This document shows, piece after piece, positions 1-64,000 of a stretch of DNA of 64,000 bases. The translations under genes and the position numbers were made by a program. The notes under the pieces were generated by a model. That model made no database searches. It was not told the DNA's origin and saw only the letters and a program-made list of their open reading frames with translations. Position 1 is the first letter of the stretch, and each line of letters starts with the position of its first letter. The stretch comes from an uncultured Ignavibacteria bacterium (lineage in GTDB: Bacteria > Bacteroidota > Ignavibacteria > SZUA-365): assembly GCA_913061095.1 (NCBI GenBank), contig CAJXVM010000006.1, positions 1-64,000 of the forward strand, given 5' to 3'.

Positions 1-490
1 CCAGGAAGCCGTCCACCAGCTTTTTGCCGGCGGTCGAAGCGACACTGAATCCGAACTTGCCGCCCACGACACCGAGATGTTCCTCGGCCATGGTGTAGCT
101 TGTTTTACGGCACCAATCACGTCCCCTTTTACCGAAACAGGTAAAAGAGAATTCGGCGGCGTCGATTGTAGTGTTGGCGATGAATTTTTTGGCCGTGTCG
201 GTCAGGTTGATATTGAAACCACCGCAAAGCCCTCGATCAGACGTACATAGAACAATGTGAATCTTCTTCACGTCTTCCTTAGGGATCAAAAGCGGGCTGG
301 CTTCATCGCCGGCCTTTTCCGCCAGGCTGCCAAGAACTTCAGAGAATTTTTCGGCATAGGGGCGAAATCCGTCCATCGCCCCTTGCGCACCACGCAACCG
401 TGAGGTCGCCACCATATTCATGGCTTTGGTGATCTGCTTGGTCTTCTTGACACCCTGGATTTTTAACTGGACATCCTTTAATGATGGCAT
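1..490 (-). CDS. atpG: F0F1 ATP synthase gamma subunit, 3' part outside window
   Basis: This encodes the central rotor stalk of F1, which couples c-ring rotation to catalysis in the alpha/beta hexamer. About 163 N-terminal residues are visible and the C-terminal half lies beyond the left edge. The start is the ATG at 490-488, preceded on its strand by an AAGGA-like site. The N-terminus MPSLKDVQLKIQGVKKTKQI followed by TKAMNMVATSRLRGAQ is the classic gamma-subunit coiled coil, and a DRGLCGGFN motif follows. From memory of the family, this wording is much closer to Desulfovibrio-type gamma subunits than to Bacteroidota/Chlorobiota ones. The stretch also has lower G+C (about half by eye) than the genes further right. 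It lies 53 bp downstream of atpA. The family call is secure; the origin of the segment is the open point. Confidence 0.95.
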   Translation of the reverse strand, partial: MPSLKDVQLKIQGVKKTKQITKAMNMVATSRLRGAQGAMDGFRPYAEKFSEVLGSLAEKAGDEASPLLIPKEDVKKIHIVLCTSDRGLCGGFNINLTDTAKKFIANTTIDAAEFSFTCFGKRGRDWCRKTSYTMAEEHLGVVGGKFGFSVASTAGKKLVDGFL

Positions 491-543
491 AAAGTTGTCG
501 TCCTTATCGCATGTGTTCTAATTTAAGCAGTATTACCAAACCC

Positions 544-2097
544 TTATTTAATGGTGTCTTTAAATTCTTCGCCGTAGGCCTCTAGGGCCTTTTTCAGCAA
601 GCCTTCGACCTCATCGGTGATGTCCTGGGCCGCTTCCAGTTTGGTAAAAATTTCAGGGAAGCGCTCTTCCACGAAGGGATAAAGACCGGCCTCGTATTTG
701 GCAACGGTATCGGACGGGAAGTTATCCAGGTAGCCGCGGGTTGCCGCATAAAGAATCGTGACCTGTTTTTCGTGAGACAGTGGCTGATACTGGGGCTGCT
801 TCAGCACCTGCACCAGACGCTCACCACGGGTCAGCTGAGCCTGGGTGGCTTTATCCAGGTCACTACCGAAAGCAGCGAAGGCTTCCAGTTCACGGAACTG
901 GGCCATGGCCAGACGCAGGGTACCGGCCACTTTCTTCATGGCCTTGGTCTGGGCGGCACCACCAACGCGGGAAACCGACAGACCGACGTTGATGGCCGGG
1001 CGCACACCGGCAAAGAACAGGCCGGGTTCGAGATAGATCTGGCCCTCCGTGATGGAAATCACGTTGGTCGGGATGTACGCCGACACGTCACCTGCCTGCG
1101 TCTCGATGATCGGCAGTGCCGTAAGACTGCCGCCACCGAGTTTGTCACTGAGCTTGGAGGCGCGCTCGAGCAGCCGCGAATGCAGGTAGAAGACGTCACC
1201 GGGATATGCTTCGCGACCCGGCGGACGACGCAGCAGCAGTGACAGCTGGCGGTATGCGACAGCCTGTTTCGAGAGATCGTCGTAGACGACCAGGGAGTGG
1301 CGGCCGCTGTCGCGGAAAAATTCACCGAGCGTCGCACCGGAATACGGCGCGATGTACTGCATCGGCGCGGGCGTGTTCGCATCGGCCATGATAATGGTTG
1401 TGTATGCCATGGCGCCCATCTCTTCGAGCTTCGCGTGCACCTGCGCCACCGTGGACGCCTTCTGCCCGATCGCAACGTACACACAGTACACCGGGTCAAC
1501 ACCGCGCTTCGCTGCTTCCTCGGTGTGCGTATACTTCTGGTTGATGATTGCGTCGAGCGCAACAGCGGTCTTTCCCGTCTGGCGATCGCCGATGATCAGC
1601 TCGCGCTGACCACGACCGATGGGGATCATCGAGTCGATGGCCTTCAGTCCCGTCTGCAGCGGCTCGTTCACCGGCTGGCGCTGCAGCACACCGAGCGCCT
1701 TGCGCTCAATCGGCATGAGCTGTTCGGTATTGATGACGCCACGACCATCGAGCGGACGTCCGAGCGGATCAATCACGCGGCCGAGCAATTCCTCACCCAC
1801 CGGCATAGAGGCGACTTTCCCGGTGCGTTTGACGATGTCACCTTCCTTGACGCCGGTGGCCTCACCGAAAAGCACGCAGCCAACGTTGTCTTCCTCGAGG
1901 TTGAGCGCCATGCCGAAAATGTCATTCGGAAACTCGATCAGTTCGCCCGCGAGGCAGTTGTTCAGGCCGTAGATGCGCGCGACATTGTCGCCCACCTGCA
2001 GCACCGTGCCCACCTCGTAGACGTCGATGTTGCTTTCGAATCCGCTCAGCTGTTTTCTGAGTATCGCCGATACTTCGTCGGGTCGTACTTCTGCCAT
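544..2097 (-). CDS. atpA: F0F1 ATP synthase alpha subunit (possibly mosaic)
   Basis: This is the non-catalytic nucleotide-binding subunit of F1, 517 residues, a normal family length. The beta-barrel domain covers about residues 25-95. The P-loop GDRQTGKT is at 170-177, and the conserved segment around [15 protein letters not shown] lies near 290-305. The N-terminal two thirds have the FCB-type start [17 protein letters not shown] and CTC/GAG/CGC-rich codons. From about residue 345 onward (left of about position 1,060) the protein reads like a Desulfobacterota alpha subunit, for example [19 protein letters not shown]. Codon choice there shifts to CTG/GGT/GCC with some AT-ending codons (CTA, TTT, AAA) and a TAA stop. 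The reading frame is intact through the change. It lies 42 bp downstream of atpH. The function is certain; see the findings for the possible junction. Confidence 0.98.
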
Positions 2098-2139
2098 GTC
2101 TCGTATTGCCTTTTGCTGACTGTTATTCTGTTGATCTGT

Positions 2140-2682
2140 TCATCGTCCGCTGACAAAGCGGTCCCGGAGGCGCTTGAGCTGATGCTGTACGCTTCCGTCA
2201 TACACGGTATCGCCGAGCCGCACGGTCACGCCGCCGACCAGCTCCGCATTGACATCGTACCGCGCCTCGATGCGCTTCCCCGAAACGGAAGCGAGCGCCT
2301 CCTGCAGGGTCGTGCGATCCTGATCGGAGAGCTCGACCGCACTGTGCACGGTTGTGGCGAGAATTCCCTCGCGGGTGCGGCGCAGGTCGACGACGGCATC
2401 AATGATGTCGACGACGACATCCTCGCGCCCTTTCTCGACGAGAAGCTGCAGAAAGGATTGAACGTACGCGCTGACCTTTCCGGCGAAGAGTGCCTCGACA
2501 GCTTCTGCCTTCTTCGGAGCCGGTATCACGGGAGATGCGAAAAAAAGCTGCAAATCACGCGACTGCTGAATGGAGGAACGGACATCCGTCAGTTCCGCGA
2601 CCAGGTCAGCTGCTGCCATGCCCTCGGGGAGGGCGTCGAGGACGGCCTCTGCGTAACGCTTTGCGACTCGTACATTGCTCAT
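2140..2682 (-). CDS. atpH: F0F1 ATP synthase delta subunit
   Basis: This is the OSCP-type delta subunit of 180 residues. It sits on top of F1 and ties the alpha/beta hexamer to the b-subunit peripheral stalk. The N-terminal helical domain starts VAKRYAEAVLDAL, the usual delta signature. The C-terminal domain carries the conserved GGVTVRLGDTVYDGSV segment near residues 148-163, followed by a basic LKRLRDRF end. Length and gene order (between atpF and atpA) match the family. Only 21 bp separate it from atpF and 42 bp from atpA, so all are read from one transcript. Its codon use matches the right-hand part of the operon and not atpG. Confidence 0.96.
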   Translation of the reverse strand: MSNVRVAKRYAEAVLDALPEGMAAADLVAELTDVRSSIQQSRDLQLFFASPVIPAPKKAEAVEALFAGKVSAYVQSFLQLLVEKGREDVVVDIIDAVVDLRRTREGILATTVHSAVELSDQDRTTLQEALASVSGKRIEARYDVNAELVGGVTVRLGDTVYDGSVQHQLKRLRDRFVSGR

Positions 2683-2703
2683 GCGGTTCTGCTCGCTGCG
2701 TCG

Positions 2704-3198
2704 TCAGTTCTTGGGAAGATTGGAAATGAAGTCGTTCACCAGTTTGCGATGCCTGTCGGCGTCGAGTTCCTCACCGAGGATCTTTCCCGCCGCACGCACG
2801 GCCAGGTCCGCGACCTCTTCGCGTAGCTGCGATAGTGCCGTATCCTTTTCACGCTGGATTTCCGCTTTCGCCTGCTCCGACATCTGCCGCGCCTGTTCAT
2901 TGGCACTGTCGATGATTCCCTGCTTGAGCGATTCCGCAGTGGACTTCGCCTCGTCGAGGATCTTCCGTGCTTCCACTTCCGAGCGCTCGAGGAGCTGGCG
3001 GTGTTCGGTCAGGAGAAGTTCGGCATCGACACGCGCCTTTTCCGCTTTCTGCAGATCCTCGCGGATCGTGTTTTCACGGTTCTCGAGCGCGCCAAGGAGC
3101 GGTTTCCATGCAAGTATTTTCAGAATCCAGAGAAGCAGGGCGAACGTGATGAACGTCCAGATAAGCATTCCCGGTTCAAGAGTGAGCAGAGTATCCAT
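2704..3198 (-). CDS. atpF: F0F1 ATP synthase b subunit
   Basis: This is the peripheral-stalk subunit of F0, 164 residues. One hydrophobic N-terminal helix (about residues 7-28, LTLEPGMLIWTFITFALLLW) anchors it in the inner membrane. A long charged amphipathic helix follows (about 30-150, rich in A, E, K, Q and R with heptad spacing), which dimerises and contacts the delta subunit. The segment LAWKPLLGALENRENTIRED just after the membrane helix is typical of b subunits. There is no second b or b' gene nearby, so the stalk is probably a homodimer. It lies 45 bp after atpE and 21 bp before atpH. Confidence 0.96.
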   Translation of the reverse strand: MDTLLTLEPGMLIWTFITFALLLWILKILAWKPLLGALENRENTIREDLQKAEKARVDAELLLTEHRQLLERSEVEARKILDEAKSTAESLKQGIIDSANEQARQMSEQAKAEIQREKDTALSQLREEVADLAVRAAGKILGEELDADRHRKLVNDFISNLPKN

Positions 3199-3243
3199 GC
3201 ACTACCTCAGGGTAATTCCGCGCTGTGACAAAATGGACTGGAT

Positions 3244-3468
3244 TCAGGGTGCCTTGATGGCAAGAAGCAGACAGACGACGACGGCGAACAGAGCGATACC
3301 CTCGATGAGCGCTGCCATGATGATCATCGATCCGCGGATATCACCGGCGGCTTCCGGCTGACGGCCGATGGCTTCCATCGCTGCCGCGGCGAGTTTGCCG
3401 ATGCCGAATCCTGCGCCGACGACGACGATTGCTGCTCCGATACCAGCTGCTAACCATGCGAGTTCCAT
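3244..3468 (-). CDS. atpE: F0F1 ATP synthase c subunit (proteolipid)
   Basis: This is the c-ring proteolipid of 74 residues, forming a two-helix hairpin. Helix 1 carries the glycine-rich GAGFGIGKLAAAAMEAIGRQ packing motif ending in the RQPEA polar loop that contacts gamma and epsilon. Helix 2 has the ion-binding carboxylate Glu56 in AALIEGIALFAVVV. The extra polar ligands expected for a sodium-binding ring (Gln in helix 1, Glu-Thr in helix 2) are not seen, so proton coupling is the natural inference. It lies 51 bp downstream of atpB. There is no signal peptide or fusion. Confidence 0.97.
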   Translation of the reverse strand: MELAWLAAGIGAAIVVVGAGFGIGKLAAAAMEAIGRQPEAAGDIRGSMIIMAALIEGIALFAVVVCLLLAIKAP

Positions 3469-3519
3469 TACATTTCCTCCAGATGAAAAAGAGTTATTGT
3501 GAATGTAGCCTTTGACGTG

Positions 3520-4554
3520 CTAGTGATCCTGATGCACCGACATCCCGATGAAGAATGACGAGAGCATCGTAAAGATGTATGCCTGCAGAAAACTGATGAA
3601 AATTTTCAGCAGGGACATGAACAACAGGAAGGCGATGGACAGCGGTGCGACGACCACGGTGTCCATGCCGAAAATCAGCGCATAAAACGCGCCGATGACG
3701 AGTGCGCCGGAAAGCATGTTCGCAAAAAGACGAATGGCCAGGGCGAACGGCTTCATCAGCAGGCCGAGAAATTCAATGAAGAACATCAGGATGCCGATGG
3801 GCAGCGGAATGCCGTGCGGCACGAGACCGCCCCAGAATCCGAGTACACCGTTGGCTTTCATGCCGCTGAAAAGCATGAACGACAATGTGATGATTGCCAG
3901 TCCGGCAGTGATATTGATATTGCCCGTCGACGCAGCGCCGAACGGCACGAGTCCGACGAGATTCATGACCGTGATAAAGAAGAAAAACGACAGCAGCAGT
4001 GGCATGAACCGTGCGGCGTCACGTCCCAGGAAGGGTGCCGCGACCTCATCGCGAATGAACACCACCACCGATTCAATCATGTTGCCGTAACCACGCGGCA
4101 CCACCCCGGTGCGATTCTGCCGTGCGGCAAGCCAAGTCAGCAGAATGGTCAGCAGCATGCCGAACCACATATATACCACGTGGCGATTCGGAGACAGATC
4201 GAGCGTGAAGCCGGCAATGCTGACTTTCCAGTCTTTCGGCAGCTTGATCTTCGGGAAGGGATATTCATGGATGTAGGGGGTATTCTCGACCTTGTGTTCG
4301 AGAATCCGCATCATCTCCTGGCTGGGCGTGAGATTTTCCGTGCCATGATGAGCGTCACCGTGTTCCGCTCCGGCGGTCTCATGTCCGTCGGACTCATGAC
4401 CGCCGTTGGTCGACACTTCTTGCATCCCGTCGTGCTGTTCGGCGGGTGCGTGCTGATCGGAACCGTGCTGCTGATCCGCACGAAGCGGTGCGGCAACGAA
4501 TGTCAGCACTGCTGCGACGAGGATCATTCCCCTGAGACTGCGAATTATCTTCAT
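3520..4554 (-). CDS. atpB: F0F1 ATP synthase a subunit with signal peptide and His-rich extension
   Basis: This is the stator a subunit, which forms the proton half-channels against the c-ring. With the start at 4554 it has 344 residues and begins with a signal-peptide-like segment, MKIIRSLRGMILVAAVLTF. A His/Glu/Gly-rich stretch of about 60 residues and then a linker follow before the first core membrane helix. The essential channel arginine lies in LAIRLFANMLSGA near the C-terminus. About six membrane helices follow the extension. Signal-peptide-bearing AtpB is known from Bacteroidota/Chlorobiota-type enzymes. In-frame ATGs at 4578 and 4605 are alternatives; none has a clear ribosome-binding site, and 4554 gives the most typical signal peptide. 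The gene directly follows the AtpI-like gene. The His-rich segment could bind metal or protons at the periplasmic face; that is inference. Confidence 0.93.
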   Translation of the reverse strand: MKIIRSLRGMILVAAVLTFVAAPLRADQQHGSDQHAPAEQHDGMQEVSTNGGHESDGHETAGAEHGDAHHGTENLTPSQEMMRILEHKVENTPYIHEYPFPKIKLPKDWKVSIAGFTLDLSPNRHVVYMWFGMLLTILLTWLAARQNRTGVVPRGYGNMIESVVVFIRDEVAAPFLGRDAARFMPLLLSFFFFITVMNLVGLVPFGAASTGNINITAGLAIITLSFMLFSGMKANGVLGFWGGLVPHGIPLPIGILMFFIEFLGLLMKPFALAIRLFANMLSGALVIGAFYALIFGMDTVVVAPLSIAFLLFMSLLKIFISFLQAYIFTMLSSFFIGMSVHQDH

Positions 4555-4582
4555 GGTGATGGACGTGCTGGGACTCATGCGT

Positions 4583-5002
4583 TTAGCGTACGGGCACCTT
4601 CTCAAGCTTCAATAGATCCGTCTTCCGGTTGATGTGCAGCACTTCTGCAACGAGGAAAATCGTGTAGAAGGCCATGAACGATCCAACGAATTCAAGCACA
4701 TTCGTCGTGACGGTGATCAGAAACACCGCGACCGCCGCGATCATCAGGAAAAAGCGCACCGTCATTGCCGCCAGAGAGAAGAGCATGAACAGATTATTGT
4801 TCATTCGAAATGCTCTCTCAATGAAGACATACCCCAAAAATGCATTTGTGACGCTTAAAATACAACCCGCGATCAGATCGGGGCCAAACTCGTGATTCCC
4901 TTTCTCAAGCATCGTGAATACGAAGAAGAGCACGGAAAGCAATCCGAGCAGTGTAAACTCGATGCGCAGATTTCGTATATGACGGGTAACACGGGTTATC
5001 AC
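4583..5002 (-). CDS. AtpI-like four-helix membrane protein of the ATP synthase operon
   Basis: A 139-residue membrane protein with four predicted helices (about residues 13-31, 41-60, 71-94 and 103-120) and basic ends. It lies between the AtpZ-type gene and atpB, the usual slot for AtpI-like proteins, which help assemble the c-ring or stabilise F0. The N-terminus overlaps the previous gene by 4 bp, so translation is coupled. Sequence conservation in this family is low, so the call rests on length, topology and position. No enzymatic motif is visible. I leave the symbol empty because AtpI-like names are used loosely in this group. Confidence 0.75.
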   Translation of the reverse strand: MITRVTRHIRNLRIEFTLLGLLSVLFFVFTMLEKGNHEFGPDLIAGCILSVTNAFLGYVFIERAFRMNNNLFMLFSLAAMTVRFFLMIAAVAVFLITVTTNVLEFVGSFMAFYTIFLVAEVLHINRKTDLLKLEKVPVR

Positions 5003-5277
5003 TTCTTCTTCAACTCCTTTTTTCTTCTATCCTGCTTTTCCTGCAGGTCGTGTGCTGATTTCAGAACGGACCAGAGTCCGATGAAGATGCCGATGATGGC
5101 GAATACAATCGTGAGCGTGCTTCCGGTGTCGAGCAGGTGGTCGAATCCATATCCTATTCCAAAGAAGAGAAGAATCGAAGCGACCAGCTGCCAGCCGAGA
5201 TTCGTGTACGGGAGCAGTTCCCGCAGCGCTTCGCTGATGATCTCCGGCGTCGTTTTCTGCTGTTTTTCGGCTGTCAC
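4999..5277 (-). CDS. AtpZ/AtpI-family F0F1-ATPase accessory protein
   Basis: The first gene of the ATPase operon encodes 92 residues. It has two hydrophobic helices (about 28-45 and 54-72), the first containing WQLVASILLFFGIGYGFDH. A lysine-rich C-terminal tail (KQDRRKKELKKK) probably stays in the cytoplasm. The pattern of an N-terminal soluble arm, a two-helix hairpin with a GxGxxxDxxL-type loop and a basic tail fits the ATPase_gene1/AtpZ family, which accompanies F-type ATPases and has been linked to assembly or to Mg/Ca transport. Its start lies about 30 bp downstream of a good promoter. Its stop overlaps the next start by 4 bp. Confidence 0.78.
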   Translation of the reverse strand: MTAEKQQKTTPEIISEALRELLPYTNLGWQLVASILLFFGIGYGFDHLLDTGSTLTIVFAIIGIFIGLWSVLKSAHDLQEKQDRRKKELKKK

Positions 5278-5312
5278 CGCTACCGCTGAAAGTCTAAAAA
5301 ATCACAGCTTTT

Positions 5313-5340
5313 ATGATACTGTTTTTGTCACTGTTTTCAA
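5313..5340 (-). promoter_or_regulatory. Candidate sigma-70-type promoter of the ATP synthase operon
   Basis: Read on the minus strand, TTGAAA (5340-5335) is followed after 16 bp by TATCAT (5318-5313). This would start transcription near 5306, leaving a leader of about 30 bases before the ATG at 5277. The surrounding 5,278-5,439 gap is clearly AT-rich compared with the genes. No operator-like repeat was seen beside it. Confidence 0.55.
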
Positions 5341-5439
5341 AGCAATTAAAACGATATCTGCAGCTGTGCGCACTGATGAAGACATAACATCTGCGTGATG
5401 TCCGGAATTCCCGATTTGTGAAAAATGTGGTGATTTTTT

Positions 5440-6951
5440 TCAGTCTCTTCCGGTGAGCCGGCGGAAGCCACGAAGCAGCTTCCAGATGAATGTTCTCCAG
5501 AGATTGACATGCAGCCCGGAGGCGGAGGAAAGCAGGAATTCGAGGTCGTGACGATCGGCCGAGGTCAGCGCATGCAAGACGCCCCCCTGCTTCTCCAGCT
5601 GTGCCTCGATGCAGCCGGTCAGGCGCGTCGTGATTTCCTTCTGCAGCTCTTCGAAATGCTGCTGTAACTCCCGGTCTGCCGTATGCTTCATCAGCACGCT
5701 GAGATGGTCGATCAGCAGGGCCAGCTTCCGAAGCTGATCCAGTGAACACTGGAAATCTAGCTCATGGGCTATCCGCTGAAAGAGTTCGCGGATTTCCTGG
5801 TACTGCTCCTCCCTGAAATCGAACAGGCCGGGCAGGTCAATGTCGTCGATCTGCAGGTACATCTCGGAAAGCCGCTCGAGTTCGTGTCCGTACCCGACGA
5901 TGATTTCCTCGGTCATCGCGTTCACCTGCCGGTCGATTTCCTGCTGCAGGGCGCGAAGCGATTCCTCGTAGCGGCGGCGAAGATGGGGACTCTGCGCATG
6001 ATCGCGCTGATACTTCAGTTCCCCGGCGCGCTTCTGAAGGCGTCCGAGCACCCGATGCTGCTCGGTGTCATCTTCGTAGAGCTGGTCGTGGATGTAGCTT
6101 CTCGATGCGAACAGCTGCGCCTTTCCGATTTTCACGGTGTGGATGACGATACGGTCGCCCAGCATCGAGCGGATTTCCTCTTCATCGAGCGCGCAGGCGC
6201 CGTCGGTGATAATCAGGATCTCCGTGCCGGAGAGCTGGGGCAGCGCGTTGATATCCTCCACCGCCGTGCGGATGGCGCGCGCCATGGCCGTGCCGTTCCC
6301 CAGTGTGTGCAGGCGCATTACGTACCGGATGAGCGCGTGAAAGCTCGCGCTGTCTTTCGCCTCGTGCAGCTCGCCGATCTTCGTATCGAACGTGCGCAGG
6401 TGGATGTACCCCAGCTCACGCATGTTGTGCTTGAGGAAATAATAGACGATGGCCTTCGCGAGATTGATGCGGTTTTTCATGGCCATCGAACTCGAAGTGT
6501 CGAGCAGAACGTAGAGCTTCTGCTTGCGGCTGTCGGGCTGGTAGTCGTCGGATTCGGGATCAACACGATAGTAGCGGGGTTCGCGTGCGTAGGGCACCCA
6601 TAATTCCTTCTTGGCGAGGCGCTGAAAAAACACGTCCTCCGGAAGCAGCCACTGGTAGTTGTAGATGCGCGGCAGATGCTGCGGCGTGCGGATGAGCCCT
6701 GCCTCGTATTCTTCCTGCTCGTCGATGTAGATCTGCGGATCGCCTCCCCCGCCGCGGTCACGCCGCTCTCCCCCGCTCGCCTGCAGCGTGAGTACGGGCA
6801 TGAGTTTCTGCGTCAGCGCATGCGTTTCATCCTCGAGGATGCGTGCGATCTCGAAGACGGCAGTGAAATCCTCTGGCAGATCCTCATAGATGTGTTCGAA
6901 GAATCCGAGATCCTCCATCACATCGAAAAAATGGTCGTACACGCCGCTCAT
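5440..6951 (-). CDS. Von Willebrand factor A domain protein (ViaA-like partner of the AAA+ ATPase)
   Basis: A soluble protein of 503 residues without a signal peptide. The N-terminal third is helical, with a short Gly/Arg-rich break near 60-70. A von Willebrand A domain runs from about residue 145 to 330: strand LYVLL, the metal site DTSSSM (Asp151, Ser153, Ser155), a Thr in the GNGTAMARAI loop near 218 and TDGAC near 248. The C-terminal part is rich in charged helices and coiled coil. The architecture and the AAA+ gene directly upstream recall the RavA-ViaA and MoxR-VWA chaperone pairs, in which the VWA protein acts as substrate adaptor. The substrate is unknown. It lies 71 bp downstream of the AAA+ gene and probably shares its transcript. 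Here the VWA domain is central rather than C-terminal as in E. coli ViaA. Confidence 0.82.
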   Translation of the reverse strand: MSGVYDHFFDVMEDLGFFEHIYEDLPEDFTAVFEIARILEDETHALTQKLMPVLTLQASGGERRDRGGGGDPQIYIDEQEEYEAGLIRTPQHLPRIYNYQWLLPEDVFFQRLAKKELWVPYAREPRYYRVDPESDDYQPDSRKQKLYVLLDTSSSMAMKNRINLAKAIVYYFLKHNMRELGYIHLRTFDTKIGELHEAKDSASFHALIRYVMRLHTLGNGTAMARAIRTAVEDINALPQLSGTEILIITDGACALDEEEIRSMLGDRIVIHTVKIGKAQLFASRSYIHDQLYEDDTEQHRVLGRLQKRAGELKYQRDHAQSPHLRRRYEESLRALQQEIDRQVNAMTEEIIVGYGHELERLSEMYLQIDDIDLPGLFDFREEQYQEIRELFQRIAHELDFQCSLDQLRKLALLIDHLSVLMKHTADRELQQHFEELQKEITTRLTGCIEAQLEKQGGVLHALTSADRHDLEFLLSSASGLHVNLWRTFIWKLLRGFRRLTGRD

Positions 6952-6965
6952 CGATTCCTGCCTCC

Positions 6966-6980
6966 GGCGTCAGTGACGCC
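6966..6980. repeat. 15-bp perfect palindrome between the AAA+ and VWA genes
   Basis: The sequence GGCGTCAGTGACGCC has 7-bp arms around a single central G. It lies in the 71-bp gap ahead of the VWA gene start at 6951. There is no T-run, so it is not a classical terminator. It could be a protein-binding site or a small mRNA hairpin; chance is also possible in GC-rich DNA. Confidence 0.35.
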
Positions 6981-7022
6981 GCCCGTTCGCATGGCCTTCC
7001 TGAACATCATCGGGTTTCATCA

Positions 7023-8330
7023 TCAGGTCCAGATATGCTCCGCGGGATGAAAGAGTTCATGGATGTCACGTTCGGTGTGGCGCAGAAATTCCGCGATTTC
7101 TTCACTCAGCGGCTCAAAGCTCTTCAGATATCCTTCGAGCAGACGACGGTTGTGCTCCGTCGCAGCATCAGTGATTCCAAGCGTTTCCTTCGCCCATTCC
7201 TTCAGCGTCCTGCGCATGGGCAGTCCCTCGATCTCGGTAATCGGCCGCTGCAGCAGAGAGCGATCGGCCTTCAGCTGTTCGATGAATTCCTGGAATTCCA
7301 GGATGCGCTCGATCTGATCGAAGGCGCGCGCGGAACTCATCTGCTTGAATATCGTGGAGTAGCACTTCTGGAACAGTTCCTTCTCCTCGTGGATGCCCAC
7401 GACTGTATAGAGGTACCACAACCGCTCGACATCCTCGGGAATCGCCTCCATGCGGCCATGCAGAAAGGCAATCACGCGCAGCATATCCATCGCGCGCGAG
7501 TATGTGCGGGGAGAAATGTAGAAATCCTTCAGATGCGGATGCTCGTGCGGACGCTCCTTGATGATGCGGTTGCGCTGTACCTCGTAGTAGCGGATCACGG
7601 AGTTTGCAAAGAAGATCACATGCAGCGGGATGCTGACACGGTATTCCGCATCGAAGCCCTTGATGACGTCAGAGGTGCGATGCAGCAGCGCGTAAGGGAT
7701 GCGCTCCTTCGGAGGCGTGGGCTTGCCTTTGTGCGCGAGGAAGCGCTGTGCGATCTGGTACTGCGTGTACGGCTCCTTGGCGGGGATGAACAGGGCCTTG
7801 AAGATGAAACGGTCGAGCAGCGCCTCTGTGATTTCACTGACCCGCAGGTAGTTCGTGGCGGCAATGACGGAATGTACGCGCGCCGGAACCTGCTGCACGC
7901 CGAGCACGAGGGCGCGCTCGTTGAGCGTGGTCAGCAGCGCACGCAGCGTGTAGTCGTTCGCGTCGAAAATTTCATCGATGAAGCCGAACTCGCTCTCCAC
8001 CAGAGAGTTTTCCGTGTTGTGCATGATGCGCCCCTGTTTGAGCTCATCGATGTCGAGTCCACCGAAATACGTGTCAGGCTGCTGCTCCTTCGACGCCTGC
8101 ACCATAAAGAGATTCGCGCCGTCAAACATGCTGAAGATCTGCTGCGCGAGAAGGGATTTCGCCGCGCCGGTGCGACTCTGGATCAACGCATGCTCGCGCA
8201 TCAGCAGCGCGGAAAATATCTGGTCGATGACTTCCGTGCGGTTGATGATCCTCCGGTTGACGAGCTGAATCGCATCACGGAATTTCTCTATCGCCTGTTC
8301 CGGGTGAAAAGGAATGTTCTGCGCTTCCAT
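7023..8330 (-). CDS. MoxR/RavA-like AAA+ ATPase
   Basis: A AAA+ ATPase of 435 residues, soluble. The nucleotide site reads SRTGAAKS at 52-59, a Walker A lacking the usual first glycine (MoxR/RavA members have GPPGxAKS). Walker B is FGFIDEIF near 115-122. Sensor 1 is in VIAATNYLR, and an arginine-finger-type ALLDRFIFK segment lies near 170. The C-terminal half, all helical, replaces the lid and triple-helical region of RavA. Family members remodel or activate protein complexes together with VWA proteins, and such a gene follows immediately. It is transcribed away from the TPR gene at 8554, with the shared regulatory gap 8331-8553 upstream. The start at 8330 is the only good one. The altered P-loop suggests possibly weak but not necessarily absent ATP binding. 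Confidence 0.85.
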   Translation of the reverse strand: MEAQNIPFHPEQAIEKFRDAIQLVNRRIINRTEVIDQIFSALLMREHALIQSRTGAAKSLLAQQIFSMFDGANLFMVQASKEQQPDTYFGGLDIDELKQGRIMHNTENSLVESEFGFIDEIFDANDYTLRALLTTLNERALVLGVQQVPARVHSVIAATNYLRVSEITEALLDRFIFKALFIPAKEPYTQYQIAQRFLAHKGKPTPPKERIPYALLHRTSDVIKGFDAEYRVSIPLHVIFFANSVIRYYEVQRNRIIKERPHEHPHLKDFYISPRTYSRAMDMLRVIAFLHGRMEAIPEDVERLWYLYTVVGIHEEKELFQKCYSTIFKQMSSARAFDQIERILEFQEFIEQLKADRSLLQRPITEIEGLPMRRTLKEWAKETLGITDAATEHNRRLLEGYLKSFEPLSEEIAEFLRHTERDIHELFHPAEHIWT

Positions 8331-8455
8331 ACATGCCCTGTGTCGGTGTGACGGAGAAAGAAAAAGTACGGGTTTGCGGTATCAGGTCAAATAGGTGTAC
8401 CGCACGGAACGTACCAACGCGCTTGAGCGTATATTCCGGCAAAAAGGCCGTTTTC

Positions 8456-8484
8456 TTGACACTCAGCACCGTGAAGCGTAATTT
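8456..8484 (+). promoter_or_regulatory. Candidate sigma-70-type promoter of the TPR/Ton operon
   Basis: A perfect TTGACA box (8456-8461) is followed after 17 bp by TAATTT (8479-8484). The predicted start is near 8491, about 60 bases before the ATG at 8554. This is the best promoter match in the 222-bp gap between the divergent AAA+ and TPR genes. Confidence 0.55.
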
Positions 8485-8493
8485 GTCGAAGTT

Positions 8494-8518
8494 AAGTGAT
8501 CCATCTATAGTATCACTT
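8494..8518. promoter_or_regulatory. Inverted repeat just downstream of the TPR-operon promoter (possible operator)
   Basis: The arms AAGTGAT (8494-8500) and ATCACTT (8512-8518) are perfect 7-bp complements separated by 11 bp. The repeat sits right after the predicted transcription start of the plus-strand operon, where a repressor would block elongation. It could also be a leader hairpin. No regulator gene is adjacent. Confidence 0.4.
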
Positions 8519-8553
8519 TAAGTCCTGCGAAATTTTCCACAGAAGAGCATCAC

Positions 8554-11550
8554 ATGGTACGACCCACCGCCCTGCTTCTTCTCCTGACGATGTTTCTGAC
8601 GGCGTCGGTTTCCGCCCAGGTCAAATCCCTTCAGGAGGAGCAGGATTACGCCTTCGCTCTCGGGCTGTTCAAAGATCAGAATTACCAGCTTGCGTTCGAG
8701 AAGTTCCAGCAGTTCACGAGCAGCTATCCCGAAAGCCAGCTGCAGCCGGACGCCCACTATTACATGGCGGAATCGCAGTATCAGAACGCCAATCTCCCCG
8801 ATGCGGCAATCGCGTTCCAAAGATTTCAAAAGGATTGGCCGGATAACAAGCTCGCCGACGACGCTGGCTTCCGCGAGGGAGAGGTGTATTTCCGTCAGAA
8901 GCAGTACCGCAAGGCGTATGAACAGTTCGCCAGTGTTGTGAAAACCTGGCCTCGCGGCAACCTGGCGCACGAAGCGGCGTACTGGGCAGGCGAAGCCGCG
9001 TTCAAGGACGGCAACCTCGCGCAGGCGATGCGCTACTACCGCATCTCGTATGAGCATTACCCCGAGGGACGCATCCGTGACTACGCCTATTTTTCCATCG
9101 GCTTTGTCCTCGAGAAGCAGCAAAAATTCGAAGACGCGCTTGCGAACTACGAGGATTTTCTCACACTCTATCCGGAGAGCCGCCTCGTCTCGAGTGTCTA
9201 CACCCGCAAGGGCGCGTGCATGTATCAACTCGGACAGTATGAAAATACGCTCACCTGGCTGGCGTCACTGACAGACAGTCCCGATCCGGAGAACGCTGCC
9301 GAGCGGCTGTTCCTCCGTGCCGAGGCGAATTACAAGCTGCGTCGCTTCGCCGAGGCGGAGGAACTCTACAAAAGCTTCCTGACCGGCTATCCCGACAACA
9401 AGCGCGTCGAGCAGGTGCAGTACTCCCTCGGGTGGACACAGATCGAGCAGGACAAGTATTCCGAGGCCATCGCGACCTTCGATGAACTGGCACAGCGCGA
9501 CGGCGATCTTGCCGAGGCCGCCCTGTTCCGCAAAGGCATGGCCCTGCGGCTCAACGGCAACCTCGAAGCCGCGCGCACGGTCTTCCGCGATATGATCACC
9601 GCGCGTTCCGACGGAGAGTATGCCGACAACGCGCATTTTGAACTCGGCATGGCCGCGTACAACGAGAAGGCGCTCGAGCGCGCGCTCACACATTTCTCTA
9701 CTGTCACATCATCGTTTTTGAAAAGCGACGTGCTGTCGGATGCCTGGTTCATGCAGGGCGAAACGCTGCTGAAGCTGAACCGTCCCGCCGACGCTGGCAG
9801 TGCGTTCGGATCGGCTGCCGCCGTGGAGGGTGCGGCGCAGAATGTCGTCGCAAAGTCCCTGTTCCGCCAGGGGTTCAGTCTCTTCCAGGCGGAACAGTAC
9901 GGTGATGCCGTGGTCGTCCTGAAGAATTTCATCCAGCGCTTCCCCGCCGACTCCCGCCGCGCCGAGGCGCTGATCTGGCTCGGGGAGAGTCATTTCAAGA
10001 ATGATGAATTCGAGGATGCGGTCATCGTTTACAATCAGGCGCTGGCTACCACGCAGGATGCCGCTATCATTCAGGACGCGCTCTACGGCCTGGGATGGTC
10101 TCACTTCCGCATGCAGCAGTTCGCTGAAGCGGAAAAGGCGTTTGCGCGTCTGACCACGGAACATCGCGCAGGCAAGCACGACGTCGACGCGAACATCCGC
10201 CTCGGGGATGCGCAGTACGCGCAGAAAAAATTTGCGGACGCCGCAAAGACCTACCGGTATACCTCGCGCATGTATCCAAGCAATCCCCTCTCCGCCTATG
10301 CCCTCCTGCAGCTCGCCTCCAGTGAGCACCGTCTCGGCAATACGCCCTCGGCGATATCCACGCTGCGCGGCATGCTTGCACGCTACCCGGATTCGGAGTA
10401 TGCGGACAAGGGACAGTTCAGTCTCGCCTGGATGTATTTCCAGAGCAAGGATTACGACGTGGCCATCAGAGAATTCGAAACGCTCATCCGGGAGCATCCA
10501 CGCAGTTCCCTGGCGCCCCAGGCCGCATACAGTATCGCCGATGCGTATTACAACCAGGGCAAGTATGCCGAGGCCGAAGAGGAATACCGGCGCGTCCTCG
10601 GCGACTATCCCGACTCCCCGAAGGTCAGTGACGCGCTCGACGGTCTCGCCCAGACCATGCGTTTGCAGGGACGCGAGGAGGAAGCGGCACGCGTCAAGGA
10701 GGAATGGCTCGCCTCGCATCCGCGTAGCGAAGCCGCGGATGAAGTGGTCTTCGCCAACCTGCGCGATCTGGCGGCACAGGACGACCCCGCACGGACGATT
10801 CCCGCGCTGCAGGGATTCATCAGCTCACATCCCGACAGTCCCCTGCTCCAGGAGGCCTATTTTCTGCTCGGCATTGCCTTCCGCGAGAACCGGGATCTCG
10901 AAGACGCCGACAAGACGCTGCGCGAAGCCGTGCGCCTGAATCCCTCGAGCGAACTCGGTGTTCGATCCCGGCTTGAACTCATCGAAACCGCCGTTGCGCA
11001 GCAGGATCGCAGCAAGGCGCTTGCAATCAGCGAAGACGTCCTGGCCGATCCTGCCGCACGGTCATACCGTTCACAGGTACATTACCGGCGCGGACTGATA
11101 TTCAAGGCGGACAAGCAGTTCGATTCGGCACGCAGGGAATTTCAGTCCGCGCGCACGGCGCAGCCGCAGGAACGCGCCGCGTCACTCGCCGCCATCGAGC
11201 TTGCCGTCCTCACTGCCGAAGAGGGCGACCTCGAGGCCGGTCTGCGGGATCTGCACACGATCGCCTCATCGCGGGTCGACGCCGTGGGAGCGGAAGCGCA
11301 GTACCGTATCGGAGAACTGCTCACGCGCGCCGAACGGTGGGAGGAAGCGAAAGAGGCTCTGCTCCGCGTCGGCTACGTGTTTGCCGACGCGTCGCTGTGG
11401 AACGCCCGTGCGCTCCTTCTGCTCGGCCGCAGCGCCGAGGCGCAGGGAAACAACACGGAAGCGCGAACCCACTACGAAAAAGTGCTGACCCAGTACGGAG
11501 GATCGGACGAAGCCCGGGAAGCGAAACGGCGAATGGAGATGCTGAAATGA
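8554..11550 (+). CDS. Large exported tetratricopeptide-repeat protein
   Basis: A 998-residue protein with a signal peptide (about 1-21, ending SVSAQ). The rest consists of tandem TPR-type helix pairs resembling the YbgF/CpoB and outer-membrane-lipoprotein (BamD-like) subclass, for example DAHYYMAESQYQNANLPDAA and later units of the form AEAEEEYRRVLGDYPDSPK. At least twenty such units are visible. There is no lipobox, so it is probably soluble in the periplasm. TPR arrays bind protein partners. The first place in a Ton-motor operon suggests a scaffold linking the barrel, TonB or the cell wall, as CpoB does for Tol. Its stop overlaps the next start (ATGA). Confidence 0.85.
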   Translation: MVRPTALLLLLTMFLTASVSAQVKSLQEEQDYAFALGLFKDQNYQLAFEKFQQFTSSYPESQLQPDAHYYMAESQYQNANLPDAAIAFQRFQKDWPDNKLADDAGFREGEVYFRQKQYRKAYEQFASVVKTWPRGNLAHEAAYWAGEAAFKDGNLAQAMRYYRISYEHYPEGRIRDYAYFSIGFVLEKQQKFEDALANYEDFLTLYPESRLVSSVYTRKGACMYQLGQYENTLTWLASLTDSPDPENAAERLFLRAEANYKLRRFAEAEELYKSFLTGYPDNKRVEQVQYSLGWTQIEQDKYSEAIATFDELAQRDGDLAEAALFRKGMALRLNGNLEAARTVFRDMITARSDGEYADNAHFELGMAAYNEKALERALTHFSTVTSSFLKSDVLSDAWFMQGETLLKLNRPADAGSAFGSAAAVEGAAQNVVAKSLFRQGFSLFQAEQYGDAVVVLKNFIQRFPADSRRAEALIWLGESHFKNDEFEDAVIVYNQALATTQDAAIIQDALYGLGWSHFRMQQFAEAEKAFARLTTEHRAGKHDVDANIRLGDAQYAQKKFADAAKTYRYTSRMYPSNPLSAYALLQLASSEHRLGNTPSAISTLRGMLARYPDSEYADKGQFSLAWMYFQSKDYDVAIREFETLIREHPRSSLAPQAAYSIADAYYNQGKYAEAEEEYRRVLGDYPDSPKVSDALDGLAQTMRLQGREEEAARVKEEWLASHPRSEAADEVVFANLRDLAAQDDPARTIPALQGFISSHPDSPLLQEAYFLLGIAFRENRDLEDADKTLREAVRLNPSSELGVRSRLELIETAVAQQDRSKALAISEDVLADPAARSYRSQVHYRRGLIFKADKQFDSARREFQSARTAQPQERAASLAAIELAVLTAEEGDLEAGLRDLHTIASSRVDAVGAEAQYRIGELLTRAERWEEAKEALLRVGYVFADASLWNARALLLLGRSAEAQGNNTEARTHYEKVLTQYGGSDEAREAKRRMEMLK

Positions 11551-13262
11551 GAATACTCGCCGTCATCTCCCTCCTGCTTACCCTGTCCGTCACCACCGTG
11601 GCACAGGACAAACCCCTGCCGCCGCCGCGTGATTTCAAACCCGAGACAAAGGAGGCCTCCGACGTTCTGCCTGCGCTGCTGCTGCCGGAATACGTGATCA
11701 CGGGCAGTGACCTGATCAGTTTCACCGAAGACAGGAAGGATGTTCTCGAGGGTCCCGACAGCCGCGCATTCACCGCGCGTGCGGGACGCGGAGCACGCGA
11801 GCAGCGCTTCATGGACACCGCGCCCACGCGCATGCCTCTGCGCAAGCCGGACCTCACCGGCAGCAAACATGTATTTCTCACGCGCCTCGGGTACGGCGGC
11901 TTCGCCACTCCGCATGTGCATATGCTCTACGGCGACCGCTACCGCCTCGGTGACGCTCACGCGTCCCTGCTCTACGAGCGCAGCGACGGTCATGTCGCAC
12001 GCGCAGATTACACGCGCCTGCAGTTCGCTGCGGGCGGCGGCACCTACCTTCCGCGCACGCTGACACCGATTCTTGCATCTTCCCGTCTGGAGGGCGGCAT
12101 TCGCGCCGACGTGCATGAATACGGTCTGTACGCGGACCGGCTGCCGCGCGAACGTCCCGCACCCGATTTCCGGCGCAACGCCATGAACATCGAAGCGCAG
12201 ACCGGGATTCTGTCGCGACGCAATACCGTATTCGACCACGAGCTCCATCTCCGCATCGGTCACACGGCCATCGATGAGGAATTCTCCCTCCTCGACACGA
12301 TGCAAGTCGATGAATACACTGCTGCGGAAACGCGCATCTCGCTTGACGGAAAAGCGGCGTTTGCATACGGCAGCTTCCCCGTACACACGTCCGTCTTCAT
12401 CCATGTCAACGACCTGACCGAGCGCAGCGAATCGTCCACGCGGCCGTTCCATCTCGGCGCCCGCGGAGGCACGCAGTACCGCCTCAGTGAGTCGACCATG
12501 CTCGGCGGCGGCCTGGCCTTCTGGCTGTACCGCGGCAGCGATCATGCCGCGCAATTTCGCGTCTACCCGCAGCTGCGTCTCCGCCACCTGCTCTCCGACG
12601 ACTGGTCGCTCGAAGTGGCATACGATCCGACCGTGGAAGAACACACGCTCGCCGGACTCCTCGAGCAGAATCCCTATCTCATGCTCGCCACGCGGATCCG
12701 GCAGACGGACATCCCGCTTCGTTTCGAAGCCGCCGCATCCTATGACAACCGGGCCACGACCGCGGCACGGATCGGCGTGCGGTGGAGTTCGTCCTCTTCC
12801 TGGCCGCGCTTTTCACTGCTCCCGGATCCCGTTCGGCAGCAATGGGAGGTGCTGTACAGTGGTACGACATCCATCACCGAACTGACGGCGGAATTCAGTC
12901 ATGCGTTCTCGCCGCGTACACATATGCAGGCCGACGCTGTCATCCGCATGAGCGACAACGACGCGGTCGACGGCAGCGTGCCCTATCTCCCGGATCACGA
13001 ATGGCGCGTCCTTCTCGGACACCGTTTCCCCTTTGACCTGCACGTGCAGTCATCGCTGCAGCTCATCGGCGAGCGGGAAATCACCGGCGGAGGAACGCTC
13101 AACGGGTGGCTGCTGCTCGGACTCGAACTCGAGTACCGCCTGCTGCCGAACGCCTCGCTGTTCCTTCGCTTTGACAATCTGCTCGACCAGAATTACCAGG
13201 AATGGGACGGCTACCGCGCGCGTCCCTTTTTCACCATGGGCGGAATCATCATTCGCTTGTGA
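11547..13262 (+). CDS. Outer-membrane beta-barrel with TonB-box-like N-terminus, no plug recognised
   Basis: 571 residues starting at the ATG that overlaps the TPR stop; a longer reading frame reaching back to 11337 would lie inside the TPR gene and is not used. The signal peptide covers about 1-20 (VTTVAQ). After a proline-rich stretch comes LPEYVITGSDLISF (about 48-61), resembling a TonB box (E-V-V-V-T-G-S). The remainder shows the alternating aromatic/polar pattern of a beta barrel. The C-terminal part reads FLRFDNLLDQNYQEWDGY, as in the last strands of TonB-dependent receptors, and it ends in a hydrophobic strand. At this length there is no obvious space for the 130-residue plug seen in full receptors. 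It is probably an outer-membrane channel or ligand of the TonB encoded four genes later. Confidence 0.75.
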   Translation: MRILAVISLLLTLSVTTVAQDKPLPPPRDFKPETKEASDVLPALLLPEYVITGSDLISFTEDRKDVLEGPDSRAFTARAGRGAREQRFMDTAPTRMPLRKPDLTGSKHVFLTRLGYGGFATPHVHMLYGDRYRLGDAHASLLYERSDGHVARADYTRLQFAAGGGTYLPRTLTPILASSRLEGGIRADVHEYGLYADRLPRERPAPDFRRNAMNIEAQTGILSRRNTVFDHELHLRIGHTAIDEEFSLLDTMQVDEYTAAETRISLDGKAAFAYGSFPVHTSVFIHVNDLTERSESSTRPFHLGARGGTQYRLSESTMLGGGLAFWLYRGSDHAAQFRVYPQLRLRHLLSDDWSLEVAYDPTVEEHTLAGLLEQNPYLMLATRIRQTDIPLRFEAAASYDNRATTAARIGVRWSSSSSWPRFSLLPDPVRQQWEVLYSGTTSITELTAEFSHAFSPRTHMQADAVIRMSDNDAVDGSVPYLPDHEWRVLLGHRFPFDLHVQSSLQLIGEREITGGGTLNGWLLLGLELEYRLLPNASLFLRFDNLLDQNYQEWDGYRARPFFTMGGIIIRL

Positions 13263-13263
13263 T

Positions 13264-13491
13264 ATGGCCGCATTGAAAGACATCCTGTACCGCACGGCAG
13301 CCAATATCGGCGTGGACGCCGATGCCCTGCAGTCCTATGCCGACGCGCTCTCGTCAATCGTCGAGGAGGCGCACCGCCGCGGCGAGGATGTCGAACTGAT
13401 GACCTTCGGCACCCTGCGTCCGGAAGGAAGCGAGCCGCGTTTCACTCCCCACGCATCCCTGCTGCCGCCGCGGGACGGAGACGAAGCATGA
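13264..13491 (+). CDS. Small HU-like protein
   Basis: 75 residues from the ATG at 13264, one base after the barrel gene stop. The sequence follows the HU/IHF fold pattern. An N-terminal helix pair (LKDILYRTAANIGVDADALQ, then SYADALSSIVEEAHRRGE) leads to the turn DVELMTFGTLRPEG, matching the HU motif of a basic or acidic turn followed by an F-G-T-F strand. The long DNA-binding beta arm is short or missing, and the end is Pro/Arg-rich. It resembles the HU-CCDC81-type modules of Bacteroidota rather than nucleoid HU. It overlaps the next HU-like gene by 4 bp. DNA binding is not assured. Confidence 0.6.
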   Translation: MAALKDILYRTAANIGVDADALQSYADALSSIVEEAHRRGEDVELMTFGTLRPEGSEPRFTPHASLLPPRDGDEA

Positions 13492-14402
13492 CCAGGCGCG
13501 AACTGATTGAGCGGATGGCCGACCGCCTGCAGGTGCCCGAGCACAGCGCCCAAGTGTTTCTGCACGCCTTTTTCGATGTCAGCAAGTCCATGCTGCGCTC
13601 CGGAGAGACTGTAGCGCTCGGCGCGCTCGGAACCTGGACGCCGGAGCACGATCCCGACGGCGTCTTTCGCAGCGTCATCTACGCGCCTTCCCATGCCGCT
13701 TCCCCGGTCCCCGTTGGCGAGGATATCGTTTCGGGACCGGCCAGCAGTATCGACAGCAGGCATTTCATTCCGGCAGAAGCGCTCGCCATCGCACATCCCT
13801 CGGGACGCTCCCCCGTGGATGTCGCGGATATCGTTATCGAGGTGCAGCGTGGATTTGCGGAGGAAGCGCCCATGGAGGAAACTCCTGTGGAGGAAGCTCC
13901 CGCTGATGCGGCTCCCGAAGAAGAATCTGTCGAGGATGAATATCCCGGGGAAGAGGAATATATTGAAGAGGCCGTTCCGGGGGATACAGATGCGGGGGAT
14001 ATGCTCACCGATGAAGGTGATTTCCTTGAGGAGGATTTCGACGAGGTCGAAGCCGAAGGCATGGAGGCCGAAAGCATGGAGGGCCACGGCATCGAGGACG
14101 ACGAGGTCGAGGATGACGCGGTATTTCATCGCAATCGCGATCAGTTGTATCATCCTCCCGAGGAGCGGAGCAACCGTGCACTGCTGTTCGTGGCTCTCGG
14201 ACTGACGCTGGTCGTGCTTATAATTATCCTCTCCCTTCTCTTCGGCAGTGACGAGAAAGCGTCGTTCGGCGACCGGCGGCATGATCCGAATTCCGCAACG
14301 ATCCCATCTGCCGGCACATGGAACGAAACCGCCGAACCCGAATCCTCGAGATATGAACTGACAGCGAACACAGTGAAACTCACAATACAGCGGAGCATTT
14401 GA
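13488..14402 (+). CDS. Membrane-anchored HU-like protein with acidic linker
   Basis: 304 residues. Residues 1-70 follow the HU/CCDC81 pattern: helices TRRELIERMADRLQ and HSAQVFLHAFFDVSKSML, then GETVALGALGTWTPE. Residues about 125-211 are extremely acidic (Glu/Asp/Pro/Ala). A single membrane helix at 231-253 (ALLFVALGLTLVVLIIILSL) is followed by about 50 polar residues. The expected topology is an HU-like domain in the cytoplasm and a short periplasmic tail. Related HU-CCDC81 modules in Bacteroidota are often joined to a membrane helix and a SPOR domain; no SPOR domain is seen here. It lies between the small HU-like gene (4-bp overlap) and exbB (1-bp overlap), so it is probably made together with the Ton motor. 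Whether it binds DNA, peptidoglycan machinery or the motor cannot be said. Confidence 0.65.
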   Translation: MTRRELIERMADRLQVPEHSAQVFLHAFFDVSKSMLRSGETVALGALGTWTPEHDPDGVFRSVIYAPSHAASPVPVGEDIVSGPASSIDSRHFIPAEALAIAHPSGRSPVDVADIVIEVQRGFAEEAPMEETPVEEAPADAAPEEESVEDEYPGEEEYIEEAVPGDTDAGDMLTDEGDFLEEDFDEVEAEGMEAESMEGHGIEDDEVEDDAVFHRNRDQLYHPPEERSNRALLFVALGLTLVVLIIILSLLFGSDEKASFGDRRHDPNSATIPSAGTWNETAEPESSRYELTANTVKLTIQRSI

Positions 14403-15091
14403 TGACAGTATTCGATCTTTTCCTCAAGGGCGGCCCGGTGATGTGGTTCATCCTCGCCGCCTCCCTGCTCGCCACGGCCATCATCATCCAGAAGCTGGTC
14501 ACGCTCTCGCGGGTGAAGACCGACGGCGGAAAGTTCATCCTCCAGATCCGTTCCGTTCTCAGCAAGGGCGACATGTCAGCCGCACTTACCATGTGCTCCG
14601 AGGCCGCCACGCCGCTTTCGACAATCCTTCGCGCTGGCCTGCTGAAGATGAAGGGCACCCATCAGGACGTCAAGGATGCCGTCGAGAGCGCGGCCCGCAT
14701 GGAAGTCTACAAACTCGAGCGTGGACTGGGCCTGCTCGGATCCATCGCCGGCATCGCTCCGCTGCTCGGTTTTCTGGGCACGGTGACGGGTATGATCGGA
14801 GCGTTTCGCGTGATCGAGGTCAACGAGGGTGTCGTCAATCCGCAATTGCTCGCCTCCGGTATCTGGGAGGCACTGCTGACCACCGCGTTCGGACTGATCA
14901 TCGGCATCCCCGCCTATTTCTTTTACAATTACCTCGTCAATCGGGTTGCGCATTTTGTGTTCGAGACCGAAAGCAGCTGCAACGATTTTCTTGATATCGC
15001 GCAATCCGAGCAGCGCAAGGCGCAGGTCGCCGCAAAAAAAGCGCAGCTTGCGCGCAAACAGTCGGCACCGCAGAGAGGATCGCAGTCATGA
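14402..15091 (+). CDS. exbB: ExbB/TolQ/MotA-family proton channel protein
   Basis: 229 residues from the ATG at 14402, which shares one base with the previous stop. Three membrane helices are seen: about 8-27 (GPVMWFILAASLLATAIII), about 112-135 (LGSIAGIAPLLGFLGTVTGM) and about 155-180. The conserved ExbB/TolQ signature APLLGFLGTVTGMI, with its channel-lining threonine, is intact. Together with ExbD it forms the inner-membrane motor that turns proton flow into TonB movement. The cytoplasmic tail is Lys/Gln-rich. It overlaps exbD by 4 bp. Confidence 0.95.
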   Translation: MTVFDLFLKGGPVMWFILAASLLATAIIIQKLVTLSRVKTDGGKFILQIRSVLSKGDMSAALTMCSEAATPLSTILRAGLLKMKGTHQDVKDAVESAARMEVYKLERGLGLLGSIAGIAPLLGFLGTVTGMIGAFRVIEVNEGVVNPQLLASGIWEALLTTAFGLIIGIPAYFFYNYLVNRVAHFVFETESSCNDFLDIAQSEQRKAQVAAKKAQLARKQSAPQRGSQS

Positions 15092-15516
15092 AAATCCAGC
15101 TCAGCCAGGACAACAAGCCGCTGACTATCTTCAGCTATTCGTCGCTGACGGATATCGTGCTGCTGCTGCTGGTGTTTTTCCTTCTTACCTCCTCCTTCAT
15201 CATCACCGAGGGAATACAGGTGACGCTCCCGGAAGCGAAAAACACAACGGCATCGGAACAGGAGCAGATCATCGTCGCGCTGCTGAATGACGGACGCATG
15301 TTCCTGAACAACGAAGAAATCAGTCCGGCCAATTTCCGGACGGCGCTCGAAGAACGTCTCACAGAGCCGGAGAAACAGGTCGTGATTCTTTCGAGCGACC
15401 GCGATGTTCCCCTCGAACGCGCCGTGTTCGTCATGGACGAGGCCAAGGGGATCGGCGCCTCACGATTTTTCATTTCCACCAGAATGCCCGAAGACGATGA
15501 CAATCTACAACGTTGA
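15088..15516 (+). CDS. exbD: ExbD/TolR-family biopolymer transport protein
   Basis: 142 residues with one N-terminal membrane helix (about 23-43, SLTDIVLLLLVFFLLTSSF). The helix contains the essential aspartate in LTDIVLLLLVFF, the proton-binding residue of ExbD/TolR. A periplasmic domain follows, ending with the DRDVPLERAVFVMDEAK segment that binds peptidoglycan or TonB in relatives. It overlaps exbB by 4 bp and tonB by 20 bp, consistent with fixed stoichiometry of the complex. Confidence 0.95.
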   Translation: MKIQLSQDNKPLTIFSYSSLTDIVLLLLVFFLLTSSFIITEGIQVTLPEAKNTTASEQEQIIVALLNDGRMFLNNEEISPANFRTALEERLTEPEKQVVILSSDRDVPLERAVFVMDEAKGIGASRFFISTRMPEDDDNLQR

Positions 15517-16345
15517 CATCAAGAGCTGGGGCATTTCCGTCACCCTGCATGCCCTGCTGATGCTCATCATGATTTTCTGGGCCGCGTTTCCCGATATCAG
15601 GAAATATCCGGAGGAAATCGAACTGGTGTTTCTTGAACCCGCTGCGCCGGCCGAGGCACCCAGGCTCGACGCGCGTCCACGCGTACTTCCGCAGCCGACC
15701 GAGCAGCGTACCGCATCACCCGCCACGCGCGCGGTGACGAGCACGCAGCAATCTGCCGCGCGCCAGGCGCCGGCCGAACAGACCACCGCCCGGAATCGCG
15801 GCACGCAGCAGTCCGCTCCGTCCACACCGGTCCCCCCGCGCGAGCTGCGCGGAACCACGGACGCGGTGGAATTCATGGATTACGGCGGCGGCAAGCAGGA
15901 GCGCAGCAGCGCTCCATCCACCGGTGAATACTCCCGCCGCGAATCACGCGAGCAGGGACTGAGCACCTCTGAGCGGTCTGCCGACAACGTGACGGGAGCC
16001 GGAAGCGGTGAACAGCGTGCGATCACATCCGATCCCGGCACCCTGAGCGCGACGCCGCACTCCTCGGCCGACATCCAGTGGGACGGCGGGCTGTCGCGCA
16101 ACCGCATCAGCGGCGTCCTCCCTGCATTCCCGCCCGGCGCAACACGTGAAGTGCAGGTGGCGGTGCGCTTTCGCGTGCGTCCTGACGGGAGCATGTACGG
16201 CATGACGGTGATTCAGAAGGGTGATCCGCGCTACGAACGCGCCGCACTGGCGGCAATGCGCACATGGCGCTTCAACGCCCTCCCCCCGGCAGCGAAGCAG
16301 GCGGATCAGGTCGGCACGGCCGTCTTCAGCTTCAAGCTGAAATGA
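15497..16345 (+). CDS. tonB: TonB-family energy transducer
   Basis: 282 residues from the ATG at 15497, inside the exbD end. The short cytoplasmic start is followed by a membrane helix at about 13-31 (VTLHALLMLIMIFWAAF). A long periplasmic linker (about 45-215) is rich in Pro, Ala, Ser, Thr, Arg and Gln. The C-terminal domain (about 215-282) has the TonB fold signature: VAVRFRVRPDGSMYGMTVIQ, then ERAALAAMRTWRFNALPP. It carries force from ExbB/ExbD to outer-membrane barrels, most likely including the one at 11547. It is the last gene of the seven-gene operon. A TolA role is the alternative, but the C-terminal motif favours TonB. Confidence 0.88.
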   Translation: MTIYNVDIKSWGISVTLHALLMLIMIFWAAFPDIRKYPEEIELVFLEPAAPAEAPRLDARPRVLPQPTEQRTASPATRAVTSTQQSAARQAPAEQTTARNRGTQQSAPSTPVPPRELRGTTDAVEFMDYGGGKQERSSAPSTGEYSRRESREQGLSTSERSADNVTGAGSGEQRAITSDPGTLSATPHSSADIQWDGGLSRNRISGVLPAFPPGATREVQVAVRFRVRPDGSMYGMTVIQKGDPRYERAALAAMRTWRFNALPPAAKQADQVGTAVFSFKLK

Positions 16346-16385
16346 TCCTTTTCAAGTGAAACTTTCCGACGCTTTGTACGAATTA

Positions 16386-16450
16386 CAGGGTATCGGGCAT
16401 TTCCGGTATATCCCTGCGAATTCACTGTTTTCCTGTGTCACCCCCACAGG
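16386..16450. repeat. Two small inverted repeats between tonB and the next gene
   Basis: An imperfect hairpin pairs CAGGGTATCGG (16386-16396) with CCGGTATATCCCTG (16403-16416). A second pairs CCTGTG (16432-16437) with CACAGG (16445-16450), six bases before the ATG at 16457. Neither has a proper T-run. They may end the Ton operon weakly or shape the leader of the following gene. Confidence 0.3.
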
Positions 16451-16456
16451 TGGTCC

Positions 16457-18766
16457 ATGCGTCTGCGTCCGCTTCTCATCGCCCTGCTTTCTCTCTCACT
16501 TCTCACCATCGAGCTGATCTGGACACGGATCTTTTCAGCGGAGTTTCTCTATACCTTTGCTTTCCTCATTCTCTCGACCGCCGTTCTCGGACTTGGCGTC
16601 GGAGCGCTCATCGTCCGGCTCTTCCCGCGTCTCGATGTCAGTGAACGTCCAGGGAGCATGCTTGCGCTGACCGGCGCAGCCTGTCTTGCGGGTCCGCCGG
16701 CCGTATTCCTCCTCGATGTTGATTTCACGCACATTTTTTCCCGGCTGTCGAGCGTCGCTGACGTGGCGGCCGTGATGTTGATCCTCTCGGCGCCGTTTGT
16801 ATTCGGCGGCATTGTGCTGGCGTCACTGTTCAGGGAGCAACCCTACCGCCTTCCGCAGCTGTACACTGCTGATTTGCTCGGTGCAGCCGCTGGCGTTTTG
16901 CTTGCGATCCCCGCAATGAATCTCGCCGGCACACCGGCGGCTGCGGGCTATGCCGCAATCCCGGTTCTTGGAGCCGCTGTCATTTCCTCCCGCTCCTGGC
17001 GCCGTCTGCCGCCCATCGTTTTGATCGCTCTGACAATCCCGCTTGCACAGAACGCGGAATCCCTTCTGCGCGTCGACCGCGAACAGCGCGCTCCCGTAAG
17101 CTACGTGCACTGGGATGCCATGTCGAAAATCAAAGTCTACGACTACAGCGACACATACCGCGGCATCGAAATCGACAACGCCGCGAACAGTCCCGTCTAC
17201 GGTTTCGACGGCAACTGGGACCGCCCGGATTCGCTGCGGTTCCGCTTCGGGATCGACGTCTCATACCTGATCGAACGCATGCCGGGCTGCCGCTTCCTGT
17301 CACTCGGCGCCGGCGGTGGATGCGACGTTCTGCAGGCGCTGCAGTCCGGTGCGATGGAAGTACACGCGGTGGAGATCAACGGGCACATCAACGAGATGAT
17401 GCAGCACGGTGTGTTGCAGGAGTTCAGCGGAGGCATTTACAACGATCCCCGCGTCGTTGTCGTCACGGAGGACGCCCGGACGTATGTGCGCAGGCATCCC
17501 GGGAGCTTTGACATGATCTATTCGCTCAGCTCCAACAGTTTTGCCGCGCTCGCATCCGGATCCTTTGCCCTCGCGGAAAACTATCTCTTCACCACCGACG
17601 CATTCGCCGACTACTGGGATGCGCTCTCGCCACGCGGCTTCATGATGATGGAACATCAGCTGTACGTCCCTCGCCTCGTTGGAGAACTCATGACGGCACT
17701 CGGAGACAAAGGAATCGATGATCCCGGGCAGCATTTCGCGGTTTACGATCTGCCGCGCATGCACAGAAAAATGATTCTTCTTTCCAAACGACCGATGGAC
17801 GAAAAAACTCTTCACAGCGCCTTCGGACCGTTGGCACTTATGAACGGAGAGGATATCCGGCTGCTGTATCCCGCCCCGGATTCCCTGCGCGGCAATCTCG
17901 TCGACCGCATTGCGACCGAGGGCTGGCAGACCGTGGCTGCTGATGCGGATATCGATCTGTCGCCGTGCAGTGACGACCGTCCCTACACGGCCCAGCTCGG
18001 CATGTGGAAAAACCTCGAATGGACCAAGCTCCAGTCGATCGGCATTCGCGAGATGCTGGGATATCCCGTGGCGACGCTCATGATTCTGATCATCCTTGCG
18101 GTGGTCGTTGTACTTGTCATCCCTCTGAACCTGCTTCCCTTCCTCAGCCGGGAACGTCCCGTACTGGGAAGCATCCCATGGCTCTATTTTTTCTGCATCG
18201 GCGCCGCATTCATGACGGTGGAAATCATGCTCATTCAGCGATACACGCTGTTTCTTGGAGCTTCCGTCTACAGTGCTGCCGCGGTGCTGTTCGCCATGCT
18301 CGTCGGATCGGGGATCGGAAGCCGGCTGTCGGAGCGTGTCGATCCGAATCGCGCGTTCGCCGGCCTGCTAGGCTGGCTCATACTCGAAATATTTCTGTTT
18401 CCCGTGTTTACTTCGATGCTTGCCACGCTGCCCCTCGCCGGACGACTGATCACCAGCGTCGTCCTGCTGTTCCCTCTGGCGCTGTTCATGGGCATGCCGT
18501 TCCCGAGGGGCGGCGTCCGTATCGGCACATCGATCGACTGGGGTTTCGCGGTCAACGGCGCCGCATCGGTGCTGGGCTCCGCCCTGGTCATGCTGATCGC
18601 GTTTGAACTCGGTATCCGCGTTGCGCTGCTCTGGGGCGGTACGCTCTATGCAGTGTCGTGGATGCTGTTCCGAATGGAGCGGCGTTGGCCTGCGCCTACC
18701 GCTCCGCCTGCCGCGGTGGTCACGAAGCACGTGATGACTGCAACCGAGGAAACGGTTCCGGTCTGA
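16457..18766 (+). CDS. Membrane-embedded spermidine-synthase-like protein
   Basis: 769 residues with three parts. The N-terminal part (about 1-200) has six or seven membrane helices. A soluble Rossmann methyltransferase-like domain (about 215-520) carries the cofactor loop LSLGAGGGCDVL (281-292) and the acidic AVEIN end of strand 2. The C-terminal part (about 535-750) again has several membrane helices. This matches the family of membrane spermidine/polyamine-synthase-like proteins found in many bacteria, whose substrates are largely unknown. It is a cytoplasmic-face aminopropyl- or methyltransferase-like module held in the membrane. No speD or polyamine genes are nearby, so a polyamine role is not supported by context. 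It starts 111 bp after tonB. Confidence 0.75.
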   Translation: MRLRPLLIALLSLSLLTIELIWTRIFSAEFLYTFAFLILSTAVLGLGVGALIVRLFPRLDVSERPGSMLALTGAACLAGPPAVFLLDVDFTHIFSRLSSVADVAAVMLILSAPFVFGGIVLASLFREQPYRLPQLYTADLLGAAAGVLLAIPAMNLAGTPAAAGYAAIPVLGAAVISSRSWRRLPPIVLIALTIPLAQNAESLLRVDREQRAPVSYVHWDAMSKIKVYDYSDTYRGIEIDNAANSPVYGFDGNWDRPDSLRFRFGIDVSYLIERMPGCRFLSLGAGGGCDVLQALQSGAMEVHAVEINGHINEMMQHGVLQEFSGGIYNDPRVVVVTEDARTYVRRHPGSFDMIYSLSSNSFAALASGSFALAENYLFTTDAFADYWDALSPRGFMMMEHQLYVPRLVGELMTALGDKGIDDPGQHFAVYDLPRMHRKMILLSKRPMDEKTLHSAFGPLALMNGEDIRLLYPAPDSLRGNLVDRIATEGWQTVAADADIDLSPCSDDRPYTAQLGMWKNLEWTKLQSIGIREMLGYPVATLMILIILAVVVVLVIPLNLLPFLSRERPVLGSIPWLYFFCIGAAFMTVEIMLIQRYTLFLGASVYSAAAVLFAMLVGSGIGSRLSERVDPNRAFAGLLGWLILEIFLFPVFTSMLATLPLAGRLITSVVLLFPLALFMGMPFPRGGVRIGTSIDWGFAVNGAASVLGSALVMLIAFELGIRVALLWGGTLYAVSWMLFRMERRWPAPTAPPAAVVTKHVMTATEETVPV

Positions 18767-18835
18767 CTTCGCTTCCCCGCCCGTCAACCTGCCCGAGGAT
18801 ATTATGCGTTCTGTCATCCAAAGGAGGTTGCCGCC

Positions 18836-20242
18836 ATGAGAGGTTGGATTTCCGCACTTATCATACTGACATGTATTCTTCCCGCACGCGCGTTTCCGTG
18901 CTCATCGTTCATCGTAACGAAGGATGGCAGCGTGCTGGTGGGCAACAACAAGGATCTGCGTCCGTCGGAACAGAACGCGCTGCTGTACGTCGTGCCGGCG
19001 CGGGCTGGTGCGTTCGGAAAAATGTACTGGGGATACGGGGATCAGCGCACGTTGTGCGGCGTCAATGATCAGGGACTGTTCATCGACTGCTCGGGCGTTC
19101 CTGCGCTGTCATCGTATTCAGCACGCGGTGAGCAGCTGCCGGAATCGGCGTCCTGCATGATTCTCGATCGCTGTGCAACGGTCGAGGAGGCAATCGAGAT
19201 GTTCCGCAGATACTGCGTTCCGCAGCTCTGCTCGAGTCATTATTTCATCGCCGATCGCAGCGGAGCATCCGCCGTAATCGAATACGACGGCGCGACACTT
19301 CGCGTGCTTGAAAAACACGGCGACTATCAGATCATGACGAATTTCCGACTGACGGCACCGGAAACCGGCGACCATCCGTGCTGGCGCTACAATCTTCTGC
19401 TCCGCACCCTGCGACGCGGAGGAGAGGCACCGCTGCTCGTGCGTGATGCGCTGGAAGCCACTCATCAGGAGGATCTCACCTATTGTTCGAATATCATCGA
19501 TCTGACGAACGGTCGCATGACCGTGTTTGGCAATCATGACTACGGACAGTCCCGCTCCTTCCGCATTGAGGACGCCGTCGGGAACACCGCACAGCAGTAC
19601 ACGATGGAGGATCTGTTCCCGACACGGCGGGTTCCCATCGAGCGGCTCGAGCGCCGCAACGGCCTTGTCTACGAGATCGGTTCGGTGAAACCGTTTTCCG
19701 GTGTCTGTTTTTCGCGTGATGGGGAGGGCTGCCTCGTGCGAGAGGGCCGGGTCAAGAATGGACGCTGCGACGGCTGCTGGAAGTACTTCGACGAGAACGG
19801 AAGCCTGACGCACGAAGACAACTTTCGCCGGGCCCTGCATCACTACGACAATGGAATGCTCCGTGCTGAAGGCATGCTGAAAAACAACATGATGACCGGT
19901 CCGTGGACCTGGTACAATGAAGATGGAAGCATTGCTCTACAGGGTGAAGCGATCGACGGCATGTTTTACGTGGCCGGAAATCCGCACCCGTTCAGCGGAA
20001 CCATGAACGCGCTCTTCCGCGACGGAACGCCAAGCTGCAGACGTACCTTCAAACGGGGGTTACTCGAAGGCGAGGCCGTCAACTGGTACAGCAACGGTCA
20101 TATTCGATTCGAGGGCCAATTCGAGGAGGGCCGGCATGTCGGACAGTGGCGATATTACAGCCGGGACGGTTCGCTGGAACGCGTCATGCTGTATGAGGAC
20201 TATCAGGATCCGCGTCAGATGAAATCTCCCGGAATTCACTGA
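18836..20242 (+). CDS. Exported Ntn-hydrolase (C45/C59-like) fused to MORN-type repeats
   Basis: 468 residues with a strong ribosome-binding site (AAAGGAGG, 18820-18827). The signal peptide is about 1-19. Cys22 in FPCSSFIVTKDG is the expected nucleophile of the C45/choloylglycine-hydrolase-like Ntn family, followed by GNNKDL and CGVNDQGLFIDCSG as in linear amide hydrolases. Residues about 270-465 contain short W-x-Y-F/Y-x-x-D/N-G-S units (WKYFDENGSL, WTWYNEDGSI, WRYYSRDGSL) that are MORN_2-like repeats. It probably cleaves a non-peptide C-N amide bond in the periplasm or outside. The MORN part may bind envelope or partner proteins. Cys22 lies two residues beyond the predicted signal-peptidase site, so extra trimming would be needed. 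The 3' end overlaps the convergent helicase gene by 59 bp. Confidence 0.72.
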   Translation: MRGWISALIILTCILPARAFPCSSFIVTKDGSVLVGNNKDLRPSEQNALLYVVPARAGAFGKMYWGYGDQRTLCGVNDQGLFIDCSGVPALSSYSARGEQLPESASCMILDRCATVEEAIEMFRRYCVPQLCSSHYFIADRSGASAVIEYDGATLRVLEKHGDYQIMTNFRLTAPETGDHPCWRYNLLLRTLRRGGEAPLLVRDALEATHQEDLTYCSNIIDLTNGRMTVFGNHDYGQSRSFRIEDAVGNTAQQYTMEDLFPTRRVPIERLERRNGLVYEIGSVKPFSGVCFSRDGEGCLVREGRVKNGRCDGCWKYFDENGSLTHEDNFRRALHHYDNGMLRAEGMLKNNMMTGPWTWYNEDGSIALQGEAIDGMFYVAGNPHPFSGTMNALFRDGTPSCRRTFKRGLLEGEAVNWYSNGHIRFEGQFEEGRHVGQWRYYSRDGSLERVMLYEDYQDPRQMKSPGIH

Positions 20243-23200
20243 GCAGCGGAAAATAGAGGGCCAGACGAATCGGCCGGGGATCGAGTGCCTGCATGAAGCG
20301 GGCATAGCGGAGCAGTCTATCCCGGTGCAGTGCCGCCTGATCTTCCAGAAAACTCTCGCGCCCACTTCCCTCGTGCTCTGATGTCTTGTAATCAATAATC
20401 CATCGCACCCCTTTCTCATCAACGAAGGTTCGGTCGAGAATCACCATCTCGGTTCCCTCATCGGTGCGTCCCCTGATCGCGAGTTCCTGCTCTGCACTCT
20501 CATGAGCGTGCAGAATCCACTGTCCTCTGGGATCAACGAGCATACGATCGACCGCTTCTCGTGCCTGCGTAACGCGGCGGTCGGCCATATCGGGCCATCC
20601 CTCCTGCCTGAACAGCGTGCGGAGCAGGCGCGTTTGTTCCTCCCGGTCCCGGCTGGTCCACCACGCTGTTTGCTCATCCCCGATGCGCTCGAGAATACGA
20701 TGAACAACGGTCCCGGTCACGCGTGCTTCCTCGCCGCCGGTCCAGATCGACGCGCGGTGCTGCTCCCTGCCGCGGCTCTGCCGCTCGCGCGCCGGGCGGA
20801 AAGCTGCCGAAGGTGGGGGCTCGGGAATATGCCAATCCTCCCGCACTCTTCGCAGCATCGGTGCGCTCTCCTCCACGGCACCTGACTGCAATTCCTGTGC
20901 TGCGTGCGTCCGCCAGGCGTCGAACCGCTCATGAATGTCTTCCTCAACGATGGGCCAGAGAAATCCGAGAAAGGACTGCCGGTGCGGATTGCGCAGTTCG
21001 ATCTGATCATCCTTCTCCTGGATGCCGACGGATGCAGTGAGAAAGAGACGTCTGCGAGCGCGCGTGGCAGCGACATAAAGCAGACGGCGATACTCGTGCT
21101 CTGCTTTTTCGGCAAGGACACGACGAACGTATGCATAAGTCGCTTCGTGCTCACCTCCACGCTCGCGCACGGGCGTGAGAATGAAATCCACGCCCCTTTC
21201 ACCGGTCCGCTCCAACCAGAGCAGCAGCCGATCCTGGTCCGCTCTCGGCGCTCCATCAAGGCGCGGAACGATCACCACATCGAACTGCAGTCCCTTCGCC
21301 TTGTGTACTGTCATCAGTTGCACGGCCGTCGTCGCCCCGGGATCCGGGGGAGCATACAGCGCGGCGACCTGATCAGCGAGATTGCGGATATCTTCGAGAT
21401 CCCCGCCGGCGTCGCATTCCTCGAGCATCGTGAAATACGTCATTGCGGCTTCGTACCCCTCGGCATCGACCGTAGCCGGACCGCCGAGAGCGATCCAGCA
21501 TCCCTCCGCCAGTCGCCGCAGTGAGGTTCGGCCGCGCCGCCGCAGCATCTCCTCCATCACGCCATGGATTCGCGCGAACCGCCGCTGGGCCCACGGTGAG
21601 CAGCGTTTTCGCTGCGCCGCGTCCGCAAGTGCGGAACGCACCGTGCCCTGCTCGCCATCTGCGCAAAGGGCATGGATATCCGCAAGCGCTGCTCCGCACC
21701 AGGGAGCCCGCAGCACGGCGAGCCAGGCCGTTCTGTCTGCCTCGTGCGTCAGGGCGCGTGTCAGCGCCATGACATCCAGAACCGCGGGATGCCGACCGAG
21801 TTCCTCGATCTCGACAGCCTGGAATGCGACACCCTCCGCACGGAGACGCGGAACGAGGTGCTGCAGATGCCTTCGGCTGCGCACAAGCACGCCGACCGAT
21901 TCCACCGGACCGCAGAGCGTCCCGTCCACTGCGGCGTGGATGACAGACGCTGCTTCCGCAGCTTCCGCCTCTCTGTCATGACCGAATACCGGAATGAAGT
22001 GTACTCCTTCAGGCTCGGCCGCTCGCACGGGTTCGGAATGCACATATTGCACCGCACCGGTGTGCGTATCGTCGTTCTGCGGCATCAATTCGGCGAATGT
22101 CTCATTGACCCATGTCACGATCGCGCCCTGGGAGCGGAAATTCCGATGCAGCCGCAGCGGAATCATCGGAACGCTCCCGATGCGCTGCTGTTTCCACACA
22201 CGCAGGAACAGGCCGACCTCCGCCTCGCGGAATCGATAGATCGACTGCATGGGATCCCCGACAAGAAAGAGCGAGTGGGCGTCGGTTGCGGACCATCCCG
22301 CTGTCAGCAGTTCGATCAGACGAAACTGCGCGGATGACGTATCCTGGAATTCATCGACGAGCACGTGACGGATACGGTACTCAAGCATCATGGCGAGTTC
22401 CGTCGGTGCGAGATCGCTGCCGAGCGCGTGAATCGCCGCATCGGCAACGGCGGCATGATCGACCGTCGCGCGGCGCGAGAATATCCGCTGCAGCGCATCA
22501 CTGCAGAGGCGAAGAAGGTGCAGGATGCTGCCGAGCACTTCCCACTGGGCTTCATGGAAGCCCGGTGCCGGCAGGCGGCGGATTCCGCCGAAGAGATCCC
22601 CCCAGTGCCGCGCGTCCTCCTGCATGGAAGTCAGCATTTCCTGCAAGCGCTGCTTCATCGGATCGCCGGGGAGGAAACCCAGCTTCCTGTTGATGCCGCG
22701 CGGCTTCCGCAGTTCGTCACCGGAGGTCAGGAAAAGCTGCACGATGCCGAGCCAGACCGGCAGCTGCTCCGCATTCGGTGCGGGAATATCCACAATCCCC
22801 TCGCAGGCCCGCAGCGGATTGGAATCGGGCAGCTCACTGTCGGCGGACAGTGTCGCGGCTGCATGACAGACAAGCTCCGCGATGTCCCTTCGCTGCGCAA
22901 TGGACAGTGCTGCCTCCACTTCCATCAGTTGCTCCTCGATGATACCGCGAAGACTCCGCTCGATTACGTCTCGTGCACGCAGTGGCATTTTTTCCGGTAC
23001 GTCGAGCAGATGCGTCCATTGATCGCGGATGCGCAGCATGTCCACGAACAGCTCTTCGATCGCAGCATAGCGATTGTCGAGGTGCACGAGAACGTTCTGC
23101 AGTTCCCGCGCCGTGCGGGTGTCGGGTTGTGATTCGAGCAGCACGGAGCGCACGGCTTCCCGATAGAGTTCCGCCGCATCATCGGCGATCGCGGGCTGTG

Positions 23201-23648
23201 CTCCCATCCCCGAAATCCAGGGCATCTGCCGCGTGATCCATCCGTTGAGCGCATCGATGGTCATAATGCGAAAGCGGGAGGGCTGCTCCCGAAGCTCCCA
23301 TCCCATGTCTGCATCGTGCTTCAGAACACTGCGTGCCAGCTCCCATGCGCGCAGAGCATGCGGCTGTTCAGGCGGATCACCGTCCGCGGCATTGAGCGCG
23401 TTCAGGATGCGCACCCGCATTTCGGCGGCGGCCTTGCGGGTGAAGGTGACCGCGATGATTTCCTCCGGCGCCTGTACGGTGGCGAGAAGTGAAAGAAAGC
23501 GCTGTATCAGGAGTTCCGTCTTTCCGGATCCCGCCGGCGCCTGCACGATGAAAGACCGTGCGGGATCGAGACTGCGACGTCGGGCCTCCTCGTCGTGCGC
23601 TGCCAGATCCGCGTTTGAAAATCCTGGTGAAGCGGTATGCTCTGTCAT
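20184..23648 (-). CDS. UvrD/RecB-type helicase-nuclease (AddA-like)
   Basis: 1,154 residues, close to AddA/RecB length. The superfamily 1A motifs run in order: Walker A APAGSGKT (37-44), VTFTRKAAAEMR (Ia), LVDEFQDTSS (II), LVGDPMQSIYRFR (III), MTVHKAKGLQFD (V) and YVAATRARRRLF (VI). A C-terminal PD-(D/E)XK nuclease follows, with the core WIIDYKTSEHEG and a downstream Q-x-x-x-Y-like helix. Together with the adjacent 893-residue protein it should form a double-strand-break-processing helicase/nuclease of the AddAB kind. The start codon overlaps the upstream gene by 4 bp. The family call is firm; whether it recognises a Chi-like sequence is unknown. Confidence 0.9.
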   Translation of the reverse strand: MTEHTASPGFSNADLAAHDEEARRRSLDPARSFIVQAPAGSGKTELLIQRFLSLLATVQAPEEIIAVTFTRKAAAEMRVRILNALNAADGDPPEQPHALRAWELARSVLKHDADMGWELREQPSRFRIMTIDALNGWITRQMPWISGMGAQPAIADDAAELYREAVRSVLLESQPDTRTARELQNVLVHLDNRYAAIEELFVDMLRIRDQWTHLLDVPEKMPLRARDVIERSLRGIIEEQLMEVEAALSIAQRRDIAELVCHAAATLSADSELPDSNPLRACEGIVDIPAPNAEQLPVWLGIVQLFLTSGDELRKPRGINRKLGFLPGDPMKQRLQEMLTSMQEDARHWGDLFGGIRRLPAPGFHEAQWEVLGSILHLLRLCSDALQRIFSRRATVDHAAVADAAIHALGSDLAPTELAMMLEYRIRHVLVDEFQDTSSAQFRLIELLTAGWSATDAHSLFLVGDPMQSIYRFREAEVGLFLRVWKQQRIGSVPMIPLRLHRNFRSQGAIVTWVNETFAELMPQNDDTHTGAVQYVHSEPVRAAEPEGVHFIPVFGHDREAEAAEAASVIHAAVDGTLCGPVESVGVLVRSRRHLQHLVPRLRAEGVAFQAVEIEELGRHPAVLDVMALTRALTHEADRTAWLAVLRAPWCGAALADIHALCADGEQGTVRSALADAAQRKRCSPWAQRRFARIHGVMEEMLRRRGRTSLRRLAEGCWIALGGPATVDAEGYEAAMTYFTMLEECDAGGDLEDIRNLADQVAALYAPPDPGATTAVQLMTVHKAKGLQFDVVIVPRLDGAPRADQDRLLLWLERTGERGVDFILTPVRERGGEHEATYAYVRRVLAEKAEHEYRRLLYVAATRARRRLFLTASVGIQEKDDQIELRNPHRQSFLGFLWPIVEEDIHERFDAWRTHAAQELQSGAVEESAPMLRRVREDWHIPEPPPSAAFRPARERQSRGREQHRASIWTGGEEARVTGTVVHRILERIGDEQTAWWTSRDREEQTRLLRTLFRQEGWPDMADRRVTQAREAVDRMLVDPRGQWILHAHESAEQELAIRGRTDEGTEMVILDRTFVDEKGVRWIIDYKTSEHEGSGRESFLEDQAALHRDRLLRYARFMQALDPRPIRLALYFPLLSEFREISSDADPDSPHTA

Positions 23649-26326
23649 GCGCTTCTCTCCCGCTGCAGTTCGTCAATACGGCAGAAGGGATGGAACGTGC
23701 AGTAGGTACAGGTGTCTTCGCCGTCACGGGGATCGACCACCGCACCTCCCTGCATGAAATCATCAGCAAGGTGTTCGAGACGGTCCCTCCACTGCGCACG
23801 CAGCTGCTCCCAGGAAAGACCGGCATATCCCTGACGTTCAAGCCATATTTCCACATCCGCGAGGGGAAGATTTTCCACCGTTCCGTCGGCGATGCCCGAA
23901 AATCCGCATTCGCCCCGGCGCAGCACGGCAAATGCGAGCGCTCCGACGGCAGATCCGATCGCAACTGCATAGAGCGGGAGCTGCGGTTCCTTCGGCCGCT
24001 CCTGCATCCATTCCGCGGGACCGTGCCGAGACGATTTGTAGTCGATCAGGAGAAGCCGGCCGTCAGGAAGCCTGTCCACCCGATCAATACGGAGACGCAG
24101 CGCAAGCGCTCCGAGCTTCAGCGTTTCGGCTCCTTCGGTCAGAGCAACGGAAAACTCTCCCCGTGCGCACTCCACGTCCATCCACTCCTCGAGAATCTGC
24201 AGCACACAGTCGCGCTCCGCGTTTCGAACATGGTCGGGCAGCTCCGCGGAACGGATATCGCGCAGGGAGCCCTCCGCCGCGTGGATATGACGAAGCAGGA
24301 ACTTCCGCAGTGCATCACCGTGCAGTTCGTTGAGAGATATCCGTCCGGGGATCTCGTTCCATATCCTCCGCAGCGCTTCGTGAAGAAGATTTCCGCGATC
24401 CAGTGGACGCGTGCCGGGTTCGGAAGTCTCCGGCTCTTCCGCAGTGAGTCTGATCGATGCATAGGCCCGGAACGGACATGCGGATTGCAGTGTCAGAACG
24501 CGAACGCCGCCGCGAACTTCCTCGGTTTCCGTTACGGGAGGACCGCCTGGATCGTCGAACTTCTCGGTTGCCGATGCATGCTCCTGCTGCATGCGCCGCG
24601 CATATCTGCTGTCCCGCGTCTGCGTGTCGATGATATCTGCGTCATGGAGCAACGGAGAGGGGAGGAGTTCCCGGTCGGCATCCATGCGGGAGCAGGAGAA
24701 CACCATGTCGGACGAGGTTGCAGTGAGACGCCGCATGACACCGCGCATCTGCGCAAGGTAACGGTCGGGGAGACACTCGGTCACACCGGCATGCCGCTGC
24801 AGAGAGAGCGGGATGAATGGATTCGTGCGGGCGGGTGGCGGCCATTGCTCCTCGGAGAGCCCGATCACACGACAATGCGCAAAATGCATGCCCGCGGTTT
24901 CCAGTATTCCCATGATCTGTATTGGCGCGTCCCGTGACTCCGGTTGAAATACCCGCTCGGAGACCAGTCTTCGAAACCGCGATAGCGCTTCGTTCAGGGT
25001 GAGCGGATGAAGCACGGCGTCGTAGGCACTGAACTCCTCCAGCAGCGCGTCCCAGCGTTCGACGGCCTGATATTCCCTGCTGCTCAGACGTCGATCACCC
25101 GGCCATCCGAGCGCCTGCAAGCTGGTGGTGAAGTGCGCCGCCCATTCCCGTGCCGGATGCCTCCCGGACAGCGGATCGAGCGCGCGAATCGCCTCGGAGA
25201 GCCTATCGTCCTTCCCATTCTCCTTGAAAAAATGGCGAAGAACATCAGACGAGACCGACTCGACTCCGAGCGCGCGCAGAGACACATCCATATGCGACCG
25301 ATGATTGTCTTCCTCTGCCCCCGCGAAAAACGGACTGCGCAAAACGCGGCTGGCGGCCAAGATCGTCACACGCGGACGCAGAAGCTCGAGGGCCGCCAGT
25401 CCCGCATTTATTATCGGTTCATCCGCGCACCGCGGACCGAGAGACAGCTCAAACAGACCGGTTTCCGCGTCATTCCCTTCTAGAACCGTCGAGGGAGAAA
25501 GCAAATCACTGAACGTTCTCTCGATCAGTATCCGAACGCGGTCCAGTCCCGGCACCACGATGCCGATATCGGATTCTCCCTGTCGGAGCATATCGTGCGC
25601 CCAGTTCGCCGCGGCAATAATCTCCTCCTCGAAATCCGCATATCGCAGAACCGATCGGCACGGTTTCTCCTGTCTCTCGTTCGCATGTACGATCGACACC
25701 TTGCTGCGTTCAAGCAATTCATGCATCGCCTTGAACGCCTCGTCTGGAAGAAGATCAAACCCGGCGAACACCATGCGACGCGGGAGCCGATGCGCATGAC
25801 GGACTGACAGACGAAGCGCAAGCCGCGGCAGCATGGACGCAGGCAGCTGCCCACGCTGCTCCCAGCGTTCCCGCGCACGCATCCGCGTCCGAAGGTACAC
25901 CTCGATTCCCGGTCCGGCATGACGCATCAGGTCTTCTTCCCCGATCAGCCAGGAATGCTCAAGCGCATGAGCTTCCATGAGCAGACCGGCGAGCATCTCC
26001 GGCTGCAGCACGGCACCGGCATTTCCGTCATCCTCAAGTGCCAGCTCCCAGGTAAGCACCTCCTGCTGAGGTGTCAGCAGCACCGTGGATGCGTCCCGTC
26101 CGTCTTCTTCGAAGGCCAGGGTATCCTGAACGAACCTCCGGAGCCATGTGTCGTAGGGAAGGATGCGCGGCGCTCGCCATGCCGTTCGTCCTTCCGCGCG
26201 CATCATGTCATCCCACGTAACCCGAAGGGCATGGGCGAGTCGCTGCGTCGCGGTGCAGACCACCGCGCCATCGCGCATTGCGTCGCTGACGGCCTTGCCA
26301 CCGAGCCGCTCGACAGCGGTGATCAT
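23645..26326 (-). CDS. AddB-like PD-(D/E)XK nuclease, helicase motifs degenerate
   Basis: 893 residues. The N-terminus VVCTATQRLAHALRVTWDD occupies the P-loop position but has lost the GxGKT signature, so this half is a helicase-fold scaffold. The C-terminal part has the cofactor-type cysteine in SACPFRAYASIRL, the nuclease core LLLIDYKSSRH and the cluster CTYCTFHPFC. Together these give the four cysteines of the iron-sulfur staple found in AddB-like nucleases. The layout matches the family annotated as probable DNA repair protein next to a UvrD-like partner in Proteobacteria. It probably acts with the downstream helicase in recombination repair. It overlaps both neighbours by 4 bp. Confidence 0.83.
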   Translation of the reverse strand: MITAVERLGGKAVSDAMRDGAVVCTATQRLAHALRVTWDDMMRAEGRTAWRAPRILPYDTWLRRFVQDTLAFEEDGRDASTVLLTPQQEVLTWELALEDDGNAGAVLQPEMLAGLLMEAHALEHSWLIGEEDLMRHAGPGIEVYLRTRMRARERWEQRGQLPASMLPRLALRLSVRHAHRLPRRMVFAGFDLLPDEAFKAMHELLERSKVSIVHANERQEKPCRSVLRYADFEEEIIAAANWAHDMLRQGESDIGIVVPGLDRVRILIERTFSDLLSPSTVLEGNDAETGLFELSLGPRCADEPIINAGLAALELLRPRVTILAASRVLRSPFFAGAEEDNHRSHMDVSLRALGVESVSSDVLRHFFKENGKDDRLSEAIRALDPLSGRHPAREWAAHFTTSLQALGWPGDRRLSSREYQAVERWDALLEEFSAYDAVLHPLTLNEALSRFRRLVSERVFQPESRDAPIQIMGILETAGMHFAHCRVIGLSEEQWPPPARTNPFIPLSLQRHAGVTECLPDRYLAQMRGVMRRLTATSSDMVFSCSRMDADRELLPSPLLHDADIIDTQTRDSRYARRMQQEHASATEKFDDPGGPPVTETEEVRGGVRVLTLQSACPFRAYASIRLTAEEPETSEPGTRPLDRGNLLHEALRRIWNEIPGRISLNELHGDALRKFLLRHIHAAEGSLRDIRSAELPDHVRNAERDCVLQILEEWMDVECARGEFSVALTEGAETLKLGALALRLRIDRVDRLPDGRLLLIDYKSSRHGPAEWMQERPKEPQLPLYAVAIGSAVGALAFAVLRRGECGFSGIADGTVENLPLADVEIWLERQGYAGLSWEQLRAQWRDRLEHLADDFMQGGAVVDPRDGEDTCTYCTFHPFCRIDELQRERSA

Positions 26327-26886
26327 TCTCCCGGACTCCAGCTCTGCACCATCCGGCGCTGGGCCTCCGTCTGCGGTGACGGGAGGTCGAGCATCGGGTC
26401 ATATTCCCGCAGTCGATTGATCTCATGCAATGCCGGCTCTCCCTGCGCAATGCCATGCCGCGCAAGCCAGCATCCGACGACGGTGCCCGTCCTGCCCACA
26501 CCGCCGAGGCAGTGCAGATACACACCCCTGCCCTGTTCCAGCTGCGCATCGATAACATCGAGGATCTGTTTCAAGAAGGAGCGGTCCGGAACGGCCATGT
26601 CGCGGATGGGAAACCGCAGCATTTGCGGTGCAGCCTGCTTCGTGTCATCCACGTCCGGAAAAAATGCGTCATAATCCTGTGGAAGCTGGCCATAGCGCAG
26701 ATGCTCATCTTCTTCCATGAGACTGATGAAAACGGAAACACCGTGGCGCCACAGTGCATTGAGTGTGTCGTGCGAACGATCTTCCGTCGCACCGCCGGGA
26801 TAGCTTCCCGCAAAAAAGCGTTGATCCACCGTGTATGCCCGCAGGCCCGGTATGAGGAGTTTTGCCATTGATCGATCCATTCCCAT
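26323..26886 (-). CDS. Dual-specificity / tyrosine-type phosphatase
   Basis: About 187 residues with the start at 26886; 26868 (MAKLLIPGL) and 26946 are alternatives without clear ribosome-binding sites. The phosphatase signature HCLGGVGRTGT (Cys126, Arg132) is a perfect C-x5-R loop, with a general-acid candidate Asp in the preceding RFPIRDMAVPD loop. It begins near RFFAGSYPGG, as in cytosolic dual-specificity phosphatases of bacteria. No signal peptide is seen. It is the first gene of an operon with the AddB- and AddA-like genes (4-bp overlap). A regulatory link to DNA repair is suggested only by this arrangement. The substrate is unknown. Confidence 0.8.
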   Translation of the reverse strand: MGMDRSMAKLLIPGLRAYTVDQRFFAGSYPGGATEDRSHDTLNALWRHGVSVFISLMEEDEHLRYGQLPQDYDAFFPDVDDTKQAAPQMLRFPIRDMAVPDRSFLKQILDVIDAQLEQGRGVYLHCLGGVGRTGTVVGCWLARHGIAQGEPALHEINRLREYDPMLDLPSPQTEAQRRMVQSWSPGE

Positions 26887-27015
26887 TGAAACAGGCGAAT
26901 ATTCGTTCTGCGGCAGCCGTCTGCACAGCGCGGTACCACGGCGCACCCTGTTGTCATTACGGCTGTGACAGTCAATCTGCCGGAGCGAGGTGCGCGCCGC
27001 TCCGTATCGCGGCCG

Positions 27016-27801
27016 CTACTGACTGTTGAGCGTCCAGTCGAACGCGTGAAAGGAAATCTCCACGCTGTTCGCGGAGATCCACAGGGCGTCTTCCTGACTC
27101 AGATTCTGCATGGCGAACTGCCGCAGTGATCCAAACACCATATCGATGGCGGGGCGGTGCCGCTTCAGCAGCATGGAAAGCGAAAGAACACCGCTGCTGC
27201 GATCGACATGATTTTTTGTGGGATCCTGCATGAAATGCCGGGCGTTCATTTTCAGCTGCCGTTCGATCGTCTTTCCGCGGTAGGCGCGGCGCAGCAGTCT
27301 TGGACTGGCCTTGGCTCCCTCGCTGAGGGCGAATGCGGCCATGGCCGGCGAAAGCGGAAAGATATACCGTTTCTTGATGTCATTGAGGGACAGCTTTTCT
27401 CCGGCAATGAGAAAGCGCTTTTCGCTGAAAAACCCGTCGACCGCGCGCGGCGATGAAATGGGCAGATGATCGATCACCATGCGGATGACGCACGCGTTAT
27501 AGGCGTTTATCAGGAATGCGAGACGTTCATCAGTACCCATCTTCGCGGGATCCGCGTTTGCCAGAGACGCGATATACTTCTCGAAGGCCACACTGCGGAA
27601 TCCCTCATAATCCACGAATCCCCGTTCATCGACATACATGCCGAGAAGCATGTCGTACCGGGACTGGTCGATCTGCTGCGCGGACATCCTGCCGTTAGAA
27701 AGCAGAACAGCCGCGAAAGCAACCATAAGCAGAAGGACGAAACTGCGCAGTCGCGGGCGTTCATCCATACCGAAACGATGCCATATGCATCGCTTCATCA
27801 T
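27016..27801 (-). CDS. Exported DUF547 protein
   Basis: 261 residues. A hydrophobic segment at about 19-36 followed by MSAQQ acts as a signal peptide; an internal start at residue 12 would give a more standard one. The DUF547 core is clear: YMDERGFVDYEGF-type strand, LAFLINAYNACVIRMVIDHL, FLIAGEKLSLNDIK and a C-terminal LKMNARHFMQDPTKN region. The conserved NAYN motif lies near residue 98. DUF547 proteins resemble a cysteine-protease/transglutaminase-like fold in predictions, but their function is not established. It overlaps the upstream barrel gene by 4 bp, so the two probably work together in the envelope. Confidence 0.78.
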   Translation of the reverse strand: MMKRCIWHRFGMDERPRLRSFVLLLMVAFAAVLLSNGRMSAQQIDQSRYDMLLGMYVDERGFVDYEGFRSVAFEKYIASLANADPAKMGTDERLAFLINAYNACVIRMVIDHLPISSPRAVDGFFSEKRFLIAGEKLSLNDIKKRYIFPLSPAMAAFALSEGAKASPRLLRRAYRGKTIERQLKMNARHFMQDPTKNHVDRSSGVLSLSMLLKRHRPAIDMVFGSLRQFAMQNLSQEDALWISANSVEISFHAFDWTLNSQ

Positions 27802-28673
27802 CGCATTGCCGTGGGACTGAACTGGAAGACGATCCCCGTCGAAAACATCATGTCTGACGATACGTTTCTTGCCGCCCGCAGCGAGTGGAACGCTCCGTGA
27901 AGGCCAAATCCCTTTGTAAGCCAGAACGTGAGCTCGGTACCAAACAGCAGATATTCGCGGTTGTTTGCAGCAAAACCGTAGCTGCCGCCAGTGAAGTCCG
28001 GTGCTCCGTTCCCCTGCGGCGTGACGGAGCGGAACCGCAGCAGCAGCTGGACGATGGAGACTGGACGGACACTGGCCTCCGCTTCAAAGCGCACGGCGTC
28101 ACTGTACCCCTCTGAACGGAAATGATACCCGCCCGAGAGACTGATCGTCGCATGCTGCGAGGGAAACGCGTGCGAGTAGCCGAGCATCGCCAGCTGATCG
28201 TATTCATTGTCTCCGGACCAGAGTCCGCCGGTGTTCGCCGTCTCACCGAGCGGAATTCCGAACATACCGCTGAGAAAAACGATGTCATCCGTTCCGGCGA
28301 ACATGTTGATGCGCAGTCCCAGGTCAATGTCTCCCGGGGATTCGACCTGGACGGATTCGCCCCGGTCGGTTTCCTGCACGAGAAGCTTGCGATACGCGGG
28401 GACATGCACGATCGCTGTTACATAGCGCGAATATCCATATTCACTGTACAGCGCATAGGTCTGCGCCTCCAGGCGATGCACTGGAATTTCCTCGCCGTCG
28501 GCGTTGAAATAGGCATCAGACATGAATCCCTGCATGCCGATCCGCAGGTACGTCGTGCGGCTCTCGCGCGGCCACGTCTGTGCATGCCCGTCCTGCGGCA
28601 TACAGGGGATAACAATCGCGAGCAGCAAGAAAACCATTGCTGCGGAAGAAATGGCATGGCGGTGTGGTTTCAT
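27798..28673 (-). CDS. Small outer-membrane beta-barrel protein
   Basis: 291 residues. The signal peptide is about 1-31 (MVFLLLAIVIPC, then GHAQ). The rest alternates hydrophobic and polar residues with many aromatic girdle positions and beta-turn motifs such as WSGDNEYDQL and SEGYSDAVRF. It ends in GIVFQFSPTAMR, a typical last barrel strand. About 10-12 strands are expected. It does not match a transporter I can name. The gene is transcribed first in a two-gene unit with the DUF547 gene. It may be a channel or a surface-structure anchor. Confidence 0.65.
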   Translation of the reverse strand: MKPHRHAISSAAMVFLLLAIVIPCMPQDGHAQTWPRESRTTYLRIGMQGFMSDAYFNADGEEIPVHRLEAQTYALYSEYGYSRYVTAIVHVPAYRKLLVQETDRGESVQVESPGDIDLGLRINMFAGTDDIVFLSGMFGIPLGETANTGGLWSGDNEYDQLAMLGYSHAFPSQHATISLSGGYHFRSEGYSDAVRFEAEASVRPVSIVQLLLRFRSVTPQGNGAPDFTGGSYGFAANNREYLLFGTELTFWLTKGFGLHGAFHSLRAARNVSSDMMFSTGIVFQFSPTAMR

Positions 28674-28818
28674 GATGGCGCCGCGATGATGTACGAATCT
28701 GCGGAAGGGAGATATGTGGATGCATCACACAGGTTGGATCATCACCTGTACACATTAACATAATGCTTCACCGGGCGTTTTCATAACGGACAGAAGTTTC
28801 CGAAATATCTTCGCGGAA

Positions 28819-28877
28819 CGAAACCATACCCCGCTCTGATGTGTTGCCCTTGTATGCACCCGATTCGAAACCATACC
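28819..28877. repeat. Pair of 12-bp direct repeats upstream of the NmrA-like gene
   Basis: CGAAACCATACC occurs at 28819-28830 and again, perfectly, at 28866-28877, with a period of 47 bp. The second copy ends next to the AGGA ribosome-binding site at 28881-28884. It may be a tandem binding site for a regulator or a small duplication. The rest of the 215-bp gap (28674-28888) shows no gene. Confidence 0.45.
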
Positions 28878-28888
28878 TGGAGGAACAC

Positions 28889-29773
28889 ATGATTGTCATC
28901 ATGGGAGCATCCGGCAATGTCGGAAGCGCCGTCGCATCAGAGTTGCTCGATCGTGGAGAGAGTGTCCGTGTCATTGGACGATCCGCCGAGCATCTGCAGT
29001 CTCTTGTTGCGCGCGGCGCTGAAGCGGCGGTCGGCAATGCCACGGAAGTCAGTTTTTTGACCGAGGCTTTCAGCGGTGCGACCGCTGTCTTCGCCATGAT
29101 ACCCACGAAGCGGGATGCGGAAAACGTTCGCAGCTACTACAATGCCTTTGGAGAAACCATTGCACGCGCTGTCAAGAACGCCCGTGTGAATCACGTGGTC
29201 AATCTGAGCAGCCATGGCGCAAATAATGCCGAGGGCGCGGGTCCGGTAAAAGGTCTGTACGACCAGGAGCAGCGTCTCAACGACCTTTCCGGCGTCAATG
29301 TCCTGCACCTCCGGCCCACATATTTCATGGAAAACTTTTATGCCGACAATCCCCTGATTCGCGAGAAAAACATCATGGCCAGCGCGATCAGGGAAGACGT
29401 GCCGTTTGCTGTGATCGCATCGCGCGACATTGCTCCTATCGCGGCGGATGCCCTTATGAGGCGCAATTTCGTTGGCACACAGATCCGCGAGCTGCTCGGT
29501 GAGCGTGACGTGACCATGAAGGAAGTGACATCGGCGATCGGTGCGGAACTCGAAAAGCCCGAGCTGGAATATGTGCAGCTTTCAGCAGATGAATACACCG
29601 ACCTGCTGCAGTCACACGACTTCTCCGAGAATGCGGCCAGGGAAATGTTCGAACTCTGTGAGGCAATCAATGATCAGCGTTTTGCGGTGGAGCAGCCACG
29701 CACGGCGATCAATACCACCCCGACTTCCATAGAGGAATTCGCCAGGGAATTCGCAAGCGATTTCCAGAACTGA
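28889..29773 (+). CDS. NmrA-like NAD(P)-binding oxidoreductase
   Basis: 294 residues from the ATG at 28889, chosen because TGGAGGA lies at the right distance and the Rossmann strand begins immediately (MIVIMGASGNVGSAVASELL). The glycine motif GASGNVG at 7-13 binds NAD(P). The downstream sequence HVVNLSSHGAN and the later LRPTYFMENF stretch are typical of NmrA/NAD(P)H-azoreductase-like proteins. Such proteins are atypical short-chain dehydrogenases that often sense the redox state rather than act as classical enzymes. It is a single gene, closed by a clear terminator, and is not part of the RND operon. Confidence 0.85.
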   Translation: MIVIMGASGNVGSAVASELLDRGESVRVIGRSAEHLQSLVARGAEAAVGNATEVSFLTEAFSGATAVFAMIPTKRDAENVRSYYNAFGETIARAVKNARVNHVVNLSSHGANNAEGAGPVKGLYDQEQRLNDLSGVNVLHLRPTYFMENFYADNPLIREKNIMASAIREDVPFAVIASRDIAPIAADALMRRNFVGTQIRELLGERDVTMKEVTSAIGAELEKPELEYVQLSADEYTDLLQSHDFSENAAREMFELCEAINDQRFAVEQPRTAINTTPTSIEEFAREFASDFQN

Positions 29774-29818
29774 CCCACCAATACATCCTCTTACCTGATC
29801 CGCGCATCATATGTGTTG

Positions 29819-29845
29819 AAAGGGGCCGAAACCGGCCCCTTTTTT
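29819..29845 (+). terminator. Rho-independent terminator after the NmrA-like gene
   Basis: GGGGCC (29822-29827) pairs with GGCCCC (29833-29838), with G29828 and C29832 extending the stem around a short A-rich loop. A run of T (29840-29845) follows directly. It separates the NmrA-like gene from the RND operon. Confidence 0.9.
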
Positions 29846-29914
29846 GATGCGAAACCCTTTGGCATGATTTCGTTGTTTTCCTGAGGTGCCGATTTTCGCA
29901 AAGGCCATCAGACG

Positions 29915-31090
29915 ATGAATGAACTCAACCGAATCGGAATTTTCATGAAAAAGCGGATATTTTACATCCTTCCTGTCATAATACTTGTCGGTGGTTTCCT
30001 GATCATGCAGCTGCTCGCCGGGATGAAAGAGGAACCTGAGCGCCGTGCTCCCAGCCGTCCGGCGAAGCGTGTACTCTCCGAGATTGTCACGATGGGACAG
30101 ACACCCACCACTGTTATGGCGCTTGGCCGTCTTGTTTCCTCGGAACCCGTACAGATCATAAGTGAAGTCAGTGGTGTTCTGGAAGGCGGGGATGTGCCGT
30201 TCAAACCCGGTGAGCGATTCCGCCGGGGGGATCTGCTTGTCCGCATTGATGACAGGCAGGCCCGCCTGACGCTGAACAGCACCAAAAGTGATTTCCTGAA
30301 CGCCCTCGCCAGCGTGCTCCCCGAACTCAAAGTCGATCATCCCGATGCCTATCGGATGTGGCAGACCTATTTCGACCGCTGCGGTTTCGACGGCAAACTC
30401 GAGCAACTCCCGGAGGTCAATGACAGAAAAGTCAAACTGCTGCTGACGCGTTTCAATGTTTACAAGCTCTTCTATGCTGCGCAGAATCTCGAAATCACGC
30501 TTGAGAAACACTCCTTTCGTGCGCCGTTTGACGGTGCCATCGTATCCACCGCGCTTCGCCAGGGCTCCACGGCGCGCAGCGGCAGCGTACTCGGGGAAAT
30601 CATCAGCCTGCAGGACATGGAGCTGGAAGTCCCCGTTCCAGCCGAGGATCTGTCGTGGATCGATCGCGGCGCTGCCGTCTCCCTTACTTCGAAGGAGTTC
30701 CCGGGCACATGGACCGGACGCATCAGCCGCATCGGCGGTTCGGTGGACCGGCAGACTCAAACAGTACCGGTGTACATCGATGTGCGCGGCAACGGAACTC
30801 CGCTGTACGAGGGTATGTACCTTCGTGCGGAAATCCCCGGCCGTCCGGTGGAAGAGGGTACCATCGTCCCGCGACGCGCACTCTATGAGGAAAAATTCGT
30901 GTACGTCGTGCAGGACTGGCGTCTTGAGCGACGGGATATCAGCATCGTGCGCCGCTACCCTGAAAGCGTGGTCGTCAGTGACGGACTCCGAAACGGCGAT
31001 ACCCTTGTCACCGAGCTGATGCAGGGGGTATCCCCCGGCATGCCGGCAAGGGCGCGCTTCAATTCGCCGCAGGGGGAGGACGGCGAATGA
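29915..31090 (+). CDS. RND efflux periplasmic adaptor (membrane fusion protein)
   Basis: 391 residues. An N-terminal membrane or signal anchor lies near residues 15-34. The lipoyl-like half motif VSGVLEGGDVPFKPGERFRR (about 85-104) is followed by a helical hairpin and the second half with HSFRAPFDGAIVSTALRQG. A beta-barrel and membrane-proximal domain end the protein. It bridges the inner-membrane pump and the TolC-like channel encoded next. The start may instead be the internal ATG at 29945 (MKKRIF), which gives a cleaner signal; neither has a clear ribosome-binding site. It overlaps the pump gene by 4 bp. Confidence 0.9.
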   Translation: MNELNRIGIFMKKRIFYILPVIILVGGFLIMQLLAGMKEEPERRAPSRPAKRVLSEIVTMGQTPTTVMALGRLVSSEPVQIISEVSGVLEGGDVPFKPGERFRRGDLLVRIDDRQARLTLNSTKSDFLNALASVLPELKVDHPDAYRMWQTYFDRCGFDGKLEQLPEVNDRKVKLLLTRFNVYKLFYAAQNLEITLEKHSFRAPFDGAIVSTALRQGSTARSGSVLGEIISLQDMELEVPVPAEDLSWIDRGAAVSLTSKEFPGTWTGRISRIGGSVDRQTQTVPVYIDVRGNGTPLYEGMYLRAEIPGRPVEEGTIVPRRALYEEKFVYVVQDWRLERRDISIVRRYPESVVVSDGLRNGDTLVTELMQGVSPGMPARARFNSPQGEDGE

Positions 31091-34000
31091 CAACAATCAT
31101 CGGATTCTTCGTCCGCTACAAGGTGTGGACGAACGTCCTCATGTTCAGCACACTGGTGTTCGGGCTGCTCTTCCTGCTGAACATGAAGTACTCCTTTTTC
31201 CCCGAGACCCGCCCCGACTTTCTCAATGTGCAGGTCGCCTATCCGGGGGCCTCGCCCGAGGAGGTCGAGGAAGGCGTCGTGCTCAAGATCGAGGAAGCGA
31301 TCGACGGCCTCGAAGGCATTGAGCGTGTCACATCGGTTTCACGCGAGAATTTCGGCAGCGTCACGGTCGAAGTCACATCCGACGGCGACATGGACGACGT
31401 GCTGCGGGACGTCAAGAACGCCGTGGATCGCATCAATTCCTTTCCGCTTGGAAGTGAAAAGCCGGTCATATTCGAACAGCGCTTCCGCTCCCGCGCCCTT
31501 TCCATCGTGCTCTTCGGTGAAACGGATCTCTACAATCTGAAGTACTACGCCGAGCGTATGCGCGACCAACTGCTTGCAACGCCGGAGATCTCACAGGTAA
31601 CCATCGAGGGGGTGCCGCGGCTTGAGTTCTCGCTTGAACTCTCCGAAGACGATCTGCGGCGCTATGGCCTGACCTTCCGCGAAGTCGCCTCTGCGGTCGG
31701 TGCGGAGAATATCAACCTCTCCGGTGGAAAGATCGACACGCGCGACGAGGAGATCCTCATCCGGGCCAACGCGCGCGAATATTACGCCAAGGAGCTGGCC
31801 AACCTTGTCGTCCGTGGCAATGCGGACGGCACCATTATCTACCTCAAGGATATCGCGACCATCCGGGAACGCTGGGAGGATATTCCCGACAAAACATATT
31901 TCAACGGACGCACTGCCGTCGTGCTCAACATCGACAAGACGCGCGAGGAGGATATCCTTGCCGTTGCGGAACAGGCGAAGGCGCTTGTCGCAGATTTCAA
32001 TGTCGAGCACGCACAGGTCCAGGCCGAGGTGCTCGACGACAACACCGTTTCACTTCGCCAGCGCCTTTCCCTGCTGATCAATAACGGACTGATCGGTCTG
32101 GCACTTGTCATCATCGCTCTGGGATTTTTCCTCAACCTGCGGCTCTCTTTCTGGGTGTCAGTCGGCATCCCCTTCTCTTTCGCGGGCATGTTCATCATCG
32201 CGGGATTTTCCGGCATCACGATCAATGTCATTTCCCTATTTGGCATGATCGTCGTCGTCGGTATTCTCGTCGACGACGCCATCGTGGTGGGCGAAAACAT
32301 CTACGCTCACTACGAAAAAGGCAAACCCGCGCTGCAGGCGGCAATCGACGGCACAAAGGAGATGGTAGGACCCGTCACGACGTCGGTCACCACCACGATC
32401 GTCGCCTTCCTTCCCTTCTTTTTCCTCGATGGCTTCCTCGGGAAATTCATCTGGCATATGGCTCTTGTGGTCATTGCGACGCTGTTTTTCTCACTGATCG
32501 AAGCTTTTCTCATTCTCCCCGCGCATCTCGCGCATTCGAAAGGACTGCATCCGCACTCGCAGGATCGTCCCGTTCGGCAGCGCATCGACCGTTTCATCAC
32601 CTGGCTGACCAACACCGTCTACGGCAACTCCCTCCGTTTCGCTCTGCGGCACAAATGGGTAACGGTCGTCACCCCCGTTGCGGCGGTGCTGATGACTGTC
32701 GGGCTCATTCGCGGAGGACTCATCGGCGTCACATTCTTCCCCTTCATCGACGGCGACACCATGCCGGTGAATCTCTCGCTCGTTGCGGGACGACAGGAAG
32801 CCGACACTGACTCGATTCTCACGCGCATCGAGCGTGCCGGCTGGGAGCTCAATGAAGAACTCAAAAGCGAGCGGGTGGACGGCAAGGATGTCGTCATCGG
32901 CGTCAAGCGCGATGTCGGATCCAACGACTTCGGTGAATCCGGCAGTCATACCGGCAGAGTCACGTTACTGCTGCTGCCCGGAGAAGAACGCAGCATGGAC
33001 ACACCGATCATCGCAAACCGCCTGCGGGATAAAGTCGGTGAAATACCGGAAGCGCAGAAATTGACATACGGCCGGGTCGGATTCTTCGGCAAACCCGTGT
33101 CTGTCAGCCTGCTTGGCAACGATCTCCGCCAACTGACAAAGGCGCGCGACATGCTTGTGGCGGAACTCGAGAACTTTCCTTCACTCAAGGATGTCACGGA
33201 TTCGGAACAGGAAGGCCGACGCGAAATTGACATTCGCCTGAAACCGCGCGCGTACGCGCTCGGACTGACACTGCGGGAAATCGCGTCACAGGTGCGCCAG
33301 GGCTTTTTCGGGCTCGAGGTGCAGCGCATTCAGCGAGGACGGGATGAGATCCGGGTCTGGGTGCGCTACACGGAAGAGGACCGCTCGGCGCTCGGCTTCA
33401 TCGACCAGATGCGCATCCGTACACCCGACGGCGCAGAATACCCGTTCTCGGAACTCGCGGAATACGACATCGCGCGCGGCATCATCACGATCAACCGTCT
33501 CGAAAACCAGCGGGAAATCAAGGTCGAGGCCAACCTGGCGGATTTCGAGGCCGATCTGCCGCCGATCCTCGATGAAATCCGCTCGGATGTGCTGCCGCCT
33601 ATTCTGGCCAGTGTGACCGGTGTGCGCGCGTCCTTCGAGGGACAGTCCCGCAACCAGGAAAAGACCACGCGATCGATGCGCACGGCATTTTCCGTCGCCC
33701 TGTTGATCATGTTCATCCTTATTGTTCTGGTCTTCCGCTCCTATGCGCAGGCGCTGCTGGTGTTTTCCATCATCCCGCTCGGCGTGCTCGGGGCAATCTG
33801 GGGACACGGCATCCACGGCATTCAGCTCAACACGCTTTCCATTTACGGCGTCATCGCGCTGGCCGGTATCATCATCAACGACAGCATTGTGTTCATCGAT
33901 CAGATCAACCGGAACCTGCGCAGCGGTACGGCGGTATTCGAGGCAGTGTACGAGGCGGGACTCTCACGCCTGCGTCCCATCCTGCTGACCACGATTACGA

Positions 34001-34257
34001 CCGCGGCCGGGCTGGCACCACTTATTCTGGAAACCAGCAGGCAAGCACAGTTTTTGATCCCCATGGCGATTTCCGTAGCCTATGGACTGATTTTCGGCAC
34101 CTTCATTCTTCTGATGGTCCTTCCTGCGGGATTCCTGGTCATCAACCGTCTGCGGTTGTTCTGGGAGCGTCGCGTGTTGCACCGGCAGGAAATCCCGCGT
34201 GAACATGTCGAACCTGCCGTCAAGGAAGTGCTGTATCTGGAGAAGCAGGAGATATGA
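31087..34257 (+). CDS. RND-family inner-membrane efflux pump
   Basis: 1,056 residues, standard AcrB-like length. It has twelve membrane helices with the two large periplasmic loops of the family. The proton-relay aspartates occur in VVVGILVDDAIVVGEN (helix 4), and the second half repeats as LAGIIINDSIVFIDQINRN. The N-terminus FFVRYKVWTNVLMFSTLVFG is helix 1. It exports hydrophobic or amphiphilic compounds using the proton gradient; the substrate cannot be read from the sequence. It is coupled by 4-bp overlaps to both the adaptor and the TolC-like gene. No local repressor gene of the TetR or MarR type is seen. Confidence 0.95.
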   Translation: MTTIIGFFVRYKVWTNVLMFSTLVFGLLFLLNMKYSFFPETRPDFLNVQVAYPGASPEEVEEGVVLKIEEAIDGLEGIERVTSVSRENFGSVTVEVTSDGDMDDVLRDVKNAVDRINSFPLGSEKPVIFEQRFRSRALSIVLFGETDLYNLKYYAERMRDQLLATPEISQVTIEGVPRLEFSLELSEDDLRRYGLTFREVASAVGAENINLSGGKIDTRDEEILIRANAREYYAKELANLVVRGNADGTIIYLKDIATIRERWEDIPDKTYFNGRTAVVLNIDKTREEDILAVAEQAKALVADFNVEHAQVQAEVLDDNTVSLRQRLSLLINNGLIGLALVIIALGFFLNLRLSFWVSVGIPFSFAGMFIIAGFSGITINVISLFGMIVVVGILVDDAIVVGENIYAHYEKGKPALQAAIDGTKEMVGPVTTSVTTTIVAFLPFFFLDGFLGKFIWHMALVVIATLFFSLIEAFLILPAHLAHSKGLHPHSQDRPVRQRIDRFITWLTNTVYGNSLRFALRHKWVTVVTPVAAVLMTVGLIRGGLIGVTFFPFIDGDTMPVNLSLVAGRQEADTDSILTRIERAGWELNEELKSERVDGKDVVIGVKRDVGSNDFGESGSHTGRVTLLLLPGEERSMDTPIIANRLRDKVGEIPEAQKLTYGRVGFFGKPVSVSLLGNDLRQLTKARDMLVAELENFPSLKDVTDSEQEGRREIDIRLKPRAYALGLTLREIASQVRQGFFGLEVQRIQRGRDEIRVWVRYTEEDRSALGFIDQMRIRTPDGAEYPFSELAEYDIARGIITINRLENQREIKVEANLADFEADLPPILDEIRSDVLPPILASVTGVRASFEGQSRNQEKTTRSMRTAFSVALLIMFILIVLVFRSYAQALLVFSIIPLGVLGAIWGHGIHGIQLNTLSIYGVIALAGIIINDSIVFIDQINRNLRSGTAVFEAVYEAGLSRLRPILLTTITTAAGLAPLILETSRQAQFLIPMAISVAYGLIFGTFILLMVLPAGFLVINRLRLFWERRVLHRQEIPREHVEPAVKEVLYLEKQEI

Positions 34258-35564
34258 TGCGTACACTTTTAATTCTTTCCCTCCTTCTGACATGGACCTC
34301 GGCACTGCACGCACAACAGCCGCTTACGCTCGAAGACGCAATCGATATCGGGCTCGAACGCAATCACCGAATTCGCATCGCCCGCAGCGACGCCGAAATT
34401 GCGCGCAACAATACCACGCGCGGGACGGCCAATTTCCTCCCGACACTCGACGCGACAGGCTCGTATTCCTTTTCGCGCAGCGAGCAGGAGACGAACTCCC
34501 CCTTCAGCTTCGGTAATTCGAACACACGGAACGCCTCGGCGCAGCTGGCACTGAACTGGACGCTGTTCGACGGCTTCCGCATGTTCGTCGACCGTGAACG
34601 ATACGATGAACTCGCCATCCTCGGCGATGCGCAGGCGCGCAGCAGCATTGAACGCACCGTGGTATCCATCGCCGCCGCGTATTTCCGCCTTGTCCAGCAG
34701 ATACGTCTGCTCGAAACCATCGAAGAAACCTCTGACATCTCGCGCATGCGCTATGAAAAGGAGCGTGTACGCCGTGAACTCGGCGGTTCCGTCTCGGATT
34801 ATCTCAACGCGCGCATCGCGTATCACAATGATTCCGCCGCAGTGCTCGAGCAGCGCCTGCAGCTCACTGTCGCCAGAAAAGATCTGAACCTGCTGCTCGG
34901 GCGATCGCCGTCGGCACCGCTGACTGTCGTCCGGGATATCTCCCTGCCCGCGCTACCATATTCTGATGAACGCATGCTCGAAATGGCACGTGAACGGAAT
35001 GCCGACCTGATCACCGCCCGGCAGGGCCTGCGCGTGGCCGAGTCCGCGACCGCGCTCTCACGCTCATCATTTTACCCACGGGTAAACCTCTTCGCGAATT
35101 ACGGATACTCCGACCGGCTCGTCGGCACCGAACAGAGCGAACGGTTTTCCGGTGATATTCTGACACAGAGCACTGACGCCAATGTTGGACTTTCGCTCTC
35201 GTTCAATCTCTTCAATGGCTTCCGCAATGCGACGGATGTTCAGAATGCGCAGATTGAGACCCGCATCGCCGAGATCACGCTCGACGAGGCGGAACGTCAG
35301 CTCGAGGGCACGCTTCTTGAACGGCGGGCGGCACTGCGTACACGCCTCGACGCAGTGGCCATCGAAGAATCGAATCTCGAGGCGGCACGTCAGAATCTTG
35401 CCCTGCAGATCGAGCGCTTCGAGACCGGCACGGTAACCTCTCTCGAGTTCCGTGACGCCCAGGTGCAGTTTGTCCGCGCGGAAACCGCGTACATTGTCTC
35501 GCTGTTCGAAGCGCGTCTGGCCATCCTTGAACTGCAGCGACTCATTGGCGACATCCGACTGTGA
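34254..35564 (+). CDS. TolC-family outer-membrane channel
   Basis: 436 residues with a signal peptide (about 1-21, LHAQQ). Two internal repeats each contain helices and beta strands, as in TolC: LTLEDAIDIGLERNHRIRIA near the start and the NVGLSLSFNLFNGFRNATDV segment in the second half. The conserved NFLPTLDATGSYSFS segment marks the first barrel strands. It forms the outer-membrane exit duct of the RND pump. Two adjacent ATGs (34254 and 34257) are possible; the first overlaps the pump stop. A large terminator-like hairpin follows the gene. Confidence 0.93.
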   Translation: MMRTLLILSLLLTWTSALHAQQPLTLEDAIDIGLERNHRIRIARSDAEIARNNTTRGTANFLPTLDATGSYSFSRSEQETNSPFSFGNSNTRNASAQLALNWTLFDGFRMFVDRERYDELAILGDAQARSSIERTVVSIAAAYFRLVQQIRLLETIEETSDISRMRYEKERVRRELGGSVSDYLNARIAYHNDSAAVLEQRLQLTVARKDLNLLLGRSPSAPLTVVRDISLPALPYSDERMLEMARERNADLITARQGLRVAESATALSRSSFYPRVNLFANYGYSDRLVGTEQSERFSGDILTQSTDANVGLSLSFNLFNGFRNATDVQNAQIETRIAEITLDEAERQLEGTLLERRAALRTRLDAVAIEESNLEAARQNLALQIERFETGTVTSLEFRDAQVQFVRAETAYIVSLFEARLAILELQRLIGDIRL

Positions 35565-35579
35565 TGTGATTCATCGACA

Positions 35580-35659
35580 GACAATCCCGTATCAGAAGAA
35601 ATCACTATATTCAACCTGATCATGCCGAGATGATTTCGGTATCGGATTGTCAGTTTTTT
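35580..35659 (+). terminator. Possible terminator with long-spaced stem after the RND operon
   Basis: GACAATCC (35580-35587) pairs perfectly with GGATTGTC (35644-35651), and AGTTTTTT follows at 35652-35659. The loop is 56 bases and may fold further. The T-run and the position after the TolC-like stop suggest an RND-operon terminator, but the wide spacing makes it uncertain. The 112-bp gap holds no gene. Confidence 0.35.
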
Positions 35660-35676
35660 CATGAATCGAATGCCCG

Positions 35677-36072
35677 ATGCGTAAAGCAATTCTCTGTGTG
35701 GATGACGAGCCACTGGTACTCAACAGTCTCCGTACCCAGCTGAAGGGACACTTCGGAGCCACCTACAGCTACGAAATCGCAGAAAATGCCGATGATGCAT
35801 GGGAAGTCATCGAAGATCTCGTCCACGACGGGGTCGATATCCTTCTGATCGTTTCAGACTGGCTCATGCCGGGCATCAAGGGCGACGAATTTCTGATCGC
35901 CGTGCATCGCCGCTATCCGCGTATCATCACGTTCATGCTGACCGGACAGGCCGATGACACCGCTATCCGGAACGCCCGCGAGCATGCCTCCCTGCGTGCC
36001 TGCATCCACAAACCATGGCAGGAAAGCGAACTCATTACGACCATTCGCTCCGCGCTGGAGGCCGATACATGA
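35677..36072 (+). CDS. Stand-alone response-regulator receiver
   Basis: 131 residues forming only a CheY-like receiver domain. The acidic pocket is LCVDDEP (Asp9/Asp10), the phospho-acceptor is Asp61 in IVSDWLMPGIKG, Thr/Ser switch LTGQ and Lys in IHKPW complete the site. There is no output domain. It overlaps the next gene, which begins with a second receiver, by 4 bp. It probably takes phosphate from the histidine kinase at 40593 and either competes with or relays to the receiver-cyclase. The HKPW end is shared with the next receiver (PKPW), suggesting duplication. Confidence 0.88.
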   Translation: MRKAILCVDDEPLVLNSLRTQLKGHFGATYSYEIAENADDAWEVIEDLVHDGVDILLIVSDWLMPGIKGDEFLIAVHRRYPRIITFMLTGQADDTAIRNAREHASLRACIHKPWQESELITTIRSALEADT

Positions 36073-37646
36073 GCAAACCCGTCCTCATGTGCGTCGACGA
36101 CGAGGAGATGATCCTTCTGAGTCTCAAGGATCAGCTTCGTGAGCATTTCAGTGGGGATTTCACCATAGAAATGCTGGAAAGCGCGGATGAGGCCCTTGAG
36201 CTCGCGCGGGACCTCGTCGCATCCTCCGTGGATATCCCGGTCATTATCTGCGACCAGATCATGCCGGGCATGAAGGGAAACGAGCTGCTGCGGCACCTGC
36301 ATGAGATGAGTCCGAAGACCTTCTCGGTACTGCTCACCGGTCAGGCCGACGCGGGAGCGGTCGGGGATGCGGTCAATCACGCGAATCTCTATCGCTACAT
36401 CCCGAAGCCCTGGGAGGAAACCGACCTGGTGCTCACGATCAAGGAGGCGGTGCGCAGCTTTTACCAGGACAAACAGCTTGAAGAACAGAACCGCATCCTC
36501 AAGGAGATGAACGAAAACCTCGAGCATCTCGTACGGGAACGTACATCCGAAATCCTCCGTCAGAAGGAGGAAATTCAGGAGCAGATGCACAGCATCGAGC
36601 AGCACCGCCGCGAGCTGGAACTGCGCAATGACTTTATCCGCAGCGTTTTCGGCCGCTATGTGAGCGACGAAGTGATGGATACCGTGCTCCGCGATCCTGA
36701 CGGACTGGAGATCGGCGGCGCAAAGCGCGATATATCCGTCCTGCTGTCGGATCTGCGCGGTTTCACCGTGCTTTCCGAACGCCTCGATCCGGTGGAGGTG
36801 GTGCGCGTGCTCAACCGCTACTTCGAACGCATGATAGAAATTATTTCGCAGCACTGCGGCATTGTCATCGAATTCCTCGGCGACGGGATCATGACGATTT
36901 TCGGCGCCCCGAAGTCTCTCGACAATCATGCGGATCATGCCGTCGCCTGCGCGCTCTCGATGCAGCAGGCGATGGAGGAACTTAACCTGGTACACGCGGA
37001 GGAAGGGCTGCCCCGCATCGAGATGGGCATCGGTGTGTCTTCGGGAGAGGTCGTTGTGGGAAATATCGGTTCGGTGCGGAGAACCAAGTACGGCGTCATA
37101 GGACACCCCGCCAATCTCGCCGCGCGCATCGAGGCGCTCAGCACCGGACAGCAGGTGCTGGTCGCGGCGGAAACGCTGCGCCGCTGCCGCTCCGACATCA
37201 GCATCGTGCAGAGCTTTCAGGTTTCGGTCAAGGGTGTCGACAAGCCGCTGAAGATTCATGAAGTATCTGCGATTCACGATGGATTCAACGTGCGCTTCTC
37301 CCCTTCGCGTCTCGCGCTGAGAGACGTGCCCCGAAAGGCGACGCTCGAACTGGCGATCCTGGACGGGAAATCCGTGTCGGACCATGTATTCAACGCAGAG
37401 CTGCTCGCGGTCTCCGGACAGCAGGCTGTACTCGGGGAACGGAAGCATCTGTTCACTCATGCGGATGTACGGCTGCGTGCGCTGATCATCGACGGCGAGC
37501 GCGTGCCGATGGAAGTGTATGCCAAAGTGACCGACTGTGAAGACGGGCGCGTGACGCTGCGTTTTACTTCCATCCTCTTCGCCGATTCGGAACAGCATTT
37601 CGAAGAACTTCTCGGCCTGCCACCATCGCGTGAAGGCGAATCGTGA
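36069..37646 (+). CDS. Receiver + class III nucleotidyl cyclase + PilZ-like C-terminal region
   Basis: 525 residues from the ATG at 36069. The receiver covers 1-125 (Asp62 in ICDQIMPGMKG, Lys in PKPWEE). A coiled coil at about 135-190 links to a class III cyclase at about 218-400. The metal aspartates are Asp228 (LLSDLRGFT) and Asp272 (FLGDGIM). At the base-recognition position the sequence is TKYGVIGHPANL instead of the common GD-x-VN, so ATP versus GTP use is uncertain. Residues about 408-520 (RDVPRKATLELAILDG, FNAELLAVSGQQAVL) look PilZ-like, with an L-x-VS-x-x-G core but without the standard RxxxR. It makes a cyclic nucleotide when phosphorylated. It overlaps both neighbours by 4 bp. Confidence 0.85.
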   Translation: MSKPVLMCVDDEEMILLSLKDQLREHFSGDFTIEMLESADEALELARDLVASSVDIPVIICDQIMPGMKGNELLRHLHEMSPKTFSVLLTGQADAGAVGDAVNHANLYRYIPKPWEETDLVLTIKEAVRSFYQDKQLEEQNRILKEMNENLEHLVRERTSEILRQKEEIQEQMHSIEQHRRELELRNDFIRSVFGRYVSDEVMDTVLRDPDGLEIGGAKRDISVLLSDLRGFTVLSERLDPVEVVRVLNRYFERMIEIISQHCGIVIEFLGDGIMTIFGAPKSLDNHADHAVACALSMQQAMEELNLVHAEEGLPRIEMGIGVSSGEVVVGNIGSVRRTKYGVIGHPANLAARIEALSTGQQVLVAAETLRRCRSDISIVQSFQVSVKGVDKPLKIHEVSAIHDGFNVRFSPSRLALRDVPRKATLELAILDGKSVSDHVFNAELLAVSGQQAVLGERKHLFTHADVRLRALIIDGERVPMEVYAKVTDCEDGRVTLRFTSILFADSEQHFEELLGLPPSREGES

Positions 37647-38851
37647 AGACGACGGTTTCCATTATTATCGCATTCCTGTTCCTCTGCACTTCCGCGCAGC
37701 TGCGGGCACAATCCGACGAAACCTCCCTGTTTGGCTCCCTCCAGCTGATCTTTTTCAATCAGAAATCCCATATGATGTTCACGCAGGTGCCTCCGGGAGA
37801 AAATCCTCAGCTGAACGAAGAGCGCAGCAGTTTCGCCATCCAGCAGATGGATCTCTTCCTCCAGAAACATATCGGCGAGGATTTCACCGCGTTTGTTGAT
37901 CTCGAGTACCAGCTGAATTATTCATCGGAGCACCGATGGGGCTCGTTCAGCATCCAGGAGGCATGGCTGCACTACGCCCTCTCAGATGAGTTCGGTTTCA
38001 AAATCGGGATGCTTTATCCCGCCTTCAACAACCTCAACGAAATCAAAAACCGGCTGGCCCTCCTTCCCTATATCTTTCGCCCGGGTATTTACGAACGGCT
38101 GCTCTCGCGCCTGTTCCTGAGCGAGGATTACCTCCCCGAACGCGCCTTCGTGCAGCTGCACGGCGGTATCCCGCTCGGCGAGGTGTTTTTCGATTACGCC
38201 GTGTATACCGGAAATGCGGAGGGATCGTACATCTCTCATCCCGATGAAAACGGTGCACCGGTGAACGATCACAACAGCAATTTTGAATTCATCACGGGGG
38301 TGGACCCGACGGAATTCAATCTCAAGCTGTTCGGCGGACGGATTGGCATCCGCGCGCGTGATGAACAGTTCAAGGCCGGTGTATCGCTCACGCATGACTA
38401 TGACAACCTGCGCGACACGACACGTTATCCGCAGATCTACGAGGGACCGCGCGCGCCGCTCCGTGGTGACGCCCGGCGCATGCGCCTTGGCGGGGATGTC
38501 TCGGGACGCGTCGGTCCCGTACGCTTCGAGGCCGAAGCGATCAAGGTCTTCTATGATTATGACGCGGCGGAGCGTATCGGAGTCGATCTTGATCTCGACT
38601 TCTTCTACGCGATGGCCGGGTATTCATTTACCGACGCGCTCTTTGTGTACGGCTCCTATGAGGGTGGTTCGGCCGTCTTCGGTGAACGATGGACACATCG
38701 CACCGTGACGGGCGGTGCCGCATATCAGATCAATGACTTCGTAACGGCGAAGGCTCAGTATATCGTCTACAAGCAGTTCCTCGACGAATCGCTGCATATT
38801 GATGAAGCGACGATTCGATTTGTGTTTCTCGGACTCAGTCTCGTATTATAA
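37643..38851 (+). CDS. Porin-like outer-membrane protein, copy 1
   Basis: 402 residues from a GTG at 37643 that overlaps the cyclase stop. The signal peptide is about 1-22 (LRAQ). The sequence is rich in alternating beta strands and aromatic turns and ends in FVFLGLSLVL, a typical terminal strand. A core region (about residues 70-160) with FVDLEYQLNYSSE and LNEIKNRLALLPY is nearly the same as in the second porin-like gene at 39315. The fold resembles phosphate-selective-porin-like (OprO/OprP) or related channels. It lies in an operon with regulators, which is unusual for a pore and suggests a role in sensing. The substrate is unknown. Confidence 0.78.
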   Translation: MKTTVSIIIAFLFLCTSAQLRAQSDETSLFGSLQLIFFNQKSHMMFTQVPPGENPQLNEERSSFAIQQMDLFLQKHIGEDFTAFVDLEYQLNYSSEHRWGSFSIQEAWLHYALSDEFGFKIGMLYPAFNNLNEIKNRLALLPYIFRPGIYERLLSRLFLSEDYLPERAFVQLHGGIPLGEVFFDYAVYTGNAEGSYISHPDENGAPVNDHNSNFEFITGVDPTEFNLKLFGGRIGIRARDEQFKAGVSLTHDYDNLRDTTRYPQIYEGPRAPLRGDARRMRLGGDVSGRVGPVRFEAEAIKVFYDYDAAERIGVDLDLDFFYAMAGYSFTDALFVYGSYEGGSAVFGERWTHRTVTGGAAYQINDFVTAKAQYIVYKQFLDESLHIDEATIRFVFLGLSLVL

Positions 38852-38858
38852 TCCCTCA

Positions 38859-39293
38859 ATGAACACCACTCTTCGCATCGGACTCTTTCTGACGCTGCTC
38901 GTATGCGCCTCGCATACGATGGAGGCACAGACGGCTGTCATTGTCAATCGTTCCGTGCCCGCATCCAGCATGGGCCTCAAGGAACTGCTTGATATTTACA
39001 CGCTCAACAAGGCACACTGGGACGACGGCTCGCGTATTACCGTATTCGATCTCAAGCGTGGAAAGACGAAGGAAGCATTCTACGAGTACATCGACATGTC
39101 GGAGGAAGATTTGCAGCGCATCTGGCTGCGCAAGCAGTTCACCGGGAAAGCACGTCCCCCGCGGTCGATCTCGAACGAGGAGGAACTGATCGACATGGTG
39201 AGCCGCACCCCCGGGGCCATCGGCTATGTCACCGAGCGGAATATTCCGAAGAAAAGCAACGTCCGAATCGTTGCCCGTGTAAAACAGCGCTGA
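38859..39293 (+). CDS. Small PstS-like periplasmic binding protein
   Basis: 144 residues from the ATG at 38859, seven bases after the porin stop. The signal peptide is about 1-23 (TMEAQ). The remainder resembles one lobe of a phosphate-type (PstS-like) binding protein: VIVNRSVPASSMGLKELLDI, then IWLRKQFTGKARPPRSISNE, VSRTPGAIGYVTE. Full-length PstS has about 300 residues, so this is a half-size member. Similar short proteins occur beside porins and sensor kinases in gammaproteobacteria, from memory. It may bind an oxyanion and present it to the kinase sensor domain encoded at 40593. No ABC permease genes are nearby. Confidence 0.75.
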   Translation: MNTTLRIGLFLTLLVCASHTMEAQTAVIVNRSVPASSMGLKELLDIYTLNKAHWDDGSRITVFDLKRGKTKEAFYEYIDMSEEDLQRIWLRKQFTGKARPPRSISNEEELIDMVSRTPGAIGYVTERNIPKKSNVRIVARVKQR

Positions 39294-39314
39294 CACTCGC
39301 TCATCGACACATCC

Positions 39315-40562
39315 GTGAACGATTCCAGAACCATACCTGTTCTCGTGCTCCCACTCCTGCTGCTGTGCTGGCCGGCGCAGCATGCACAGGCGCAGATCGA
39401 CTCCGATCTGCAGCTGTTCGGATCGATGCAGACCGTTTTTTTTCATCAGGAATCGCGCATCGATACTGAGATTCCGTCAACCGGTACGCGCAATTCCGGC
39501 ACGGAAACACGCAACACGTTCGCCCTGCAGCAGATGGACCTGTTCTTCCGCAAGGAGATCGGGGACGAACTGACCGCGTTCGTCGACCTGGAATTTCAGC
39601 TGAACTACTCCTCTGAGAAGCAATGGGGCAGCATGTCCATTCAGGAAGCCTGGCTCAACTATCACATCAGTGACGCCGCCAATCTGAAACTCGGTCTGCT
39701 CTTCCCGTCATTCAATCATCTCAATGAAATCAAGAATCGTCTCGCCCTGCTCCCCTATCTCTTCCGACCGCTCGTGTACGAACGGCTCCTGTCAGAAAAA
39801 TTCTACACCGAGGATTTCATCCCCGAGCACGCCTTTTTTCAGTTTCATGGTGCGCTGCCTGCAGGCAACTGGTTCGTGGATTACGCGGCATACGCCGGGA
39901 ATGCCGAGGCATCGTACGTCTCCCGCAATACGCCGTCAGGCGGCATCGAGACGGATCTGAATCCCAATTTCGAATTCCTCGGGGGCGTTGATCCGTCGAA
40001 CCTGAAGCTCAAACTCTTTGGCGGACGCATCGGAATGCGCTCGCGCGATGAGATGTTCAAGTTCGGCATTTCTGTCACACATGATTACAACAATCTCCGC
40101 GATTCCACGCGCTATCCGAGTCACATTCTCTCCGGGCCCGCCCGGCGAATCCTCGGCAGCGATGCCGAACGTTTCCGCATCGGCAGCGATCTCTCCGGAC
40201 GGTACAAGGCCTTCTGGTTTGAGCTCGAAGGGATCAAGGTCATATACGACTATGATCCGGCGGAACGGTTCGATGTCGAGCTCGAACAGTCGTTTTTCTC
40301 CGGCGTTCTCGGGTACGATATCACTTCGGAAATCACCACGTACGGATCCCTCCAGTATGGCGATTATACGTTCGGGCTGGATTCGGATTATTTCGTCTAC
40401 ACGTTCGGCGGGGCATGGCGCGTCAACGAATCGGTGACGGCAAAGGCACAGTTCATCGCGTATGACGAGCAGTTCAACGACGTCCCCGGCGACAACCTGA
40501 ATCTTATCAGCCAGCAGGTCACGATCACTTTTGTCTTCCTCGGATTCAGCATCCTTCTGTAG
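39315..40562 (+). CDS. Porin-like outer-membrane protein, copy 2
   Basis: 415 residues from a GTG at 39315. The signal peptide is about 1-27 (HAQAQ). The barrel sequence parallels copy 1 over its whole length (FALQQMDLFFRKEIG, FVDLEFQLNYSSE, LNEIKNRLALLPY, SVTHDYNNLRDSTRYP) and ends in FVFLGFSILL. The two copies are diverged tandem duplicates that flank the PstS-like gene. Differences cluster in the loop regions, so they may prefer different ligands. The histidine kinase gene begins 30 bp downstream, and no terminator separates them. Confidence 0.8.
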   Translation: MNDSRTIPVLVLPLLLLCWPAQHAQAQIDSDLQLFGSMQTVFFHQESRIDTEIPSTGTRNSGTETRNTFALQQMDLFFRKEIGDELTAFVDLEFQLNYSSEKQWGSMSIQEAWLNYHISDAANLKLGLLFPSFNHLNEIKNRLALLPYLFRPLVYERLLSEKFYTEDFIPEHAFFQFHGALPAGNWFVDYAAYAGNAEASYVSRNTPSGGIETDLNPNFEFLGGVDPSNLKLKLFGGRIGMRSRDEMFKFGISVTHDYNNLRDSTRYPSHILSGPARRILGSDAERFRIGSDLSGRYKAFWFELEGIKVIYDYDPAERFDVELEQSFFSGVLGYDITSEITTYGSLQYGDYTFGLDSDYFVYTFGGAWRVNESVTAKAQFIAYDEQFNDVPGDNLNLISQQVTITFVFLGFSILL

Positions 40563-40592
40563 TTTACTCAGTTATTTCTGCATTGATCATCC

Positions 40593-42359
40593 ATGACGCG
40601 CAAACGTGAACGGCGATTTACCGTCCGGCAGAAAATCCAGCTGCCGATCATTCTCTTTATCGCGCTGCTGTCGCTGTTCATGTTCCTGTATTTTCCGTAT
40701 GTGCACAAGCGTGCGCTCACCGACAGCTTCCGCAATGAGGTCCACTCCCTCGCACAGATGGTGGCCAACAGTGTCACGATCGGGGCTTCGAACCAGGACT
40801 GGGAGGGTATTCGCAGTGCCATTGATTTCGTACGCAAGGCTCCGGGAGTGCGATTCGTCGCCCTGATCGACATGGACGGTGAAACATTTACCGCGGACAC
40901 CGAGGATTTCCGTTACGATCCGGGTTACGAGACTACCGACACACTCATCGTCGGGCGCTATCCGGTTGAAACGGATCTGTTCAGCGGCTCCGTTGTGGTC
41001 GGCAGCAGCACGGAATTCATCCGTACCAGGGTCAATAAACTGCGTCTGACCGCCCTGTGGGTCGCGGTCATCACGCTGGTACTCGGCACGCTGTTCGGCA
41101 TGTGGGTCGCGAACCTGATCGTTCGACCGCTGTCATTGCTGCGGCTTGCAGCGATTAAAATCGGTCACGGTGATCTCGAGACGGCCGTCTACCGGACCTC
41201 CCAGGATGAGATCGGGGATCTTGCCACAGAGTTCAGCAAAATGATCGCAAGCGTTCGGCAGGCACAGTCGAACGTGCAGGACGCGAATGCAGAACTGCAG
41301 ACCAAGAATCGACTGCTGGAAGCCGAACGACGTCAGCTCGCCCGTACACTCGAGCATCTCAAAACCACGCAGGCACAGCTGGTGCAGTCTGAAAAAATGG
41401 CCGCGCTCGGGCAGCTCATCGCCGGTATCGCCCATGAAATCAACACACCGCTCGGAGCGATTCGCGCATCGATCTCGAACATCGAACATGCGCTGAATCA
41501 TACACTGCGCGAGCTGCCGCCACTGCTGCGCCTCCTGCCCGATGATACACAGGAGCAGTTTTTCGCGCTGGTGCGGATGAGCCTCGAGCGTGAGATTTCA
41601 CTTTCACCGAGGGAAGAACGCAGCAGACGACGCGCATTGATCAGGGAACTGGAAGAAAAGGCGTATCCGCACGCCGACGAAATCGCGGACGCACTCGCCG
41701 ACATGTCGCTCTTCGATGGATGGGAACGCTTCGAATCCCTTCTTCGCACGGAACATGCGCCGGATATTCTGCTCGCTGCATCGCGACTGGCACTGCAGCA
41801 GCGCAATAGTCAGAATATCGAGACTGCTGTCGAGCGGGCGAGCAAAATCGTCTTCGCCCTCAAGAGCTTTTCGCATCACGATCAGAGCGGAGAAATGAGC
41901 CGGGCGGATATCGCCGACGGAATCGATACCGTGCTCACACTCTACCACAACCAGCTCAAACACGGGATCGAGGTCCGCCGCCATTTCGACCCCGTTCCGA
42001 TGGTTTTCTGCTATCCGGATCAGCTGAACCAGGTCTGGACAAATCTGATCCACAATGCCATTCACGCCATGAACAACGAAGGCACACTGGATATCGAGGT
42101 CCGCCGCGAGGATGCCTATGCCACGGTCACCATCATTGATTCCGGCATCGGCATCCCTGACGACATCCGCGGAAAAATATTCGATCCGTTCTTTACCACG
42201 AAGGAAGCCGGCCAGGGGACGGGGCTCGGTCTCGACATCGTGAAACGCATCGTCGAGCGGCACGGCGGAAGTATCGATCTCGAGAGCCGTCCCGGACGGA
42301 CGGCCTTCACGGTGCGCATTCCCATTCATCCTGAAGAGGCGCAGTCCTCCGAAACATGA
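40593..42359 (+). CDS. Membrane sensor histidine kinase with helical insertion after the H-box
   Basis: 588 residues. Helix 1 is about 17-35, a periplasmic sensor is about 36-150 and helix 2 is about 152-174. HAMP follows to about 225 and a coiled coil to about 265. The H-box GIAHEINTPLG places the phospho-histidine at 281. Instead of the usual 40 residues there are about 130 before the second conserved helix ERASKIVFALKSFS (414-427). The extra segment (about 303-405) is rich in charge and helices. The ATP domain has the N-box WTNLIHNAIHAM, DSGIGIP (G1) and GTGLGLDIV (G2). It probably phosphorylates the two receivers at 35677 and 36069. It overlaps the MATE gene by 4 bp. Confidence 0.9.
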   Translation: MTRKRERRFTVRQKIQLPIILFIALLSLFMFLYFPYVHKRALTDSFRNEVHSLAQMVANSVTIGASNQDWEGIRSAIDFVRKAPGVRFVALIDMDGETFTADTEDFRYDPGYETTDTLIVGRYPVETDLFSGSVVVGSSTEFIRTRVNKLRLTALWVAVITLVLGTLFGMWVANLIVRPLSLLRLAAIKIGHGDLETAVYRTSQDEIGDLATEFSKMIASVRQAQSNVQDANAELQTKNRLLEAERRQLARTLEHLKTTQAQLVQSEKMAALGQLIAGIAHEINTPLGAIRASISNIEHALNHTLRELPPLLRLLPDDTQEQFFALVRMSLEREISLSPREERSRRRALIRELEEKAYPHADEIADALADMSLFDGWERFESLLRTEHAPDILLAASRLALQQRNSQNIETAVERASKIVFALKSFSHHDQSGEMSRADIADGIDTVLTLYHNQLKHGIEVRRHFDPVPMVFCYPDQLNQVWTNLIHNAIHAMNNEGTLDIEVRREDAYATVTIIDSGIGIPDDIRGKIFDPFFTTKEAGQGTGLGLDIVKRIVERHGGSIDLESRPGRTAFTVRIPIHPEEAQSSET

Positions 42360-43714
42360 CCCCCAGGGAACACCTGCGACAGACGGTCGTGCTCGCCGTC
42401 CCCGTATCCATTGGACAGCTCGGGCATGTCATGCTGAGTGTCACCGACAGCCTGATGGTCGGGCGGCTCGGTACGGTGCCGCTCGCCGCGGCATCTCTTG
42501 GACACAGCGTCTTCGTCCTGCTGCTCGTGCTGGCTGTAGGCATCAGTTCGGCGATCACACCGCTGACTGCAATCGCTCACGGCTCGGGAGACCATGACGA
42601 GGCGGGCATCGTGTTCCGTCAGGGACTGCTGATAAACACCCTGATCGGGGCGCTTCTGATTGCGGCCGCCTGGGGAGTTTCTCATTTCCTTGGGTGGCTC
42701 GGACAGCCCGAATCCGTGCTCCGTCTGGCCACGCCGTACCTTCGCATCATGGGATTCAGTTTCCTCCCGATGATGATGTTCCTGTCCGCCCGCAATTTTA
42801 TTGAAGGACTCTCCTGGACGCGTCCCGCGATGGTCATTATCATTCTGGCCAATGGTGTGAACGTGTTCGGGAACTGGGTACTTATTTACGGCAATCTCGG
42901 GATGCCCGCACTCGGCCTGAACGGCGCCGGATACAGCAGTCTGCTGGTTGAGCTGTTCTCCGCCGCCGCGATCATCGTATTCGTGCTGCGCGACCGGCGC
43001 TTCGTTCGCTATCAGCCCCTGCTCCAGTTTCGCAGTATCAACAGACGCATGATTCGTCGGCTCCTGCGTATCGGTATCCCGAGCGGACTGCAGTACCTCT
43101 TCGAGGCCGGGTCCTTTTCATTTTCCGCGATCATGATGGGATGGATCGGTGCCACGGCGCTTGCGGCGCATCAGATCGCAATCAGCCTCGCCTCCGTCAG
43201 CTTCATGATCATCCTCGGAATTTCCCATGCCGGAACGATCCGTGTGGCGCATGCCGTGGGACGCCGTGACGGTGGTGAGATCCGCATGGCGGGAATGACC
43301 GCCGCCGGTCTCGCGCTCGCGCTGATGTCACTCGCTGCGCTCACCTTCGTGCTTTTCCGCGACCAGCTGCCAACACTCTACGTGAACAACGATTCCGTCA
43401 CGCAGCTCGCCTCCGGCCTCCTCATTTTCGCCGCGCTGTTTCAGCTCTCGGACGGGATGCAGGCCATCGGCCATGGCGTTCTCCGCGGCATGACCGACGT
43501 CACCGTGCCAATGTTCATTGCCATCATCGCGTACTGGATGATCGGACTTCCTTCGGGATACGTGTTTGGATTCCTGCTTGAAATGGGGGCGCGAGGGATC
43601 TGGCTCGGTTTCGTCGCGGGACTGACAACCGCCGCCATCTTCTTCCACCTGCGGTTTCACCGGCTTATTCGCCGACGCTTCCCTCCGGATGAGGCAGCGC
43701 AGAGCCCTCGCTGA
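42356..43714 (+). CDS. MATE-family multidrug/cation exporter
   Basis: 452 residues with about twelve membrane helices in two six-helix halves. The N-terminus RQTVVLAVPVSIGQLGHVML and the later ASLGHSVFVLLLV, SAITPLTAIAHGSGD stretch are typical of NorM-type proteins. The second half starts near RIGIPSGLQYLFEAGSFSFS. It exports drugs or metabolites in exchange for H+ or Na+. It is translationally coupled to the kinase gene by a 4-bp overlap. Its 3' end overlaps the convergent tcdA by 50 bp, an arrangement that can limit expression of both. Confidence 0.92.
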   Translation: MTPREHLRQTVVLAVPVSIGQLGHVMLSVTDSLMVGRLGTVPLAAASLGHSVFVLLLVLAVGISSAITPLTAIAHGSGDHDEAGIVFRQGLLINTLIGALLIAAAWGVSHFLGWLGQPESVLRLATPYLRIMGFSFLPMMMFLSARNFIEGLSWTRPAMVIIILANGVNVFGNWVLIYGNLGMPALGLNGAGYSSLLVELFSAAAIIVFVLRDRRFVRYQPLLQFRSINRRMIRRLLRIGIPSGLQYLFEAGSFSFSAIMMGWIGATALAAHQIAISLASVSFMIILGISHAGTIRVAHAVGRRDGGEIRMAGMTAAGLALALMSLAALTFVLFRDQLPTLYVNNDSVTQLASGLLIFAALFQLSDGMQAIGHGVLRGMTDVTVPMFIAIIAYWMIGLPSGYVFGFLLEMGARGIWLGFVAGLTTAAIFFHLRFHRLIRRRFPPDEAAQSPR

Positions 43715-44423
43715 GTGCACGAAGCACGACCGAGGCACAGAAGCATCCGAAAATCGGGGGAAGGTATGATATCGTTCCCACGACCGTTTTCTTGTTCTGT
43801 TCATCCTCGACGGGTCGCATGCTGTGCGCGGGAATTTCTTCCGGAGAATATACGACTGTCACTCCGCGTCGGATTCCGAGTCGGTGCAGACGCTTGCGCA
43901 GCATCTTCCCGAGACGGCAGTTGTGTGAACGTTCAATATCGTCGATACGTACCTGCAGCGGATCGACCTTGCCCCCGGCACCGAGCGAACTGACGACCGG
44001 GTGTCCGCTGCGCACGGCGTTGTAGATGAGAAACACCTTGGGAGACAGCGTGTCGATGGCATCCACAACATAATCGAATGGCCCGGCAACGACTTCCTCA
44101 AGGCGTTCGTCCCGCAGATACTCCGGGAGGACCTGTAGTTCCAGGTCAGGATTGATATCGAGGAGGCGTTCCGCCATCACAGCCGCTTTCTCCCGATGCT
44201 CCGTGCTGCGAAGCGCGGGAAGCTGACGGTTGCGATTGCTCGGATGCACGGTGTCTCCGTCCACGATGGTCATGTGCCCTACCCCGCCGCGGCAAATCTG
44301 TTCCGCGGCATAGGCGCCGACACCGCCGAGTCCGGCCACAAGCACGCGCGCGTTGCGCAGCCGGTCGACCGCTTCCTTCCCGATCAGCAGTTCCGTGCGC
44401 TCCAGCCATGCCGCACCGCTCAT
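43665..44423 (-). CDS. tcdA: tRNA threonylcarbamoyladenosine dehydratase (ThiF/E1-like)
   Basis: 252 residues, an E1-like fold. The nucleotide motif VLVAGLGGVGAYAAEQIC (about 27-44) and GDTVHPSNRNRQLPAL (about 56-71) match TcdA, including the N-R-N-R-Q motif. The catalytic-region cysteine could be Cys169 in SHNCRLGKML. TcdA cyclises t6A37 in tRNAs that read ANN codons and is membrane-associated in E. coli. A plain ThiF-like role is less likely, since no ThiS or MoaD is near. It overlaps the upstream tatD-like gene by 4 bp, and its last 50 bp lie under the MATE gene. Confidence 0.88.
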   Translation of the reverse strand: MSGAAWLERTELLIGKEAVDRLRNARVLVAGLGGVGAYAAEQICRGGVGHMTIVDGDTVHPSNRNRQLPALRSTEHREKAAVMAERLLDINPDLELQVLPEYLRDERLEEVVAGPFDYVVDAIDTLSPKVFLIYNAVRSGHPVVSSLGAGGKVDPLQVRIDDIERSHNCRLGKMLRKRLHRLGIRRGVTVVYSPEEIPAHSMRPVEDEQNKKTVVGTISYLPPIFGCFCASVVLRALSEGSALPHPEGSVGE

Positions 44424-45097
44424 CGATGCCCCCCGAAGCAGCGATCGAAATTCGCGGCAACTGCTCCCCTGATTTCCTCTTCCTCCCTGAACAGCAGATC
44501 GGCAGCCTCGCGGTACAGCCTCCGAATGTCGACCTCGCTTTCGTCGGATTCGAAAAACAGCCTGTCGAGCGGCATGCGTGTCAGCGCCTTTCTAACCTTG
44601 CTGCCGATCTCGAGCAGCGCCGATCCGAACGAGAGGTGAAAATCCATGTCCAGAAGCTGACCGGCAAGTTCGGCATGTCCGGTGAATCCGTGAATGATCC
44701 ACGGATTGACATCCCGCCGCTGTTTCCGCAGCTGCATGAGGTCGGCATGCGCTCGAACGCAGTGTAAAATGACCGGCAATCCCGCCGAGGCTGCGATGTC
44801 GAGCTGCATATCGAGCACGCGGCGCTGTTGTTTGAGCACTGGACCGTGAACGCGATCAAGACCGATTTCCCCGACGGCGACACACCACGAGGCCTCGACC
44901 GCCTGTTCCAACGCCTGCCGATCCTGATCCAGGTCCCTTCCGCCGGCATCCCAGGGATGAATGCCGACGCTACCGTGCGTGGGAGAGGGCGTATGCACAC
45001 TTGTTTCCTCGAGACGCAGGCTCACGATTCGCAGCTGGTCTTCCATCTCGGCATGGTTGTGCGTATGGACGTCGATATACGGCATTTGTGTGTTCAT
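44420..45097 (-). CDS. TatD-family metal-dependent hydrolase
   Basis: 225 residues, somewhat shorter than the 260 of E. coli TatD. The metal-binding start YIDVHTHNH (His11 and His13) is present, with the second motif AVGEIGLDRV near 95 and HCVRAHADL and HGFTGH later, and FFESDESEV near 195 as the last metal ligand area. It is a probable DNase or deoxyribonuclease-like hydrolase. It begins a two-gene operon with tcdA. The start could also be the ATG four codons downstream (MPYID). Confidence 0.85.
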   Translation of the reverse strand: MNTQMPYIDVHTHNHAEMEDQLRIVSLRLEETSVHTPSPTHGSVGIHPWDAGGRDLDQDRQALEQAVEASWCVAVGEIGLDRVHGPVLKQQRRVLDMQLDIAASAGLPVILHCVRAHADLMQLRKQRRDVNPWIIHGFTGHAELAGQLLDMDFHLSFGSALLEIGSKVRKALTRMPLDRLFFESDESEVDIRRLYREAADLLFREEEEIRGAVAANFDRCFGGHR

Positions 45098-45118
45098 GCT
45101 CCCCGTAAGATACGAATC

Positions 45119-45136
45119 ACCGGGAAGAATCCCGGT
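45119..45136. repeat. Perfect 7-bp hairpin in the divergent tatD / ECF gap
   Basis: ACCGGGA (45119-45125) and TCCCGGT (45130-45136) form a perfect stem with an AGAA loop. It lies 22 bp upstream of the tatD-like start and 222 bp from the sigma gene, with no T-run. It may be a regulatory site; nothing else clear is seen in the 260-bp divergent gap 45098-45357, and no convincing promoter. Confidence 0.35.
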
Positions 45137-45357
45137 CGATGTGCCTTTCCCGCATGCGAATCGGTCTCGCAGCTCCGTTCGAGAACCGTTTTCCGTTATT
45201 TCAGCAGTCGGCAGTCATCCGCAGGGCAGATTTCGCTCCCTTGTGCTGATCGGCCATTTGACCGTATGTTGTCCGATATCAGTATTTCCTGACGACGGTT
45301 CATCATTTTCCACGGAACAAATCCCCTTCTCCATCGTCTATTAGGAACAGTGTTGTG

Positions 45358-45972
45358 ATGACGCCGGAAGCTATGGCAGATCATGTAGAAGAACAGACTG
45401 CGACTCATCCCGCGATCGACCCGGGCGACGATCTCCTGATCACACGCTTCCAGGCGGGCGATGAGGATGCGTTCCGGCGCCTGCTCGAGCGATACGCGGA
45501 ACGCATCCGCAACCTGGTCTTCGGCATTTTTCATGACACGGATCTGATTGACGATATCACCCAGGATGTGTTCATCAAGGCCTATCGCGCCCTGCCCGGT
45601 TTCCGCTTCGATGCGTCATTTTACACGTGGCTCTATCGCATCACGATCAACCATTGCCGCGATATCATGCGCAGACAGAAACGACGAAATATGCTTTCAC
45701 TGCAGACATTGCTCGAGAACCGCGATCCGGAAGTGACAGCGAAGACTGCCGTACAGCCGCAGGACGGGGATACGCAGGAATGGGTGCAGCGCGGACTGCA
45801 GAAACTCCCCGAAAAGTACCGGATACCGGTTATTCTCAAAGACCTCGAGGGATGCTCCTACGAAGAAATGGCTGACATCATGCAATGCGAACTCGGCACG
45901 GTGAAATCACGTCTTTCCCGAGGGCGCAGCATGCTCCGATCCTGGCTGGCTCCGATACTGGAGGGATATTGA
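45358..45972 (+). CDS. ECF-type RNA polymerase sigma factor
   Basis: 204 residues from the ATG at 45358; a GTG three bases earlier is possible. Region 2 is RLLERYAERIRNLVFGIFHD, followed by DDITQDVFIKAYRALPGF. Region 4 is LPEKYRIPVILKDLEGCSYE with the helix-turn-helix MADIMQCELGTVKSRLSRGR. The lack of sigma 1 and 3 domains places it in the ECF class. It probably directs transcription of the operon that contains its anti-sigma-like neighbour (1-bp gap) and possibly of the TldD-like genes. No ECF-type promoter could be assigned with confidence upstream of the gene. Confidence 0.92.
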   Translation: MTPEAMADHVEEQTATHPAIDPGDDLLITRFQAGDEDAFRRLLERYAERIRNLVFGIFHDTDLIDDITQDVFIKAYRALPGFRFDASFYTWLYRITINHCRDIMRRQKRRNMLSLQTLLENRDPEVTAKTAVQPQDGDTQEWVQRGLQKLPEKYRIPVILKDLEGCSYEEMADIMQCELGTVKSRLSRGRSMLRSWLAPILEGY

Positions 45973-45973
45973 T

Positions 45974-47662
45974 ATGGCGTACCGTAACAGCAGACATATT
46001 TCACTTCAGCTTTCCCTCTATCTCGACGGCAGACTCGATGATGAAAAACGCCGGGAGATTGAAAAGCTCATCGAGGACGATGAAGGCATCCGCCGGGAAT
46101 TCATACAGCTGAAAGCGATGCAGTCGCTTCTCGCATCGCGGGAACCGCTGCTGGAAGATCCATTCCTCGCCGAGCGCGTTATGAACCGCATTCGGGACCG
46201 CGCGGAAGATGAAGATCGTGCATTTGCCGTTCCACGGCGCTTCGTTCCTGTCAGTGCCACGTTTATTGCGGTCCTGCTCATCGCAGCCGCCCTCTTTGCA
46301 TGGCTGCAGCGCGAGCAGATTTTCGATTACGTGGAAAACACCGGCACACAGATGCAGCAGGCCTACGAAGAAACCATTCTCAAGGGCTGGATCATGCCAC
46401 TGTTCGAGCGCACCGACCGGGATCAGGTGCTGCATTTCGCCATGTTCGGCACACTCCCGCTCGACACGCAGGACGGCACCGTCCTTCGCGTCGATGAAAG
46501 CGCGGACTCCGGGTACCGCGTCGAGCTGTCGAATGCGCCCGAGCTGCTTCGGCCGCGCACCAGCATCAGCGAATTGTACGAGGAGATTCAGCCCAGCTCC
46601 GTGCAGCGTAGGGTCTTCGACTCGCTGTTCCTCTATGCGCAGCGCCAGATCGAATCATCGGTGCTCATGAACGAGGAAAAAGAGATTGCCATTGATCCTG
46701 CGATCAGCAAGTACCACAAAGTCATTCTCTCCGGCATCGCCTCCACGCTTGATTCCGGACAGCTCGTACGCTTTGAGCAATTCCTCGCACAGCGCAACAC
46801 ACCCTATACATTCGTCTCAACTGTTTCGCACCGTCTGCCGTCACGGCGGGACAAGGGACAGGCATCCGATGTCATCGCGCATTTCCGAACAGTGCGCATG
46901 CCCGAGGAGTATATTGTTCTTACCCGTGACAGCATTGCCCAGGCACGACTGCGCCTGGACATGGACAGCCTCCGCCGGCTCATGCACATCGTGGAAAATC
47001 ACATGCCGCGATTCGAAGTGCGGATAAACGAAATCGCGGAGCGATACACGCAGATGCAGCCACCCGCCGCGCCGCCGGCTCCCCCGCGCGTGCGCGTTAT
47101 TCCGGAAGACGGTGCGGATGGACGAAGTTTCCGGATCTTCATCCAGACCGATGAGAAGCTCGCTCGCGAGATGGAGCAGGAGATGAAGCAGGTCATGCGT
47201 GAAGTCGCCATCCTCAGGCGGGAGCAGTCGAAGCTGCATCATCGTGAAGACAGGTATCCTCGTCCGGAAAACCCGCCGCATATTTCATCCCACCGGAAGG
47301 ATATTCAGGTGTTCGTCGCCCCGGATTCCGGAATTCAGATCACTGTGAACATCGACTCCATCATGGAACAGTCATTCCATTCGCTGGATGAGCTGCAGCT
47401 GTTTCGGGACAGTCTCTCCCCTGCCGTCCCCGGCAGTGATCTGCGCTTCGAGTGGCGACAGATTGTTCCCGATGCGCGGCTGCAGCAGATCGACAGTCTG
47501 TTGCGCGGGAGTGACCGGAACAGACAGCAGTTGAATCGGCAGCTCCAGGAACTTCGGGAGGAGATCATGGAACACTATCGCCATCAAAACAATCCGGCGA
47601 AACCCGCGAAGCCGGACCCCGCGGCTCCCCCTGTGGATCGCGACACCGTATTCGAAATCTGA
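45974..47662 (+). CDS. Membrane anti-sigma-factor-like protein with large periplasmic region
   Basis: 562 residues. The N-terminal 85 residues have the helical anti-sigma pattern ISLQLSLYLDGRLDDEKRRE and lie in the cytoplasm. A single membrane helix is at 91-111 (VPVSATFIAVLLIAAALFAW). The remaining 450 residues are periplasmic, with a Pro/Ala break near 370-375 and long coiled-coil segments (LAREMEQEMKQVMREVAIL, then LNRQLQELREEIMEH). No zinc-binding His-x3-Cys-x2-Cys motif is visible. It probably holds the ECF sigma factor at the membrane until a periplasmic signal arrives. The periplasmic part is far larger than in most anti-sigma proteins and may itself be the sensor. Confidence 0.8.
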   Translation: MAYRNSRHISLQLSLYLDGRLDDEKRREIEKLIEDDEGIRREFIQLKAMQSLLASREPLLEDPFLAERVMNRIRDRAEDEDRAFAVPRRFVPVSATFIAVLLIAAALFAWLQREQIFDYVENTGTQMQQAYEETILKGWIMPLFERTDRDQVLHFAMFGTLPLDTQDGTVLRVDESADSGYRVELSNAPELLRPRTSISELYEEIQPSSVQRRVFDSLFLYAQRQIESSVLMNEEKEIAIDPAISKYHKVILSGIASTLDSGQLVRFEQFLAQRNTPYTFVSTVSHRLPSRRDKGQASDVIAHFRTVRMPEEYIVLTRDSIAQARLRLDMDSLRRLMHIVENHMPRFEVRINEIAERYTQMQPPAAPPAPPRVRVIPEDGADGRSFRIFIQTDEKLAREMEQEMKQVMREVAILRREQSKLHHREDRYPRPENPPHISSHRKDIQVFVAPDSGIQITVNIDSIMEQSFHSLDELQLFRDSLSPAVPGSDLRFEWRQIVPDARLQQIDSLLRGSDRNRQQLNRQLQELREEIMEHYRHQNNPAKPAKPDPAAPPVDRDTVFEI

Positions 47663-47767
47663 CGGGGTCATTCGGGAGATCATGCTCGGGAGCGGCGCTT
47701 GACATCCCGGCAGAACATTTCTATACTAGTTTATCTGTATTCCAATCTTACCAGCGGAGGAGGCTCG

Positions 47768-49507
47768 ATGCAATCGAAACATTTCACCCGTGTGATCATC
47801 GCGGTGTTCGTGGCGGCACTGTGCGTCCCGATCACAACTCTGCACGCCCAGCAGGATCCGATCCTGGACGTCATGCAGGAGGAAATCGACCGGGAAATGG
47901 ACGTCCTGAAGTCGCAGGATCCACCGGCGTATTTCCTGTCCTACCGCATCGATGATTCTTTCAACAGCACCGTCAGCGCGTCACTGGGTGCGCTCACAGC
48001 GAGCGATGACCGCCATCGCCGCAATCTGACCGTGCAGCTGCGCGTCGGTGATTACGCGATGGACAACACCAGGGAAATACGCGGCGATCGCTCCTTCAAT
48101 TTTAGTATCCCCCAATACATCGCGGTTCCCATCGAATCGGATGCGCAGGCGCTGCGGATGGTGCTCTGGAATGCCACCAGCCAGCGCTATCGCAAAGCGG
48201 CGAAAACCTACCAGGAGGTTCGCGCCAATACTGCGGTCAAGGTTGAGGCGGAAGACACCTCGGAGGATTTCGCGAAGATCACCGAACCCGCGCAGTATGT
48301 TGATCCACCACTCAATCCGTCATCCCTGCTTCCCGACAGAACCGTCTGGGAGAACAAACTGAAGCGGTACTCGCGCGGCTTTCTCACATCCGAGCACATC
48401 TTCAAGGGCGAAGCAGAGCTTCGCTTCACAGCGGAGCGCAAGCGCATCGCCACGAGTGAAGGAGCGGCAGTTGCTGAAAATCGCGCTGCCGTGCGCCTCA
48501 TGCTGTCGGCGACCATCAAATGCGATGACGGGATGGAGCTGCCGCTGCACAAGAGCTACTTCGCATATGAAATGTCCGGCATGCCGACGGATGAGCAGGT
48601 GCTCGCGGATGTCCGTGAAATGGTCGAAATCCTCACCGCAATGCGTGAAGCTCCCACCGTAGAACCGTACACCGGGCCCGCGCTTCTTTCGGGCGAAGCC
48701 GCGGGAGTGTTCTTCCATGAGATCTTCGGCCACCGTGTCGAAGGTCACAGGCAGAAGAAGGAGACCGAGGGACAGACATTCAAAAAGAAAGAAGGAACAT
48801 CCGTTCTTCCGGATCACATGTCCGTCGTGTTTGATCCGACGCTCAAGCAGTTACACCAGCAGGATCTCAACGGGTATTACGTTTTCGACGACGAAGGTGT
48901 GCGTGGACAGAAAGTCACCGTCGTTGATCACGGTGTACTGACGGATTTCCTGATGAGCAGGACGCCGTTCGAGAAGCATCCTGCGTCGAACGGACATGGC
49001 CGGGCGCAGTCCGGGTATCAGCCGGTCTCGCGCCAGTCGAACCTGATCGTCGAAACCGAGAGCCCGCATTCCAGGGAAGAACTGCGTGCAATGCTCCTTG
49101 ACGAATGCCGCAAACAGAACAGGGAATTCGGACTGTACTTCAAGAAGGTTCGCGGTGGTTTCACAATGACCGGTCGCTATTCCCCCAATGCCTTCAATGT
49201 CACGCCGGTCGAGGTCTACCGCATCTACCTCGACGGTCGTCCTGACGAACTCGTTCGGGGCGTCGATCTTGTGGGAACCCCCCTTGTGATGTTCTCAAAC
49301 ATTACCGCGGCAGGCGATGATCCGGCGGTGTTTACCGGGACCTGCGGTGCCGAATCGGGCGGAGTGCCCGTATCGGCCGTCTCGCCTACCCTGCTGGTCT
49401 CCCAGATCGAGGTCCAGAAGAAGAGCAAGTCACAGGAGCGCGCCCCACTGCTCCCCCGTCCGGATCAGGACAGTTCAACGCCTCAGACTCGTGAACGAAC
49501 GTATTGA
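47768..49507 (+). CDS. Exported TldD-like metallopeptidase
   Basis: 579 residues from the ATG at 47768, chosen for the GGAGGAG site at 47757-47763 and the signal peptide that follows (about 1-27, TTLHAQQ). The C-terminal half has TldD/PmbA character, with the metal-binding HExxxH motif HEIFGH in GVFFHEIFGHRVEGHR (about residue 315). Later segments such as RSGRAQSGYQPVSRQSN-like FGRAQSGYQ and YSPNAFNVTP fit the family. TldD with TldE matures or degrades modified peptides in the cytoplasm in E. coli. A signal peptide implies a periplasmic or secreted version. The next gene encodes a diverged partner. It belongs to the ECF operon in orientation, 105 bp after the anti-sigma-like gene. Confidence 0.85.
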   Translation: MQSKHFTRVIIAVFVAALCVPITTLHAQQDPILDVMQEEIDREMDVLKSQDPPAYFLSYRIDDSFNSTVSASLGALTASDDRHRRNLTVQLRVGDYAMDNTREIRGDRSFNFSIPQYIAVPIESDAQALRMVLWNATSQRYRKAAKTYQEVRANTAVKVEAEDTSEDFAKITEPAQYVDPPLNPSSLLPDRTVWENKLKRYSRGFLTSEHIFKGEAELRFTAERKRIATSEGAAVAENRAAVRLMLSATIKCDDGMELPLHKSYFAYEMSGMPTDEQVLADVREMVEILTAMREAPTVEPYTGPALLSGEAAGVFFHEIFGHRVEGHRQKKETEGQTFKKKEGTSVLPDHMSVVFDPTLKQLHQQDLNGYYVFDDEGVRGQKVTVVDHGVLTDFLMSRTPFEKHPASNGHGRAQSGYQPVSRQSNLIVETESPHSREELRAMLLDECRKQNREFGLYFKKVRGGFTMTGRYSPNAFNVTPVEVYRIYLDGRPDELVRGVDLVGTPLVMFSNITAAGDDPAVFTGTCGAESGGVPVSAVSPTLLVSQIEVQKKSKSQERAPLLPRPDQDSSTPQTRERTY

Positions 49508-49536
49508 CCGTACACCGATAAGGAAGGAGCTTTATC

Positions 49537-51384
49537 ATGCGCATTTTCATTTCGATCACTGCTGTGATCCTTTTCGGCGTGCTCACGGCGGACAGCGTGG
49601 CCCAGCAGCAGGAACCACTCGTCATTCGCGCCATGAAAGATGAGCTGCACAGAAATATCGAGCGTCTCTCACTCGAAGGTGTCAGCGCACCGTTTTTTAT
49701 CAGCTACACGGTCAAAGACGTTCACAACCTTCAGATCCGTTCAACCTTCGGCGCTCTGACCGTGGTCGACACGACACATCGTCGCATGCATGATGTGCGC
49801 GTGCTTGTCGGCGACCATGCGCAGACACAGGAGCACTTTGTCGGCGGTGACTTCAGCCTGTCGTTTGACGACTTCAGCCAGACGCTCACGCTCGAGGACG
49901 ACTACGACGCCATCCGCCGCGAACTCTGGCTGAGCACCGATCGCGCGTACAAGAACGCGACGGAAGCGCTCGAAAAGAAACGCGCCGCGCTGCGGCAGCA
50001 GCAGGTGCCGGAAGACTACAAAGACGTCGCCGATTTTGCGAACGCCGACCCCGTCGTAAGCATCAGCCCGCCGGTTACGACCCCCTGTGACGTCACCGCT
50101 GCAGAGGATCGTGTCAAGCGGCTCTCCGCTCTGTTCGCCTCGTACCCGCAGATTCACGATTCCCGCGTTCAGTTCAGTCTGCAGGACATGATGCTGTATT
50201 TCGTCAACAGCGAAGGGACCGTGATCGCGGAACCCAGGCGGCTCGCTGTGCTGCTCGCCGTCGCGGCGACACAGGCCGAAAACGGTGAACCCCTGACGGA
50301 TTTCGTCGTTCATTACGCCGTCGTTCCATCCGAACTCCCTGACGAAGAAACACTGGCTGATGAGATCCACCAGATGGCGGCAGCACTTGTCGACAGACGC
50401 AGCGCTCCCGTCATGGAAGACACCTATACAGGACCGGTGCTCTTTCTCGACCAGGCTGTGCCGGAGCTGTTCACACGACTGTATCTCGGAAAAGAGGGCC
50501 TCTTCGCATCGCGCATGCCCATCATGGCGGGACCGATGGCGATGATGGCCGCGCAGATGCAGAAGCGCAATCTCGGCGATAAGCTCGGCAAGCGAGTGCT
50601 GCCCAAGGGATGCACCATCCGCAGCGTTCCGACAACCGCCGAGTTCGATGGCCGACAGCTCCCGGGAGCGTATACGATCGACGCTGAGGGTGTGCGTCCC
50701 TCCGATGAGCTGCTGCTCGTGGAAAACGGCCGTGTCGCCTCCCTGCTCTCGAACAGAACGCCCACACCGCACTCGAAAGCCTCGACGGGGCATCAGTGTA
50801 TCGGTATCGGAATGGCGTCGACCAATGGCATCGGTCCTGGCGTTCTCGATATACAGATGCAGGAGGGTCCCGACGCATCGGAGATGAAGGAGCTGCTGAT
50901 TGAATATGCCCGTGATGAAGGGCTGGATTTCGCGTATATCGTACGTCGCATTTTGCCGGCGACGGTTCCCGAGCTCTCGATTGATGATGATCTGACAACA
51001 CGGATATCGATGTTCGGTATGAGCGGTGGTGCCGGTGCTGAACCGCTGGGCCAGCTGACACGCATGTATCGCGTCGATGTTTCCGACGGCAGCGAGACAC
51101 TGGTCCGTTCCGTGGAAATGCTGAAACCCGGAAGCAGCGCACTCAGACGGCTGGAGGCCAGCAGTGATCGCGACGTCTGGAATACCACCATCGACGGTGA
51201 AAGCCCCGTACCCGGTTTTGGCGCGTTCATCAGCATCGGTCGTTCCGTCGCGGGGGTCTCCGGCGGCGTGCCCGTTTCCATTATTGCCCCGAAGGCAGTG
51301 CTGATCGAAGACATGGAAGTGCGGCAGGAAAAGCGCCCGATCACACCCCGTCCGCCCATCGTGGCATCGCCGCTGGCGGACTGA
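49537..51384 (+). CDS. Exported TldE/PmbA-like partner without HExxxH
   Basis: 615 residues with a signal peptide (about 1-22, DSVAQ) and a ribosome-binding site (AAGGAAGGAG, 49520-49529). It is similar in plan to the previous protein: the N-terminal domain with ISYTVKDVHNLQIRSTFGAL and the C-terminal beta-rich domain with GVRPSDELLLVENGRVASLL. At the place of the HExxxH motif it reads DQAVPELFTRLYLG, so the metal site is lost, as in TldE/PmbA. A heterodimer of an active and an inactive subunit is expected. It lies 29 bp after the TldD-like gene. No cytoplasmic tldD/tldE pair is in the window for comparison. Confidence 0.8.
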   Translation: MRIFISITAVILFGVLTADSVAQQQEPLVIRAMKDELHRNIERLSLEGVSAPFFISYTVKDVHNLQIRSTFGALTVVDTTHRRMHDVRVLVGDHAQTQEHFVGGDFSLSFDDFSQTLTLEDDYDAIRRELWLSTDRAYKNATEALEKKRAALRQQQVPEDYKDVADFANADPVVSISPPVTTPCDVTAAEDRVKRLSALFASYPQIHDSRVQFSLQDMMLYFVNSEGTVIAEPRRLAVLLAVAATQAENGEPLTDFVVHYAVVPSELPDEETLADEIHQMAAALVDRRSAPVMEDTYTGPVLFLDQAVPELFTRLYLGKEGLFASRMPIMAGPMAMMAAQMQKRNLGDKLGKRVLPKGCTIRSVPTTAEFDGRQLPGAYTIDAEGVRPSDELLLVENGRVASLLSNRTPTPHSKASTGHQCIGIGMASTNGIGPGVLDIQMQEGPDASEMKELLIEYARDEGLDFAYIVRRILPATVPELSIDDDLTTRISMFGMSGGAGAEPLGQLTRMYRVDVSDGSETLVRSVEMLKPGSSALRRLEASSDRDVWNTTIDGESPVPGFGAFISIGRSVAGVSGGVPVSIIAPKAVLIEDMEVRQEKRPITPRPPIVASPLAD

Positions 51385-51460
51385 TATCATCCCTGCTGAA
51401 GTCACCCGGCTTCAGGAGTTCAGACTGAGTGCTGTGCAGTGAAATCGGTATATTACCGAT

Positions 51461-52906
51461 ATGACTGCACAGCACTTTCATGTTCGATTGTCCTGCCTGC
51501 TCGCATGCGCGGTTGTTTTTCTGAGCGCCTGCGCGACCGAGGAATCTGAGCTCCCTCCAGCGGCTCCGCGCATCATCAGCGGAACGGACAGTGTGCGCGT
51601 CGATGAACGGGTGACCGTGCGCGCGGTCGGAGCTGACGAAGAGGGACGACCGCTGACATATGAAGTCGACTGGGGAGACGATGAACGTGAACTCCAGACC
51701 TTACCGGAGATTGAGAGCGGTCTGTTTGTCGAACTCACATGGCAATATTTCGATCCTGGCACGTATGGCATGCGCTGCCGTGTCGTGGATGCAGACGGCC
51801 GTATTTCCGCCTGGTCCGAGACTTTCCTCATCCATGTCACCGGCGAAACGAGGATCGGACAGGGAGACTGGCGCATGTTCATGCGCGATCCGCAGCATAC
51901 CGGACACAGTCGTTTTCAGGGACCGTCCGTGCCGGTGGAGAAATGGCGGTACGAAGGAGCCTCTCCGATCAGATCGAGTGCGGTGTATGACATCGCCGGC
52001 ACGGCCTACTTCGGCAGTAACGAATTTCTTTTACACTCCTTTTACCAGGATGGCCGACTGAAATGGCAGTACTGGACTGGAACGGCACGTATTCCCAATT
52101 CACCTGCACTGGCTCCCGATGGATCACTCTTCTTCGGCAGCAGCAGTGCGAATATCTATCGTGTGAACCGATACGGGAACAAACTGTGGAATGTCTCCGT
52201 CAATGCCCCCATCCTCTCTTCGAGTGCAGTGCTCGACGGCATGGGACGCGTGTACATCGGCAGTGAGGACCACATTCTCTACTGTCTCGATTCCACAGGC
52301 AATCTGGAATGGCGCGTTTTCACGAATGGTCCCATTCGCGGTGCTCCCGCACTCTCGCGGGACGAAACGCGGATCTATGTTGGCAGCGCAGACCGCCTGC
52401 TGTATGCAGTGGATCGCAGCGGCGGTGTTGTCTGGACTGCTGTCACCAATGCGCCTCTGAGCGGCAGTCCGTCCGTGGGCGTTGACGGAACCATTTACAT
52501 CGGATCTGAAGACCGGTTCCTCTATGCTTTCCGTCCCGACGGCGCGCTGCGCTGGAAACGCGATCTTCGTTCACCCATCCGCACGACCCCCGCGGTGACA
52601 CGCGACGGACGCATCATCACCGCAACGCTCGATGGCAGAGTGTTCTGTCTGGATGAAATGGGGAATGAAATCTGGAGCACGGACTATACTCTTTCAGGCG
52701 GTGAAGGATCTCCGGCTGTCGACGTGCGCGGCACGGTGTACATCGGCAGTCCCGACGGCAATCTCACGGCGCTTTCCGCAACGGGGCGCATCCTCTGGCG
52801 ATATGACAGTGAATGGCCGGTGCACGGCACACCATCCATCGGCCAGGACGGCAGTGTCGCCTTCGGCAATGACGGGGGATTCTTCATCGTCCTGCGCGAA
52901 CGCTGA
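51461..52906 (+). CDS. Lipoprotein with PKD-like domain and PQQ-type beta-propeller
   Basis: 481 residues. The signal sequence ends in the lipobox LSAC (Cys at about 23), so the protein is lipid-anchored. Residues about 35-125 form a PKD-like Ig domain (YEVDWGDDERELQTL, FDPGTYGMRCRVVDADGR). Then about seven PQQ-like blades follow, each of the form V/I-Y-I-G-S-x-D-x-x-L-Y-x-x-D-x-x-G-x-x-x-W (for example IYIGSEDRFLYAFRPDGALRW), with an eighth partial blade. No enzymatic motif is obvious, so it is probably a binding platform like BamB rather than a dehydrogenase. It stands alone, 76 bp after the TldE-like gene. Confidence 0.82.
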   Translation: MTAQHFHVRLSCLLACAVVFLSACATEESELPPAAPRIISGTDSVRVDERVTVRAVGADEEGRPLTYEVDWGDDERELQTLPEIESGLFVELTWQYFDPGTYGMRCRVVDADGRISAWSETFLIHVTGETRIGQGDWRMFMRDPQHTGHSRFQGPSVPVEKWRYEGASPIRSSAVYDIAGTAYFGSNEFLLHSFYQDGRLKWQYWTGTARIPNSPALAPDGSLFFGSSSANIYRVNRYGNKLWNVSVNAPILSSSAVLDGMGRVYIGSEDHILYCLDSTGNLEWRVFTNGPIRGAPALSRDETRIYVGSADRLLYAVDRSGGVVWTAVTNAPLSGSPSVGVDGTIYIGSEDRFLYAFRPDGALRWKRDLRSPIRTTPAVTRDGRIITATLDGRVFCLDEMGNEIWSTDYTLSGGEGSPAVDVRGTVYIGSPDGNLTALSATGRILWRYDSEWPVHGTPSIGQDGSVAFGNDGGFFIVLRER

Positions 52907-52920
52907 TCGCGCCCGATCGC

Positions 52921-53148
52921 TCAGGATCGAATGATCAGCTTGTAATAGGTCTTCCCCTCTTCGCGCCGCATGAAATCGATATCGTGTTTGAATCCTGATT
53001 CGCGACGGAGAAAAAACGCGAGGCGATCGAGCAGCGCAGCGAAAGCGGCATCCTCGTCATGCGCCCAGGTCTCGCATTCCCGTATCGTCGGAATCCATGC
53101 ATCCACTCCATCGGAACGTTTTTCCGTGACAACGGTGAACTGCAGCAT
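52921..53148 (-). CDS. HicB-like small protein
   Basis: 75 residues. The pattern VVTEKRSDGVDAWIPTIRECETWAHD is like the small HicB/DUF1902-type beta-alpha fold, in which the strand pair carries a surface used to recognise a HicA toxin or other partner. No hicA gene is adjacent, so a toxin-antitoxin role is not supported. The gene follows the acyl-CoA dehydrogenase by 6 bp on the same strand and probably shares its transcript. Confidence 0.55.
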   Translation of the reverse strand: MLQFTVVTEKRSDGVDAWIPTIRECETWAHDEDAAFAALLDRLAFFLRRESGFKHDIDFMRREEGKTYYKLIIRS

Positions 53149-53154
53149 TGATGA

Positions 53155-54297
53155 TTACTCCGAGAGTATATACCGGGAAATGACGAGGCGCTGGATTTCC
53201 GATGTGCCCTCTCCGATCTGAAGCAGCCGCTGATCACGGTAGAACCGCTCGATGTCATACTCCTTCATCAGACCGTATCCACCATGGACCTGCACCGCTT
53301 CGTCGGCAACTTCCTTAGCAATCTCTGAGCAATACAGCTTCGCCATGGCCGACTCCTTCGCGAACGGCTGTTTATTCTGTTTCAGCCAGCAGGCCTTGTA
53401 CAGCAGATTTCTGCCAAGCTCGACTTTCATGGCCATGTCTGCAAGCTTGAACGCGATGACCTGGAACTTGGAAATGGGTTTTCCGAACTGCCTGCGCTGC
53501 TTGGAGTACTCCAGGGCCATCTCATAAGCGCCCTGTGCGAGGCCGAGTCCCATCGCGGCGATGGACAGGCGGCCGTCATCGAGGGTTTCGAGCATGATAT
53601 GAGAGCCGTCTCCACGATCTCCGAGAAGGTGATCTTCCGGAACGGTGCAGTCGTCGAAGTAAAGTTCCGCGGTATTCGAGGCTCGCCACATCATTTTCTC
53701 CTTCATCGCGCGAGACGTGTACCCGGGGGTATCACGATTGACGATGATCGTGGAGAACTCCTTCTTTCCGTCGACCTCACCGGTGACGGCCTGTACCGTC
53801 GTTCCGAGTGTGATATCGGTCGCGCCGTTCGTGATGAAGATCTTCGATCCGTTGATGATCCAGTTGCCGTTCTCGAGCCGTGCGCTTGTCTTCGAGCCAC
53901 GTGAATCCGAACCAGCTTCCGGCTCGGTCAGTCCGAATGCCCAGAGTCCGTCTCCGGTACACAGGGGCGGAATGTACCGCTGCTTCTGCTCCTCCGTGCC
54001 GTGATAATACAGGGGACCGATACCCAGAGAGTTGTGTGCAGCGATCGTCGCTGCCTGTGAGCCGTCGATGCGTGCAAGTTCCTCAACAGCGATGATGTAG
54101 GAAAAGTAATCCATGCCCTGCCCGCCATATTCGGGCGTTACGACGATCCCGAACAGCCCTATCTCCCCCATTTTCTTCGTCAGGTCATAGGAAAACTCTT
54201 CCCTGTCATCGAGCTCTTTCGCAACGGGCTTGATCTCCTGTTCTGCAAATTCCCGCACTGTGCTCCGAATGAGCCTGTGCTCTTCCTGTTCGTACAT
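53155..54297 (-). CDS. Acyl-CoA dehydrogenase
   Basis: 380 residues, the usual short-chain acyl-CoA dehydrogenase length. FAD-binding segments are WAFGLTEPEAGSDSRGSKTS (about 124-143) and NGSKIFITNG. The C-terminal active-site region reads LLQIGEGTSEIQRLVISRYI, with the glutamate in GEGTSEIQR. It oxidises an acyl-CoA to the enoyl-CoA with transfer of electrons to ETF; the chain length cannot be read from the sequence. No ETF genes are nearby. The downstream HicB-like gene and the divergent kinase at 54592 are its only neighbours. Confidence 0.94.
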   Translation of the reverse strand: MYEQEEHRLIRSTVREFAEQEIKPVAKELDDREEFSYDLTKKMGEIGLFGIVVTPEYGGQGMDYFSYIIAVEELARIDGSQAATIAAHNSLGIGPLYYHGTEEQKQRYIPPLCTGDGLWAFGLTEPEAGSDSRGSKTSARLENGNWIINGSKIFITNGATDITLGTTVQAVTGEVDGKKEFSTIIVNRDTPGYTSRAMKEKMMWRASNTAELYFDDCTVPEDHLLGDRGDGSHIMLETLDDGRLSIAAMGLGLAQGAYEMALEYSKQRRQFGKPISKFQVIAFKLADMAMKVELGRNLLYKACWLKQNKQPFAKESAMAKLYCSEIAKEVADEAVQVHGGYGLMKEYDIERFYRDQRLLQIGEGTSEIQRLVISRYILSE

Positions 54298-54591
54298 GGA
54301 TTGCTCCTTGGAATACGTGAAAATGGCGAACCCGGACGCTGCAATCGTTGCGGGCAGGACGCCCGTTCACCGAAAAATATATGCATTGCATGATCTCCTC
54401 GAATATAATGTTTCAATATTGCGGAATCCAGATCAATCCTGCTCCAAATCGCCCTGTTTTGACATCGCAGTCCCAATGATCCCCCGTCGGACCTACCTGA
54501 TGGCCTTGCATGCATGTGCACAACGCCGCGGATGGACATTTTGTACTATGACCGGTGCTGGCGATATTTCGACAACACTTCAGCAGAGGCC

Positions 54592-56193
54592 ATGCGACGA
54601 AAACGTCTGAACACTATTCTTCTCGTTCTCCTGCTTCTGATCCTTGCACCTGCACTGCTGTACACTGGATATGAATTCTCGCGGCTAAGCAAATCCGAAG
54701 AGCAGCTTTCCAGGGTTTACGAGCAGCAGCTCGAAACCGTCCTCTTCTCGGTAAATCAGTACGCGACGGATATCACCGGCGGCTGGATCAATACGTTCGA
54801 GAGGACACTCGCCTCGTCTTCCTCCTCGCATGCTGCAATCGCCGAGGTGCCGACGGAAATCGGTGCACGCGAGACGATCCGTGGACTCGCGCTTCTCGAC
54901 TCCAGTATCACAATGCGGGCGTTTTTCAGTCCCGTTGACGAGGAGACCGGAACTGATGCCCTGCGCACGGGGCTGCAGGACTCTCTCGAGACACATCGCG
55001 AAAAACTTGATCGGCTGCTTCGGTATAAGACCGAGGATTACAGGAAGATCGAACCGTTCCTGGTTCAGATCGGAGACAGTATCCGGGTGCTCGCGCTTGT
55101 GGCCGTTCTGTCATTCGACAGGGGGCAGCACTTCTTTGGTGTACTCTGTCTCGACCAGGAGGATTTCATACAGCGCGTCCTCGGACCGAAGTTTCGGGCC
55201 ATTGCCAGTGAAGACCTGCTGTTGTTCTGCCGTGACAAACGAACGGGCAACATTGTCGTCAGCACCGCCGATCTGGAAAACATGGTCAGGGAGGATACGC
55301 AGTCCCGCAGACTCTGGCTTTTCCCGGATTATGAAATCGGGATCCGACTTCGCGGGACGACGATTGAAGAACTGGCAGCGGAACGTTTCATGCAAACGGG
55401 CGTCCTCTTTATCGCTGTTGACATTTTGCTGATTATCGGCGCCATCATCGTCTTTCGGAATATCCGTCGTGAAGTGGAGCTCGCTCAGTTGAAGTCCGAC
55501 TTCGTCTCCAACGTATCCCACGAACTGAAAACACCTCTTGCGCTGATTCGGATGTTCGCGGAAACGCTCGAAATGAAACGTGTTCCGAACGAGGAGAAAA
55601 AGCAGGAGTATTACAGCATTATCGTGCAGGAGACCGAGCGGCTCACCCGACTGATCAATAATATTCTGACCTTTTCGCGCATTGAATCCGGCCGCAAGGA
55701 ATATCACATGCGACGCACGGATCTGAACACCATCGTGGAAAAAGTCATGAGCATTTACGGCTTCCACCTCGAGCACCGGGAATTCTCCTCCGAGATCCAC
55801 CTCGACGATCGACCTGTAATCGTGCATGCTGATGAAGAAGCTGTGGCGGAGGCTCTGATCAACCTCATCGATAATGCGATGAAGTACAGCGATGAGCAGA
55901 GACATGTTGCAATTCGTACCGGAGCACGTGAAGGGCAATGTTTCATCGAAGTGGAAGATCACGGCATCGGCATTGACCCGCGGCATCAGAAAAGAATATT
56001 CGAAAAATTCTACCGAGTTTCTGAGGGACTCGTGCATACGGCAAAAGGCAGCGGTCTCGGACTCTCTCTGGTCCAGGCGATCGCCACGGCGCACGGAGGT
56101 CATGTGCAGCTTGAAAGCACCCCCGGCCGCGGCAGCCGCTTCCGTCTCTGCTTCCCTGTATTTAAATCGGATTCGCAGCACAGCAACGGATAA
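54592..56193 (+). CDS. Membrane sensor histidine kinase (two-component with next gene)
   Basis: 533 residues from the ATG at 54592 (upstream AGAGG); a longer frame reaching back to 54514 has no support. Helix 1 is about 8-28 (LNTILLVLLLLILAPALLY), a periplasmic sensor follows, helix 2 is near 270-290 (VLFIAVDILLIIGAIIVFRN). The H-box FVSNVSHELKTPLALIRMFA is typical of HisKA. The ATP domain has ALINLIDNAMKYS, DHGIGID and GSGLGLSLV. The 294-bp gap 54298-54591 holds no other gene. It pairs with the response regulator 5 bp downstream. Confidence 0.92.
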   Translation: MRRKRLNTILLVLLLLILAPALLYTGYEFSRLSKSEEQLSRVYEQQLETVLFSVNQYATDITGGWINTFERTLASSSSSHAAIAEVPTEIGARETIRGLALLDSSITMRAFFSPVDEETGTDALRTGLQDSLETHREKLDRLLRYKTEDYRKIEPFLVQIGDSIRVLALVAVLSFDRGQHFFGVLCLDQEDFIQRVLGPKFRAIASEDLLLFCRDKRTGNIVVSTADLENMVREDTQSRRLWLFPDYEIGIRLRGTTIEELAAERFMQTGVLFIAVDILLIIGAIIVFRNIRREVELAQLKSDFVSNVSHELKTPLALIRMFAETLEMKRVPNEEKKQEYYSIIVQETERLTRLINNILTFSRIESGRKEYHMRRTDLNTIVEKVMSIYGFHLEHREFSSEIHLDDRPVIVHADEEAVAEALINLIDNAMKYSDEQRHVAIRTGAREGQCFIEVEDHGIGIDPRHQKRIFEKFYRVSEGLVHTAKGSGLGLSLVQAIATAHGGHVQLESTPGRGSRFRLCFPVFKSDSQHSNG

Positions 56194-56198
56194 ACAGT

Positions 56199-56885
56199 AT
56201 GGCAAAAATCCTCCTTATCGAAGACGAAGCGGAAATGCGGCGAGGTCTCACAGACAACCTGCAGTTTGAGGGATATGAGATCGTGAGTGCTGCCGACGGT
56301 GAAGCTGGACTCAGCCTCATTCTCGAGACAGCGGCCGACCTGATTCTCCTCGACGTCATGATGCCGAAAATGAACGGCTTCGATGTCTGCCGCCAGGCGC
56401 GCGAACACGGCATCACCACGCCGATCATCATGCTCACCGCAAAGGGAGAGGAAATCGACCGCGTGCTCGGACTCGAACTCGGAGCGGACGATTACATTAC
56501 GAAACCGTTCAGCCTCCGTGAACTCCTCGCGCGGGTCAAGGCTGCCCTCCGCCGAACCAGCATGGATGCATCGCAGCCTTCGAAGAGTGAGACGCATATC
56601 GGACGCATCAGTGTGGACTTCGTGAATTACATTGCCGATGAAAGCGGAAGTGAGGTCATCCTCACGCACAAGGAATTCGAGGTGCTGAAATACCTCTGGG
56701 AACACCGACAGCAGACCGTCACACGCGACCAGTTGCTCACCGACGTCTGGGGGTATGACACGGCCATTACGACCCGTTCCATCGACAATTTCATTCTCAA
56801 ACTCCGGCAGAAAATTGAACAGGATCCCTCTCATCCGAAACACATTCTCACGGTTCACGGGATGGGATACAAGCTCCTTCCGTGA
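56199..56885 (+). CDS. OmpR/PhoB-family response regulator
   Basis: 228 residues. The receiver (1-120) has the acidic pocket IEDEAE, the phospho-acceptor Asp in LILLDVMMPKMNG and the Lys in YITKPFSLREL. The C-terminal winged helix (about 130-228) has the TITTRSIDNFILKLRQKIEQ recognition helix. It is a transcription factor activated by the kinase just upstream. Its own targets are unknown; the twin jelly-roll gene 95 bp downstream is a candidate. Confidence 0.95.
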   Translation: MAKILLIEDEAEMRRGLTDNLQFEGYEIVSAADGEAGLSLILETAADLILLDVMMPKMNGFDVCRQAREHGITTPIIMLTAKGEEIDRVLGLELGADDYITKPFSLRELLARVKAALRRTSMDASQPSKSETHIGRISVDFVNYIADESGSEVILTHKEFEVLKYLWEHRQQTVTRDQLLTDVWGYDTAITTRSIDNFILKLRQKIEQDPSHPKHILTVHGMGYKLLP

Positions 56886-56979
56886 GCCGGTGACATTTGG
56901 TGACATTTTCTTACCGTGATGAGACATGCGGCACACGCTGTCTGACGTACATTACGGCAGACAGAATTTACCTGCAGGT

Positions 56980-58035
56980 ATGCGTCTTTTAGTTCTCCAT
57001 ATTCTCCTTATCGTTGCCGCGCTTCCCCTCCGCGCACAGCACATGGAAAAAATCGTGGATCTCCACGGCCACTGGCGCTTTGAAATCGGGGACGACACGG
57101 CCTGGGCAGATCCCGGCTTCGATGACAGTGACTGGCAACTGATCCGTGTGCCGTCGTTCTGGGAAAACGAAGGGTACCCCGGATATGACGGCTGGGCCTG
57201 GTACCGTACGCGCTTTACCGTTCCCGGGAAACATCGGTACAACGCGCTGTATCTGAATCTGGGCACGATCGACGATGTCGACGAAGTGTATGTCAACGGT
57301 CATTTCATCGGATTCAGCGGTTCACCACCACCCAACTATATGACCGCCTATGCCGACGCCCGCTGGTACTATGTCCCGTTCGAGTACCTTCATTTCGATG
57401 CACCCAACGTCCTGGCCGTTCGGGTGTTTGACAATGAGATGAGCGGCGGCATCAGCAACGGCGATATCGGCGTGTACCTGCAGAGAAATTATCTCTTCCC
57501 CGATCAGTCGCTCCGTGGAACCTGGAAACTCCGTGCCGGCGACCTTCAGGAATGGAAACAGCCATCCTACGACGACAGTCGCTGGCCGACGGCCTTCGTT
57601 CCCCTGTACTGGGAGACGCAGGGACTGCGTGACTACGACGGGTATGGCTGGTATCGCCGCAGCTTCACGCTTGACGATGCGCTCGCTGATGAACGGCTTA
57701 TTCTGCTGCTGGGAAAAATCGACGATGTCGATCAGGTGTGGCTCAATGGCAGGAGCATCGGAAAGACCGGAAAAATGCCCGAGGATGGCGGGTATTATGT
57801 CGGCAGCGATTCATACAACCGTCTCCGCGCCTACTTCATTCCGCGCGGTATCCTCAAGCGACGGGGAGAGAATGTGATCGCAGTGCGTGTGTATGATGGA
57901 TTTCTGCACGGAGGCATCTACCAGGGCCCCATCGGCCTTATCCGGCAGGATCGATTCCGTACCTGGCAGAATCGGCACCCACAGGATGAGAAAAGCGGAT
58001 TCGAGCGGCTGATGGATGCCCTCTTCGGCAATTAA
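56980..58035 (+). CDS. Exported protein with two tandem glycoside-hydrolase-2-type jelly rolls, no catalytic barrel
   Basis: 351 residues from the ATG at 56980; a longer frame to 56926 is possible but lacks a signal peptide. The signal peptide is about 1-20 (PLRAQ). Two homologous galactose-binding-like jelly rolls follow: the first with WRFEIGDDTAWADPGFDDSDW and GYDGWAWYRTRFTVP, the second with WKLRAGDLQEWKQPSYDDSR and DYDGYGWYRRSFTLD. Each has a DDVD-(E/Q)-V-(Y/W)-(V/L)-NG loop (DDVDEVYVNG, DDVDQVWLNG) as in beta-galactosidase N-domains. No TIM-barrel catalytic domain is present, so it probably binds a carbohydrate. It overlaps the convergent EamA gene by 4 bp. Confidence 0.75.
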   Translation: MRLLVLHILLIVAALPLRAQHMEKIVDLHGHWRFEIGDDTAWADPGFDDSDWQLIRVPSFWENEGYPGYDGWAWYRTRFTVPGKHRYNALYLNLGTIDDVDEVYVNGHFIGFSGSPPPNYMTAYADARWYYVPFEYLHFDAPNVLAVRVFDNEMSGGISNGDIGVYLQRNYLFPDQSLRGTWKLRAGDLQEWKQPSYDDSRWPTAFVPLYWETQGLRDYDGYGWYRRSFTLDDALADERLILLLGKIDDVDQVWLNGRSIGKTGKMPEDGGYYVGSDSYNRLRAYFIPRGILKRRGENVIAVRVYDGFLHGGIYQGPIGLIRQDRFRTWQNRHPQDEKSGFERLMDALFGN

Positions 58036-58931
58036 GCCGTTACGGCGTCCCGGCCACTGCCTCCCATCTTCTGCAGAATAATCCCGCTTACAATGAGAAT
58101 CAGTCCGACAATGGTTGACGGATAGATGTCCTCTCCGACAGTCACATGAATGACCAGCAGCGACAGAAATGGTGAGAGAAAAACCAGATCGCTGATTCGG
58201 GCGGTGGTCGTGGAGAGGCGCAGCGCCTGCATCCAGAACACGAATGTCAGTCCCATCTCGAACACCCCCACGTACATCGAGCCGAGCAGCGCCGACGGAT
58301 CCGACGGGATAGCGGCTCCGCTTATCAGGAACAGCGACGTGGAGTACACACTCCCGAAGGCGAAGCTGACCATCAGACGAAGCACGGCATCACCTTCGGC
58401 ACGCATATTGAAAATCCAGTACAGGGCCCAGATCAGAGAGCTCCCGATAGCCAGCAGGACACCTTCGATATTGGTGAACTGCATATCCAGAAGGTCACCA
58501 CGAGTCGAAATCACTGCCACACCGGTGAAACTCACGAACATGGCAGCAATGCTCCGCAGGCGGATGCGCTGCCGCAGAAGGAAGATGGAAAGCAGCACCA
58601 GCACGATGGGCCAGGTATAGTTCAGGGGCTGCGCCTCCTGGGCGGGAAGCAGATCATAGGCACGGAAAAGCACGAGATAATACAGGAAGGGATTCAGCAG
58701 GCCGAGACCGGCGGCTCTCAGCCAGTCCCGCGAAGACCATCCGGGTAAATACCGGAGCGTTCCCCGGGATGTGTTCACGACAAGCAGAACAATGAACGAC
58801 ATGAGGGAAGAAACAAGAAGCAGCTCAAGCACCCCGGTCACACGCAGCGTCAGCTTGAATGCAGACGCAACCGTAGACCAGCAGAGGATGGCGGAAACTG
58901 CGTACACATATGCGCGGGACTGCCTGTTCAT
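58032..58931 (-). CDS. EamA/DMT-family permease
   Basis: 299 residues from the ATG at 58931, chosen because the first helix follows directly (AYVYAVSAILCWSTVASAF). Ten membrane helices in two EamA repeats are seen, the second beginning near FTNIEGVLLAIGSSLIWALY. It is an exporter or importer of metabolites of the drug/metabolite transporter class; the substrate is unknown. Frames reaching back to 59069 have a low-complexity N-terminus and are not used. The gene overlaps the twin jelly-roll gene by 4 bp (tail to tail). Confidence 0.88.
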   Translation of the reverse strand: MNRQSRAYVYAVSAILCWSTVASAFKLTLRVTGVLELLLVSSLMSFIVLLVVNTSRGTLRYLPGWSSRDWLRAAGLGLLNPFLYYLVLFRAYDLLPAQEAQPLNYTWPIVLVLLSIFLLRQRIRLRSIAAMFVSFTGVAVISTRGDLLDMQFTNIEGVLLAIGSSLIWALYWIFNMRAEGDAVLRLMVSFAFGSVYSTSLFLISGAAIPSDPSALLGSMYVGVFEMGLTFVFWMQALRLSTTTARISDLVFLSPFLSLLVIHVTVGEDIYPSTIVGLILIVSGIILQKMGGSGRDAVTA

Positions 58932-59096
58932 CGATGCGGAATATAGGCATTTCCCGCGCCGACGAAAACTGAAAGCAACGGACGATTTGGGCGGCATGCC
59001 CGAATTCCGCATCTTGTTGTCATCTGAGTACGCATCACCGGTTTCACGCTCTTGCCGGCTGCGATCCATCCTGCATCATAATCGGAGACCACTACC

Positions 59097-60248
59097 ATGA
59101 GAACATTCCTGTTCTCCTGTCTGGCCATGCTGTGTGCTTTTCTCCCTGCAACACGTTCCGCCTCCTCCGCCGCCGCCACAACACGTCCGGATCCACCCAA
59201 TCAGGACTCGCTCCGCATGATTGTGCGTGAACTGATCGATCCCTACGGGGTCGACATTTCCGGTCAGTTCTTCATCGCCTTCGAGGCCGGAAAGGACTAT
59301 CAGGAGCCATTCAGCGACTTCTTCATCAACCGGGGATACATCAATTTCAGGAAAGAGCTGCTGCCGGGTATTTCGGGCCGCATCACTCCTGACATCTCCG
59401 TAGACCGCGAGGGTGATGGTGAAGGGGATCTCGAAATGCGCCTCAAGTACTGCTATGTCCGAGCCGATCTGCCCGATCTCGGCGTGTTCAGCGAACCGAA
59501 ATTGGAGTTTGGGTTGGTCGCGCGGCCGTGGCTCGGATTCGAACAGAAAATCAATCGCTTTCGCGTCCAGGGGTACATGTTCCTCGAGCACAACGGCATA
59601 CTCAACTCCGCGGATTTCGGCGCATCGGCGATGACTCTGCTCGGCGGCGAAATGCCCGAACAGTACCAGCGGGAGGTCAATTCGAGCTGGCCGGGGACAT
59701 ATGGAAGCATCGCCGTCGGCGTCTTCAACGGCGGCGGCTATCACGCGATTGAGTCCAATATCAATAAGACGCTGGAGGGACGTATCACGCTGCGCCCTCT
59801 GCCCGCTCTGCTCCCGGGACTGCAGTTCACGTATTCAGGGGTAACGGGAAAGGGCAATCGCGAGATTCCTATCGACTGGACGATGCATCTCGGCTTCATC
59901 TCGTTCGAACACCGCTATCTCGTGTTCACCGGCACATATTTTTCCGGCACCGGAGATTTCAGGGGTTCCGCTGTCGATCCCCTGCACATCCCCATCGAGC
60001 AGGAGGGATTTTCACTGTTCACCGAGCTGCGAATCGACGCGCTCCCCGTCAGCATAATCGGCCGCTTCGACCGCATGCGCGACATACCCGAATTCGGCCG
60101 CAACAAACGCACAGATCGCATCATTGCGGGTATTGCATACCACTTCGCACACAGCAGCAAAGTGCTTGTCGATTATGAGCGCGCGGAAGACGAACACGGC
60201 ACTCTCCTACTCGACGTGGCAAAACTCAGTGTGGAATTCGATTTCTAG
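59097..60248 (+). CDS. Phosphate-selective-porin-like outer-membrane protein
   Basis: 383 residues with a signal peptide (about 1-21, RSAS). The body alternates as a beta barrel: VDISGQFFIAFEAG, ISGRITPDISVDREGDG, LKYCYVRADLPDL, and ends in LLLDVAKLSVEFDF, a typical closing strand. The overall pattern fits the OprO/OprP-like (porin family 17-like) group. It lies tail to tail with the phosphate permease gene, with a shared terminator between them. A role in anion uptake is therefore plausible but not shown. Confidence 0.72.
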   Translation: MRTFLFSCLAMLCAFLPATRSASSAAATTRPDPPNQDSLRMIVRELIDPYGVDISGQFFIAFEAGKDYQEPFSDFFINRGYINFRKELLPGISGRITPDISVDREGDGEGDLEMRLKYCYVRADLPDLGVFSEPKLEFGLVARPWLGFEQKINRFRVQGYMFLEHNGILNSADFGASAMTLLGGEMPEQYQREVNSSWPGTYGSIAVGVFNGGGYHAIESNINKTLEGRITLRPLPALLPGLQFTYSGVTGKGNREIPIDWTMHLGFISFEHRYLVFTGTYFSGTGDFRGSAVDPLHIPIEQEGFSLFTELRIDALPVSIIGRFDRMRDIPEFGRNKRTDRIIAGIAYHFAHSSKVLVDYERAEDEHGTLLLDVAKLSVEFDF

Positions 60249-60270
60249 ATTCTGCAACACATGAGAAAAC

Positions 60271-60302
60271 AATGAGGCTGGCGGGTCACGGTCAGCCTCA
60301 TT
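60271..60302. terminator. Bidirectional hairpin terminator between the porin and phosphate permease genes
   Basis: AATGAGGCTG (60271-60280) pairs perfectly with CAGCCTCATT (60293-60302) around a 12-base loop. It is AT-rich on both flanks and sits between two convergent genes (ends 60248 and 60330). T-runs are modest, so it is a moderate terminator in either direction. Confidence 0.75.
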
Positions 60303-60329
60303 GTATATTTGCCGAATACTGTTTCGGTC

Positions 60330-62627
60330 CTACTCTTCCCCGTCACCGTCCTGCTCTGCAGAATTGACCGGTCCCTCCGGGATCAGACCTTCCTTGACAT
60401 AACACTTTCTGCAGTTGTGATAGAGCTGATTCGCATGATGGATGATCTCCTCGCATTCAGTGAGGATTTCGAGGTACAGCAGGCTCGTGCGTGACGTATA
60501 CTTTTCCTTCTTCGAACGCTTGAGCTGCTGCTTGTCAGCCTTCCGGATGCGGGATGTAAGGTCTTCCGCCTTTTCAGTGATCTTCTCGATTTTCTTGAAA
60601 TCCTGTGACGCGATACTCTCTGAGATACGCGACAGCTCTTTTTTCAGATCCTCTGCGATCGCGGCGAACTCCTCCTGCTGGAAATCCGACAGTCCTTTGT
60701 GATTATTGTCGATGTGCACGTAGCACTGGGTTGCGAGATTCCGCAGGCTTCTCAGCAGCAGTTGCAGGGAACTCATCGCCTCCGAGTAGGTTTTGTTCTC
60801 AATGTTTTCGTCGCGTTCCTCCATCCGCGAGGTGCGGAGAATGCTTGCCGTCATTCCTTTACCGCGCTTGTCGAGATCCTTTGACAGCTGTTTCGCCTCC
60901 TTCAGCATCACGCGGTCTTCAGTGGTGATCCCCTCATGTACGCGTCCGATGATCTGAATCGTCGTGGATATCGCGTAGCTGAAATCCACTTTCAGGGAAT
61001 CAAGTGCGGCCTGGATATCCGACCCTGCGCCGCTGATGCGACGCTCCATTTCCTGCTGCTCTTTCTCGCGCTTCCGATGCAGATGAATGGACCGCCAGAG
61101 CAGAAATCCGGCCAGGCCGGCGAGCGCGATGAGACCCGCCAGCTGTGTGAAATAAATGATTGTGGCAATAATCGCTGCGGCAGTCGAGGCAATGAATGCA
61201 GTAAAGAACCATCCGCCAATGACGGTCAGCACTCCGGAGACGCGGTAGACGGCGGAGTCCCTGCCCCAGGCACGATCCGGAAGCGCCGTGGCCATTGAGA
61301 CCATGAAGGTCACATACGTTGTCGACAGCGGGAGCTTCAGTGACGTGCCGAAGGATATCAGCAGTGCGGCGACGATGAGATTCACCGCAGCGCGCAGGAG
61401 ATCAAATGCCGGGTACTCGCCGTTTTCATCCGGTACCGGTTGATATTTCGTCGTATCAAAACGTCCTTCGACTTTCCGTTTGACGAACTCGGGAGTGATG
61501 ATCGAGACAAAGCGAAAGATGGCCAGGACAATTCGCACGATGGACCGTGCCGGTGCGATTGACTCGAAGCGCTCATATCCTTCGCTCTGTCTGCCGAGAT
61601 TGACCGAGGTGGCGGTCACCGTGCGTGCCTTCTTGTTGATCCACAGTGTCGTGGCCATGATGGCACCGGCGACCAGCAGCATCCAGGTATTCGCACGGAC
61701 CGGCTGCGCGAGTGCCTCCATCGTATGCGTCCATGGATCAGTCGCAGCCTGCGACTTCAAGTATGCGGCAAGCCCGCCCATCGGTGCGCCGATAAAGTTG
61801 ACGAGGTCGTTCGCCGCGAAGGCCATCGCGAGGGCGAACGTGCCCGCGAGCACAATGGGTTTGAATACATTGATCTTCATCGTCCAGACGAGCAACTGCA
61901 TGACGGCCGTCCAGACGAGAAACGATATGCCTGCGATGATCAGCGTATGCTCCTTGAGCCATAGTGCCTGCTGTTCATCCAGGAAGGAAGCCCCCTTAGC
62001 ACCCTTTACCATCAGAAAATACGAGAGAGCTGCAAGCGCCAGCCCTCCCCAGATGGCACCGTACCTGCTGAGCCGCTTCCCGTAATCGAAGGTGAACAAC
62101 ATGCGAGAGAAATACTGTACGACCGATCCCACAATGAAGGCGACGATCACTGAAGCCACGATCCCGAAGACGATTTTGAAAACGCTCGCTGTGTTGATAT
62201 ACATGAACACATCACCGACACCGCCGTTGCCGGCCTGAATCACCTTGATTGTGGAAATGGCGAACGCCGAACCCAAGAGTTCAAAGACGAGGGATACCGT
62301 GGTTGATGTTGGCAGCCCGAATGTGTTGAAAAAATCGAGAAGTAATACGTCAGTCAGCATCGTCGCCACGAAGATAAACATGACCTCCGGAAAGGTCAGG
62401 AACTGCGGATTGAAAATCCCCTTCCTCGCAACCTCCATCAGCCCGCTGGAGAATGTCACGCCGACGACGATGCCCAGCGTGGCAATGATCATGATAACCA
62501 CACGGGGAGCCACCTTCGCACCGATGGCGGAATTGAGGAAATTCACTGCGTCGTTCGCGACTCCGACCATGAGATCGATCAGTGCCGTCGCGAGCAGAAT
62601 GACCAGAATGATGATAAAGATGTCCAT
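60330..62627 (-). CDS. PiT-family phosphate permease with C-terminal PhoU-like domain
   Basis: 765 residues, longer than the usual 500 of PiT carriers. The N-terminal part has the PHO4 signature GVANDAVNFLNSAIG near 22-36, and the second copy FAANDLVNFIGAPMGGLAA near 275-293. About ten membrane helices extend to near 525. The last 220 residues are soluble, helical and PhoU-like (LKEAKQLSKDLDKRGKGMTA, LRNLATQCYVHIDNNHKGLS). It imports inorganic phosphate (or metal phosphate) with protons. The tail may regulate transport directly. It lies 26 bp downstream of phoU. Fusions of this kind are common in Bacteroidota. Confidence 0.92.
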   Translation of the reverse strand: MDIFIIILVILLATALIDLMVGVANDAVNFLNSAIGAKVAPRVVIMIIATLGIVVGVTFSSGLMEVARKGIFNPQFLTFPEVMFIFVATMLTDVLLLDFFNTFGLPTSTTVSLVFELLGSAFAISTIKVIQAGNGGVGDVFMYINTASVFKIVFGIVASVIVAFIVGSVVQYFSRMLFTFDYGKRLSRYGAIWGGLALAALSYFLMVKGAKGASFLDEQQALWLKEHTLIIAGISFLVWTAVMQLLVWTMKINVFKPIVLAGTFALAMAFAANDLVNFIGAPMGGLAAYLKSQAATDPWTHTMEALAQPVRANTWMLLVAGAIMATTLWINKKARTVTATSVNLGRQSEGYERFESIAPARSIVRIVLAIFRFVSIITPEFVKRKVEGRFDTTKYQPVPDENGEYPAFDLLRAAVNLIVAALLISFGTSLKLPLSTTYVTFMVSMATALPDRAWGRDSAVYRVSGVLTVIGGWFFTAFIASTAAAIIATIIYFTQLAGLIALAGLAGFLLWRSIHLHRKREKEQQEMERRISGAGSDIQAALDSLKVDFSYAISTTIQIIGRVHEGITTEDRVMLKEAKQLSKDLDKRGKGMTASILRTSRMEERDENIENKTYSEAMSSLQLLLRSLRNLATQCYVHIDNNHKGLSDFQQEEFAAIAEDLKKELSRISESIASQDFKKIEKITEKAEDLTSRIRKADKQQLKRSKKEKYTSRTSLLYLEILTECEEIIHHANQLYHNCRKCYVKEGLIPEGPVNSAEQDGDGEE

Positions 62628-62653
62628 GCGGCAATACGAATGTAAAATGATGA

Positions 62654-63346
62654 TTATCGATCGCTGTCAGAGCGCGTTTCGCCCTTCTGATCATTCCGCC
62701 GATGCCGAATGATTCTGCCCTCGGCGATATAGACCACGTTCTCTGCAATATTGGTCGCATAATCCGCCATCCGTTCAAGATAACGCGATATGCTGAGAAG
62801 ATGAATCAGCCGCTCTGTCTGTGGCGGTGATGAGAGGATGCGGTCACGCACCAGTTCGTACATCGAACGATTGAGTGCGTCAACTTCCTCGTCGAGCATG
62901 CAAACGTTCCGGGCCAGAACCGGATCCATATCAACGAGGGCATCCAGGCTCTGCGCGATCATGGTCAGTGTGCGGTCGGCCAGTTCCATCAGTTCGTTCG
63001 GAAGTACGAGCTGATCGTGCTGTCCGATGGACAGCACGCGTCTCGCCACGTTTGCAGCGAGATCACCGATCCGTTCCAGATCTGCGTTGATTTTCAAGAC
63101 GGCAACGACAAACTGCGTACCTGTGTTGCCAAGAGCTCCTGACTGCAGCATGGCAACAGAGTCCTCCTCGATGCTGATTTCGAGTTCGTCGATTTCATCA
63201 TCGAGTTCGATGACACTGCGCGCTGCCTGCCAGTCTCGTGACCGAATCACGAGCACACAGCGCCGGGCATTCTCCTCGACCAGTGCACTGAGTTGCAGCA
63301 GTTTGCGTTTCAGGAAATCGGGTGTATGTGCGGTACGGTCTTTCAT
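62654..63346 (-). CDS. phoU: Phosphate-signalling protein PhoU
   Basis: 230 residues, usual PhoU length. Two repeated three-helix bundles are visible. The metal-binding helices have the expected E/D-x-x-x-D pattern: KINADLERIGDLAANVARRV in repeat 1 and SRYLERMADYATNIAENVVY in repeat 2. PhoU links phosphate transport to the PhoR kinase and prevents excess uptake. Here it sits between a PhoR-like kinase gene and the PiT gene instead of a PstSCAB operon. A positively charged end (RHRRNDQKGE) is extra. Confidence 0.94.
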   Translation of the reverse strand: MKDRTAHTPDFLKRKLLQLSALVEENARRCVLVIRSRDWQAARSVIELDDEIDELEISIEEDSVAMLQSGALGNTGTQFVVAVLKINADLERIGDLAANVARRVLSIGQHDQLVLPNELMELADRTLTMIAQSLDALVDMDPVLARNVCMLDEEVDALNRSMYELVRDRILSSPPQTERLIHLLSISRYLERMADYATNIAENVVYIAEGRIIRHRRNDQKGETRSDSDR

Positions 63347-63378
63347 GATTCATGTCACGGAGTCCGGCGCTCTCTGTA

Positions 63379-64000
63379 TCAGACTCTTGCGTACTCCTCC
63401 TCCATGGCGGTGATGCGCAGGTACAGTGAAAATGTACTTCCCTGGCCCGGCTTGCTCTGGACATCGACATGCCCGTGATGCGCCTGTGCGATATGCTTGA
63501 CGATTGCGAGACCGAGACCGGTACCGCCCATCTTCCGGCTGCGCGCCTTGTCGATGCGATAGAAACGCTCGAAAAGTCTCGGGAGGTGTTCCGCTTCAAT
63601 CCCATATCCCTCGTCACGAATATCGATACGGATCTCATCATCATTGATCCTCTGCGCCGTAACCCAGACCGATTTTCCGTCCTCACTGTACTTGATCGCG
63701 TTCGAAATGAGATTGACGATGGCCTGCTCGAGCAGCGGTGGATTATTCAGTGCATGCAGGTCGGGCGGACAGTCGAGATGCACGGCGATTCTTCTCTGAT
63801 CGGCGTCATGCTGACATGACTGAATAGCGGAATACAGCGTCTCGCGGACCTCGCTGTATGCAAGCGCGATTTCTTCACGCTCCGCCCCCTGCTCGATGCG
63901 TGAGAGACTGAGCAGATCCTCAATGATGGCATTCAGCCGGTCGGCCTGGTTGGAGACAATCCCGAGGAAACGAAGTGCATCGGCCTTGTCGTGAATGGCG
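63379..64000 (-). CDS. Sensor histidine kinase, PhoR-like, N-terminal part outside window
   Basis: The visible C-terminal part (about 206 residues) continues to the right edge without a stop. Reading from the edge, it starts in the second dimerisation helix with FLGIVSNQADRLNAIIEDLL and SLSRIEQGAE. It continues with the N-box LEQAIVNLISNAIKYSEDGK, DEGYGIEAEHLPRLFERFYR and GGTGLGLAIVKHIAQAHHGH, then ends in YLRITAMEEEYARV. The H-box lies beyond the window. PhoU and the phosphate permease directly downstream make a PhoR-type phosphate sensor likely, though the sensor domain is not visible. A methionine-like (GTG) start at 63783 would remove the dimerisation region and is not used. Confidence 0.88.
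   Translation of the reverse strand, partial: AIHDKADALRFLGIVSNQADRLNAIIEDLLSLSRIEQGAEREEIALAYSEVRETLYSAIQSCQHDADQRRIAVHLDCPPDLHALNNPPLLEQAIVNLISNAIKYSEDGKSVWVTAQRINDDEIRIDIRDEGYGIEAEHLPRLFERFYRIDKARSRKMGGTGLGLAIVKHIAQAHHGHVDVQSKPGQGSTFSLYLRITAMEEEYARV

Follow-up and report, generated by a model that had tools for sequence, protein, structure and literature searches.

HU is a classic DNA-bending protein, and its half-bodies form pairs. What, then, are two HU-like proteins, one of them anchored in the membrane, doing inside an operon for a Ton-type motor? The question is raised by a locus of an uncultured Ignavibacteria bacterium of the SZUA-365 lineage, found in a stretch of 64,000 nt (contig CAJXVM010000006.1, positions 1 to 64,000) that we refer to as the window. 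The initial annotation of this DNA had suggested that the anchored copy might tether the chromosome or bind the motor as a non-DNA HU. With moderate confidence, we lean towards the view that HU1 and HU2 together make up one subunit of a Ton/Tol-type motor, HU-CCDC81-like but split and without SPOR, whose HU dimer would serve as a cytoplasmic protein-protein module. In the open literature, to which our search was confined, no paper describing the locus was found.

Two HU half-bodies within a Ton-type operon

The genes and protein segments discussed below are given in Table 1. Adjacent genes of the operon overlap by 1 to 20 nt, the single exception being a 1-nt gap ahead of HU1, which starts 1 nt past the barrel stop codon. 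The barrel gene overlaps the TPR gene by ATGA, HU2 overlaps HU1 in the same way, and the overlap of HU2 with exbB is 1 nt. The reading frames described initially, a 75-residue HU followed by an HU with an acidic linker of about 85 residues and a membrane helix, are real.

Table 1. Operon genes of the window and segments of HU2
Feature	Position	Strand	Evidence
TPR-repeat periplasmic protein, 998 aa, signal peptide; locus gene 1	8554..11550	+	NCBIfam YbgF/BamD-type TPR
Outer-membrane beta-barrel protein (OMR), signal peptide	11547..13262	+	weak TonB-dependent receptor barrel matches
HU1, soluble 75-aa arm-less HU half-body, net -7	13264..13491	+	PF00216, alignment, AlphaFold, Foldseek
HU2, 304 aa: HU domain-acidic linker-juxtamembrane motif-membrane helix-short tail	13488..14402	+	
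HU2: HU domain, residues 1-66, beta2-beta3 turn shortened, no arm	13488..13685	+	PF00216 E 4.8e-7; AlphaFold
HU2: conserved segment 'GPASSIDSRHFIPAEAL' (GPASSIDxRHFIPAEAL)	13734..13784	+	alignments; kept in HU-less G010, G011
HU2: conserved short helix '(V/I)DVADIVxEVxRxF'	13818..13859	+	alignment, AlphaFold
HU2: acidic disordered linker, residues 126-212 (~85 aa), net -40	13863..14123	+	charge; pLDDT mostly under 50
HU2: juxtamembrane motif 'FxRNRDQLYHPP'	14124..14159	+	alignment: best-conserved part of HU2 in family
HU2: single membrane helix, residues about 230-255	14175..14252	+	sequence and AlphaFold
HU2: short C-terminal tail, inferred periplasmic; no SPOR	14253..14399	+	position where relatives have SPOR
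ExbB/TolQ-type motor protein	14402..15091	+	PF01618 E 6.3e-31; TolQ best NCBIfam model, below cut-off
ExbD/TolR-type motor protein	15088..15516	+	PF02472 E 4.6e-26
TonB/TolA-type transducer	15497..16345	+	TonB_C E 1e-6; TIGR01352 above cut-off

The three profiles expected of a Ton system, ExbB, ExbD and TonB, all score above cut-off in the window, and the TolQ and TolR equivalog cut-offs are missed (100.8 vs 221 bits and 54.9 vs 127.3 bits, respectively). Choosing between TolQ and ExbB on profile scores proved uninformative, since this genome has another, standard ExbBDD system whose ExbB likewise prefers TolQ. This second motor cluster, an ExbB-ExbD-ExbD arrangement of the usual Bacteroidota type, lies downstream of secA on contig C10 of the genome (L173 6486-8189); given its presence, the motor of the window looks dedicated. 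Its client may well be the neighboring barrel: a TonB-box-like sequence, LPEYVITGSD, follows the signal peptide of the window barrel, a motif of the form LP[DE][FY]VITG is found at this place in most of the class loci that we read, motifs of the type LP[DE][FY][VI]ITG recur across the class, and the barrel is thus probably pulled by the TonB of its own operon. Profile searches found no plug domain in the window barrel. A plug-less or mini-plug TonB client would be unusual.

Several comparisons support the HU folds proposed at the outset for both proteins. Against the Pfam family Bac_DNA_binding (PF00216; curated cut-off 22.4 bits), HU2 passes with 30.4 bits; HU1 stays below the cut-off (18.1 bits, E 0.0031), and its orthologues in G001 and G006 exceed it with 23.8 and 23.0 bits. 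AlphaFold predicts the two helices and three strands of an HU half-body both in HU1 (mean pLDDT 85.9) and in residues 1-66 of HU2 (block pLDDT about 76-89); the full-length HU2 model has a mean pLDDT of 54.5 and is poor everywhere but in the HU domain and the membrane helix. For both proteins, the top PDB matches in Foldseek are all HU/IHF structures, the best for HU1 being Thermotoga HU (Z 8.8). Profile-profile comparison gives probabilities of 94 (HU1) and 97 (HU2) against HU, and of 90 and 93.5 against the second HU domain of HU-CCDC81. The Pfam models of HU-CCDC81 themselves (PF18174/PF18175) match neither window protein at E<=10, nor is any Pfam SPOR match found in HU2 at this threshold, in agreement with the SPOR-less protein described initially. 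Three ordinary HU genes are present elsewhere in the genome.

Loss of the DNA-binding arms

What HU1 and HU2 share with HU/IHF nucleoid proteins is the alpha-alpha-beta half-body; they differ in lacking the beta-arm and the C-terminal basic helix, in being acidic, and in that one partner is anchored in the membrane. Canonical HU was represented here by five sequences, used for comparison only. In our alignments, the beta-arm is replaced by a short turn in both HU modules of all HU-bearing members of the family, and the AlphaFold models of HU1 and HU2 have a short hairpin where the DNA arm would be. The C-terminal basic helix is missing from the HU modules of the family, and the DNA-binding features of PF00216 (beta-arms, proline tip, basic saddle) are not seen in its HU domains. 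Across the eight genomes with two separate genes, HU1 has a net charge of -5 to -9 and a pI of 4.2-4.8; the HU domain of HU2 ranges from -1 to -5 in the family and stands at -2 in the window. An HU dimer with an acidic surface and no arms to grip DNA most likely works as a protein-protein module; its DNA binding would have been lost.

A chromosome tether, in which the HU pair binds DNA and joins the nucleoid to the membrane motor, draws its support from outside the family. G102, which belongs to family f18 of the same class, combines this two-gene layout with complete arms and with HU modules that are strongly basic (net +11/+12) and fused to TM-SPOR, and a DNA-binding ancestor is therefore plausible. 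The G102 pair (L136 7852-9446, - strand), an HU1 and an HU2-TM-SPOR with complete basic arms, is likely, judging from its sequence, to be a DNA-binding, membrane-anchored and wall-binding HU; no ExbBD or TonB was found beside it. A chromosome-partition role has reportedly been proposed for HU-CCDC81-SPOR proteins. In G015, an order-mate of the window, the HU modules are arm-less yet still K/R-rich; the succession from G102 through G015 to the window family may indicate that DNA binding was lost step by step. The window family itself argues against a tether: it has no arms, the charges in the window are -7 for HU1, -2 for HU2 and -40 for the linker, and two members have lost their HU domains altogether. 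We therefore regard the tether entertained in the initial annotation as unlikely. Two observations count against our preferred protein-protein module: R3/R4 are retained in the HU domain of HU2, and its acidity is only mild, so that this domain may still make weak contact with DNA.

Conservation and turnover of the HU pair in the family

The slot between barrel and motor is filled, with the same gene order, in 12/12 sampled genomes of the family, which represent five genera. HU1 and HU2 are separate genes in eight of the 12, HU1 measuring 74-77 aa and overlapping HU2. Two further genomes (G005, G007) have both HU domains fused into one membrane protein as a tandem, which argues that HU1 and HU2 function as one unit. 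In G010 and G011, both HU domains are lost; the SSID segment, the short helix, the linker, the juxtamembrane motif and the membrane helix are retained. From these losses, the membrane part emerges as the core, and the two HU domains as an accessory that appears and disappears as a pair. The dispensability of the HU domains in these two genomes also counts against the explanation that we prefer.

In the window, D/E account for 46% of linker residues 126-212. The juxtamembrane motif FxRNRDQLYHPP is present in the orthologues at loci L024-L035, including those of family members without HU domains, and a related motif, 'YRKKREQFYSPP', occurs in the order-mate G015. Relatives with the same HU2 appear in public records under the names Bacteroidetes bacterium SZUA-365 and Ignavibacteria bacterium BM516.

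Conservation and dN below dS rule out that the ORFs arose by chance or from a wrongly called frame, and synteny in 12/12 family genomes rules out the accidental location of a nucleoid HU. A different concern is that the HU pair may be an eroding relic, left with little function after SPOR was lost. SPOR has indeed disappeared in the order, the arms have been lost, G010 and G011 have dispensed with HU, and HU codons evolve faster than those of ExbB, purifying selection being weaker on both HU modules than on ExbB. Selection is nonetheless evident, dN amounting to about 0.10-0.14 of dS on HU codons (closest pair, G006/G009, with dS near saturation), that is, well below it; in addition, all eight two-gene members have intact reading frames, an HU1 of 74-77 aa and an invariant core around 'VELMTFGTL'. 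We consider a mere vestige improbable. We give hardly any credence to HU1 as a soluble regulator, for example of transcription of its own operon, sequestered by membrane-bound HU2: HU1 is separate and soluble in most of the family, but it is acidic and arm-less, and in G005 and G007 it is part of the membrane protein.

The slot across the class and the phylum, and a candidate Tol-like system

We searched 149 class genomes for the barrel gene and read 31 loci outside the family, which reveals a widespread locus of the form TPR - barrel - X - [ExbB - ExbD] - TonB, which is also present in other Bacteroidota. The gene for the TPR protein, with its many YbgF/BamD-type repeats, stands at the head of the locus throughout the class, as it does in further Bacteroidota families. 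X crosses the membrane once and normally terminates in a SPOR domain, presumably on the periplasmic side. We found examples of C-terminal SPOR from 14 other families of the class, 11 of them by Pfam with E-values of 1e-5 to 1e-18 (f4, f5, f6, f8, f11, f14, f17, f18, f19, f21, f22) and three by a local profile only (f9, f10, f16). The N-terminus of X varies: it has no recognizable HU in f4, f6 and f19, for example, one HU in f11 and f22, and an HU2 domain accompanied by a separate HU1 gene in f14 and f18. These TM-SPOR and HU-TM-SPOR proteins occupy the same slot as HU2 of the window, from barrel to ExbB/TonB, and have a single membrane helix like it; the proteins of the window's order differ in being without SPOR.

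The loci without SPOR belong to the window's order (f1 and f3); they cluster on a tree of TPR, barrel and ExbB, consistent with a single loss of SPOR; in the loci labelled 'noX' on this tree, X may have been missed by our ORF and profile rules. HU is distributed patchily in the class: an HU-bearing ancestor may have lost it several times, or it may have been gained several times, possibly by separate recruitments to the slot, which would count against the explanation that we prefer; a tandem HU in the outgroup slot favors loss over gain. Several families lack ExbB and ExbD at the locus but retain the barrel, X and often TonB. X would thus be linked to the whole assembly and not to ExbB alone. 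For this reason, too, the most constant neighbor of the HU pair is the upstream barrel gene, and the placement directly before exbB pointed out initially, true of the window, captures only part of the synteny. Likewise, the proposal of a non-DNA HU that binds the motor comes closer than the tether, its contact with ExbB being putative and ExbBD being absent in several relatives.

The key paper on HU-CCDC81 proteins is that of Burroughs et al. (2017, Cell Cycle). Searching 148 Bacteroidota genomes with the Pfam model HU-CCDC81_bac_1, we obtained 31 carriers and examined 30 loci. In 10 of these, which represent five families (f33, f36, f42, f44, f49) beyond the class, the HU-CCDC81 gene comes immediately after a barrel gene homologous to that of the window; ExbB is the next gene in f33, f44 and f49, and follows within the 3-kb locus in seven of the 10. 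PF18174 scores above cut-off in the examples from f33, f36 and f49. Both HU-CCDC81 models do so in G451 and in G445, the latter also having SPOR above cut-off. Bacterial HU-CCDC81 proteins (PF18174 and PF18175, often arranged as HU-HU-TM-SPOR) share with the window two HU modules ahead of a membrane helix, encoded by two genes in the window and fused in G005 and G007. The window pair differs in its two genes, the strongly acidic HU1, the lack of a match to the two Pfam models, a juxtamembrane motif of its own and the lack of SPOR, which is missing from the whole family. The window pair is the positional counterpart of the HU-CCDC81/SPOR proteins, without reaching the Pfam models, and the relationship to this lineage suggested initially is borne out by HU-CCDC81 after the same barrel and by SPOR in this slot in most class families. 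The functional link to the operon likewise gains support from a position conserved in the family, in the class and outside it. Both an absence of the HU fold and an absence of the genes from the operon in relatives were looked for, and neither was found.

In several outside families, the HU-CCDC81-SPOR gene is located away from the motor; in f41, it adjoins dprA and a gene for a 4HBT thioesterase of the YbgC-type superfamily (L163 5485-6093, L164 7608-8147). In E. coli, the tol-pal operon begins with ybgC. Such separate loci would fit a cell-division factor only, an HU-TM protein that does its work at the septum without the motor, the two happening to share a transcript. The slot beside the barrel is, however, conserved in many families inside and outside the class, and we find this alternative very unlikely.

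Returning to the motor subunit that we favor, HU1 would pair with the HU domain of HU2 to form one HU-type heterodimer, suspended by the acidic linker from the membrane anchor on what is predicted to be the cytoplasmic side. This dimer may dock a cytoplasmic partner onto the assembly of motor and barrel; the partner could be a component of the division machinery or of the cell pole, or else the motor. Its role may lie in constricting the envelope or in maintaining the outer membrane. Since SPOR domains bind denuded glycan of the septum, the assembly would, in most relatives, be directed to the site of division. The locus has ExbB/TolQ, ExbD/TolR, TonB/TolA and a YbgF/CpoB-type TPR protein in common with Tol-Pal and Ton operons, and differs from both by its HU/SPOR-type membrane subunit. 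In place of TolB and Pal, neither of which we recognized in or next to the locus, it encodes an outer-membrane barrel that has a TonB-box-like motif. A 2025 survey was unable to find tol-pal loci in Bacteroidetes (PMC12204202), and we propose the locus as a candidate for their equivalent in Bacteroidota. More tentatively, it may be a Tol-like division-site motor, coupled to the barrel and aimed at the septum by its HU/SPOR subunit, in which a non-DNA HU dimer would have taken over the positioning in the lineage of the window after SPOR was lost; this extended reading we hold to be possible but doubtful.

A single operon slot thus holds a natural series that starts with a basic HU with arms, passes through an acidic HU that has none and ends with the complete absence of HU, which makes it testable how a DNA-binding fold turns into a protein adaptor. 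The widespread operon around this slot is the more interesting part, as a candidate Tol-like system in Bacteroidota.
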